NCBI GenBank assembly: GCA_015183035.1
Contig: JACZZP010000010.1
Coordinates: 310,001-374,000 of the forward strand
DNA: 64,000 bases
Reading direction: 5' to 3'
Origin: Meloidogyne chitwoodi
Lineage: Eukaryota > Nematoda > Chromadorea > Rhabditida > Meloidogynidae
Shown: positions 1 through 64,000 of the stretch, in pieces
How the letters are laid out: the number at the start of each line of letters is the position of its first letter
Numbering within the stretch: position 1 is the first letter of the stretch
The notes under the pieces: model-generated
What the model was told of the DNA's origin: nothing
The model's input: only the letters and a program-made list of their open reading frames with translations
Database searches by the model: none
Translations under genes and position numbers: made by a program

Positions 1-105
1 TCATATTGAGGTACTTTAGAATATTTTTAAAATGTCGGAAATTTGAGTCTAAGAATAGACATTTGAGTCTGGGTATTTTTTAAAAATAATAAAATTTTAT
101 TTCAG

Positions 106-316
106 ATGTTTTATAGACAAACGGGTATTGTCATTCCTTTAAAATTCCCATTTTGCCCTTTTAAATATTGCCCAGCAGACGTTTTACTCAAATCATTAAA
201 GGGAAGAGCTATTTTTGAAAGGAAAAGACTATTTAAGGTTTTATATTCTACCTATATATTCAACTTATTTTTTGCTTTAGCTTTGTGGAAGTGAAGATAC
301 TTATTGTAAATTGTGA
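106..316 (+). CDS. C-terminal exons of a possible histidine acid phosphatase (5' part outside window)
   Basis: Two exons, 106-237 and 281-316, join in phase 0 across a 43-bp GT-AG intron and end at TGA 314-316. The first follows a TTTCAG acceptor, so the ATG at 106 need not be a start. The joined tail has a C-x4-C pair (FCPFKYC) followed by LCGSEDTYC and a Leu just before the stop. Paired cysteines close to the C-terminus, with a CP near the second pair, are typical of secreted histidine acid phosphatases (lysosomal/prostatic type). No catalytic motif lies in the window because the gene starts upstream. The family call is therefore tentative; what is seen directly is only a short, cysteine-containing terminal coding segment. 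Confidence 0.4.
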
Positions 317-1035
317 GTGTAAAAGACAATGTTGTGAAAATAATTTTAGTCTCAAACTTAAATTTTTATGTTTTCATTTTTCTAGTCTAGTATTTCCTTG
401 TATATAACTTCTAGTTGTTAAATAAATTAAAAACAGAATTTTAAAAATAAAACTTAAGATTACAAATTCTGATTTTTGTATTTTTACTTTAACAAATTCT
501 GATATTGTTTGTAAAAGAATTCTGATTTTATTTATTTATTTTAGAATAATTCTTATATGCTTGTTTTTACGAGTATTCTGATCGTATTTTTAAGTTTGTA
601 TTTTTATTAATTATAATTAAAAAGTAATTCTGATTTACCTAACTTAATTTTTAAATTTTTCTAGTAAAATAATCTATGCTCAACAATAAAAATAGTAATA
701 GTAAAAATCAAATAAGACATTATTTTTTATCATAAATTAATTTTTCTCTTTAGACCACACAAATTGTTAAATAAAAAATTAACACATATACTCAATCTGT
801 ACTTCTCTTCGCTTTATTTTTTTTTAATTTTAAAAATGTGAAAGAATTAGCTTATTATTTAATCAGCACAGTTATTTTTTAACAGTAATTTAATCCGATA
901 TTTTTTTTAAATATTAAAAATAATTTGTGATAATATATGAATATTTTAGAGTGAAGCTAAATTTAATTTTTATTTCATTCTGAACAAAAAATATTTATAA
1001 TTAAATATTATCCATTTTTTAAATTCTTTCACTTC
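317..1035. other. AT-rich intergenic DNA
   Basis: No convincing coding exon was found. The stretch contains isolated copies of the dispersed ATTCTGAT/ATCAGAAT word (around 468-510, 520-590, 625). An ATG at 937 opens a six-codon segment with a possible donor (GA|GTGAAG). It could splice in phase to an acceptor at 1036 and give the plus-strand aminotransferase an extra N-terminal exon, but this is speculative. Confidence 0.5.
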
Positions 1036-1073
1036 CTAGAAAGCAATCAGTCATTAATATTTTATCAAGAAAA

Positions 1074-6288
<5,215 letters not shown>

Positions 6289-7682
6289 TTTTGAATACTT
6301 AAAAATAATACTTAATAAATTTAAGTTTATAAATTTTAAGATTAAATAAACTTGGAAATCGTAATATTTAAGTATGCAAATTTTAAGATTAAATAAACTT
6401 GTAAGTTTAATATTTAAGTTTGTAAATAATAATATTTATGTTTGTAAATTTTAAGATTAAACTTCAAGTTTTAAGTAAGAAATAAAATAATGATTTAAAA
6501 TAAATAAATTGATTTTTAATAAAAATTGATTCTAAGAAAAATATGTGAATAAAAGATAAAAGAGTGGAATTAATACGAATAAAAAATACTAAACGTTCAC
6601 CTTATCACTTTACACTAAACAAAGGGGGAAAAGAATTTATTTCGCTAAGACATAAAATTAATTTTTTGAAAAAATTTTCTGCTAACAAAAATTGACGCTC
6701 AAGTTTATTTTATATAATTAGTAAAACTTAAGATTTCAAAGATTACAACATACAACATATAAACTGAAAAATTTTAAGATTGTAAACTTTAATGTTCTAA
6801 GTTTAATTAAAAATTAATTGAACAAAAATGAGTGATTTAAACTTAAAACTTGAAAATTCTAAGATTAAACTTGAAACTATTATTTTTACAAACTTGATTT
6901 TTTGTCGACTTTGCTAATTAATTAAAATAGCATTAAGAGAGAGTAAGTGAACTTCAAATTTTAGTCAAGGAAATATCATTAAAACTTTCTCAGTCATTTG
7001 ACACGGAGGTTGGTTATAATTGATGGAATTTTGGGGAAGTTCCTATTCTGTTGATTTTTAATATTTAATTTTTTTTATTAAATAATATTTTTTAGTCTTC
7101 CAAAAATCTTTTTTATTAATAAAAAAGATGACCATTTATATGTATTGGTTGCCATATCAACAATAATTGCTATCTCATTATTTAAATAAAAATAAATAAT
7201 ATATAATTTTGTTAATTAATATAATGGAATATTCATAGAATGAAAAAAAACAGAAAAAAATCATTTTTATAAAAAATTGCTTTTTGTTTTTCCACGGGGA
7301 TAGCCTGAGGCGAAACAACTTTGGTGAAGTATAACTCTGTCCAAAATTGTTCAATCGAGCTTATTTTGATTTCATTCGACTCATCTCGAAGAGCTTTTTT
7401 AAATGAGCTATCATTTGCATAATTGAATTTTTATTCGAATTTTTAACTTTAAAATTAGCTTCTTATGGTTTGTCAATGTTTAAATGCCTGTATCTTGGCT
7501 CATATGCACTGTTACATTAGAGTTTTACCTTTCGATTCAACACGATGAGACGAATCGAATGGTATATATATTTTATTTTTTCCGAGGATTAACTATATTT
7601 TCTAAACAAAATAGAATGGAGGAATTCTTAAATTTTTAGCTAATAAATCCTGGAAAAAATTAAATTATTTTTTTAATTTAAA
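6289..7682. other. Intergenic DNA with AAACTTAAGATT words and one dispersed-repeat module
   Basis: AT-rich, with many short words of the type AACTTAAGATT/AATCTTAAGTTT from 6300 to 6900. The segment about 7287-7415 is more GC-rich and carries GAGCTTATTTTGATTTCATT and CGAAGAGCTTTTTTAAATGA. This resembles modules at about 33120-33225 and 51400-51460, so it is likely a decayed dispersed element. No exon was found. The region should hold the OAT minus-strand promoter and the channel-gene promoter. Confidence 0.5.
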
Positions 7683-10600
7683 ATGATCAACAACATTATA
7701 TCTGATAAAGAAAAACAATTTAACCAATTTAAAAAAGAAAATGTTGAAAATAATGAAGAATGGCGTCCCTTACATATGCATCAAGTTGTTGCTGTTTCAA
7801 TGGTAAAATTTAAAAAATTAAAAAGAAAACTTAAAATTATTTATTTAAAAAAATATCATAATAAGGATTCTTATCTTTTCCCAATACTTTATATTAAAAA
7901 AAATATTTTTATTATTTTTAATTTAAAAAATAAAATGTCTGAGGGAGAACAAACTCGTTTAGAGGTGTTTTTTAATTTTAAAAATAAAAGTTTGATTTTT
8001 TTAATAATTTTAATTTTTTTTAGTAATCTTAGAAATTTTTTAAAATATTTTTTAAATATTTTTTAAGGTCATCAAAAATTGGTTGCGTCCTCGCGACAAA
8101 ACGACCCAACTTTTACAAGAAGAAGAAAATGCGCTTACTAATGAGGTTAATACTTCACTTGTTTTTGAGCCTATGGTAAATATTAAAAAAAATTTAATTA
8201 AAAAATTATCTTTTTAAGCCAATTACAATGGAACGCATTCGTTTACTTAAACAAATAGGAAAAACACCGTCACAAAGCAGTTTTGCAAACTTAAGTGAGT
8301 AAAATTGTGTAAAATAATACAAAGCAGTTTTGCAAAGTGAGTAAAATTGTAAAATAATACAAAGAAGTTTTGCAAACTTAAGTGAGTAAGATTGTAAGAT
8401 TGTAAAATGACTTAAAGAGTATCATTTTAACTTTCATTTTCAAGTAAAATGAAGAAATAAAAATAAAATAGAGTATAAAAAAATATTTTTATTTATTTTT
8501 ATAATTATATGGAGTAATTAGTAACCAATTCTTTTATTTTTAATATTTTTAAAAATTTAAAATAATTTAAAAAATTATTTTAAATTTTTCTAATATTTCC
8601 TCTGTCATTTTTAAAAATTAAAAAAAAAATTTTTTTTTTAAAGCAAAAATTTCAACTGGAACTAATCAAGATAAAGAAGAAAAAGAACAACTAGAAAATA
8701 ATTCAAAATTAAATAATAATAATTTAAATGTTAAATTAATTAATGGAAATGCTTTAAAAGAAGAAAGGTAAAAAAGAAAAATTAATTAAAATATTATTTT
8801 TTTTAAATTAAAGAAATGAACAAAATGAAGCAGAAAACTTAACTAGTGCTACAGTAGTCAATCTTGAAAGAGAATTAGTAATTCAATCAGAAATTGAAAG
8901 AAGAAATTTTTTATTGTTTATTATGAATTGGATTGTGAGAATTAAAAATATATTAATGTAAGATTTGAATTTTTTTTTTTAATTTTTTTAATTTTTAAAA
9001 ATTAAAAAAAAATTCCCAAATTTTATTCCGAATAAAATTAAAAAATTTCTTTATTAAAAAAATTATATTTTTATTTTTTAGTTCATTACCAAATACTTCA
9101 GTTAATCCAAACGGAACATTTTATGCTTGTTGGACATTTTTAGTTTATTTAGTTTTTCTTTATAATGCATTTGTTTGTGTTCTTTTTGTATTTGATAATA
9201 CTAAAGAAGGCAGTCCTTTCTTTTTATTTTGGATTTTATTTAATGGTTTTTTTTTAAATTTTAATTAATTTATTTTTATAAAAGGCATATGTGACACTAT
9301 AAATTTGTTGGATTTATTAATGAATTCAAGACTATGTTTAGTATAAATATTTAAAAAGTTTAATTAATTTAAAAATTTAATTTTAAGCCTATATCGATGA
9401 TGGAATGCATGTTACAGAGTGGAAACGTTTATTAAAAAAATATTTTCATAGGTTTTTTAAAAATAATTTATTTTTTAATTTATTTTTAAAGTTGGCATTT
9501 TTTAATGGATTTGCTAGCTTTATTACCTTTTGATTTAATTTTATTTTTTAATCCGGGAATTTCGCTTTCTCGTGTTAATAGACTAGCAAAGTTTTATAGA
9601 GTATGGCAATTTGTACAGGTAAAAAAATAATTATTTTAAAAATAGAACTTTTAAAATTACAATTGTATTTATTTTTACAATAAAATACAAACTTAAAATC
9701 AGAATTGTATTGTAATAATAATTCTGTTAAATTTGTATTTGTAAATATCAGAATTGTATTTATTAATCAGAATTATTTTAAAGAATCATAATTAAATCAG
9801 AAAAATGTGTTCTAAAAATCAGAATTTAATTTTTAAAAATCAGATTATATTTTTAAAAATCAGATTATATTTTTAAAAATCAGAATTATATTTTTAAAAA
9901 TCAGAATTATATTTTTAAAAATCAGAATTATATTTTTAAAAATCAGAATTATATTTTTAAAAATTTTTAAAAATCAGAATATTAATTTTACAAATCAAAA
10001 TTTTATTTGTAAAAATCAGAATTATATTTTTAAAAATCAGAATTATATTTTTAAAAATCAGAATTATATTTTTAAAAATCAGAATTATATTTTTAAAAAT
10101 CAGAATTATATTTTTAAAAATTTTTAAAAATCAGAATATTAATTTTACAAATCAAAATTTTATTTGTAAAAATCAGAATTTTATTTTTAAAAATCAGAAT
10201 TTAATTTTAAGATGACAAATGTTCGTACAAATTATCCAAATGCTTTTCGTATTCTTCACATTGTTGTAGTTTGTGTTGTTTTATTTCATTGGAATGCTGC
10301 TCTTTATTTTAAAATTTCTTTAATTTATGGAATTTTTAGTTAATTTTCTAAATTTAAAAATATTTATATAATTTTAAAAATTAAAGCAACTGATTCTTCT
10401 GCTTGGGAATTTAATTATTTAAAAAATCAGGTTTTTAATTTTTTAAATAAAATTTTATTTTAATAAAAAAAAGGACGTTTTCTGGGTAAATTGTGGACAA
10501 ATGCTTTGGGCAGAAATACCAGAAGGAAAATGTGGATTTAATGAAACTGGTTTGGGTGATCCAGATATTGATAGAGTAAATTATTTGACTCAAATGGTTA

Positions 10601-12751
10601 AATATTGGCAAAATCGGTAAATTTAAAATTAAATAAAATTAATTAAAAAATTTAATTTTAATTCAGTTCAACACTTATTTTATTTTCCAACTTTAGTAAG
10701 CAATATAGTTTAAGTTTTTATTGGTCTTCATTAACTCTAACAACTTCTGGTCAACAACCTTACCCTACTGCTGCAATGCACAATTCTTTAGAAATATTTG
10801 ATACAATTGTTGGTGTTCTTGTTTTTGCTGTAATTGTTGGAAGTGTTGGAAATGTTGTAAGTTAATATATATTTATTTAATTAATTTAAACAAATTTAAA
10901 TTTAAAAAAATAAAAAAGGTAAGTACAATGAATAGAGGACGTGCCGAAATTCAACAATTAAATGATGGAATAAAATTTTATATGAAATATAGGTTAATTA
11001 TAATATTTTTAATTTAATTTAAAAATAAATTAAATAGAAATGTATCGGCTATAATGCAGAAAAGAGTGTTAGATTGTATTAATTATATACAAAGACATGC
11101 ACAAATACAAGACGAAAGTGTAAAAAAATATTTTTTTATTTTTTTTTTAATTTTTAAAAAAACTAAACTCACAATAAAAATTATTTTTTATTTTTATTTA
11201 TTTTTAGACAATTATGGAAACAATTCCACCTCGTTTAAGGGGAGAATTGGCAGTACATTTACATTTGGTAAAAAATAAAATTATTTAAAAAAATAAAAAA
11301 AAAAATTTTTTTTTATAAAGGAAAATTTACGTTGTGTACAACTTTTTGCTGACTGTGAACCTTCCCTTCTTTATGAACTTGTTATTCGTTTTAAAATGAA
11401 AATGGTTTGTTTTCTATTAAAATAAAAAATATTTTAATTTGTTAAGTTTGCCCCAAATGATTTTTTGTGCCGAAGTGGCGATTTGGCTAAGGTAAATTAT
11501 TTTTAGAAATATCAGAATTTTAATTATGCTTAAGTTTGCGATTATTTATTAAAAATTACAATTTAAGTATAATCAGAATTTTAGGTTGTAAACTTAAGTT
11601 TAATTTCAGAATTTAATTTTAAATTCTTAAGTTTTTTTGAGTTAATGATATTTTTTTTAAAGGAAATGTTTGTATTGAAGAGAGGAATGCTTGAAATTTT
11701 GACTGACGATGGGGAGGTCTATTCTAAACTATCCAAGGGTGGAATATTTGGCGAAATGTCTATTTTGAAACCTACAGGGCATTTGGGAAAATTACTTGCG
11801 AGGAGACGGTAATTTTTAATTTAATTAAAATAAATATTAAATATCTTCTAATTTTAAATAATTTTCCAAAAAGTTATTCTCTACGATCCGTTGGTTATTC
11901 AGAGGTTTATATACTTAGCCAAGAAAATGCTTTACAAGTTTTCTCAGATTATCCAGGCAATTTTATTTAAAAATTTATTTTTATAAAAAATTTAAAGAAC
12001 AAAGGAATGCACTTATCAGAAGAGGTAAAAAATATTTGAAATTTTAAAATAATTTTTTTAATTTTTTCTTTAAGGAATCACACTATTACCTGAATATAGT
12101 GAAATTAGAGAAGAAGAATTAGTCCCAACTAATAAATTTACTCCTCTTGAATTGAGTGGAACGGAAAGTATTAATGTAGAAAAGAATTGAAAATAAATTT
12201 TTAAAATTAAAAATTTAAGGAAATATTTCAACTACTTAAGGGAACATTAGATGTGCTAGATACAGAATTAGATTCACTTTACGTCAAGTTTACTGTATTT
12301 ATTTTATTTTTAATTCAGAAACTTAAATAGATTTAATTTTATCTTAAAATTCTCGTTTTTTAAGTTTAAACTTAATTTCTCATTTTATTCTGTAACGCAA
12401 ACTTACAAACTTAAATTCTGATTTAATTTAAATTCTGATACTTAAACCTAAGATACTTAAGATTTCATAATTTCTGATTTTTTAATTTTGAATTTCTGAT
12501 CTTAAAATTCTGATATTTAAAACAAGTTTATTTTCCATTCTTAAGATTAAGAACTTAAATTCTGATTTTTAAATTCTGCTACTTAAACTTAAGAAACTAA
12601 ATATTCTAAAATTCTGATTTTTAAATTCATTACTTCAATTTTTATTTTATAGGATAGCAGTTCAACATTAAAAAAGCAGATGACAACACTAGAAGCTTTT
12701 TACCTTGAAAACCGTCAACTACTTAAAAACACTTTTTTGGCATCCAAATAA
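7683..12751 (+). CDS. Cyclic-nucleotide-gated cation channel subunit (CNG family)
   Basis: About 24 small exons join in frame (741 residues from the ATG at 7935; up to 825 if the ATG at 7683 is used with read-through). CNG channels are tetrameric membrane cation channels opened by cGMP/cAMP, in nematodes mainly in sensory neurons. The chain shows S1-S4 segments (ACWTFLVYLVFLYNAFVCVL; MDLLALLPFDLILFFNPG), S4/linker RVNRLAKFYRVWQF, S5 starting TNYPNAFRI, pore FYWSSLTLTTSGQQPYPT, S6 with IVGSVGNVVSTMNRGRAE, the C-linker RNVSAIMQKRV, and a cyclic-nucleotide-binding domain with LFADCEPSLL, CRSGDLAKEMFVL, GGIFGEMSIL and SVGYSEVYILS. The pore lacks the acidic residue of alpha subunits, suggesting a modulatory subunit. 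The S5-pore turret is about 40 residues longer than usual. The intron at 11957 uses a GC donor. The exact start and the structure before 7935 are uncertain. Confidence 0.92.
9660..10210. repeat. AAATCAGAATTATATTTTT array in a CNG intron
   Basis: The intron 9619-10211 is about ten times longer than its neighbours because it is filled with more than 15 units of about 19 bp built around ATCAGAATTATATTTTTAAA. A higher-order block (about 130 bp, ending ...AATATTAATTTTACAAATC) is itself repeated, at about 9960-10010 and 10120-10165. Confidence 0.85.
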
Positions 12752-15700
12752 AACTAAAAAATAGATTAATTAATTATTTTCTATTTATTTTACATTTTTT
12801 CTATTTTTTTTTAAATTTTATCCATTCATTATTTTTAAAAGAAGAAATTTTTTTAATTTAAAAAGGCCAATTGTTGATATATTTATATAAATATTTTTTA
12901 GTTGAAAAAAAACGATTATTATATTTATGTTTGTCTCACATAAACACCGTTCGTCTCCAAAGATTTACACAATTTATTTTAAGAAAGAAAAAAGTCAAAT
13001 GACTTTTTTTCTCAATTGCTAAAAGTGAATAATATTTTTAGAAAAAAATTAAAAAATTCAAAATTTTTTCACAATTTTTTTTTCAAGTCTAAAATTAAAT
13101 TTAAATAAATTCTGTCCAATTTCTTTTAATTTATTTATTCTTTGCTCCATTTTGAAATAAAAAACACATGAAAATTAGATGAACTAAAACTAAGTGAATA
13201 AGTACTAAAACATGAAGGTCTGCTGACAGGCCAAAAATTGTTTTATTATTTTTTAAGGTCGTCGGTCAGTCATCTGCCTTTTTACTTACACTAAACTCTT
13301 GAAAAGATAAAAATGTGTATTTCCCCAAGGATTTTACGATTTTACCTCTCTCTCATTTATTTCATCACATTCATTTTTATTTTATGCTGGTATTTTTTTT
13401 TTAATTTCTCTTTTATTACATTCTCATCTTTTCCGGTTGTCAAGTCAGAAGACTTACTATTTATTTTCTAAAAAATGCAAAAACTAATCAGGCAATTTAA
13501 AAAGAATGATGTAAAAATTAAAACAAAAATAGCTAAAAAGACCATAAATTATATTTTTGAAAAAAAATTCTATAAATATTTGATATAAATGAATGTAAAT
13601 AAATTATTGTTTTAATAAATTTGTTGCCTTACTAGACTTATTTTACTACATATTTGTTGCTAGTTTTTGCTATTTTCTCATTTATTTTAACAACTTTATT
13701 GTTTATTTGTTCACTAAATACATATTTATTATATTAAGTAAAAAATAAAAAATCAGAATTCTGATTAATAAAATAAAAAAATCAGAATTTTAATAAATAA
13801 AAAGAAAATCAGAATTTAAATTTAAAAATTCTGATAATCTTTTTGTTTACAATTGTAAATGAAGAATATGTATATTAAATCAGAATTGTAATTTAATAAA
13901 AATACAATTCTGAATTGTATTTTTTAATAAAAAGAAAAATCAGAATTGTAATTTGATGAAAGAATAATAAACTAATTGTAAAAAATCAGAATTTACAATT
14001 GTAAATTATATATATATTTTTTAATTATTTATTAAAATTAATCTCTGCCTGTCTAACTTTTTTCTTCACACTTTTTAAATATATAATCCCTTAAAAAATA
14101 TTCAAATAATAATATATCCATTATACTCCAACCTATTAAATTTCAATTTAAAAATGGTTGAATGATTTTTTCTTTTTTTTCTTCTATAAAAAATAAATAA
14201 ATATTTCTTTTAGAGTTGAATAAATATATAATTTCATCACATAAATATGATGAAATAAATTTTAAATATTTTTTTTTGGTTAAATATTTATTTAATCTTC
14301 CAACACTTTTACATACAAAATATTTATATTTATATTTTTTTATTTTTATTTAAATATTAAAAAAATATATTTAAATAACATAAATTTTTTCAAAGAAAAT
14401 ATTTAGTCATTTTAAACAAAAAATCGTTAAATTTATTTTAGGAATTTTGTGTGTCCAAATATTAGTCAAAAAACATTCTTTTTTGTTGAAATTTATGATA
14501 AATATATTTTTTATTGTATTTGATACAAACATGTTTCTATAAAGTTTATTATATAAAGTAACCTACAATGAACAAAAAACATTTAAATTCTATTTTAGTT
14601 CAATTTCATTTTTCAAAACTTTGGAATTTAAAAAATTCTGATTTTTCAAAAATCAGAATTCTAATTCTAAAAAAAAATCAAAATTCTGATTCAATTAAAA
14701 ATATTCTGTTTATAAAAAATAAAAATTCTGATTTTTATTTTAAAAATCAGAATTTTAATGTTGATCTTTTGGTTATTGATCAATATATTTGGCTGAAATT
14801 TTTTGTTCAAATTTATCCCTAATTTTTGAATTTTAGTCTAGAGATTAAATTTCACAACTTCTAGACATTAAAAAAATATTTTTTTATAAATAGCTCAATA
14901 AAATATTTAAAATTGACTATTTTACATCTTTTATTTTTTTTTCTCACAAGACATTTAAAAAATAAAAATTAGAAATCTAAAAAAATAAGTAGGGAAATTC
15001 AGCTGATCAAAAAATTATTTTTTTTAAACTGAATATTTAAAGTAGTTTTTTCTTCTTATTAATGTCACAGGTTAAAAAACCCTCTTTTTAAAATAAATAA
15101 ATAAATAAATATTTGCAATGGACAAACTAAGAGTATTCTCTTTTCTTTTTTAATCATTTTCCGCCTACTCATTTCACTTTTAATCTCTCAACTTTTATAT
15201 TTTATAAAAATCTTTACTAGTATTTTAAATAAGCTAATCTGGTTGTCAACTGGATTTTTTTACAATTCTGATTTTTGAGTTCTGATTTTTAGATTCTGAT
15301 TTTGTTTTGGAATTCTGATTTTGGATAATTCTGATTTTGGAATTCTGATTTTTTCTAGGAATTCTGATTTGTAATTCTGATTTTTCAAATTCTGATTTTG
15401 GATTCTGATTTTTAAATTATGATTTGGAATTCTGATTTTAGAATTCTGATTTTGTAATTCTCATTTTTGGATAATTCTGATTTTGATTTCTTTTTGAATT
15501 CTGATTTATGGATTTGATTTTTCAAATTCTGATTTATGAATTCAGAATTTCTAAATCGAATCAACCCAACCCTAAAAATCAGAAATAAAAAATAAGCTTA
15601 CTATTTTAGCGCATAGCTTCATTATTTTAAAAAACACAGCTTAAAATCGCCCCCGCTAGTATATTTTAAAACAGAATAATAAGGCATCTTTCTACTTAAT

Positions 15701-16556
15701 TTCAAAATAGAAAAAATGCTTTTCTTTAATTCTTGTCATTTTTAAATAAAACTAACAAAATAAGCTGTGAGGTATGTTCTTGAAGAAGGATTTTTTAGGT
15801 GCTTTTTCCTGGCCTTTCTTTTTAATAAATAAAAAAAAGAATATAGAATAGATATATTACCTCTGTTCATTTTTATAAAATGATCAGACGTGAAAAACAG
15901 GTGCTTTTTATTTAAAAAGAGAAAATAAAAGAAAAGCAGCTGATGACAAGGGTGAACGGAACACACTAAGTAGAGGATAAGGAAAGAGTAAATAACCCAT
16001 GACAGATATATTTTTATTTATTTTTTTTTTTTGTGTTTTTATATTCTTTTAAAGTAATTCCGTACACAACAACTGATTTTTTGATTTTTCAAAAAAAATT
16101 ATTTTTCCTTCAATTTAAGTGAACCTCTTCCTTCCTGTTCTTTTCCCCTATTTTAACAAATTTCCGCTTCTATGCCTTTTTATAAAAAAAGGTAAAAATA
16201 CCTTCATTTTTCTGTTTTTTCTGTCAACAGTTGTTTAATAATTTTTTTTCCAGCATTTTCTGTGTGTCAAAAGTGGGCGTGACAGTGAAACTTGTATCCC
16301 TTTTTGACTATTTTAATGTTTTTGGATAGAAGAGTATTTTAGGGGCGGAGGTTAGAAAAATAAAAAGAAATTTAATAAGCTTAGTTTTCTTTATTTAATG
16401 TCGGCGTATTTCTTTAAAGAGTTGAAAAGTCTTTTGAAGATTTTAAAAAATATTTTCCTCTCAATATTTTTTTAAATTGATTTATTTAATTGTTCAACAC
16501 CTTTTGACTTTTTCAAACAAACAAATTTCTAAATTAATTAATCTCTTTTTTTATAG
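12752..16556. other. 3.8 kb intergenic/upstream region with TCAGAATT word clusters
   Basis: No exon supported. It contains three clusters of ATCAGAAT/ATTCTGAT words (13750-14000; 14640-14760; 15255-15560, the last mostly in one orientation, with more than a dozen GAATTCTGATTTT units). It also has polypyrimidine runs and a few moderately GC-rich patches (13200-13300, 15950-16000, 16250-16400) that could be upstream exons or promoter of the following gene. The open frame 14568-14822 consists of the repeat words and is not treated as a gene. Confidence 0.55.
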
Positions 16557-17655
16557 ACAAATTATAAACTCGCCACAATTGGCTCTTTAATTTCCAAGTG
16601 CTCAAAGTGCCAGAGCAAACCACCAGGCCAGAAAAAAGGTTCCACCTCCGCAGCAATGTCAGCAGAGCAACAAGAAGGAAACGCAGCAGGGCAAGAACAA
16701 CAACAGCCACCGCCAATTGAGGAACAGCCACCACAACAAGAGGCTCCTCCAGTATTTTTTTAATTTCATTTTTAAATTTAATGGATTTATTTACTTTTAT
16801 TAAGGTTGAAGCTCCTCCAGCTGAAGAGCCAGCTCCACAAGTTGAAGCTGTTCAGGCAGAGGCACAACCAGCTGAAGCTCCAGCAGCTGAAGCTCCACAG
16901 GCTGAAGCTCCCCCGGCAGAAATTCCAGCATCGGAAGCCCCCGCAGAGGCCCCCACTGATGCTCCTCCTGTAACAGAAGTAGAGAAATTGACATTGGAGG
17001 AAGCAGCACCTCCAGCAGCAGAATCTGCACAAGAATCTGCCCCAGAAGCTGCTCCTCCAGTTGAAGAAGCTGTTCCACCGCCGCAAGAGGCTCCTGGTTG
17101 TCAACATTTTATTTTAAAAAAATTTACGTATTTTTTTAAATTTAAGCAACTGAAGCACAACCACCACCCGCTGAAGAACCTGCAGCAGCCCCTCCAGTGG
17201 CTGAATCTGTTCCAGGTATTTTTAAATTTTGAAAAATAATTTTTATTAAAAATTTTTAGCAGAAGAAGCTCCTCCTGCGTCTGAAGAAGCTTCTGTTGAA
17301 TCATGCCCTGCTGAATTACCAACACAAACGGAAGCACCACCACCCCCTTCAGAAGAGGCTGCTATCCCACCAGCTGAGGTATTTTTAAATTCTTTTAAGC
17401 ACAAAACAAGTTTAAAACAATTAAAGGAAGCCCCGGCAGCAGTTCCTGAAGTTGCAGCAGAAGCACCACCAGTAGAAGCAGCAGCTCCAGCTGTCCAAGA
17501 GGGAGAGCCAGCCCCAGCTGTTGAATCTGCTGCTACAGGTAAATTAAAATTTTTTTTTAATTTTTTTTCTATCAGAAGCAGCTGCTCCTCCTGCTGAAGC
17601 TTCTTTACCTGCTGCAGAACCGGCTGCTCCAGTTGAACCTCCAGTTGAGGGCTAA
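16557..17655 (+). CDS. Ala/Pro/Glu-rich low-complexity protein (5' end not resolved)
   Basis: Six exons (16557-16751, 16805-17096, 17147-17215, 17260-17378, 17427-17538, 17576-17655) join in frame into 288 residues ending at TAA 17653-17655. The first exon follows a TTTTTTTATAG acceptor and opens TNYKLATIGSLISKC, so the true start lies upstream; no credible first exon was identified. After a short Cys/Lys-containing head (KCSKCQSKPPGQKKGS) and a Gln-rich stretch, the chain is almost entirely Ala, Pro, Glu and Val in degenerate (P/A)AEAP and EEAPP units. Such a chain is expected to be disordered and acidic. Its codons are GC-richer than neighbouring genes. No catalytic domain or membrane segment is visible. 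Function unknown. Confidence 0.75.
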
Positions 17656-18637
17656 ATATATCTTTTGAAAATGAAGAATTGAGGAGTTTTAATGCTGTGG
17701 TAAATATATTTAAAAATTTAAAATTAATTTTAGATTTTTATTTAATTTAAATTTTTTAAGGAAATATTTTGTCAATGTGTTTTCGTTTTTTGCAATGAAA
17801 TAAGATTCAAAAAATCAACGGGAAAGAGCCTGACTGTTCTATATTTTCAGCGAGGCAGCTAGACGGGTAATTTACAGAAAAGAACAAATTTTTTTTAAAA
17901 TTTTAAATTTCTTTATTTATCCGTTAATTCTTCGCTAATTTTAAAAAAATTAATTTTTACAGTCCGGCTTTTCCTTAAAAAAATAAAATAATTAATCTTC
18001 TCTAACCCTTTACTCCAAAATAATTTTTATATTCTTCCCCTTTCCTTCTACTTTAAATATATATTATATTTTATTTTGAATTTTATATACTAAACAAAAT
18101 ATGTGCCTAAAAATTGACCTGAATTATATTTTTTTAACGCATAAATTGCTTAATAAATAAATTTAATATTTTTTTTGATGATTTTAAAGTGTTAAAAAAT
18201 TAATTAAATAATTTAATTAAATATACATATATATCGATTTTACAATTGTTTTTTTTTCTGTTGGAAAAAGTGTTTACATATTAAGTTTTCTAATATTCAA
18301 GTATAACAGGCCAGCCACAAAACTTTATTTTTAATGTAGATAGTAACAATTGTAGTGAAGGAAGGGACTTTGGTCAATGAGCCTTTTTCTGATGACAGGG
18401 ACCAGGCGCCAAGTCCGGGTATGTCTCAGTCTTGACTGACGGATAGACTGGCTTTTATACTATCATAAACTTGTCGGCTTATATAGTAACATTCCAACTT
18501 TAACATTATTCTTTGAAAAATAAAAATCATAAACTTTTTTACTATAAAAACCTTGTAATTTTTCTTCACTTTTAACCCCACAAAATCTTCATCAAAACGC
18601 GCCAACATTGTCTACATCAAAACAAACAAAAAACTTC
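17656..18637. other. Intergenic region
   Basis: AT-rich with a small less AT-rich patch at about 18300-18430. Nothing coding was recognised. It presumably includes the 3' UTR of the Ala/Pro/Glu protein and the promoter of the next gene. Confidence 0.4.
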
Positions 18638-20761
18638 ATGCCCTTCCGCTGCCTGCATCCAATGGAGCTCGACACCGGACCTTGGCCAAAAAAGTCTTCA
18701 ATTCTATGCTCTCTTCTGTTGCTGCTTGCTACGTTCTCTGTGCTTCAAGTAACCGGACAGGCCGAAACCGTTGGACTTGGCAATCACACGCTGCTGAAGG
18801 ACGGTAAAGTGAATCTCAACACGAACAAGGACTACAACTATTTTCCCGTCAAGAAGAGCATCGACTTTAACAAGCACAAAATTCTCTTTCCGGGTGCCTG
18901 CAATGTTACAATCAAAAATGGCTTCATGTAAGAATATTTAGTTTAATTATTGTTAAATTAAATAAATATTTATTCATTTTTCTAGTGAACTTAAGTACGA
19001 AGGCAAATTATGCACTGTGGATCTGCTTAGTGACTTCAATGACAAGATCAAGTTCAAGGCCGAAGTGAGAGACAAAACAAATCTCAGCAAGTGTTTTGGC
19101 CAAACTAGAAAAAAAAGCCATTTGAATCTGTGAGTCATTTTTCTTAATTTATTTTTATGATTTAAATTTTTTTTTAGTTTACCATTCATCTACAACAAAG
19201 ACAAAGAAGAAATCAAAAGATTCAGCGAATATGGTCCATCGAATAGAGCCTGTAAAGACGAGAAAGAATGTAAAAAGACAAAAGGTGGCGAATGCTTGAA
19301 TGAGACGTCTCTTGAAATTTCATGGCATAGAGAAGGAGATGACTACTATCTTGCTTATATCCATTTAAGTATGATACATATGTACATTTAAATATTTATA
19401 TATTACATAATTATTTCAGTTCGCGAACTAGAGGATGGCTTGAAGGCAAAGGGTGAGACTGGCAATAATAAGAAAAAGATGATTTTCGATTTGGAGATAA
19501 GAGAGGAAGGCAGTTTCACGATGATCAATTCTTCAAAGAAAAATACATTCAATTCTTCAAATGTGGCTGTTTGTGCTCAAGAAAACAATACAATCGTCGA
19601 ACCAAAAGCATGGACAATCAACAATACACTTCTAAAGGATGAATATTTGCTTGTCTTCAGCATGCTTCCAACAAGTGTTTCTAAAGCATACTATGAAGAA
19701 AAATTTGGCAATGAATCTATACCATCAGAACCGAAATGTGAACTCTTCATCCAATTTGTGAGTTTTTATATTTAGAAAAGATATCCACTTATTTTATTTT
19801 TATTAAGGATACTAAAGACTATCGTCTACTTACCGCCACTTCAACTTGTACAACACCATCGACAACAGCTCAAACTACTACAACTGAAGCTCCCTCAACG
19901 ACAACAATATTCTCTTCTACAGAATCAGAACAGATCACAACACCAAAAGAATGCCCAACGACAAAACTTCAAACGACAATACGTCCAACCGAAAAAACAT
20001 GCCCAGAAGAACCCAAAACATTTCTCATTGTGATGCTTATAATTGGCTGGCTCCTTGTTGCTGCGTTTCTGTTGTTTGTTGGTGCCCTTTGTATATACCG
20101 CTGGATGGAAGAGAAGGAAAGGAAGGAAAGGAGGAGGAAAGAAAGGGAGGCGTTTGTGCCAAAGCCTGAACAAACAGAGGAACAGGCTGAGGAAGAACAT
20201 TTACGTACGGTATATGATACGGTATTAAGAAATAAGGGCATGAAGACTCATGGAAGTTATGGAACATGGAAAAAAACTGTTAGTTTATTTTTAAAAATTT
20301 ATTCATTCAAAATATTTCTTTTTTTTTCAGAGAAACATAAGGTTTAAAGAGAATTTTCATTTAGAAATGAAACATCCCAAAATATATCAAAAAGAATATG
20401 TGCCAGAACTGACTGATAAGGGCTTTGCAGTTGTTGGGACATTTGAGGAGTGGTTCAACAAGGTAAAAAGTTTTTTTTAAAGAATTGAATTATTTTATTT
20501 TTACAGAACAAGTCTGCCACTGCTACATCCACCATGATTGAACAGCCGCCAACGACGACAAAAACGGCTTTGGGGACTGATAAATCTGAGGTCGACAAAG
20601 GCAAATCAACAAAAACTGCGCTGGACGCCGAGAAGCCCACAACCACGGTCATCGAAATTCCACAGAACGCGGAGGAGTCAAAAGCTGAAGGAACGGCATT
20701 GGAGGAGGCAAAGCCAGATGAGAACGGAGAGGTGAAGTCCAAAGCAGGGAAGGAGGCGTAA
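18638..20761 (+). CDS. Single-pass membrane protein with Thr-rich stalk, function unknown
   Basis: Seven exons (18638-18927, 18986-19129, 19178-19368, 19420-19757, 19808-20278, 20331-20462, 20507-20761) join in frame to about 606 residues. The start chosen is the ATG at 18638. The N-terminus has a hydrophobic core (ILCSLLLLLATFSVLQVTG) consistent with a signal peptide. The ectodomain has scattered cysteines and possible N-glycosylation sites (NHT, NVT, NET, NNT). A Thr/Ser-rich stalk with Cys residues follows, then one transmembrane helix (LIVMLIIGWLLVAAFLLFVG). Next comes a strongly charged juxtamembrane stretch (MEEKERKERRRKERE) and a cytoplasmic tail of about 200 residues. In the tail, EFxPELT-like text (YVPELTDKGFAVVGTFEEWF) precedes a low-complexity Lys/Glu/Thr end. 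Codons are GC-richer than in neighbouring genes. I do not recognise a family; it may be lineage-specific. An AATAAATAAATAAATA stretch at about 20817 is a plausible poly(A) signal. Confidence 0.82.
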
Positions 20762-21285
20762 GATGGGCCAAGTATATAGAATGAACACAGACAAAAGAGG
20801 GAGATAGATGATAATAATAAATAAATAAATAAATATATTCTCTTATAAAAATATGTAATTGTTGTTCCGTAAATATTGTTAATTATTGTTCCCCTATATT
20901 TCCCTATATATTCCCCTAAACTATATAAATATATTTGTATGCCTATTGTTTCTATTGTATGTATTATATATATTTGTATTTGATTGTATATATATGTTGT
21001 AAATGTATAATAAATAAATAAATTTGTTGAATGTTTTAATTGATAAGTTAGGTATTAACATTAGATTTTAATTTGTAATAATTACCACTGATTTTATGAT
21101 ATTAATTAATTTGATGATTTAAAAGGATTACTTGTCTTAAGAGCATCCTATAATAAAACAAAAGGGTAGAATTTTTGTTAAATTTATTAAAAAAATAACA
21201 ATTGTAAAAACAAGAAAATAATAAAAGCAACAAAACAACCTTTTTCATGGGATATTAAAAATAGAAAAGTTGTAAATCTGGGATT
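20762..21285. other. Convergent intergenic region
   Basis: Lies between the 3' ends of the membrane-protein gene and GMP reductase. It has AT-rich (AATA)n and ATTGTT stretches with AATAAA-type signals and no coding potential. Confidence 0.6.
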
Positions 21286-23290
<2,005 letters not shown>

Positions 23291-23705
23291 TGCTACAAAT
23301 TTTGTTCAATAATTAATTAAAGAATCTAAAAAATTAAAAAATTTTTTAGTTGTGATTGATAAAGGAAAATATAATTTAAAAAAGTCAAAAACGCTGAAAA
23401 TAAAAATATTTAATTTTTATTCTTTCACGACTAGAAATTTTTAATAAAATAAATCATTCGAGTGTCACACCACGCGAAAGGACAGACAGAGGAATAAGGG
23501 AGAAAGAAAAGAAAAACACGCATACAACATTAGTCACGCAATATTCGATTTTTCCTGTTTTTAATGGATAGTTTCTTTGCTACACTTTTCTAAAAGAAAA
23601 AAATAAAAAAGCAACTCTTTCTTCACATTTTTTATTTTAATCTGAAGCCACAAATTTAACTAAAATATTTTTTTTTTAATTAAAAAAAAATATTTTAATA
23701 TTAAG
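23291..23705. promoter_or_regulatory. Divergent promoter region between GMP reductase and the BED-finger unit
   Basis: This 415-bp spacer separates two genes that start in opposite directions, so it should contain both promoters. It is AT-rich with a GC-richer core at about 23450-23530. No known motif was recognised. Confidence 0.4.
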
Positions 23706-24086
23706 ATGACAGAACATCCGATTTGGAAAATTGGTCTTTTTAATAGAATTAATGTAAATGAAGCAGAATGTATAAAATGCAAGGAACACGGAGCACTTAA
23801 ATATGTTTTCAAACTTCCTTATCGCAATTTAAAAGGTTAAATATTGAAGAGTTTAGGGCCACCATTAATTTATTTTTTTAGTTTATTTTTTTACCTTTTT
23901 TCCTCTGTTTTTGCTTTTAGCAAGTATCTCAGAAAAAACAGGAAAAAAAGTTAAAAAAATAAAAATAGTGGCCCTAAACTTCAATTTTATTACCAAAAAA
24001 GGTTTATTTGCACACGTACGAAGCAAAATTCACAAGGAATCTGAAGTTTGTAAATACTTTGAAGAACTTATGGCAGAACAAGATAG
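23706..24086 (+). CDS. BED-type zinc-finger unit (separate gene, or first exons of the Myb-cyanase gene)
   Basis: Two exons, 23706-23835 and 24002-24086, join in frame. They encode a compact finger: C-x2-C (ECIKCKEHG), then NLKGLFAHVRSKIH with H-x5-H, the spacing of BED fingers found in transposases and chromatin proteins. The second exon ends GAT AG with a good donor (AG|GTAAAA). If the intron is not removed, the next codons are AGG TAA, giving a 73-residue protein. If it is spliced to the acceptor at 24324, the frame continues exactly into the Myb/SANT exon (AGA ACT GGA). Both readings are legitimate on sequence alone. Confidence 0.6.
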
Positions 24087-24316
24087 GTAAAATTGAGAAA
24101 ATAAATTTTTTACGAGGCCTTTGTAAACTGAAATTCTTTAAAAAGTGTTTTACAAAATTTTACCAATTTAAATAATTGGCATTTTATTAATTGACATTTT
24201 GTCCAAATTTTCTTTTTTTGCAAAAGTCCAATAGAGTCAATGAATTTTATTTTGTATTTTTATTAGATTTATGGATTTTATTTATTCTTTTTTAATTTAA
24301 TAATTTTAAAATTTAA

Positions 24317-26096
24317 ATGTCTAGAACTGGAACCAGCAATTGGACAGAACATGAATTGACTGCTTTTTTTGAAGTATATTATTTAATATTTTTTTTAAAT
24401 TTTTTATTTTTTTAAAGGAAATTTCTTCAAGACGAGATTTACTTTTTCGAAGGAATAAACAAATAATTGGAGAACAAATTGATTTGGATACAATTTGGCT
24501 TTCAGTTGCCAATGCTTGTGAAGAGAGAGGATTTGAACGATTTGCTGGACGTACTCGAAAACAATTACAATGTGATCTGTGGGGAAAGAAGAAAAAAGAA
24601 ACGATGGAAAAATATGAAAATGTGAAGGCTACAGGAATTGAAGAAAGTCAAAAATGGAAAGAAGTATTTAATTAAACATTTTTTAATTTTGTTAAAACTT
24701 TCTTCAGTGGGAAATGATAATAATTGATATTTGTAAAAACAATGAAGACGAAGAAATTTATACAAATAATAGAAAAAGACCAATAGAAGAGCAATTATTA
24801 ACTTTAGCTAATCTTCATTCTGACACAAATAAAAATGAATATTCATTGGAAAGTGAAGATCTTCCACAAAATTCAAAAAGGCCAAAAAATGTTAGTTTAA
24901 AGGTTTATTTTTATTAAAAACAAGGATTGACTCTTCGATCTTTCCGTTAATTTCAAAATTCAATTTGGAAACAATATAAAAATTTAATTTTAGGAAGAAA
25001 ATTTAAATTTTATTCCTGAAATTTCTTTATTTGAACAATTATGTAATGCCAATAATTCAACAAATGTTTCATCAACTCAAAATGAAGTTCAATTAGTGGA
25101 AGAAGGTAATACAAAAAATACATTTGAAAATCAAACAGAACAACAAAAATCGTTGCCCTCAACTTCTAATACTTATTCTTCTAGAGAAGAAGTAATAAAT
25201 ACAATTTTTGCCCAAAAAATTAGATTAGGTCTAAAATGGACAGAAATAGCGGAACTTATTGGTTGTAGCAAAGAATGGACAACTGCTGCTTGTTTAGGAC
25301 AAATGCAGTTTAATGAAAGTGAAGCTGATAAAATGGTTAATTTTTTGATAAATTAAGTTTTATTTATTATTTTACAAACAGATTGAAATGTTTGATCTTT
25401 ACAAAGATGCGAAACATTGGCTTATGTCTGTTCCAAATAGAGGGAGTACTTCATCAATTACTTCAAATGATCCTCTTTTGTATCGGTTTCAAGAGGTATG
25501 TATTTTTATATTTTTAGTTTTTAAACTTATTTTGTACTTAAAAATAGAATTTGTAAAAACATTAAAATAAAAAATCAGAATTTGTAAAAACATTAAAACT
25601 CAAAATCAGAATTTGTAAAAACATTAAAACTCAAAATCAGAATTTGTAAAAACATTAAAATAAAAAATCAGAATTTGTAAAAACATTAAAACTCAAAATC
25701 AGAATTTGTAAAAACATTAAAATAAAAAATCAGAATTTGTAAAAACATTAAAACTCAAAATCAGAATTTGTAAAAACATTAAAACTTAAAAATCAGAATT
25801 TGTAAAAACAATAAAACTTAAAAATCATAATTTGTAAAAACAATAAAACTTGAAGATTAAAAATCAGAATTTTTTATTCTTTAAATTAATAAATTTTTAA
25901 CAATAAAATTAAATAAAAAATTAAGGTAATTAATATTTATGGTGGAGCACTCAAAGAATTAATAAATGAACAATTTGGAGATGGAATAATGAGTGCTGTT
26001 GATTTTAAAATAAATTTACAAAAAGAATCTTGCAATGAAGGTGACAGAGTAAAAATAACAATGTCTGGAAAATTTTTGCCTTATAAACGGTTTTAA
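24317..26096 (+). CDS. Myb/SANT-like DNA-binding domain fused to cyanase (cyanate hydratase)
   Basis: Exons 24317-24373, 24418-24663, 24708-24890 (or -24902), 24994-25335, 25382-25495 and 25926-26096 join in frame to about 370 residues. Residues 1-100 form a Myb/SANT-like module (NWTEHELTAFFEEISSRRDL, ANACEERGFERFAGRTRKQL, then a basic WGKKKKETMEKY). A polar linker of roughly 120 residues follows. The last about 146 residues are a complete cyanase, which in known enzymes turns cyanate and bicarbonate into ammonia and CO2. Catalytic Arg and Glu are in LLYRFQEV and Ser in FGDGIMSAVDF; the ending SGKFLPYKRF matches the family's LPTKPF-type end. The cyanase exon at 24994 has no ATG before the domain, and TAG lies in frame immediately upstream. 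It must therefore be spliced to upstream coding sequence; the Myb exon donor is phase 0, as needed. Three introns inside or beside the cyanase part exclude bacterial contamination. The alternative is a non-fused cyanase using an unseen first exon. Confidence 0.85.
25560..25890. repeat. Tandem AATCAGAATTTGTAAAAAC array in the last cyanase intron
   Basis: About ten units of roughly 31 bp built from AATCAGAATTTGTAAAAACA plus TTAAAACTCAA or TTAAAATAAAA. Unlike most other arrays in this window, all units point the same way. It expands the intron 25496-25925 to 430 bp. Confidence 0.88.
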
Positions 26097-26154
26097 ATTT
26101 TTTTAATTTAATTTTAACAGTATTTTATTTTTTTTAATTTTAATAAATAAATTT

Positions 26155-26487
26155 TGGTAAAGACAAATTATTGAAAGGGCAATAATGTGTAGACAAGCAC
26201 GTGAATCTTTTTTACGAAATTAATTTTTTCCTTTTATCTTAAAGGGCAATAATGTGGATTTATTTATTTACTAAAATGTGTTTTGCTTTTTACCTTTAAT
26301 TTATTAAAAAACAAATTTATTTATTTTAGTGTAGTTTAGAATCGGAAAAATTTTGGCAATCCCGCCCTAAAAGGAGAAGCTTAAAAGAAATTAGTTGAAA
26401 GAGCACATTTTAAAGAAAATTCTTTTATTTATTCCCCTCATTTTGCATTAAATTTAATTAAATTATTTAAATTAAATTTATAAAACA
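26155..26487 (+). promoter_or_regulatory. Conserved 5' block of the secreted-protein family, copy 1
   Basis: The same block lies upstream of the first exon of all four complete family members (here; 29268-30442; 32590-33290; 35590-36492). It begins with two copies of AGGGCAATAATGTGG/T about 70 bp apart. It continues through GTGTAGTTTAGAATCGG and CCCGCCCTAAAAGGAG-like text and ends with ATTTAAATTAAATTT just before the ATG. In copies 2, 3 and 4 the block is interrupted by different insertions while its pieces stay recognisable, as expected for an inherited promoter rather than chance. Confidence 0.6.
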
Positions 26488-28744
26488 ATGTTCATTTCGT
26501 TGTTTTTAATTTTTTTATTTGTTTTATTAACAAATCAAACCTCTCAAAAAGGTTAAAAAAAATTTTTTTTAATTAAAAAAAATTAAAATAATTAAGAGAA
26601 AGAATTGTCTGCCGATGCTGAACCGTTTTTACCAAAAACTCGAGAAATTGGTTCATCTAGTAAAGGTTAAAAAAAATTATTTTTTTCTTATTATAAAATT
26701 TAATTTTATAAAAAGTTAAAAAATTGTCTGCAAATGCCGAGCCGTATATTCCTAAAAGTTCTTGTTCTGAATATAAATATGCTAGAAGCTTAAATACTTT
26801 TAATATTGGCGAGTTTGTACAAGTAGAGAATGATACTCAATGGAATAATGCATTAATATTAGATAAAAATACAATAGAAAATAAATATGTAATACAAATT
26901 ATTGATAGCAATGGCGAATATAAAAAAATATTTAGACGAAGACCATTTAGAGTTCGTAGATGTTTAAGGTTTGAAATTAATTACTAAGTTTTAATTATAA
27001 AATCCATACATTGGTTTACTTTTTGCCGTAACTGGGACTTGTGTAGTTTAGGTACTCACCCCATTTATTCGCAGGAAAATATTTAAAAAAATTAATACGG
27101 ATTTTCTTGCGAATAAATGGGACGTTTTTGCGTTACACTAATTCTCTTCCTTTTTGATTTTTTCTCTTGCGAATAAATGGGATGGATACCAAACTACGCA
27201 GTTTCTCATGCCCTCTTGTCCCACTAATAAGATAAACTAATAGAAGAAGAAAAATGAAACAAGCAAAATAATTTTAATAACCAAGTTGAATAAAGTGTTA
27301 ATCTTAATGGTGATATCTAGGGTTGACGTATAGTGTAGAGTAATGTTTAGAGACAATAAAATGTTGGGTTGATTTAAACTTTTCGTCCTCCTAACCTATC
27401 CCATCATTTCCCTTATCCCCTACTCTATTAGCGCAAATATAAACTCACTGCCAGTGCTTGGGAGCTCGTACCAAAATTCGTACTCGTACTCGTCCTCGTA
27501 CTCGTACTTTGGTACGAAGTACGAGTACGAGTACGAGGAAAAAATAAAGGCAGTACGAAGTACGAGTACGAGTACGAAGGAAAAAAATGACTAAAGTACG
27601 AGGTACGAGGCGTAAGTACGAGGTCGTACTCTCGTACTTAAGGTTTAAATTTGCGCCAAATTTCTTTCTTTCTTTTCCATTCGGAAATAAAATTTCCACT
27701 CCATTCCCCTTCTCATAGTTTATTTTTACACGTGAGAAAAGAAAAGGAATGTTTATATATATATGCAATTTACTTAATTTTTCCAAGTATGCATCTATGG
27801 TTTAGTGGTTAATGCTTTAGTCTGTTTTAGTAAATTGGTTGAGGTTCGAATCATTTAATAAGGGAAAGGAATTTTGAGTTATTAATTGCTGCTAAAGTCA
27901 TTTCTGTTTTAAAAATTTTAGAAGCAAAATTAAATCAGAAATTTTCTCCTACGGCATTAAAAAAAGTGCAATTTTTGGCAACAGATGCTTAAAAATTTTA
28001 AAAATTTTTGCCTGCGGCGCTGAAAATGATGAATTTTTGGCTACTAAAGTGCAATAATGTTTCAAAATTTTCGCCTGCGGCGCTATAAAAAAACTAACTT
28101 TATGAAAATTTACCCAAAACGCAAGAAAAAAAATATAAGGAAAGTACGAGGTACGAGTACGAGTACGATGGAAAAAATAAGACTGGTACGAGGTAGAGTA
28201 CGAGTACGAGCAAAAAATAAAGGTAATACGAGGTACGAGTACGAGTACGAGGGAAAAAATATGGCTGGTACGAAGTACGAGTACGAGCAAAATCAAAATT
28301 TCCAAGCACTGCTCACTGCTCTTTTTCCGCTTTTATAAATATTTTAATTATTCTCGTTTTAGTACAACTTATAATGTTGGTGATTTTGTTAAATTTCGTA
28401 ATAGAAGAATTGAATGGCTTGAAGCAATAATAACAGATGTAGGCTTTAAAAATAATGGAACTGAACAGTACATTGTTAAAGTTATTGATCGTTGTCCATT
28501 ATATAATAAACTATTTAAACGAATTCCAAGACAAATAATAAAGTCAGAAAATACACTCGTAACTTTCAAAAAGGGAGACATAGTTGAAATAATGCATAGT
28601 AAAATGTATCGAATACCTGTAGAAGATTGGATTAAGGCAAAAGTTATAGGAATAAAGGAAGGAAAATATGTTTTGAAGTCATTAGGAAATAATAATAGCA
28701 AAACACGTTACCCATTTGAGTTGCGTTACCCAAAAGAACATTAA
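26488..28744 (+). CDS. Secreted protein with three SH3/Tudor/agenet-like repeats, family copy 1
   Basis: Exons 26488-26551, 26597-26665, 26716-26968 and 28363-28744 give about 255 residues. The first exon is a textbook signal peptide (MFISLFLIFLFVLLTNQ). Exons 2 and 3 begin with related peptides (KELSADAEPFLPK and KKLSANAEPYIPK), suggesting an exon duplication found only in this copy. Three beta-barrel-like repeats follow, each opening with F-x-x-G-(D/E)-x-V: FNIGEFVQVENDTQWNNALI, YNVGDFVKFRNRRIEWLEAI and FKKGDIVEIMHSK with WIKAKVIGI. The spacing of the Gly-Asp-x-Val start, the Trp-x-x-Ala strand and a following Y-x-V strand fits agenet/Tudor-type SH3-like folds; this is a pattern judgement. 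The third intron (1.39 kb) is swollen by an 860-bp transposon. The end of exon 3 (CLR) differs from sisters, so that donor is less certain. Confidence 0.72.
27452..28311. mobile_element. Non-autonomous hAT-like element with TACGAG word arrays (copy A)
   Basis: The 860-bp element starts CAGTGCTTGG and ends CCAAGCACTG. It is flanked by a perfect 8-bp duplication, CTCACTGC, at 27444-27451 and 28312-28319. Family copies 2 and 3 show the uninterrupted site (ACTCACTGCCCTC). Inside each end is an array of GTACGAG/CTCGTAC words (27476-27640; 28140-28290). The middle holds a tRNA-like sequence (27789-27866) and three GCCTGCGGCGC-type words. There is no coding capacity. CAGTG ends plus 8-bp duplications are hAT hallmarks. 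Confidence 0.85.
27789..27866 (+). pseudogene. tRNA-like module inside hAT-like copy A
   Basis: An A-box-like TGGTTTAGTGG (27798-27808) and a B-box-like GGTTCGAATC (27843-27852) are correctly spaced, but the acceptor arms do not pair. The same module occurs in copy B at 39094-39166, so it travels with the element. Confidence 0.55.
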
Positions 28745-28850
28745 AAATGGAATTTGTTGGTTAGATTGTATCAGTTTTTAAAGAAGAAAAGAAGACAATT
28801 ATTTATTTTTAAAAAGACAAAACTCTTTAAACTCAGTTGCTAGTAGATTG

Positions 28851-29019
28851 TAGAGATAGGAACAGGATCGAGTCCCGATCCGTTTTTCTGATTTTTTGAG
28901 ACATCGGGATGAAATCGGAATCGGGAATTCCCGATTTTCCCGATTCGGGTCCGTCCCGATCGTTCAATTTTTAAATTTCCCGTTTCCCGATCCCGATTTT
29001 TTCAAAATTCATATCTCTA
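28851..29019. mobile_element. Short hAT-like/MITE element with CCCGATC words
   Basis: The 169-bp segment begins TAGAGATAGG and ends ATATCTCTA. It is flanked by GTAGATTG and GTAGATAG (7 of 8 identical). The interior is dense in CCCGAT/ATCGGG words that can fold back on each other. Confidence 0.55.
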
Positions 29020-29295
29020 GTAGATAGACATAATTTATTTAATTTCAATCTTTTTTTCTTAAAATGTCGAAACTTGTGGTTTAAGTGTCACAAATCCATT
29101 TATTCGCAGGAAATTTTTGTACAGTGAAAAATTGACGAAAATATTTTTTGCGACTAAATGGGGTGATACCTAAACCACGCAAGTTAATATTTCTTTCAAA
29201 ATATATGAACTATTGTCCTTTATAAAAAAATAAAAAAATTTTTAAATGATTTTGATAAAGAAAAATTATCTAAAGGGCAATAATGTGTAGACAAG

Positions 29296-29530
29296 CACTG
29301 ATTTTTTGGTGCTGATAGATGCCGACAGTGCTGTTTTCGACAGTAAAATAAAACTCTAAGAATCTTCTTAAAAACGAGTTTTGGGCAATGTCCGGGCTTA
29401 GGGATTGATAATAAATATATCCGGATGACTTCAACAAAAAAACCGGAAGAAATTTCATAAGTATCCGGATTTAGGCAGACAGTTAGAAAATGAGAAATAG
29501 TTAACTGTCGAAAACTGTTTCCACGGATTT
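29296..29530. mobile_element. Insertion with CTGTTTTCGACAGT inverted ends in the copy-2 promoter
   Basis: CTGTTTTCGACAGT (29331-29344) and AACTGTCGAAAACTG (29502-29516) face each other. The surrounding promoter continues without this DNA in copy 1 (ACAAGCACGTGAATCTTTTTTAC). Inner copies of ATCCGGAT are also inverted. The exact ends are unclear. Confidence 0.5.
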
Positions 29531-29942
29531 TTTTTACGAAATTAATTTTTTTCCTTTTATTTAAAGGGCATTAATGTGGATTTTAACATATTTTTTCAAC
29601 TTATATTAACCACTATTCCTTTATTTAAAAAATAAAAATTTTCTAAGAAATTGTTTTATTTTTAATTTATTAATAACCACATTTATTAAATAATAAACTT
29701 AAAAATGCAGGATATAATTAGGTTGTTTAAAAAAATATTTTAACTTTAAAAAACATTTAATATAATTTATATATTTTAATTTAATTTATAAATTATTATA
29801 AAAAATTATTATTAAAAAAATCAATTTTCGATGCCCTTCTAAAATTTTATCTTTAATTGATTAAAAGAGAGTAAATGCCATCAATATGCCCTTTTCGATA
29901 ACCGGAAAAGGCAAAAAGAGTGTCCTTACAAAATATACACGT

Positions 29943-30042
29943 AATTGTACGACATTTCGTCCCAACAGCAAAAAATCGTGGGCTCGTGTAAACGAAATGT
30001 AATTTTTTGCCTTAGAGACGAAATGTCGTGCAATAGAGTGGA
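29943..30042. repeat. Small fold-back unit with ACGACATTTCGTC ends
   Basis: The left end TTGTACGACATTTCGTCCC and right end GAGACGAAATGTCGTGCAA are inverted near-copies about 100 bp apart, with an extra ACGAAATGT word on each side of the right arm. It looks like a MITE or hairpin-forming repeat. Confidence 0.6.
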
Positions 30043-30442
30043 ACGAAATGTAGAGTAGCCGAGTCATTGAGAGATGATAAACTAGAGGAGAGTTAAAATT
30101 GAATGAATGCTTATTTAACATTTTGACATTTATGTGCGGCACGTTTGATCATTTTGAAAGAAATATTATTCGTCTATCTAAAGGCCAATAATGTAGATAT
30201 TATTTATTAAAATGTATTTTGATTTGCACTTTTTATTAATTTATTAAAAAATTTATTTGAGTGTAGTAAACAAGTGTTAGACGCTAATTAGATCATTAGG
30301 GCAAATCTTGAAAACCCCGCCCTTAAAATGAGTTGTTTAAAAGAAATTAGTTATTAGTTGAATTAACTCATTCTAAGAAAATTTATTTATTTAATATTAG
30401 CCTTAAATTTAATTAAATTATTTAAATTAAATTTAAAAGGCA

Positions 30443-31760
30443 ATGTTCATTTCGTTGTTTTTAATTTTTTTATTTGTTTTATTAACAAATCAAGCATCTT
30501 CAACTGGATCAAATAAAAGTTAAATTTTTTTAAATTTTATTAAAAATTTTTTAAAGGAAAAGGATTGTCTGACTATACTGGGGAGTCATCTACTCATAAA
30601 CGTCATCGTCCATCCTATGAAAATATTAATTCTCAATTTCAATATGGTATAACTATTAAGTCCTTTAATATTGGTGATTTTGTACAAGTATGGAATATAG
30701 ATCAATGGATTAAAGCAAAAATATTAAATAAATTAATAAAAGGAAAATATGCGCTTTTTGATCAGTATGAAGTAGTAATTTTAGAATATGAAGGAGAACA
30801 AAATATTTTTTATGGGAAAATATTTAATCGAACACCAGAATATGTCCGCAAGTGTTTAGACCAAAACGAACCTACTGGCTTGTAAGTTTTTAATTATTAA
30901 AATTTAAGCTGTAGAATTTCAACATTTTTGTTCTCACTCTAACCTCCATACACCAACAATTTACACAAAAATATTGAGAATTGAAGAGAACTTCTCTTCT
31001 TAGATTATTCATAGATAGAATAAAGTATAGCTCTGACTTTTCAAAATATTTTTAGAGTGTCCGCAAATGTCTAGTTGCCCTGGGGACGGTAAAGGAAGCA
31101 CACTTGACTACTCCTACCCTCTTAACGTACATACTAGGGAAGCATCGTATCGTATTTTTTGGGTGCTTTTGTATCGTATATCTATCGTATTTTTCTGAAA
31201 TAATATCGTATCGTATTTTTTACGATTTTATATCATATCTCATTTTACAGAACGATATGCATCCCTGGTACATACTCCTTCACTTATCAAACTTTTTATC
31301 AAAAATGAACTCACTGCCCTCTTTTATTTTTCAATGCCATTATAAAAATATTTTTAATTTAATTATATTACTCATTTTCTTCAACAGGAACCCTTTTAAA
31401 ATTGGTGATTTTGTTAAAGTCAGGAATCCTGATAGTGAATGGCTTGAAGCAATAATAAAAAATGTAGAATTGACAAGAAATGGAGCTCAAAAATACCATG
31501 CTAAGATTATTGAGCGTGATAGATATTATGAAGATTTATTTACTTATACTCCAAACAATATAATAAAGTCTGTAAATAACCTCAAAACCTTCAAAGTAGG
31601 ACAAATAGTTTACAGAAATATTTTAGTGCCTCATTCTTCTATAACCTGGATTAAGGTAAAAATTCTGGAAAAAACTGATGAGAAGTATATTGTGAAGGAC
31701 GTAGAAGGTGAAAAAATAGAGTCAGAACTCTATCCATATGAATTACATATTTTTGATTGA
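30443..31760 (+). CDS. Secreted protein with three SH3/Tudor/agenet-like repeats, family copy 2
   Basis: Exons 30443-30518, 30557-30881 and 31388-31760 join in frame to about 257 residues. The signal peptide MFISLFLIFLFVLLTNQASS is followed by a basic patch (THKRHRP) and three repeats: FNIGDFVQVWNIDQWIKAKI, FKIGDFVKVRNPDSEWLEAI and FKVGQIVYRNILVP with WIKVKILEK. Exon 2 is nearly identical to that of copy 3, whereas repeats 2 and 3 differ strongly. Unlike copies 3-5, it has no intron after the second repeat. Secretion is supported by the leader; a role as a secreted effector is inference from family behaviour (tandem copies, rapid divergence). Confidence 0.82.
31135..31267. mobile_element. 133-bp hAT-like MITE with ATCGTATCGTA words
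   Basis: It starts TAGGGAAGCAT and ends ATGCATCCCTG. It is flanked by the perfect 8-bp duplication GTACATAC at 31127-31134 and 31268-31275. The interior is made of TATCGTATCG-type words. It lies in intron 2 of family copy 2. Confidence 0.82.
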
Positions 31761-32589
31761 ATTAAAAAGAGAGAATTTGTTTAAAAAACAAAAATTTGAT
31801 ACTTTAATTTATTTCATGTACCCTATTTTGGTGCTAAAAATTAAGTAAAAATCTATTTTTTAAATTTTTGTAAATCTACAACATATTAATTAATTAAAAA
31901 ATAAATATAAAATTAGAATCTGGTCTAAAACTAGTCTTTTAATACTCTCAAACCATCATGGGAAGAGCTCAAACCCAGAGAACAACCGTCTGTGCCACCA
32001 TCCGTGCTAGGAAAATCGGTCAGTGGAAAATGCGTCAGTGAAGAAACAGTACATTAAAACACAAAAACACATGTAAAACACAAAAACACCTGCAAAACAC
32101 AAAACTACATGCAAAACACAATACACTAAAAAAAATTTAATGTATTTTTGTGTTTTACATGTATTTTAGTGATTTTATGTACTGTTTCTTCACTGACCGA
32201 TTTTCCACTGACCGATTTTCCACTGACCGATTTTCCACTGACCGATTTTCCGGGAGCCCCACCATCCAACCCTCTGATAGTTCATTTTTATGCACTCATA
32301 TCAAGTATACGGATATAATTGAATTTAAAAATTTTGTTGAAAAATTTTCTAGTAAACAAACATTTAAATTTATTAAATTTCATAAAAAAATTTTTTATTT
32401 TATTTATCTTTAGTCTTTAAATTTCTTTCAATTTATATATTTACTAATTTCCCTTTATAAAAAAAATAAAATAATTTTCTAAGAAAATTATTTTATTTTT
32501 ATGTTATTAATTTAGTGGGATGGAATAATGAGTGCTGTTGATTTTTAAATAAATTTACAAAAAGAATTTTGTAATGAAGGACAGAGTAA
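31761..32589. other. Intergenic DNA between family copies 2 and 3
   Basis: It holds a word-repeat inverted element (32008-32253) and a relic of the cyanase 3' end (32517-32599). The rest is AT-rich with no coding potential. Confidence 0.55.
32008..32253. repeat. Inverted element with GGAAAATCGGTCAGTG words
   Basis: The left end carries GGAAAATCGGTCAGTGGAAA and the right end four tandem inverse copies, CACTGACCGATTTTC. The inner arms (AACACAAAAACACATGTAAA versus its complement) also pair. A related, more decayed element lies at 37215-37385. No clear target duplication was seen. Confidence 0.7.
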
Positions 32590-32599
32590 AAATAACAAA
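32517..32599 (+). pseudogene. Duplicated relic of the cyanase last exon
   Basis: Nearly the same sequence as 25977-26062 (GGAATAATGAGTGCTGTTGA, then ATAAATTTACAAAAAGAAT). An extra T and small deletions create stops (ATTTTTAAATAA). It is followed directly by the family promoter block, just as the real cyanase exon is followed by the copy-1 promoter. Confidence 0.85.
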
Positions 32600-33290
32600 A
32601 GGGCAATAATGTGTAGACAAGCATGTGAATCTTATGAAATTAATTTTTTCCTTTTATCTTAAAGGGCAATAATGTGGATTTATTTATTTACTAAAATGTG
32701 TTTTGCTTTTTACCTTTAATTTAATTTATTAAAAAATAGTTTAGAATCGGAAAAATTTTGGCAATCCTGCCCTAAAAGGAGTAGCTTAAAATAAATTAGT
32801 TATTAGTTGAAAGAGCTCATTCTAAGAAAATTTATTTAATTTATTTTATCCCTAAATTTAATTAAATTAGGAAATACTGCAGTCTATCGGCCGCCGACTA
32901 TTATTTATTTTATTTGAAAAAGCACGATAAGCTTGGACCTATTGGGAGTGTTTTATCACTTCTTCATTTGGGCTCCCATGGCTGCTTGGCTTTTGGTACG
33001 TGCGTTATTCTACAGCTATAATTACAACAAAATGATTAATTCAGCGAAAATAGTTAAAGAGCAGCCGCGGTAATCACACAGAGGAGCTTACTCCCCTCTA
33101 TGGTTTTTCAATTTTTATATGTCTATAACTCGCTTCGGACTTGAGAGCGGGGACTGATTTTGGGCTCATTCGACTTGACTATAAGAGCTCTTTCAAATGA
33201 AGCGTTACAACTCACCGATTGACAATTTTTTTTGGCGGCCGATAGACTGCAGTACAGCCATTAAGTTATTTAAATTAAATTTAAAAGGCA
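32590..33290 (+). promoter_or_regulatory. Conserved 5' block of family copy 3, split by a TIR element
   Basis: Both AGGGCAATAATGTG words and the GTTTAGAATCGGAAAAATTT stretch are present. The AT-rich last part is split by the 380-bp element 32873-33258. The pieces fit the copy-1 block on either side. Confidence 0.6.
32873..33258. mobile_element. PIF/Harbinger-like MITE with 22-bp perfect inverted repeats
   Basis: TACTGCAGTCTATCGGCCGC and its inverted copy sit at 32875-32894 and 33235-33254. With flanking GGAAA and CAGCC included, the element is bordered by ATTA on both sides, matching the TWA/TTA target preference of PIF/Harbinger transposons. The same promoter in copy 4 shows the uninterrupted site. 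The interior has no transposase. It includes a GAGCTCTTTCAAATGAAG module shared with other loci. Confidence 0.65.
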
Positions 33291-34772
33291 ATGTTCATTT
33301 CGTTGTTTTTAATTTTTTTATTTGTTTTATTAACAAATCAAGCATCTTCAACTGGATCAAATAAAAGTTAAATTTTTTTTAATTTTATTAAAAATTTTTT
33401 AAAGGAAAAGGATTGTCTCACTATACTGGGGAGTCATCTACTCATAAACGTCATCGTCCATCCTATGAAAGTATTAATTCTCAATTTCAATATGGTATAA
33501 CCATTAATACCTTTGATATTGGTGATTTTGTACAAGTATGGAATATAGATCAATGGATTAAAGCAAAAATATTAAATAAATTAATAAAAGGAAAATATGC
33601 GCTTTTTGATCAGTATGAAGTAGTAATTTTAGAATATGAAGGAGAACAAAATATTTTTTATGGGAAAATATTTAATCGAACACCAGAATATGTCCGCAAG
33701 TGTTTAAATCCAAACGAACCTACTGGCTGGTAAGTTTTTAATTATTAAAATTTAAAATCACCCTAATTTCAATATAAATCATCTAAAATCAACACAAAAA
33801 GATAAAATTTAATAAAAAATAGATTTATTTTAAGGACGATTTGCGTTTATTTTATTGGTGATTTATAGGGGTGTTAACCAGTGATGGAAAAATTCCACTT
33901 CCGCAACTGGAACTACCAAATTTCTAAAACTGTTTTGGAAAAAGGGAACTATGGAACTGGTTAATTATTAGAACTGGTCCGGAACTAATAAGTTCTAGAA
34001 CTGGAACAATGAAAATTAAAATGCAGTTCAGGAACTGGAACTAATTACGTGGAAATTTTGTAACTTTTGTATCATTGCTCCTATCCTCATAAATTTCATA
34101 CACTTTCACTTATCCCAACAATTTATTAAAATATAAACTCACTGCCCTCTCTTTTATTTTTCAGCGTCATTATAAATATTTTTTAATTTAATTATATACT
34201 CATTTTCTTAAACAGGAATGCTTTTAAAATTGGCGATTTTGTTAAATTCAATAATCTTGATGGTGATGTGGTTGAATGGCTTGAAGCAATAATAACAGGA
34301 AAAAAATTTACATTTATTGGAACTGAAAAATACAAATTAAAGGTGAGTCAACCTAATTGGTCAACACCCTTTTGATCAACACCCTTTTGGTCAACACCCT
34401 ATTGCTCAACACAGAGCCACTTGCGTTGATCAATAGGGTAATTTGGTCAATTGGGAGTTGACCAATTGAGTGTTAATAAATTGACTCTTACAGATTATTC
34501 AACGTACTGGATTAAATAATCAAACAATTACTCGTGCTCCGAACGATATAATGATGTCTTTAAATAACCTCGGAACCTTCAAAGTAGGTGAAAAAGCTTA
34601 CATGAATGTCATGGTGCCTAGAAAGACAATAACATGGTTTGAGGTAGTAATTCTGGGAAAAACTGAGGAAATGTATAAAGTGAAGAAAGTAACAACTGGA
34701 GAGAAGATTAAACTCTATCCATATGAGTTACATAATCTCAGTGAAACAGAGTTAGAAATGCTGCGTATGTGA
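33291..34772 (+). CDS. Secreted protein with three SH3/Tudor/agenet-like repeats, family copy 3
   Basis: Exons 33291-33366, 33405-33729, 34216-34342 and 34494-34772 join in frame to about 268 residues. It has the same signal peptide and THKRHRP patch as copy 2. Repeats: FDIGDFVQVWNIDQWIKAKI, FKIGDFVKFNNLDGDVVEWL and FKVGEKAYMNVMVPRK with WFEVVILGK. It ends YPYELHNLSETELEMLRM. Exon 2 differs from copy 2 at about eight residues only. An extra intron (34343-34493), formed by a hairpin-like repeat, splits the second repeat. Confidence 0.82.
33879..34077. repeat. GGAACTGG word cluster, possible decayed hAT-like element
   Basis: Begins CAGTGATGGAAAAATTCC and ends near ATCATTG. The interior is a set of GGAACTGGAACT words in both orientations. 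The ends are only partly complementary and no target duplication was found, so the element call is weak. Confidence 0.4.
34343..34493. repeat. Intron made of an inverted repeat (GTGAGTCAAC...GTTGACCAATTGGG), copy 3
   Basis: The intron starts GTGAGTCAACCTAATTGGTC and ends AATTGACTCTTACAG. Internal words ATTGGTCAACACCCTATTG and CAATAGGGTAATTTGGTCAA pair with each other, so the whole intron folds into a hairpin whose base carries both splice sites. Equivalents occur at 39821-39948 and 43279-43393; copies 1 and 2 lack this intron. Here the left arm has an extra CACCCTTTTGGTCAA unit. Confidence 0.75.
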
Positions 34773-35589
34773 AAAACACCTCCGACTAAAACACTGTCTG
34801 GAAACTAGATTAAACTTTATTGAGAAATCATGAGTAAAGAAAAGGTAACATAACAAGCCTCTTCTTTGGGAGTGTTTTATTAATTCTACACTTTTGGGTC
34901 TATATGACTGGTTGCTCTTCACAAAACTAGAATCTATTGAGGATTAAAAAAATTTTTTTATTAGAATTATAATTAAACTTTAAATTTCTTTCAATTTATA
35001 TATTTAATACTGTACCTTTATAAAAAAGATAAATATTTTCTAAGAAAATTTTTTGTTTTTCCTTTGGTAACAGCTCAGACTATTAAAAGAAAAGAGCAAG
35101 GTTCGAGTCCCTTTAGTGGTAATGATTTAAAATAAAAAATGTAAAAAATATATTTTTGCTTTTTTATTAATATTGTAACAAAATAAAAATAATTTTCTCT
35201 TCTTTTTGTCTCGTTTTATCTTCATTTCTTCTCAATTTTCGCATTTTTGCTTGAATTATTACATAATAATTTACCAAAATTATTGTGAAACTGAGTTTAA
35301 ATTAAAAATTAGACATTTTCATTCTTTTGAGAGGATAAAAAATGTTCACAGGATATCTTACGATATAATCGACTTTGAATTTGGTAACTTAAGATTTTTT
35401 AGCAAAATAGCGAAGTAAAGAAAGAGCGAAGGAAATACAACAAATGCTGAAACGTCCATTTTCTTTTTTCGACACTGAAGCGACTTCAAAGCATTTTTAT
35501 TTATTTTATTTTTTAAATTTTATAAATATTATTTAAATTTTTTTTATTTTATTAAATTTTTTCAATCGATTTTTTAAAGAAAAATTTAT
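34773..35589. other. 3' flank and intergenic DNA after copy 3
   Basis: The first about 150 bp (GAAAAACACC, ACTAAAACACTGT, then CTCTTCTTTGGGAGTG) is conserved after copies 4 and 5 and probably contains the 3' UTR. A tRNA-like fragment with GGTTCGAGTCC lies at about 35050-35110. The remainder is AT-rich. Confidence 0.5.
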
Positions 35590-36492
35590 CTAAAGGGCAA
35601 TAATGGGGAGAGCAAGCGCACGTGAATCTTTTTTTTCGAAATTAATTTTTTCGTTTTTCGTAAAGGGAAATAATATGGATTTATATCTAAAATGTGTTTT
35701 GCTATATCTTTATTTAATTTATTGACACTTTTTAAGAAGATTTTGGGTTTTTTGCGGACAACATTTATTATATTTGATTCTTGTCTTAAAGCAGAATTTA
35801 CTCACATAAATAATAATTTTTATTTCTCTTTTCTCAACGCATTTTCTTTCAACAATTATAGATTCTACATTGAAATATCTACCAACCATTGTTGCAATGT
35901 TAGAGCGAAACTTCCGTACGTCCACAAAATCTTACAAATAAATTAGTTTATCTCCTTTTTAAAGGACCAATTTATTTAACAACATTGTAGCATGGTACTA
36001 AATATATATCCAAGTTTTGGACTAGAAGTTGAGTCCAGAAGCGTTGCTTCGGAAGTTTCGGCCTGCAGTTGAAACTCTTCTTTTGGTAAACTGATTTTGT
36101 ATAATTGTAATAAAATAAAATTTTTAAAAGTTTGAGTAATTTTATTGAATAATTGATTAACAAAAATGGTCAAAAACATGTATATTATTTGTTAATTGAT
36201 TTATGAACTTTATTGCTTTACGACAAAAAATCAAATGAATATAATAAATTTTGTCCGCAAAAAAAGTCCGCAAAAAATCTATCTCTTCTTAAAAAGTGTC
36301 AATCTATTTTTTCAAAAATATATTTGAGTGTAGTTTAGAATCGAGAAAATCTTGGAAACTCCGCCCTTAAAATGAGATGCTTAAAAGAAAATATTTTTAG
36401 TTGAAAGAACTCATTCTAAGAAATTCTTTTATTTATTCCCCTCATTTTAGCCTTAAATTTAATTAAGTTATTTAAATTAAATTTAAAAGGCA
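35590..36492 (+). promoter_or_regulatory. Conserved 5' block of family copy 4, split by a TIR element
   Basis: AGGGCAATAATGG, the AAGGGAAATAATATGG half, TTTAGAATCGAGAAAATCTT and the AT-rich end before the ATG are all present. They are separated by the 577-bp element 35724-36300. Confidence 0.55.
35724..36300. mobile_element. 577-bp TIR element with GACACTTTTTAAGAAG ends
   Basis: GACACTTTTTAAGAAG (35724-35739) and CTTCTTAAAAAGTGTC (36285-36300) are perfect inverted repeats. Just inside, TTTTTTGCGGACAA and TTGTCCGCAAAAAA also pair. No transposase is encoded. The target duplication could not be defined because the flanks are also complementary (ATT/AAT). Confidence 0.7.
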
Positions 36493-39400
36493 ATGTTCAT
36501 TTCGTTGTTTTTAATTTTTTTATTTGTTTTATTAACAAATCAAGCATCTTCAACTGGATCAAATAAAAGTTAAATTTTTTAATTTTAAAATAAAAAATTT
36601 AAAAATTTTTTAAAGGAAAAGGATATCACGGTACTGGGGAGTCGTCTAGTCATAAGTGTCATCGTCTATCCTATAAAAATATTAATTCTCAATTTCAATA
36701 TGGTATAACCATTAATACCTTTGATATTGGTGATTTTGTACAAGTATGGAATAGTTGCAAGATTAATGGTCACTTGACTAAACCTCAATGGATTAAAAGT
36801 CACTGGTCTGAAAGTCAATGGATTGACGGTCACTGGGCTGAACGTCAATGGATTGCTACACACTGGGCATGTCAATGGCTTAAAGCAAGAATAGTAAATG
36901 TCAATTCTGGTCAGTATGAAGTAGTAATTTTAGAATATGAAGGAGAACATAAAAAACTTTATGGGAAAATATTTACTCGAAAACCAGAAGTAATCCGCAA
37001 TTTAGACCCAAATGAACCTACTGGCTGGTAAGTACTTTTAATTATTAAAATTTAAAATGAGGACGGCAGGAATGGATCCCGTGCCCAAAATCCCAGTTCT
37101 AATTTTATGGATAAGGTACGATCAAAGCCTCTTTTTGGTCTTAGATTATCAATGAATAGAATAACGTACAGCTCTCGTTTTTCAAAAAATTTTAAATCGC
37201 GTCGCAAAGCTCCCAGAAAATGCGTCAGAGGAAAATCGATCAGTAAAGAAACATTACATAAAATCATAAGAAAAACAAAAATACACGATAAACACAGAAT
37301 TTTTTTTTAATGTATTTTTGTGTTTTTCCTGTATTGTTTTTTCTTATGCTTTTATGTATTCTTTATTGACCGATTTTCCACTAACGTACTGGACACACGC
37401 TCAACTGTGCGCCGACATTTGCGGCCGAGACATTTGCGGACCCAACAGTTGCGGAATACGGACACGACTTTTGCGGACAGGACATTGATAACAAAAAATT
37501 ACCAATACCCGATACATAATGACCATGGGCCTTCAAAAAGATCAAATTATTTCTATTTAGAGATTCATAAAGATTTTTCAGAATTTGTTATTTTTTTATT
37601 TTTGTAGAAATTTTTTTACAGTCATTGGTCCGCAAATGTCGGATAGCCCACTCAACTACTCTTATCCTCATAATTACATACCCTTTCACTTATCCCAACC
37701 AGTGTTTTCGTGACCGGGTTTCGGTCATGACCAAAAGTGACCTGACCTGACCTGACCGAAATTTTTGGTCAGGTCATTTTGGTGACCGGGAAAAGGCCAG
37801 TCAGGTCAGGTCAGATTTTTTGACCAAAAATTCAAAATGGTCATGACCGGTCATATGACCGAAAATCGAAAAATGTCACTGACCGTTATTTAATTTTTCC
37901 CCCTTTTCTTTCCCTTCTTTCACTCATATGCATGGGGGAAGAAAAGAATTATTAATGAGAAAGATTTATTTAGAATTAAATTGACTATTATGTTAGTGTG
38001 AGTTTGGTTGAGTGGTTAGTGTGTTAGACTTAGGTCAAAACTTAACGTGGGTTCGAGTCCTTTGATATTTACCATTTATTTCTCTGTCGTTAATTAATAT
38101 CAAATTTGTTCATCTTTGTTTTTCTTTCATTTTTAAACATTTTAGAAGAAAAAATAATTCTATATTTTTGTTTCGACGTTAAAAATGTGAATTTTTGGCA
38201 ACTAAAGTGTAATAATTTTTCAGAAATTTTCGCCTGCGGCGCAAAAACTCCCGGCACCCGAAATTTATGAAAATCTACCCGACCCGAACCCGGCACCGCG
38301 GCAACTCTGGTCGGGATCCCAGAAATCTGAATTTTTTTATTTTTAGTCTGCACCGATTGAGCATTTTTTCGCAGTATTCTTTTGCTACCCATCGAAGCAA
38401 AATGAGCATAAACTGTTGAATGACAGCCCTATTTATCTATTTAAATCATTCATTAATGAATTAAGTTTATTTAAATGTATTTCTTTTTTATTTTGCTATC
38501 CCATAGAGAAATTTAAAACAAAAATGGAATAAAATATATGCCAAATGAATTTTTGTACCCTTATATTTCAAAAATTTTTTCGGTCATTTTCTGTCATGAC
38601 CAAACGTGACCTGACCTGACCTGACCGAAATTGCGGTCATGGTCAGGTCAGGTCATTTTTGATGACCGAAATTTCCGGTCAGGTCAGGTCATTTTTATGA
38701 CCGGGAAAAGGCCGGTCACGAAAACACTGATCCCAACAATTTATTAAAATACAAACTCACTGGCAGTGGTTGGAAGCTCGTACCAAAATTCGTACTCGTA
38801 CTCGTCCTCGTACTCGTACTTTGGTACGAAGTACGAGTACGAGTACGAGCAAAAAAATAATGCTGGTACGAGGTACGAGTACGAGGGAAAAAAATGACTA
38901 AAATACGAGGTACGAGGCATAAGTACGAGCTCGTACTCTCGTACTTAAGGTTTAAATTTTCGCCAAATTTCTTTCTTTCTTTTCCATGTGGAAATAAAAT
39001 GTTCACTCCATTCCTCTTCCCCAAGTTTATTTTTACAAGCGAGAAAAGAAAAGGAATGTTTATATATATGTAATTTACTTATTTCTTCCAAGTATGCATC
39101 TATGGTTTAGTGGTTAGTGCATTAGTCTGTTTTAGTAAATTGGTTGAGGTTCGAATCCTCTAATAATGGAAATAAATATTGAGTAGATTAATTGCTGCTA
39201 GAGTTAGTTCTGTTTTCAAATTTTTGAAACAAAATTAAAGCAGAAATTTTCGTCTACGGCACTAAAAAAAGTGCAATTTTTGGCAACAGATGTTTAAAAA
39301 TTTTAAAAATTTTTGCCTGCGGCGCTGAAAATGCTGAATTTTTGGCAACTAAAGTGCAATAATTTTTCAAAATTTTCGCCTGCGGCGCTATAAAAAAACT

Positions 39401-40194
39401 AAATTTATGAAAATTTACCAAAAACGCAAGAAAAAAATATAAGGAAAGTACGAGGTACGAGTACGAGGGCAAAAATAAGACTGGTACGAGGTACGAGTAC
39501 GAGTACGAGGAAAAAAATATGGCTGTACGAGGTACGAGTACGAGTACGAGGGAAAAAAATTGGATGGTACGAAGTACGAGTACGAGTACGAGCAAAATTG
39601 AAATTTCCAACCACTGCTCACTGCCCTCTTTTATTTTTCAGCGCCATTATATAAATATTTTTAATTTAATTATATACTCATTTTCTTCAACAGGAACGCT
39701 TTTAAAATTGGTGATTTTGTTAAAATCAGTAATCTTGTTGATATTGGGTTTGAATGGCTTGAAGCAATAATAACAGACAAAAAAGTGAACGACAATGGAG
39801 CTGAAGAATACTTCGCAATGGTGAGTCAACCCAATTGGTCAACCCCCTATTGGTCAACACAATGATTTCTGCCATTTACGTTGATCAATAGGGTAATTTT
39901 GTCAATTGGGAGTTGACCAATTGGGTGTTAATCAATTGACTCTTACAGATTATTGAAGATAAATATTTTGGTCAAATATTTAATCGTACTCCAAACTTTA
40001 TAATGATGTCAAATAATCTCCAAACTTTCGAAGTAGGATCAGTAGCTTATATTAAGAAGTATGATGATAATATAAAATTGGCTGATTGTATGGTAGAAAT
40101 TCTGGGAATAAATGAGGAAATGTTTAAGTATAATGTGAGGAAAATACATAATGATGAGATGTTGGAACTCTATCCATATGAGTTACAAAAATAG
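36493..40194 (+). CDS. Secreted protein with three SH3/Tudor/agenet-like repeats, family copy 4, with internal QWI...HW repeats
   Basis: Exons 36493-36568, 36616-37027, 39694-39820 and 39949-40194 join in frame to about 286 residues. It shares the family signal peptide. In the first barrel-like repeat, the single QWIKA strand of the sisters is replaced by an expansion: TKPQWIKSHW, SESQWIDGHW, AERQWIATHW, ACQWLKAR. These are tandem 10-residue units with invariant Gln-Trp and His-Trp. The basic patch is altered (SHKCHRL) and the conserved Lys-Cys-Leu end of the repeat is lost (IRNLDPNEP). Repeats 2 and 3 are FKIGDFVKISNLVDIGFEWL and FEVGSVAYIKK. The second intron is 2.67 kb because two transposons sit in it. 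Confidence 0.8.
37215..37385. repeat. Decayed inverted element related to 32008-32253
   Basis: GGAAAATCGATCAGTAAAGA at the left and TTTATTGACCGATTTTCC at the right are inverted, with AAAAACAAAAATACA / TGTATTTTTGTGTTTTT inside. It is followed by GACATTTGCGG words (37415-37490) resembling those of the OAT fold-back. Confidence 0.6.
37700..38729. mobile_element. 1.03 kb non-autonomous hAT-like element with TGACC words
   Basis: Perfect 18-bp ends CAGTGTTTTCGTGACCGG / CCGGTCACGAAAACACTG. A perfect 8-bp duplication, ATCCCAAC, flanks it at 37692-37699 and 38730-38737. Copy 3 has the empty site (CTTATCCCAACAATT, about 34110). Inside both ends are TGACCTGACC/GGTCAGGTCA arrays. The middle holds a tRNA-like sequence (37995-38073) and the GCCTGCGGCGC module shared with the TACGAG elements. 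No transposase gene. Confidence 0.88.
37995..38073 (+). pseudogene. tRNA-like module (Ser/Leu-like outline) inside the TGACC hAT-like element
   Basis: An A-box-like TGGTTGAGTGG (38005-38015) and a B-box GGTTCGAGTCC (38050-38060) are present, with a long variable-region-like stretch between. The acceptor stem is not well paired, so it is a tRNA-derived module rather than a functional tRNA. Confidence 0.55.
38764..39616. mobile_element. Non-autonomous hAT-like element with TACGAG word arrays (copy B)
   Basis: 853 bp, starting CAGTGGTTGGAA and ending TTCCAACCACTG. It is flanked by CTCACTGG and CTCACTGC (7 of 8), at the same intron position as copy A, so both probably descend from one insertion that duplicated with the gene. 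TACGAG arrays lie at both ends, a tRNA-like module at 39094-39166, and GCCTGCGGCGC words in between. Confidence 0.85.
39094..39166 (+). pseudogene. tRNA-like module inside hAT-like copy B
   Basis: TGGTTTAGTGGTTAGTGC (39103-39120) and GGTTCGAATCC (39148-39158) are closer to A- and B-box consensus than in copy A, suggesting copy A has decayed further. Confidence 0.55.
39821..39948. repeat. Hairpin-type intron, copy 4
   Basis: It is homologous to 34343-34493, beginning GTGAGTCAACCCAATTGGTC and ending CAATTGACTCTTACAG. Its arms pair through AATTGGTCAACCCCCTATTG and CAATAGGGTAATTTTGTCAA, with GTTGACCAATTGGGTG. Confidence 0.75.
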
Positions 40195-40700
40195 ATTTAT
40201 CTACGCTGCGTATGTGAAAAACACCCCCGACTAAAACACTGTTTGGAAACTAGAGTAAATTTTACTGATAAATCATGAGTAAAAAAAGGTAAATAACAAG
40301 CCTCTTCTTTGGTAGTGTTTTATTACTTGTATGTACACTTTTGGGTCTATATGACTGGTTGATCTTCACAAAACTCTTGACGGGGTGTGTTTTATATTTA
40401 TTAACTAATAAACATATCGTTAAAATTTACTCTAATGTCCAAACTATGTTTTTGTCCCGCCACTTCAGTACCACTTTCCCCAAAATTTTTATATTTTCCT
40501 GGTGAATCATAGTAAAATTGGAAAAATATAAATGAATGATGTAAATAAGTTATGAAAAATAAAAAAAGATAATTAAAATGAAGAAAAAACGAATATCTCT
40601 CTCAATATAAGTTTATTGGCATAGAAATGGCTCCGTTCGTACTGGACTGAAATGGCGGTACTGAACTGACCTTAACCATTTGTATACTTTTCTTCGGTTA

Positions 40701-40791
40701 GGGTCAACTGAGAGCGAGCCAACTTAGTGCTACCTCTATTAGTGAAGGCACTCGGTTAGTTCGCACTCAGCTGGCGGCTCTCATTTGACCC
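40701..40791. repeat. 91-nt hairpin GGGTCAA...TTGACCC, copy 1
   Basis: The arms GGGTCAACTGAGAGCGAGCC and GGCGGCTCTCATTTGACCC pair with a few mismatches around a TGCTACCT...AGGCA inner stem. It is a weaker version of 44148-44238. Confidence 0.6.
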
Positions 40792-40821
40792 GTTTCGGCT
40801 TTTCTTTGGGTAGTAGAGACG

Positions 40822-41102
40822 GCGTACGACAAATGAAGATACGCAGTTGAGGACGCGACATTTGAGGGCGACAAATGAGGACGACAAAAGAGGATGTGAA
40901 AAAAGAGGGCGAAAATACTCAAAAAATAAAAGTTTATTCAAAAAATCTTAAGGGATAAACAACCGCCATTATATCTACCTAAGTTAAATATTGGATAATT
41001 TTTCGATTTAAGTTTTTTATATCAATTGAAAATATTTTTAAATGTATTTTCGTCCTCTTTTGTCGCGTCCTTAACTGCGGATCCTCATTTCTCATTACAC
41101 CC
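40822..41102. mobile_element. MITE with GACAAATGAGGA words, 8-bp duplication TAGAGACG (copy 1)
   Basis: It is flanked by TAGAGACG at 40814-40821 and 41103-41110. The left arm is a series of GACAAATGAGGACG words and the right arm inverse words (CGTCCTCTTTTGTCGCG, CGGATCCTCATTT), with an AT-rich centre. Confidence 0.7.
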
Positions 41103-41110
41103 TAGAGACG

Positions 41111-41250
41111 GCACAGGAGGGATCCCGATCGGGATTTTCCGTGATCTCGGTCCAGAAATCTCGGTTTTTTAATTTTTGGGATTTTCCGGCCCGAAAAATC
41201 CCTCCCGGTCACGGTTGAAAAAAAAATTCCGGAAATGCGATTTTGCTGAC
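41111..41250. repeat. GGGATCCCGATCGGGATTTTCC fold-back block, copy 1
   Basis: A GC-rich block with GGGATCCCGATCGGGATTTT followed by inverse words (AAAATCCCTCCCGGTCACGG). It is the same block as at 44540-44690 and resembles the CCCGATC element at 28851-29019. Confidence 0.6.
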
Positions 41251-41835
41251 TCGTAATCCTAGTATTCTCGCCATTTTAAATTTAAATTATACTTTAAATT
41301 TAAAATGGCATAAAAGAAAGTACTTTTCTATTTTAACAATTTTCAAACAAGAAAAGAAGGCAAATTAAAGCAAAAACATTTTTTTATTTAAAAATTTCAT
41401 TAAAATCTTTTTCTAGTAAACAAACATTTATAACTTTGTTAGCTTTCATAAACAATTTTTTTATTAGAATTAAACTTTAAATTTCTTTCAATTTTATATT
41501 TATTACTATCCATTTATAAAAAAGATAAATATTTTCTAAAAAATTATTTGTTTTTCCTTTATTAATTTTATAACTAGGGATGTGCAAAACATGCATGAAC
41601 AAATTGTTATCTGACCATAACTGACCACTGTCTCTCCTTAGGTTAACTTTATCACTCGTTTGTAAGAGACGTAGAAAAATAGTGGTAAGTAGAGAAAAAT
41701 TTTTAAAATGAAAAGGAATTGTACAAAAAGAATTTTAAATATTTTCTCTGCTGACCACTACTTTTCTTCCACTCTTACAAACGAGAGATTAAGTAAACCT
41801 TCGGAGAGACAGTGGTTAGTTATGGTCATATGGCA

Positions 41836-42500
41836 GGCCGACACTTCCGGGCCGACACTTCCGGACCGACATTTCCGGACCGACATTTCCGGACCGACAT
41901 TTCCGGACCGACATTTCCGGACCGACATTTCCGGACCGACACTTCCGGACCGACACTTCCGGACCGACATTTCCGGACCGACATTTCCGGACCGACACTT
42001 CCGGACCGACATTTCCGGACCGAAACTTTAGAAAAAATTTTTAATTAATAAAAAAATAAAAATTATTTTATTTCAAAATTTTAATTGAAAAATTATTTTA
42101 TTTATAAAGTTTCATTAAATTTAATTTATCAATCATTCCAATTATTAAAACCATTGTCAGCTAATCTATACTGTATTGCACGTAGATGTGTTAAAATTTG
42201 ATCATCATTCATATTCGGGTTTTGGTCAAAATGTAATACTAATCGTTTCAATGCAATGTCATTAGCATCAGCGTCTGTTTTGAAAATTTTCATTTCACTC
42301 ACTCCTACAATCTTCCAAATACTCCTCTGTTAATTAAAAATATTAAAAATTATTTGAGAAATAAATACATTTTAAAAAATATAAATTATAAAAACTAATT
42401 TGAAAAAATAAAAATCTTTAATTAATTTTTTATTTTTTTATTAATTAAAAAATTTTTCTAAAGTTTCGGTCCAGAAATGTCGGTCCGGAAGTGTCGCACC
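41836..42500. mobile_element. Fold-back element with ACATTTCCGGACCG arms enclosing a captured exon
   Basis: The left arm (41836-42026) is a tandem run of about thirteen 14-bp units GACATTTCCGGACC. It continues as GAAACTTTAGAAAAAATTTT and an AT-rich stretch. The right arm (about 42422-42500) is the inverse of that junction followed by only two or three units. The centre (42129-42329) is an exon-like sequence on the minus strand. Confidence 0.75.
42129..42329 (-). pseudogene. Exon-like fragment captured in a fold-back element
   Basis: Read on the minus strand, a TTAATTAACAG acceptor precedes an open frame of about 67 codons. It runs from RSIWKIVGVSEMKIFKTDAD and ends LADNGFNNWND then TGA (42131-42129). 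Base composition is much less AT-rich than around it. Hydrophilic, no family recognised. It looks like the last exon of some gene carried between the arms, as in Pack-MITEs. Confidence 0.5.
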
Positions 42501-42770
42501 GGTGCTATGTGATTTGGGCAGTGGTGATTTGGGCAGTGAGTTATTTGGGCAGTGGTGAATTGGGCAGTGAGTTATTTGGGCAGTAAATACATATTTCTTT
42601 TTAAAAGTTAAAAAATATTATTTATCACTACTAGAGGTCGGTGCTGGGCGGATCCCGCGCGGGATTTTGCGGGATCCAGCACCTGCAATCCCGCACTTTT
42701 TTGGATTTGCGGGATTTTGAGGGATGTGGGATTTTTGCGGGATTAGTCCCGCAAATCCCGTCCCGCATCG
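42501..42770. repeat. GTGATTTGGGCAGTG and GGGATTTTGCGGGATCC word clusters
   Basis: Two adjacent word clusters. At 42505-42585 TGATTTGGGCAGTG is repeated about five times. At 42635-42770 GCGGGAT/ATCCCGC words occur in both orientations and can fold back. They border the truncated family copy 5 and may mark the breakpoint that removed its 5' end. Confidence 0.6.
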
Positions 42771-42771
42771 T

Positions 42772-43642
42772 ATCCGCAAGAGATTAAACCAAAACGAACC
42801 TACTGGACTGTAAGTTTTTAATTATTAAAATTTAAAAGTAAAATTTAAAATCACCCTAACCTCAATATAAATCACCTAAGATCAACAAAAAGATGAAATT
42901 TAATCAAAAATAGTTATTTAGTCAGGAGAGGACAACTTGTGTTGAATTTATTGGTGATTTATAGGAGTTAAAATAATGTAGAGTTTTGTGGAACTTTCCG
43001 ATCACTGCACTCAACTACTCCTATCCTCTTAAATTTCATACCTTTCACTTATCCCAACAATTTATTGAAATACAAACTCATTATTCTTCTATTTTTCAGC
43101 ACCATTATAAATATTTTTAATTTACCTAATTATACTCATTTTCTTCAACAGGAACGCTTTTGAAGTTGATGATTTTGTTCTATGCGATAATTTTTATGGT
43201 GGTGAGATTGTATGGCTTGAAGCAATAATAATAGCCAAAAAAGAGGCAGATAGCTTAACTGAATTATACGAATTAAAGGTGAGTCAACCCCCTATTGGTC
43301 GACACAATGATTTTAGCCATTTGCGTTGGTCAATAGGGTAATTTGGTCAATTGGAAGTTGACCAATTGGGTGTTAATCAATTGACTCTTACAGGTTATTG
43401 AACGTGGTGGATTACTAAATCAAACAGTTACTCGTACTCCAAACCATATAATAAAGACTGAAAATAATCTCGAAACTTTCGACGTAGGAGAAAAAGCTTA
43501 TATTAAGGTGCCTCAAAAGACTACATGGCCTGAGGTAGAAATTCTGGGAACAATTAAGAAAAAGTATATTGTGAAGAACGTAACAAATGAAGTGTTTAAA
43601 TACTATCCATATGAGTTACATAGAATTAGTGAATTATATTAA
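42772..43642 (+). pseudogene. 5'-truncated secreted SH3/Tudor/agenet-like family member, copy 5
   Basis: Only the end of the second exon (ATCCGCAAGAGATTAAACC to the GTAAGT donor at about 42810) remains. It is followed by intact exons 43152-43278 and 43394-43642 encoding repeats 2 and 3 (FEVDDFVLCDNFYGGEIVWL; FDVGEKAYIKVPQKTTWPEV) and ending YPYELHRISELY. The signal peptide, first repeat and promoter are missing, replaced by the word-repeat block upstream. The Gly of the second repeat motif has become Asp (VDDFV). It is probably not expressed as a secreted protein. Confidence 0.75.
43279..43393. repeat. Hairpin-type intron, copy 5
   Basis: The shortest of the three related introns (115 bp): GTGAGTCAACCCCCTATTGG at the 5' end and CAATTGACTCTTACAG at the 3' end. 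A deletion removed one AATTGGTCAAC unit of the left arm. Confidence 0.75.
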
Positions 43643-44147
43643 GATATGCTGCATATGTGAAAAACACCTCCGACTAAAACACTGTTTGGAAACTAGAGTA
43701 AATTTTACTGATAAATCATGAGTAAAGAAAAGGTAACATAACAATCCTCTTCTTTGGGAGTGTTTTAGTACACTTTTGCGTACTGGTTGATCTTCACAAA
43801 ACTCTTGAGGGGTGTGTTTTATATTTATTAACTAACATAACATATCGTTAAAATTTACTCTAATGTCCAAACTTTGTTTTTGTCCAAAATATGTTTTGTC
43901 CCGCCACTTCAGTACCAGTGTTTCCCCAAAATTTTTATATTTTCCTGGTGAATCATAGTAAAATTGGAAAAATATAAATGAATGATGTAAATATAAGTTA
44001 GGAAAAATAGAAAAAGATTATTAAAATAAAAAACGAATATCTCTCTCATATGTTTATTGGCACTGAAATGGCTCCGTTCGTACTGGGACTGAAATGGCGG
44101 TACTGAACTGACCACAACCATTTGTATAAACACGCTTTTTTCGGTTA

Positions 44148-44238
44148 GGGTCAAATGAGAGCGAGCCAACTTAGTGCTGCCTCTTTTAGTGAAGGCACTC
44201 GGTTAGCTCGCAATAAGTTGGCGGCTCTCATTTGACCC
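44148..44238. repeat. 91-nt near-perfect hairpin GGGTCAAATGAGAGC...
   Basis: A 15-bp perfect outer stem (GGGTCAAATGAGAGC / GCTCTCATTTGACCC), one mismatch, then a 9-bp stem (GCCAACTTA / TAAGTTGGC) and an inner TGCCT/AGGCA stem. The length and pairing resemble a small-RNA precursor or a small MITE. Confidence 0.7.
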
Positions 44239-44267
44239 GTTCCACTTTTCTTTGGGTTGTAGAGACG

Positions 44268-44531
44268 TAGGTACGACAAATGAGGATACGTAGTTGAGGA
44301 CGCGACATTTGAGGACGGCAACTGAGATCGAAAATACACAAAAAAAATAAAAGTTTACTCAAAAAATCGTAAGGGATAAACTCATCCGCCATTATATCTA
44401 GGTTGAATATTTGATATTTTTTCGATTTAAGTTTTTTACTTATATATCAATTGAAAATATTTTTAAATATATTTTCGTCCTGTCGCGTCCTTATTTGTCG
44501 CATCCTCTTTTGCGAATGCTCATTTGTCCCT
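44268..44531. mobile_element. MITE with GACAAATGAGGA words (copy 2)
   Basis: Starts TAGGTACGACAAATGAG and ends CTCATTTGTCCCT. It is flanked by TAGAGACG and TAGAGACC. It occupies the same place in the duplicated flank as 40822-41102. Confidence 0.7.
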
Positions 44532-44539
44532 TAGAGACC

Positions 44540-44690
44540 GGCACGGGAGGGATCCCGATCGGGATTTTCCGGGATGGTACAGTAACCTCGGTTTTTTTAA
44601 TTTTTCCGGCCCGACTCCCGATCACGGTTGAAAAAAAAATTCCGGATCGGAATCCCGGAAATGCGTTTTGCCTACTCAAAATCCTAGTAT
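44540..44690. repeat. GGGATCCCGATCGGGATTTTCC fold-back block, copy 2
   Basis: GGAGGGATCCCGATCGGGAT and inverse TCCGGATCGGAATCCCGG words. It is the duplicate of 41111-41250. Confidence 0.6.
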
Positions 44691-45844
44691 TCCCGCCATT
44701 TTAAATTTAAATTATACTTTAAATTTAAAATGGCATAAAAGAAAGTACTTTTCTATTTTAACAATTTTCAAACAAGAAAAGAAGGCAAATTAAAGCAAAA
44801 ACACTTTTTTATTTAAAAAGTTCATTAAAATCTTTTTCTAGTAAACAAACATTTATAACTTTATTAGAATTATAATTAAACTTTAAATTTCTTTCAATTT
44901 ATATATTTACTACTGTACCTTTATAAAAAAGATAAATATTTTCAAAAAATGTTTTATTTTATTAATTTTAAAATAGTAAAAAAAATATTTTATTTTTTTT
45001 GAATATATTTAAGGACTGTTCACAACAGTCATTTGTTAGCAAGTTATTTTTTCGACGGGGATTTTTTGAAATTTTTTTGAGAAAATTAAAATAATATTTT
45101 TTAACATAATAAAAAGTCTATGAATCTAATGGCCGTAGTCATTATTATTATTATTTTGTCAAGACGAACACGAATTAATAAAATAAAGCAAAGGAAACTT
45201 GAATTTTTTGGTTTTTCTTGAATTTTAAGTCTCCGCGAAATTTTTTTTTTAATTTTTCTTCATTAATAATTTGTAAATTTTTAATTAAAAATATTTAAAA
45301 ATTAATTTTATTAAAAATAAATTTAAAAAAAAATAAAATCTCCTTAAGAGACGAGGTCAGAAAATCTCCATGACAACAACTAACTCGCACACTCATTTTC
45401 TTCTTCTTTTTATAGTAAAATATTATTTATTTTTATTTTGACTATTTTAAATTTTGTAGTAATATTTATTACATTTTTATTTGATTTCTTTTTTAATTTT
45501 TTTTTAAATTTTTCATGTAAAAATCTTCATATTTTTCTCATTGTTTGTTCTTGCATAGAGCTCGTTTTTCTTTTTTTTACTGGATGGACGTTGAAAACAG
45601 GCAAAAATTAATTGAAGCGTTTTAAGGTAAATGAGCAAGTGTAAACATGGGGGGAGAAAAAGACACTTTTTATAGGGAAGACTGAGGCAAGGAATAAAAA
45701 ATAGATGAGAAATATGAAGAAAAAGACCTTCTTAAAAAATGTGTAGAAAAATAGACAAACCAGTTCGAGGCCATTTTTGTTTAAAAAAAAAGTGGACATG
45801 GGAAACCGACCGGAGAAAATGAGGGAAAAATAAGGGGGATAGGG

Positions 45845-46203
45845 TAGGGATGTTTTGGCGCAAATTTATGTTTGCGCGTAGGGGAATTTAAAATACTTGT
45901 CAAAAAGTTTTCAAAGTTAATTAATTTAATAAAAATGGGCAAAATTGATTAAATAATTAGTAAAAAAATTTAAAAAATTTTAAAATATTAATTAATTATT
46001 TTAGAATTTATAAGCCTAAAAATCGATTATCCAAAAAATATTTATTTTGGCAGTTTTTTGATTATATCTTCAGTAATATTTGACCAAAAAATCTGAAATT
46101 TTTAAGTAAGATGGGTAACACTATGCCAAATTTATTTAAAAAAATTTAGGGTTTTACTTGAATTTATTTGTTAATTTTATTAAATCGCGCCCAAACATCC
46201 CTG
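45845..46203. mobile_element. Possible hAT-like element with TAGGGATGTTTTGGCGC ends
   Basis: TAGGGATGTTTTGGCGC at the left and GCGCCCAAACATCCCTG at the right are inverted near-copies 359 bp apart. The TAGGG...CCCTG ends are like the 31135-31267 element. No matching 8-bp duplication was found, so it may be decayed. Confidence 0.5.
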
Positions 46204-47292
46204 TGCCTTAAAATCCACTCATAGAGGTAGGAAAAAGATCAAAATTTTCTCTCATACAAACCGCAATGAGGTTGATGGTTTCATCCACTCTTAAAAAACA
46301 AAAAATAAAAAAAAAGAAGCAGCCAAGCAAGCAATCGCGCCGATGATTGTATCGGCCATCGTTGAGGTAATGGGAGGAGAGAGTCCCAATTCCCATAGTA
46401 AAAGAGAAGAAAACTTTAGTTTTAAAGAAAAGTGCGCAACAAAGCAATAAATAGAACAGACAATAATTGCTTTTTAGAAAAATATATTTTTCTATTTTTT
46501 ATTAATTTTTTAACGTTAAAAAATGATTTTTTTTAATACATTTATTTAATTATTTTAATTTATTAATTTTTTACCTCTGTACTTTTATGCGGGGAAAATT
46601 GATTATTTTTATTTTTAGCTCTGAGATTAAAGCTATAAATTAACAAAAGAAAAATTAAAAAAAAAGTATTATATAGGCACTGGTTTAGGTCGGCGTCCAT
46701 TAAAGCATGCGCGTCCAAATGTCAAAAAACTGTCTACCAAACTTGTTCGATTTTAACAAAAATTATTTAAAATGTACCCTTAATAATGTCCTACCTTAAT
46801 TATTAAAAATTATATTTTTATCTATTTTAATAATTTTATTTTAAATTTTTGAAAAAGTCGAATTTTTTGGTGTTATTTACTCAATTTTACCATTAAATGT
46901 CCTACAAATTAGGGCCAAAATATTTTAAAAAATTATTTAAACATTTTTTAATTTTATTTACAAACTCTTCTATTTTTACAAAATCATTTTTAAATTATAA
47001 AATATTTTTTTTTAATATTAAAACAATTTTTTTGTAAATTAAGTACATTTTTGCTCATCATTTTGTCATTTCCTTCATGTATTTTAATCATTTATTCAAT
47101 TAAAAAATTAATTAATCATTTAAAAAAATTTATTTTAATCTTTTTTTACCGGAAATATTTTTATTTTACTTAATTTTATTTTTTTTTTAATTTATTATTA
47201 TTATTTTTATTAAATTAAAAAAAATTTATTTCTGTAGGCCAAATAATTTAGATTTTCTTTAAATATTATAAATATTTAATAAAAATAATTAA

Positions 47293-50200
47293 ATGACTGA
47301 ATTAATGGATGATAAACTTAGAGGAGAGCGTTTTGGACAACTTTTTGAATTTTTTGGAAATGGATATTTGTAAGAGATAAATTTAATTTTTTGATAAACA
47401 TGTTTTTAAAATTGAAGCGTTTTCAATGATATAAAGTTGGGAATTTTGAGAAAAAAATTTGGACCGGGAAACGGGAAATTGAGAAATAAAATGACCGGGA
47501 ATTTCCAATCTAAGTTTCTAAAAAATTGAAAAATGACGGGAAAACAGGTCGGAACCCTATCCCTTTCTAAATTTAAGTGAGACTCAATTTAGAGACTCTA
47601 ATGTGAATTTTAAAATTACTTCTTAGTTTGCCTCTGTTCCCCGACCAAAAAAATTTTTTCCCAAATTTAAAAAAATTTAAAATTAATATTTATTTAATAT
47701 TCTAATTCTTTGAAAAAAATCAAAGATTAATATTTTAAGAGAATATATTGCCTTAACTGAGTATTATCTGGGAATTGAGCCTAAAGACGACAACAACACC
47801 AGTGAAAATAACATTGAAAATAATGTTTATCAAACACTTTTTTCTTCTCAAGTAATATTTTAAAAAATTATTTAATCTTTAATTTAGATGTAATTTAATT
47901 AATCTGATTATTTTAAATTTTTTAAAAATTTATTTAAAAATAATTGTTTTACTTTGACTGATTTTAAGTAAGTATAAGCTTATTCTAAAGCCTTTAACTT
48001 TTTTTAAAATAAAGAAATAAACTTAAATTTTTAGTCAAACGATAGAGAAGACTTTAATCTACTAAAATATAAAAAATTTAATTTTTGACTAAAATTTTCC
48101 AAAAGGTTGTGATTTTTTAAAGCAAATTCGTCTAAATTTAAATTTAACCATTTTTGTCTATTTTTGAAAAAATTTCAATTTATTTTTTTTCAAAATAAAT
48201 TTTAATTAAATTTATTTTATAGTTTAGAGTTTTCTCTTTCATTTAAGATTATTTCTATATTTTTATCTTTTTTTAATCAAAAGTTATGAAATTTTAAACT
48301 TTGTCGGTCAAAATATCTATTTTACTTAATATTAATTATTTCCAACTTTTTTCCCTTAAAAAAAGTTTTAATTAATTTTTATTATTTCAGAACATATCAG
48401 AAGAAAATAGTAATATAAAATCAGAATTATTACAAAGCTTAAAACTTTACAAATTAAATTATCAGAGAATGGTTAAGCTTAGGCGTAATTATGCAGAATG
48501 GAGAATTAAAATGGAAAGAGGTGGGGAATTAAAAAAATTTAAAAATATTTTATTTAAATATTTTAAAGAGTATATTAATTATTAAAATTAATTAAAATTA
48601 ATTTTTACAATTTAAAAAATATTAGAGAATTTTTTAAACACTCACTTTTTGGCTTATAACCTCATTTTATTTTCCATTTAATTTTCTTTTTTTTTTGCGC
48701 AATTTAAATTATTTACTAAAATTTTTTTTTCCTCGTTTATTTTTAATTGCCTCTTATTTTTAATTTTAAAATGCTTAAGTATTTTTTTATTTAATTTTCT
48801 ACCCAAAAAAAATAATTTTAACAATGTCATTTATTTTTTGGCTTCTCAAGGTCGCATCTTTTTTTTTAATTTTTACCTCAAAAGGAGCAATTTTTCTTTT
48901 TTTTCCAAACAATTTTTAAATTGTTTGTTTTTGTATATTTTTTAAAATAAAAAAGGAAAAAAATAAATCGTCAAAAATAGGGAAAAATAAAATAAAAATA
49001 TTTTATTTTTAAGATAATTTTGGCATTCTGTTCTAAAATAAAATTTTTTTTACATATTTATTTTCTTTAGATTGTATTTGAAGTGAATATTTTGCCTTTT
49101 TTAATTTTTATTAAAATTCATTTTTTAATTTTTTTTTAAATTTTTTTATAAGGAAATATGTATGTAGGTATATACAAGAATTAATTAATTAAAATTTTTT
49201 TTAATTTTATTAAATCAATTAATTAAATTGTTTAAATAAAATTGGGACAAAATTAATTGATTTAAACAAACACTATTTTTTATTATTTTACCTTACTCCC
49301 TCCTTTTACTTTTTAATTTTTTAAATTTTTTTACTTTACTGCGCAAAATCAATTTTTGATATTATTTATTAAACAATTAATAAATTAATTAATTTTAATT
49401 CTTTTTTTAAATTATTTATTTTATCTTTTTTATTTTATTTAAATAAATTTTTTTATTAATAAAAATAAATAATTTTAAACAATTTAATAAATAATAGGCA
49501 ATATTTTTTAATATTTTTATTTATTCATTTTTGACCGTTTTAATTAATTTTAAATGAGTAATATAATAAAATTAAACACACATTTTCATTATTTATTTAT
49601 TTAAATTCTGGCCAATATATACACTTTTGACCAAATAAAATAAAAAGAAGGGTACCCTAAGATGAATAATCTTTTTTTCTTCCATCTAAAGTTCTTCTTT
49701 TATTTTATTTTATTTTTATTTTTTTTGTTTATTTATAGTCTCTCTCTGTGTTAATTTATTTTAAAACAACCGACAAATTGATAAAAACTTTTATTTTATT
49801 TAATAAATAAAATAATATATATTAAGTAAATTAATATTATTAAATATTAATTTTAATACCCCCAAAGCTTAATTTTAATTAAATTAAAAAAATTTTTTTG
49901 AAAATTTTGTTCCTTTATCTCTACCCTTCCTATGCCTGTAGGATTACATAGGCTGTAAAGCCTTAAGGTTTTTAAATAATTTAAACAAGTTTATTTTTTT
50001 ATTTAAATAAATTAGTAAAATTAAAACAAATTTTACTCAAAAAATATTAAAAAAATTTAAAAATTTTTCTAGACTCAAATATACTCTTCAATAAATAAAA
50101 TATTTATTTATTTATTTTTAATTAATCATTTTTATTTATTCTCTGTTTGTCCAAAGTAAAAAAAAATGAGAGGGGACGGTGTGGTTGTAATATTTATTTA

Positions 50201-53200
50201 TTTATTTATTTTCTCTTTTAAATTTAATTTTATATATCTTTCAAAACACTCTTGTACACATTTTTACTTTTTCATTGCTTTAACCCCTTCCTTTCATTTG
50301 GCCATTTACCTTTCTTTTATTTTTATTTATCACTCGTCCATAATATCGTAATTATAAAAGATCAACACACCCAATTGATCACCTTTCCTTTAATTTTGAA
50401 ATGAAAAATCAAGACTCTAATGTCACATTTTGAAATTTAACCTTTGAGTCTCACCTATTTTTACATAGAAAACGTCCATTTGAGTCTGTAAATAAAAAAA
50501 GTATTAAAAGTTAGAGTCTCAAGACTCTAATGGTTAAGTTGATAAATTGAATGTTGATATTCTGGGAGTAAATAGTAAAATTGACCGACTGCCGACCTGT
50601 CAGATTATTTAATTTTGTCCAGTCTATGACCACCTAATTTTTTGCCTAAGCTGAAACGCAAACATAAAAGGTACAAAATGCTTACAAAACCTTGAGCAAT
50701 TCTTTTATTTTTTTCAATTTTCTGAAAAATATTTTTTTTTATTTTTTTTTAAATTTTTAAAAGTTCTTTTCGGTTATATACACAAATGTCCGCAAGTTTT
50801 TTTCTGCAATATAATATTTATTTTTTTTCAAAATTAATTTTTGGAAATTTATTTTTTTAAATTCCAAATCTTGTAAAATTTGTTAAATTTACTAATTTTT
50901 TTTCTCAAATAATTCCTTTAAAAAAATTAATTTTATATTTGCGGACATAAACTTTCGGACAGAGGTTTACAAAAGAAGGAAAAATAAAACTTTTTTTAAA
51001 TAATTATTTTATTTATTTATTCGTCCTATTCAATTAAAAAAATCTTTATATTAAAAAAATAAAAACACCTCTCTCTTTTGATCATTTTTGTCCCCATAAA
51101 TTACGCGATTTCTCTGCTTTTTTTACTTTTTTTCCCTTTAATATTGGTCAAAAAAATAAATTTAGATTTAATCTTGCTTTTAAAAAACTCTTCTTCTTTT
51201 CCCCTTTTTTCCTTTTCTCTTTTTTTCTCTGACCGACTTTTTATATTTTTTTAAAAATTATTTATATAAATAAATCAAAACAAAATAATATATATTATGT
51301 AGAATATTTCTCCATTGGCCAATAAAGGGTAGGAGACGATTCAGAGTCGGTCGGTTGTTTTTGGCCATAACTTTTTTTTAAATAAACTAATCTGATAGGT
51401 CAAAGTAGTGAAAAGAATCTACTTTTCGAGCTCTTTCGAATGACATAAAAATTATTTTAAAAGGTTTAAAATGAAAAAAGTTATACGAGATACACTGAAT
51501 CGGCCGACTCTAAATCGTCCTTTACTGGCCAATAAATAATTTATAATTATAAAGAGAGATAAGAGAATATTTATTTAAAATAATTAATTTTAATTTTTTT
51601 AATAAATTTATTTTTAAAATTTAAATCTGTTTATAAGAACACTTTTTGTGGAAAATCCAGTAGGTGTACTTATAAGCGGATTTATTCATTTCCGATCGAA
51701 TTTTTGCGGAAAAAACGTCTTAAAAAATTTGATATTTTTTTAAATTAATTATAAAAATTGCCCAGTCTTATTAAAATTTATTTTGAGAAATATTTTGGCG
51801 CTAAAAAATTTTAAAAAATTTTTAAAAATTAATTTAACCTTTTATCACCTAAAAAAATTAAAAAAATTTTTTTTAATTTTTTCGAATCGATCAAAATATA
51901 AAAAACCTTTTCTATTATTTAACCTTAACCTTTCTTTTTAATATCCTCATTTTTATTATTTTATTTTCCTCTTCCTTACCTATTAGATATCCCTCCGCGC
52001 ATACTAACCTACCTGACCATTTATTTTATTTATTTTTTTTTCAATAAATTTAGTCGATAATAACAACTCATTTTTCTTCTACTATTTTTTTCTCTGAAAA
52101 ATATAAAATTGACCATTTATCTAGTGAAAAGGTAAAAATTGCCATTTAATAGTTGAGCATTTTTGCTACATTTTATTATTTTATTTTAACTATTTTTAAT
52201 TGTAAAAATAAAATTATTATTATTTTTAATAGATTTCTTTTTTAAAATTAAATATAAAGTTAATTTTAATAAATTATTTTTTTTAAAATTATTTTGCAAC
52301 TTTCAAGTTTAGGCAAAAACACCCCATTTATTCGCAGAATAAAAATATTTTATCTTCAATTCCTTTGTTTTTAAAATTTTTTTTTGCGAATAATTGGGGT
52401 GTGTTCCTTAATAATTTTCTTTCTTTTTTTTAAATTTCGGAGGTTGATCTTTTAATTAATTTAATTTTTTAATTTTCTTTGTTTTATTAGTAGACCATAT
52501 TTTTGGGGAAAAATCAAAAAATCGGGAGACTGTCCACCCTTCGGGAAAAATCCAAAAAAATTTCTAGAGAAAGAAGAGACTCTAATTAACTCAAAAAAAT
52601 GTCAGAGAAGTTCACTCCAACATTGTGTCCTATGATAAAAAATTTTCAATTAAACAACTTTGTACACCCCCTGATCTAAAAGGTCATTTTTATTTTTTAT
52701 TTTATTTTTGTAATAAAATTAAAATTACAAAAATATAATATTTTTAATACTTTAAATGTTCTCTTTTTTAGTTAATCGGCCTTCATTTTAATTTTCTTCT
52801 CTCTTCTTTTATTTTTTCTCCGATCGGATATATTTACTACTACTTAACCAACCAAACATTCTCTTCTTCTTTTATTTTTATTTTAATCATTATTATATAT
52901 TTGGGGCAAACTTGTATATTTATTTATATGTATTTATATGTATATGTTTATTATTTAAATTATTTATTTTTTTAATTGTTCAAAAAAATTAAAAATTAAA
53001 AAAAGAGAAGAACGACCACACAAAAGCGCTTACTTTCTTTCTCTTTAAAATTCTTTTTTAAAAAAACTGACTTATTAATCTCTCTCAATATAATTTTTTT
53101 AAAGAGTTTTTATTTAAAAATACATATTTTTTTAATTTTACAATTTTTTTTAATTTTAATTTAAATATTTATTTATTTTTTAAATGTTTGTGAACACTTA

Positions 53201-56200
53201 AAAGACCTTTAAATTTTGAAAATTTTTTTTTATTTTTTTAAATTAAAAATTTAATTTTTAAATAATTTTAAAAATAAATTTAATAACTTCTATTAAATTT
53301 TAAAAATATTTTTTTATTTTTTAAAAAATGTTTTGTGACCTAACACCCTTTCTTTAATCGGAGAAGAGACTCATTAACGCGCTTCTTCGCTTTTTTTTTT
53401 GAAAAAAAATTTTTTTTTAAATTTAATTTTTGCACCTGCTTAATTAAATTAACAAAAAAAAATCTTTTATTTTTAACCACAAAATAAAAAAAAAATTTTT
53501 TTTACGCGCACTAGAGAATTTTTTTTTATTTTTTGATTATCGGCAATAGGGTAAAATTGCAAAGAGAGAAAATGTGTTAATGCATTTTTTACATAAACGA
53601 GTTCTTTTTTTATTTTTTTAGTCTTCTTTTCTGCTTAATATATTTAATTTTATTTATTATTATTTATTAATTATTTTTTAAATTTTTTTTAAATTTTTTT
53701 GGTGACTCCCGTTATAAGGACATCCGGGATAAGTAGGAGAGTTTTTCTTTTTTTAATTTTATTTTTTAATTAATTTTATAGTAAATTTAATTCTCTGTTG
53801 AATGACTCCAATAATAGCTTAATTGGACCATTTGTTCAAAAGTTATAAAGAAAGGCGCTGAACCGACCAATTTTTAAAATTTTTGAATTTTCATTTTTTA
53901 ATGGTTAAAATTTTTAAAAATTAAAATAAAATTTTAATTTTAATTTATTTTAATTATTTTAAAATTTTTAAATTAATTTTATGACTTTTAATTAATTTAT
54001 TTTCTCTTAAGAAAATTAATTTGCCCTCATTTTCCGGGTTATTTGAATTTTTGTAAAAAATAAAATAACAACAATTAATTAAATTTTTGTTTTCTTTATT
54101 TTTAAATGTATGCGAAAAAATATTTTTTTTATTATAAAAATAAAGAAAATCAAAAATTTCAAAAATTGGTCGGTTCAGTGCCATTCGTTATAACTTTTGA
54201 ACAAATAGTCCGATTAAGCTGTTTTTGGTGTCATTCAAAAGAGAATTAAATTTACTATAGAATTAATTAAAAAATAAAATTTTAGGACACTTAGAGGTCA
54301 GACATTTCATCGAAAAACAATTAAAATTTTAATAAATTAATTAAATTAATTATTTTATTGACCAAAAAGTAGCAATAAATAAATAAAAAATAATAATAAA
54401 TTAAATAAATAAAAGAAGAGCATCCGGGAAAATAAAATAAAATAATAATATTATTATTAATATTATTTTAGCTTTTCTCACGCATTCCAACACACAGAAG
54501 AGACTTTCTCAAATCATCTTTTTTGACATTTAATCCCCTTTTTTTACTTTTTTTTCTAATAAAACAGCGAAAAAATAATTTTTATTTATTTTTTAACCAC
54601 ACCGCCATTTTTTGATATTTTTTATTGGCACCGAAAGAAAAAAAATTAAAAAAATAAATAAAAATGACCAGTGTCGAAAAGTCAGTTCTTCTCCCGTTTT
54701 TCCCTTTTGCGCGTCTAAAAATTATTTTTATTTTTTTATTTTTGGTTAAAAAATTTAATTCATCAAAAAATGTTATAAATTTATTTATTTATTATTTTTT
54801 GTATTTTTATTAATCTCTCCCCAATTTTTCCTTTATATTCTCCCTTATATTTTTGTTGCTTTTTTTGCTTCCTTTTTAATTTTTAACGGATTAATTAATC
54901 ATAAAAAATAAAAAAAGGGAAAATAGGTAAAATAAAATATTTTTTTATTATTATTAAATATATTTTATTTATTTAGTATTTTTTAAAGTAAGAAAAAAGA
55001 GTGAAAATAATCGGCGCCGAAAAGACCCCTATATTTTCTTTAAATGTTGCTTAAAAAAATTATTTTTTTTTTGCAATAATTTTAATTTGTGTTTTATTTT
55101 AAATATATTTAAATCTTCTTATAAAAATAAAATAATTATATAATCGGTTTTAGATAAGTAAAAGTTTTTTAATAATAATTTTCTTTAGACTGTCCCACCC
55201 TTTTTTAAAAAAAAGATAAAAATTGAAACAAAAATAAATTTATTATTAAATTGTTAATTTTATTTTAATATTTTTTAATTATAAAAGGATTTTTTTAAAT
55301 TTATTTTTAAGAAATTTTATTTTAAAACATTTTTAATTTTTATAATAGTTTTTGCGCCGAAATGACCCCCAAAATTTTTGCTATTTTTTAATTTTTTAAA
55401 ATTATTTTTTATTTATTTTTGGATAAAATAATTTCTAAATTTAATTAAAAAAATTATATTTTATTTTTTTTGAAAAAAATGAATTTATTATTAATAATAA
55501 AACTTGTCCAGACATAAATTTAAAATTTGCGTGGTCTCGGACTTTGTACACAAAAATCTCATTTTTTAGCTTAGTACAACTGATAAAAATAAATAAATAA
55601 ATATTTTAAACATTTTTACATAGACAATTAAAAATATTATTTTTTTTAAATTATAAATATTTTCTTTGGTACTTGTACCCTTATCTTCCCCCCACCCTTT
55701 TTCAATGCCGCGCCTTTTTTTTATGCGCCGAAAAAAATATTCTGGACTGCCTTGCTTGAAAGTGCCCCAAGAAAATTTTGATGTGTAAAGGCGTGGTAAA
55801 TTTGAATTTTAAATGATAGCGTTACTTTTAATTTGTGCCATAATTTGTAAAAAATTAAAAACATTATTAAAATGAACTATGATCAATTAATTCGTAATAT
55901 TAATGAAATTGGAAACGGTGATCATGAATTAGGAAGCATTAGATTTTTTCAACAACGTGGGATTTTGCATCAAGAGCGTAACTGTGAGAAATGTGGGACC
56001 GGAATGCGGATGTCATCTAAACGAGGATCTTACATTTGGATTTGTAAGAATAGACGTTGTAAATCACAAAGAGGAATTCGAACGCAAACTTGGTTTAATA
56101 GTGGTGGTCAGGGAAGCAAATTATCCTTTTTTATTATATTAAAGTTTATTTTTTGGTGGGATATTTTGAATGGGATTAACAATTTTATGCCTCCTTTTTA

Positions 56201-59200
56201 ATTTCTGTTGTTTTGTTTTCTTTTTTTTATTAATTTATAAATGTACACATATTTACACATCAAAATTTTCTTGGGGCACTTTCAAGCAAGGCAGTCCAGA
56301 ATATTTTTTCGGCGCATAAAAAAAAGGCGCGGCATTGAAAAAGGGTGGGGGGAAGATAGGGGTACAAGTACCTTTTCTTTTATTTTTTTAAAATTTTTGG
56401 TTTTATTTTCTTCACTCACCTGATGCTTTTTTTCTTCAATTTTATCTCAAAAATTAAAAAAAATTAAATTCTTTGTATTAAAAAAATTTTTTATGATTCC
56501 TTAATTAGCTATTTTAAAACTAAATTTTTCTTTGCTGATAAAAAATGTTAGAAAATTAAAAAAAGAAAAATGTCAGTTAATTTAATAGAGGGAAGGGAAC
56601 ATTCTTTTTATTTTCTCTAATAATTTTAAATTTTATTAAAAAAAATAATTTAATATTTTTTAAATTAAAAAATACTAAATTATTTATTTTTAAAGTTTAT
56701 TAATTTTTCTTTATAAATAAATGTCAAATTATTATTTTTTTCTTTTAAAAAGGTGATAGAAAACAGTGCTTTACTTTAACACCCATTTTTCAATTATTTT
56801 TATTATTTAAAAATTTTTTAAATTAAAAAAACATTCTCATAGACTTTGTTTAACATTTTTATTAAATTTGCATAAATCAATATATTACTTGGCCAAACCT
56901 ACAATTTTTTAATCGATGCGCGTTTTTATTCACCCACAAAAATGTTATTGTTGTACACACATTTTGTATTTTATTTTTATGTATATTTTGACGGCGTACA
57001 AACAAACAAAAAAATAAAAATATTTTTCTTCTTTTTGTGCTTTTTAGTCTCTCCAACAATTCAAACATACCCCACAACAATAGCCAACGCTATTTATTTT
57101 TAAAATTATGGGAGAACTGGGACTTGGGTAAGAGAGTTGTAAGGCGCGCATTTTTATATAAAATTGTTGAATGAATCTAATTTTTTGAAATTTTGTCCAA
57201 ATATGTATTAGACTGTTACCTAACATATTTCAAAATTTCAGAATTTCTGACTTTGTATGTTCCAAGTTGTGGCCAAAAATGTCAAAATTTCGCCCATAAT
57301 TTCGAGTTTTTTGACCATAACTTGGGAAATACGGAAGCAAAAATTTTGAAATTTTCGAACTAGTTAGTTGATATAATAAAACATAAAACTACAAAATTTC
57401 AAATTTTTAGGTTTTGTCTAAATTGAAATATTTAAGTTTGCGCCTTAACACTTTTGCGCCGTAACGCCCTCAGCCCTTGATGAATGGCTTGGTTCTCGCC
57501 CATAAATTCCTTTGTCCACATAAAAATATTATTGTATTTTATTTTGTATTGTCTCTATATTGTGAGTATTGTCGGCCCCATTTTGCCTAGTTGTGTGTGT
57601 CATTCTTTTACTTTTATTTTTTCTTCAATATTATTTTTAATGCGCACCTTAAGGTCCTCAAACACTAAAATATTTCTTTTATTATATTTTACTTTTTTTG
57701 TAAATTATTTTGAGTTAAAATAGTTAAAAAAAATCCTCAACTATTTTTCGAGTGAGAAAAGGACCTCTTAATAATTAAAAAATAATAATTAATTTAATTT
57801 TTAATTATTTTATTTGCTCATCTTAAAAATAAATATTGTTGGCGAAAATTAAAAAAATAAATATTTATTTTTTTAAATTTATTTTTGTCAATTACCCACT
57901 TATATAAAATTAAATTAATTTTTTTAAATTAATTTAAAAGTCCATTTTTTAATTAATTTAATTATTACAGTATCCAATATTTTTTTTCCTTTTGACTGAA
58001 ATTGTCCGCAAGTTATCTCTTGAGATTATAATTTTAAAAATCCAAAAAATAAATTTATTTAAAAAAATATGAAAAAAAGACTTGCGAATATTAAAAGTTG
58101 AACAAACTTATTTTTTTTTAATATTTGATAAAAAAAATTTTTTCAAATTTATTTGAATTTTTTTGCCTGCAAAAGTGTCAAATATACCCATTATTATCAA
58201 ATTAAATAAAATTTATAAAAATTATATGCCAAAATTATTTATTATTTTTTTTAATTGAAAAAAGCTTATTTTAAAATATATTTTAATATTTTATTTAAAA
58301 AAAAATTATTAAAAAAAAATTATTTTCTTATCAAAAAAAAAGAAAATGTTGATTATAGGCAAAATAAATAAATTAATAAATAAAATATAGGTAATTAAAA
58401 AATAAAAAAAATTAAAATTTTTGTTTTGTGTAATAAAAACAAAGAGGGAGTATTTATTTTTAATTTTATGTTTTTCTCAATTTATTTATTTTTTCTTTTC
58501 TTTGATGTTGCGCTATAACGGGGCAATAAAAAAATTTTTATTTTTTTGGATAAAATTTCTTGGAGAATTTTATTAATTTATTTTTAAGGTATACTCTATC
58601 CTCTATTAAAATTAAAAAAAAAATTTTTTTAACCAGGTGGAATTTGTTCTGAAGCAATTTTTGTAGTTGTTCCTCTACCCTTACATTCACTACCTTCTAA
58701 AAAATTTTTTAATTTTTTTTTAATTTTTTTAATTTTAAACTTATTTCCATATAATTTTAAATATTTTAAATATTTACAACATTCCATTTTTATTTTTTAT
58801 TTTTTTATTATTATAGTATCAACAAATTCTATTAACGACAACAACAACTTTTCTTCTTTTTCTTTTTCTTCTCGCCCATCAACATTTAATTTATTTTCTT
58901 TTTCACGTTTTTGTAGTAAATGTTCATCATCTACACAAAAATTATATTCTTCAAAAAAATATTTAGCTGCTTCTTCTTGTGAAATTCAAAAAATTGGACA
59001 AAAAACTGATAATTATTTGAAAAATAAAAATAATAATAATAGTGGTGAGTCATTAAATAAATTAAAATATAATAATTAATTTAATTTAAAATAATTAAAG
59101 AGAGTATAATTTAATTAATATAGTTGGGACTTGTTATTCTGTGTTTTTAATTTGTTTATTTTAATTGTGGGCCTAGGCTAAAAATTGGACCATGTAAACA

Positions 59201-62200
59201 CCCCCGCCTTGGCTAAGAAATAAGTTTAGGATTATAATATTAAAAAGAAAAAAAAATTTTTTCAAACTTTTTTTACCTGATAGTCCCTAACCCTTACATA
59301 TGACATGGCCTTTAGCATTACAATTATTTTTTTTTATTTTTTTTTAATTAAAAAATTTATATATATTTCTAAATAATATACATATATATATATTATTTAA
59401 ATAAATAAATAAAAGAGATAAGAACGTTTGTATATTTATTTTTTATTTATTTCCAAAAGTATTCTCCCCCTTCATTTTATTGTTTTGTTATAAATACATT
59501 TTACTCTCTCTGATGTTGAGTTTTGCCTTTTTCTGAAAATTAATACAATAGGGAAGGAAAATTGTAAATAAAAGGTTTTGAAAAGAGTTTTTGAAATTTT
59601 TTATATTTTTTTAAATATTTTTTTTTCATTTAGGAAAGACATATTTTATTGGAAAAAGTCAAAGTTTATTCGATTTGACAGACAACAACAATAAAGTTGA
59701 ACAAAATAATTCAAAACAATTTTTAGAAGATCCTAAAGAATCTCTTAGAACTATAATTGCTGAAATGACGGCAATTGAGGCTGAGACTTGTGAGATGCTT
59801 GGAAGATTACAATTTAATATTCAAGGTAAAAATAAACTTTATTAGGAAATTTTAAGTTTGTGATGATGTTAGCTCGTTGGTCCAGTGGTATGACGCTCGA
59901 CTTGTGGGAGAGGGTTCCGTGTTCGATCCACGGCGGCGCCCAATATTTTTTTCTTGAACAAAATTAGATTTTATGACCTCATAAATTTATAGGAAATTTT
60001 TTAAAGTTGTTTGGGTACTGTATCTTTATCCTATTATACTTATAAACGGATTTTATTGTTTATTATTTGACAAATTTTATTTTTAATTCAATTTTATTTT
60101 TATTTTATAGCAATAATCGGATTTGCACGCATCTGCACTGGAGATGTGTTTGAAGTATCTATTCGACATGGCCACCAACGTTGGCGAACTCGTGGAAAAA
60201 CTCAGCCAGACAAATCACAGCGTTGGGACCAACAACCTCCAATTGCCTCAATTCATGTCTTATGGAATGTCCCTGTGACTGTTAGAGTAATGGAAATTGG
60301 ATTTCTTAGAGCTCGTTGTCTCAGTGAGCGACAATTTGACCCTGCCAAGTTTGCTGCAGTACAACCCCAATTAGTCACAATGAATTTAAATAGCTCTGGA
60401 AGCCTTAAATTAAGGTTAATTGTCACTTGGCTTCCTCTACTTTGTTCAAAAAGCCCTCCTCAATTACATCATTTAAAAGAGAATTTATTTAATAATAATG
60501 TTTCTCCAAGTGAGTACAATCTGCAAAATTTCTCACAGAGGTATTTGTTGATTTAAAAAATTAAAAAAAAAATTTTTTTGAAGGCCAGAACCTTTGTCAC
60601 AAAATTCTGCCTCAAACGGTAAACTTCGCCAGCATCAGTCTCAAATTGTTATTAATAATAATAGTCAAAAACGACAACAACAAAATGGGGGTAGCATTTG
60701 GCGAACTACAAGCAGCAATTCTTCTCCCTCATCCTTATTATTACAACATACAATTAATAATAAAACTTGTATTAATGAACAAACGAATGGTAAACTTAAG
60801 AATTATTTATTCGCAAACTTAAAAATTAAATAAACTTGAAACTTTAATTGAATTTTATAAGATTAAGATTGTAAACTTGAAAATAAAAAATACTCAACTT
60901 AAGATTAAATACTTAAACTTTTCTAAGTTTATTAAACATAAACATATATTTTTAGCTATAAAATAAATAAACTTGAAACTAACTTTTGCTTCAATATTAA
61001 GATAAAAATACTTCAAAGATTAAAAATTAAAAAATTATTTTTTATTTTATTTTATTTTTTTAAATAAAATTAGATGTTCACCCTTCTTCTGAACAATCTA
61101 CATCATCTCTTATCTCTTCCTCTACTATTTTAGAAAATGGCCCAGTCACTAAAGTTTGTCTTCGAGACAAGAAACGTCAACGCGAACAACGTTTAAAACT
61201 TGGTGCAAGTGTAGGGGCTGCTTTAGGAAATGTTGGTGGAATTAGTAGAGAATCAAGTAAAACAGAAAAGGATAGATGGAGATGTTCTTCTACTACTACA
61301 CTTTTGGATGATGTTTATAAAGATTTGTCAAAGTCAATTCCGACTATTGATGATGTAATTAATTTTTTTTTAATAAATTAGTGACATTTTATCCAAAAAT
61401 TTAATTTAAACAAATTTTTAGCTTTCCGCTCTTCACTCATCTAAATCTGGAAGTATTTGTGGTGGAAGCCTTGGCCACTCCAATAATGCCTTTGCCGATC
61501 CATCTTCATCTTCTTCAATATCTGAAGGTCGTGGAACTCGTAGCGGTGGTGCTAAACGAATATTTTCTTTTGTTAAAAGAGGAGGAAACGATAAATCTTC
61601 ATTAGACAAAATGACAGCCTCAGAGTGGCGTAAATCTGTCAGTCTTGCCCAAATCCCACAAAGCAAAAGTTTAGAAATTGAACAAAAAGGCTCAAAGAAA
61701 AATCAAGGCAAAGAGGTTGATGAACCTGAAGAGCCAGAAGAATTTAACGAAAATGTGAGGAAAGAGAAAGGAGTTAGGCAAGTATTTAAATAAAATATGA
61801 CAGTCAATAAATACTGGTAATAATTTTTGTGAATCAAATAGCAACTTGAAGCTTTTTCAAGATTAAACTTGAAAAAAAAAAAGAAGCACGGAAAAATATT
61901 AAAAGCGCAAACTTAAAAATAAACAACTTTAAAACTTGAAAATGAATTAAAGATTAAACTTAAGTTTTTCCAAGTTTATTAAACTTAAAATAATAAACTT
62001 GAACTTTTATTACTTATTTAGACCAAAAAGTGTTTTTTATCCTCCTGAGCCTTATGCAACTTTCGACCCACAATATTATTCTTCTAATCGTCAGGTTAAT
62101 AATGAAATTAAAAAAGAGTTTGAAAGTGCTCTTCAAACAGTAGATGCTTTACTTGATATGATTGAATGTTTACGTGTTTATTTGGCTAAATTGAGGTAAT

Positions 62201-64000
62201 TTTAAATTAATTTTAAGTTAATTTTAAATTAATTATTATTTAATTAATTTAGAGTCTTGGAAAAATTAAAAAAAAATTAATTTAATTATTCTATTAAATA
62301 TTTTCTCTTAGATCATCAGAATTTACTGAATTAGTATCATTCGAAGCAGCAATGCTTAATTGGGAGGCTTGCCTTAAACTTAACCGTTCTGGCATTTTAT
62401 GCCAATTGGACAATTTTTCAGAAAATAATAATAACAATAAAAATCGCCAAAATTCTCTTCAACTAAAAAAACAACAAAAACAACTTTTAGCTACCGGAAA
62501 TATAATTAACCCTTCTTCTACCCTTTTTTCCAATGAAAATCGTATTAATAGTCAACAGAATAGCCCTTCTACAGCGTCGGAAGATGATGGTTGTTGTATT
62601 GCTGGAACATCAACATCAGCCATTAGATATGAACCTAGACAATATATTTTGGATCATATGTAAATAAATAATTAATTTATTGTTTTTTAAATTTAATTAA
62701 TTAATTTTATTGGAGAAGTGTGTTTAAAATTAATTTTAAATTAATTAATTTAGGAGAAAGGACTTATAAAAAATATTTTTTTTAATTAATTAAAGTTAAA
62801 ATAATTTTTTTTTATTATTTTAGATAAAAAATAAATATTTAAATTATTAAAATTAATTTTAAAATTAATTTAAAGGCGGAGAGTAGGGAAGATTATTAAT
62901 TTAATTTGAGTGTTTTAAAATTAATTTTAATTTAATTAAAGTAATTTAATTAAGTGATGGGATGGTCTATAAAATATATTTTTATTTATTTTAATTTTTA
63001 AAATTAAAAAAAAAAAAAATTTTTTTTTTCAAGTTCTGAAAATGACAGTGGCATAGACTCCCTTCGACAATACCAATCTCCCTATAATTCTTATGCCAGT
63101 TCAGCCAAACAATTACAACAAAATCAAAATAATGAAAGAAATAGTGGTATTATATCCTCTCAGGTTAATTAAATTAATTTAAATTAATTTTAAAAAATTA
63201 AAAAAAATTTAAAGATGAAAGAGAGGAGAAAATCCCTTATGCTTACTGAAGGCGAAAATGAGGAAAATAATGAAGAGAATTTAAAAAATTTTAACAAAGA
63301 AAAAAGAGTTGGGGGAACTAAAAGAATTGTAACTGCAACAGGTAGTGCACAGATGGATGCTTGTTTGGCTATTCATTTGGATGGGGCTAGACAGCCTTTA
63401 GAGGTTGGGGGATTTTTTAAAAAAATTTTTAAAAATTTTTTAAAATCTCGTTATAAGGACACCCTAGAGAATAACATTATGAGGTGTCTTTATAACGAGA
63501 TTTTCAATTTTTAAATTTTTTAAACTAATTTTTTTGTATTAAAATCAGATAATTTGTCAAGTACAAGCAAGTCCCTTTGAATATACAATGACCAAAATGT
63601 TGTATAGAATGGAGGTAAAAAATAATAATAAATTTATTTTTTGTTTAATATAAAATAAATAATTTAGTTAAATATATAATTTATTTTTTAAATTAAAAAA
63701 TAAATTTAATTACACTGTTAACTCCCGTTATAAGGACACTCAAAAGGACTTGTCCGAGAGAGTGTTTTTGCAATTTTAAGAGTGTTTTCTTTTATTCTCA
63801 AGTATTTTTAGGAGAAAAATACTTGGCAAGACATTTTGTGTTTTTATAAAATGTGTTATTTCTTTTTTTTATGACCAATTGTCCTTATAACGAGAGTTGA
63901 CTTAATTAAATTAATTAATTAAATTTAAGGGAATAGAAACAATAGCATTAGAATCAATGCTAGGCCTTTTACAAGATTTATTAGCTCAATGCCAATCAAA
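47293..64000 (+). CDS. RIPOR/FAM65-family protein (Rho-interacting cell polarity regulator), 3' end outside window
   Basis: RIPOR proteins bind active Rho and control cell polarity, migration or vesicle positioning in the cytoplasm. Phase-consistent exons: 47293-47369, 47740-47851, 48391-48520, 58637 (or 58817)-59044, 59634-59825, 60111-60540, 60584-60789, 61074-61354, 61422-61777, 62022-62195, 62312-62659, 63034-63163, 63215-63403, 63549-63614 and 63930 onward. The family core is clear in the sixth exon: IIGFARICTGDVFEVSIRHG, then HQRWRTRGK, ASIHVLWNVPVTVRVMEIGF, and VTMNLNSSGSLKLRLIVTWL. Upstream, SLRTIIAEMTAIEAETCEML fits the coiled coil. Downstream are Ser-rich spacers, a conserved helix (SALQTVDALLDMIECLRVYL) and the start of the C-terminal helical region (MDACLAIHLDGAR). 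The first three exons (YLEYIALTEYYL; KLRRNYAEWRIKMERG) resemble the N-terminal Rho-binding coiled coil and splice in phase, but the join spans 10 kb and could be wrong. The donor at 61778 is GC. Confidence 0.82.
51314..51535. mobile_element. 222-bp TIR element with TTGGCCAATAAAGG ends
   Basis: TTGGCCAATAAAGGGTAGGA, then GACGATTCAGAGTCGG, at the left. CCGACTCTAAATCGTCC then TTTACTGGCCAATAA at the right, inverted. The centre has GCCATAACTTTTTT and CGAGCTCTTTCGAATGACAT, a module also present near 7385 and 33190. Confidence 0.65.
53762..54273. repeat. Long palindrome with about 125-bp arms
   Basis: The left arm (53762-53885) contains TTCTCTGTTGAATGACTCCA, AGTTATAAAGAAAGGC and GCTGAACCGACCAATTTTT. 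The right arm (54147-54273) has the inverse set, with point differences. The spacer is about 260 bp. GTGACTCCCGTTATAAGGAC just to the left may be the outer end of a larger element. Confidence 0.7.
55668..56372. mobile_element. Merlin-type DNA transposon remnant
   Basis: Long terminal inverted repeats of about 120 bp, nearly identical (GGTACTTGTACCCTTATCTT at the left; the inverse at the right, ending ATAGGGGTACAAGTACC). Perfect 8-bp duplications TTTTCTTT lie at 55660-55667 and 56373-56380. GG-starting ends, 8-9-bp duplications and the enclosed IS1595/ISXO2-like coding fragment all fit the Merlin superfamily. Confidence 0.85.
55872..56201 (+). pseudogene. Truncated Merlin/ISXO2-like transposase (N-terminal zinc-finger part)
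   Basis: A 109-residue open frame with a C-x2-C...C-x4-C zinc-ribbon (NCEKCGTGMRM, YIWICKNRRC) followed by IRTQTWFNSG and a hydrophobic KLSFFIILKFIFWW segment. This is the order seen at the N-terminus of Merlin and IS1595-type transposases. The DDE catalytic domain is absent, so the element is non-autonomous. Confidence 0.75.
59869..59941 (+). pseudogene. tRNA-like sequence in a RIPOR intron
   Basis: It has the A box TGGTCCAGTGG, a D-arm-like GGTC...GAC, and a perfect T arm (CCGTG-TTCGATC-CACGG) spaced as in a tRNA. The D-arm text resembles tRNA-Pro. The acceptor stem does not pair (AGCTCGT against CGGCGCC) and the anticodon stem has mismatches, so a functional tRNA is unlikely. Confidence 0.5.
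63447..63503. repeat. 57-bp hairpin TCTCGTTATAAGGACACC
   Basis: TCTCGTTATAAGGACACC and GGTGTCTTTATAACGAGA are inverted around a 21-bp loop, inside a RIPOR intron. It shares the CGTTATAAGGACA core with the 63719-63899 element and with 53706. Confidence 0.75.
63719..63899. mobile_element. MITE with AACTCCCGTTATAAGGACA ends
   Basis: AACTCCCGTTATAAGGACA (63720-63738) and TGTCCTTATAACGAGAGTT are imperfect terminal inverted repeats about 180 bp apart in a RIPOR intron. A TA-type target is possible (TTAACTCC...). The ends resemble those of Tc1/mariner-pogo-type elements; this assignment is tentative. Confidence 0.6.

Follow-up and report, generated by a model that had tools for sequence, protein, structure and literature searches.

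A gene of eight exons on the forward strand of the stretch of the Meloidogyne chitwoodi genome analysed here (positions 310,001 to 374,000 of contig JACZZP010000010.1; 64,000 nucleotides, hereafter the window) is predicted to encode a chimeric protein of 443 residues, in which a BED-type finger, a Myb/SANT-like region scoring below the Pfam cut-off and a linker precede a complete cyanase. The spliced frame is open, the product is colinear with two models from other Meloidogyne species, the finger is kin to those of hAT elements, the catalytic residues are present and the cyanase falls within a nematode cyanase clade. We consider it highly probable that this fused protein is real. The fuller explanation, in which the chimeric gene yields a nuclear DNA-binding assembly, is moderately favoured, and its nuclear DNA-binding mechanism taken by itself is tentative. 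The fusion is easily missed, because its finger and Myb parts lie below the Pfam cut-offs.

The gene spans 23706-26096, with GT/AG borders at all seven introns in the spliced joining of the window and a frame that is open throughout. Exon 1 (23706..23835) holds the start codon and the first part of the finger (residues 1-43, with C22 and C25), and exon 2 (24002..24086) the remainder up to residue 71, with H48 and H54. An in-frame stop lies 5' of the start, at 23661, and the AAG immediately 5' of the ATG at 23706 could be a splice acceptor. The preliminary description had started the gene at the ATG at 24317 and had taken the Myb/SANT-like module for the only coding sequence upstream of the cyanase. 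Neither claim was borne out: this ATG lies within intron 2, eight bases 5' of the exon starting at 24325, the M. floridensis and M. javanica models start at 23706, and two further exons, encoding the hAT-type finger, lie 5' of the Myb/SANT-like module.

The Myb/SANT-like region begins in exon 3 (24325..24373) and ends in exon 4 (24418..24663; residues 89-170, with a basic KKKK at 145). Exon 5 (24708..24902) contains Met173 and the basic patches RKR at 192 and KRPK at 227; with a further one at 99, the protein has basic stretches at 99, 145, 192 and 227. Exon 6 (24994..25335) encodes the methionine-free linker (residues 236-295) and then the N-terminal cyanase domain (CYNS_N from residue 299). 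Exon 7 (25382..25495) continues the cyanase with the catalytic R384 (25484-25486) and E387 (25493-25495), and exon 8 (25926..26096) encodes the C-terminal cyanase domain with the catalytic S410 (25992-25994) and the stop codon. The introns are AT-rich and have stops in most frames; intron 7 (25496..25925) also carries about 10 copies of an AT-rich 31-bp repeat (25538-25848). As described earlier, exon 6 has no in-frame ATG ahead of the cyanase domain, the first one (25303) lying inside the domain, and the TAG at 24991-24993 is in frame with this exon, its end being the splice acceptor. The donor at 24902/24903 is indeed of phase 0 and gives an in-frame join to exon 6. This agreement is weak evidence by itself, because five of the seven introns are of phase 0, introns 1 and 2 being of phase 1 and 2.

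Several other features were found in the window. An IMP dehydrogenase/GMP reductase-type gene lies upstream on the reverse strand (about 21837-23140; PF00478, E 6.7e-13 for the scanned piece 22001-22174). On the forward strand, between 26484 and 37031, four open frames (26712-26984, 28181-28741, 31056-31757 and 36603-37028) share, by eye, a motif like 'GDFVQVxN...W.EAII' and resemble a dispersed tandem family; no Pfam match was over the cut-off (Agenet, E 0.013 for one of them), and by eye the first has a possible hydrophobic, signal-like start near 26488. A further forward-strand frame at 60071-60553 matches FAM65/PL48 (PF15903, E 3.3e-21). Scanning the window for Rfam families and tRNAs gave no match.

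The cyanase part matched PF21291 (CYNS_N, E 3e-21, 75.6 bits against a cut-off of 27.1), PF02560 (Cyanate_lyase, E 1.9e-31, 108.1 bits against 25) and the NCBIfam model TIGR00673 (cynS, E 3.7e-40, 137.4 bits against 113.3), which confirms that a complete cyanase domain is encoded. Alignment to the E. coli cyanase 1dw9 placed R384, E387 and S410 at Arg96, Glu99 and Ser122, which we take to be the catalytic residues of that enzyme, and their retention thus stands as originally noted. Cyanases are decamers, and from this kinship decamer assembly and cyanate/bicarbonate activity may be presumed for the window protein. The likeness to CynS thus covers both domains and the catalytic Arg, Glu and Ser, whereas about 295 extra residues stand in front; most of the 120 rows listed in a further cyanase comparison have 147-166 residues. 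The domain search of the joined product was successful for the two cyanase domains, which are over their cut-offs, but not for the upstream part, where the Myb/SANT-like match stayed below its cut-off and zf-BED was not reported.

The protein search was run with a 374-residue version of the product starting at 24317 and gave 272 matches, of which the best 120 were listed. Fourteen of these 120 carry an ABC-ATPase domain, so the assertion that known cyanases stand alone was too strong. In those chains the cyanase is likewise part of a longer protein, but its partner is a transporter ATPase and not a DNA-binding module. In the genome of M. chitwoodi (47,477,280 bases in 30 contigs), an exon-by-exon search with PF02560 (E up to 0.001, two candidates scored) gave one match, and a second cyanase elsewhere was rejected within the reach of this search.

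The top two matches were P0001 from M. floridensis (432 aa; it represents a cluster of 8 and was the member compared) and P0002 from M. javanica (400 aa). In both, the sequence opens with MTEHPIWKIGL and runs colinearly with the window protein from Met1, through both finger exons and into the cyanase. When residues 1-235 were searched (E up to 1), these two proteins were the sole matches from 287 candidates, which were picked by shared 5-residue words, a procedure that misses distant relatives. Therefore the pair of modules, where found, precedes a cyanase. The finger was identical at 63/71 and 64/71 positions with P0001 and P0002, respectively (89-90%), the Myb-like region at 73/98 with each, and the linker at 20/44 and 22/44. 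For exon 5 the values were 33/63, 33/63 and, with P0003 from M. hapla, 29/54. The cyanase was identical at 104/131 positions with P0001 up to its faulty tail and at 82/97 with P0002, which lacks exon 7 (79-85%), and its C-terminal exon 8 part at 50/56 with P0002, 63/76 with P0003 and 66/76 with P0121 from M. graminicola. Judged from these alignments, conservation of the finger equals or exceeds that of the enzyme and is far above that of the linker, with the exon 8 part close behind the finger.

The relatives' models have their own defects. Close to its end P0001 diverges, following NEG, and P0002 is missing exactly exon 7, with the catalytic Arg and Glu; the exon borders 25335/25382 and 25495/25926 of the window gene agree with those implied by this missing exon. 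The M. hapla model has neither finger nor Myb part and starts with a few residues resembling the exon 3 border, and it looks like a gene model that skipped exons. The M. graminicola protein is annotated as a stand-alone cyanase of 151 residues starting with MSFYSSRDEV, and this start may be genuine or lie at a methionine of the linker. The arrangement expected in other Meloidogyne assemblies is seen from Met1 into the cyanase in the models from M. floridensis and M. javanica, and the M. hapla model retains the in-frame join of exon 5 to exon 6. The fusion is very likely older than M. chitwoodi.

It would be quite improbable, in our estimate, that gene prediction has, in each species, run together two neighbouring genes, one for the finger and Myb parts and one for the cyanase, with the latter made in reality from another start such as an exon 5 methionine or an unseen first exon. 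Such a merger would suit the stand-alone annotation in M. graminicola and the M. hapla model without finger and Myb parts, and conserved gene order could mislead several predictions alike. Read-through past exon 5 also runs into a stop at 24915-24917, and exon 5 has a methionine in all four Meloidogyne sequences, so a shorter product starting there is possible. Against it stands the segment just ahead of the cyanase, 61, 51, 51 and 45 residues long in the four sequences, which shows conservation at the protein level and contains no methionine in any of them; the cyanase therefore cannot start within it. In addition, the models of all four species, including M. hapla, join exon 5 to exon 6 in frame, the exon 5 methionines occupy no single conserved place, intron 5 (24903..24993, directly 5' of exon 6) has no ATG, and the borders around exon 7 fit the exon missing from P0002. 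The original claim that expression of the cyanase is possible only at the C-terminal end of a longer protein therefore agrees with the colinear models and the methionine-free linker, while the exon 5 methionines make its 'only' too strict. It is very unlikely that the gene has two products, with a finger/Myb protein terminated at 24915-24917 arising from transcripts that retain intron 5 and the fusion from those that lose it. The TAA at 24915 does follow the intron 5 donor in frame within a few codons, but such a stop is expected by chance in AT-rich introns with stops in most frames. The single fused product is preferred to both.

The finger has the zinc-ligand pattern C22-x2-C25, H48-x5-H54. 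A search of the genome with residues 1-235 (E up to 1) gave 14 matches, of which five were the fusion gene itself, eight lay elsewhere and matched through the finger (E 1.6e-4 or better; best six, 2.6e-10 to 5.8e-9), and one matched weakly through the Myb part (contig C29, E 0.307). Five of the eight finger matches, all among these best six, are followed in the same orientation, 1,640-1,641 bases downstream, by a hAT dimerisation domain (PF05699, E 3.9e-19 at L010:2035-2340, the locus at which the domain was scanned). The finger is identical at 25 of 64 positions with that of a hAT element in the same genome, and the C-x2-C and H-x5-H spacing is shared. Its closest genome match is a separate 132-residue open frame on contig C26 (30/62 identical), with no hAT domain found downstream. 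Among the Pfam matches of the window protein (E up to 5) zf-BED (PF02892) was absent, as it was for the hAT element's own finger frame, and a relative at L006 reached only E 0.17. Because zf-BED was unreported for both, the window finger is best labelled BED-type by kinship to hAT fingers and not as a member of PF02892.

Short open frames with the same kind of finger were also found at L006:1471-1866 (forward strand), L011:1371-1694 and L012:1364-1528 (both reverse). No hAT domain lies downstream on the strand for two of them, and for L012 the nearest is more than 800 kb off; these frames may be degraded or domesticated copies. At a further locus (L009, C9:1598985-1602179), two hAT-type fingers occur in near-identical 186-residue frames on opposite strands, diverging and about 0.8 kb apart. 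Compared with hAT transposases, the window protein has a related N-terminal finger but no transposase catalytic or dimerisation part, and instead carries a Myb-like region and a cyanase. Host-transposase fusion genes are known in which the DNA-binding domain of a transposase was captured by a host gene. The window gene would resemble them in joining a transposase-related finger in frame to an unrelated protein. It differs from those seen in the accessible parts of the literature, which involve other hosts and domains, in that its partner is a horizontally acquired enzyme.

The Myb/SANT-like label given in the preliminary description is retained as tentative. PF13837 was matched at E 0.92 by the 374-residue version, 0.27 by the 443-residue version and 0.0079 by the region alone, all below the cut-off (10.4 to 17.9 bits against 27; window region alone, 17). 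For PF13873, P0002 reached 12.8 bits and the window region 9.7, against a cut-off of 21.7. All three rows of the Myb-region alignment matched both families weakly at E up to 10, the best values being 0.0039 and 0.0071, respectively. A PF13837 search of the genome gave one match, on contig C4 and below the cut-off, and did not pick the fusion gene, and a PDB sequence search with the three-row alignment gave an unrelated best match (E 0.42). The AlphaFold model of P0001 as a single chain has a mean pLDDT of 61.7 and a pTM of 0.37. In it, residues 21-52 form a hairpin and a helix, and three helices are predicted at 84-98, 110-123 and 134-158, the window's exon 4/5 rows being partly misplaced in the alignment used for it. 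In Foldseek and VIA searches with this model, the rows shown corresponded to the cyanase part; one set spanned residues 281-379 and barely covered the finger and Myb parts, and the other consisted of cyanases, followed by bacterial and phage regulators.

A tree of 50 chosen cyanase rows was built with midpoint rooting (support as bootstrap/SH-aLRT). None of its rows carries the name of a fungal, plant, filarial, ascarid or Trichinella cyanase, so that it does not bear on the two or three acquisitions published. The Meloidogyne sequences grouped together (100/100), with the window cyanase sister to M. graminicola P0121 (100/96), and then with Heterodera and Globodera (99/92). Nine nematode rows, P0024 and P0027 formed one clade (100/98), whose nearest neighbours were bacterial-named cyanases, for example from Pokkaliibacter and Marinobacterium (forks 90/93 and 82/58). 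The cyst nematode proteins, P0122 from Heterodera trifolii (165 residues) and P0123 from Globodera pallida (160 residues), group with Meloidogyne but have a short N-terminus without finger or Myb part, and the Aphelenchoides protein also stands alone. Because these cyanases are stand-alone, the origin of the fusion is probably to be placed in the Meloidogyne lineage, later than its separation from the cyst nematodes.

By eye, P0024 contains an insert in the alignment that resembles an unspliced intron at the position of window intron 7, which would fit common descent with the window gene. P0027, on a long branch within the nematode clade, joins a MADF domain (PF10545, E 5.5e-16) to a cyanase (E 3.9e-29). 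Like the window protein, it has a Myb/SANT-class domain ahead of the cyanase, but the Myb-like region did not match this MADF domain (hhalign probability 0.5%) and no finger was seen. P0027 may represent an independent instance in which a cyanase captured a DNA-binding domain. In P0037 from Bursaphelenchus okinawaensis, ribosomal protein L1 is joined to a cyanase, possibly as a merged model.

The cyanate lyase of root-knot nematodes is described as a horizontally acquired gene in the accessible passages of five papers (PMC7593179; PMC3511272, Table 1, Minc06015; PMC4413825; PMC7696266; PMC5664098), as is that of Globodera (PMC4901422). A review of nematode cyanases, seen in part, gives the M. 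hapla gene three introns, and its main text contains no word starting with 'fusion' (PMC9079694); the reference-list passage of PMC12643312 does not mention cyanate. No description of a cyanase joined to a DNA-binding domain was found in titles and abstract openings of the open-access papers searched. Within these sources, the horizontal acquisition of the root-knot cyanase is already known, and its fusion to DNA-binding-type modules appears to be new.

We propose that, once the Meloidogyne lineage had diverged from the cyst nematodes, a stand-alone cyanase already present in its genome acquired DNA-binding exons at the 5' side. The cyanase part would still self-assemble and convert cyanate; because the catalytic residues are kept, cyanate would still be its substrate or ligand. 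Up to ten finger/Myb pairs per assembly could then give strong multivalent binding to DNA or chromatin in the nucleus, and the four basic stretches could aid nuclear entry. The protein might regulate genes in response to cyanate, or the enzyme might be held near chromatin, where it would protect nuclear proteins from carbamylation. A more specific version, in which the bacterial-derived enzyme was turned into a metabolite-responsive nuclear regulator and the binding or destruction of cyanate sets the DNA binding of the multi-finger/Myb assembly, is unlikely on present grounds. If the capture in P0027 is separate, nematode cyanases would have gained DNA-binding domains at least twice.

The fusion could also be real while the enzyme merely detoxifies cyanate in the cytosol and the upstream modules are passive baggage of exon capture, which we regard as rather doubtful. 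Both cyanase domains and the catalytic residues are intact, the single PF02560 match in the assembly means that the old task may rest with the fusion gene, and nematode cyanate lyase is classed under detoxification in the parts of the literature covered. Baggage would not be expected, however, to keep its zinc-ligand spacing and to match or surpass the enzyme in conservation (63/71 against 104/131 in P0001; 64/71 against 82/97 in P0002). That the cyanase part is instead non-catalytic, and retained as the oligomeric, ligand-sensing core of a transcription factor, is improbable. The preferred explanation is still the eight-exon chimeric gene whose product would retain cyanase activity and form a DNA-binding assembly.

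If this chimeric protein is indeed produced, the addition of transposase-type DNA-binding exons has rebuilt a metabolic enzyme acquired by horizontal transfer. The root-knot enzyme, published as a plain detoxifier, would then need a new functional reading, and horizontal transfer and transposon domain capture would meet in one animal gene, providing a simple and testable case.
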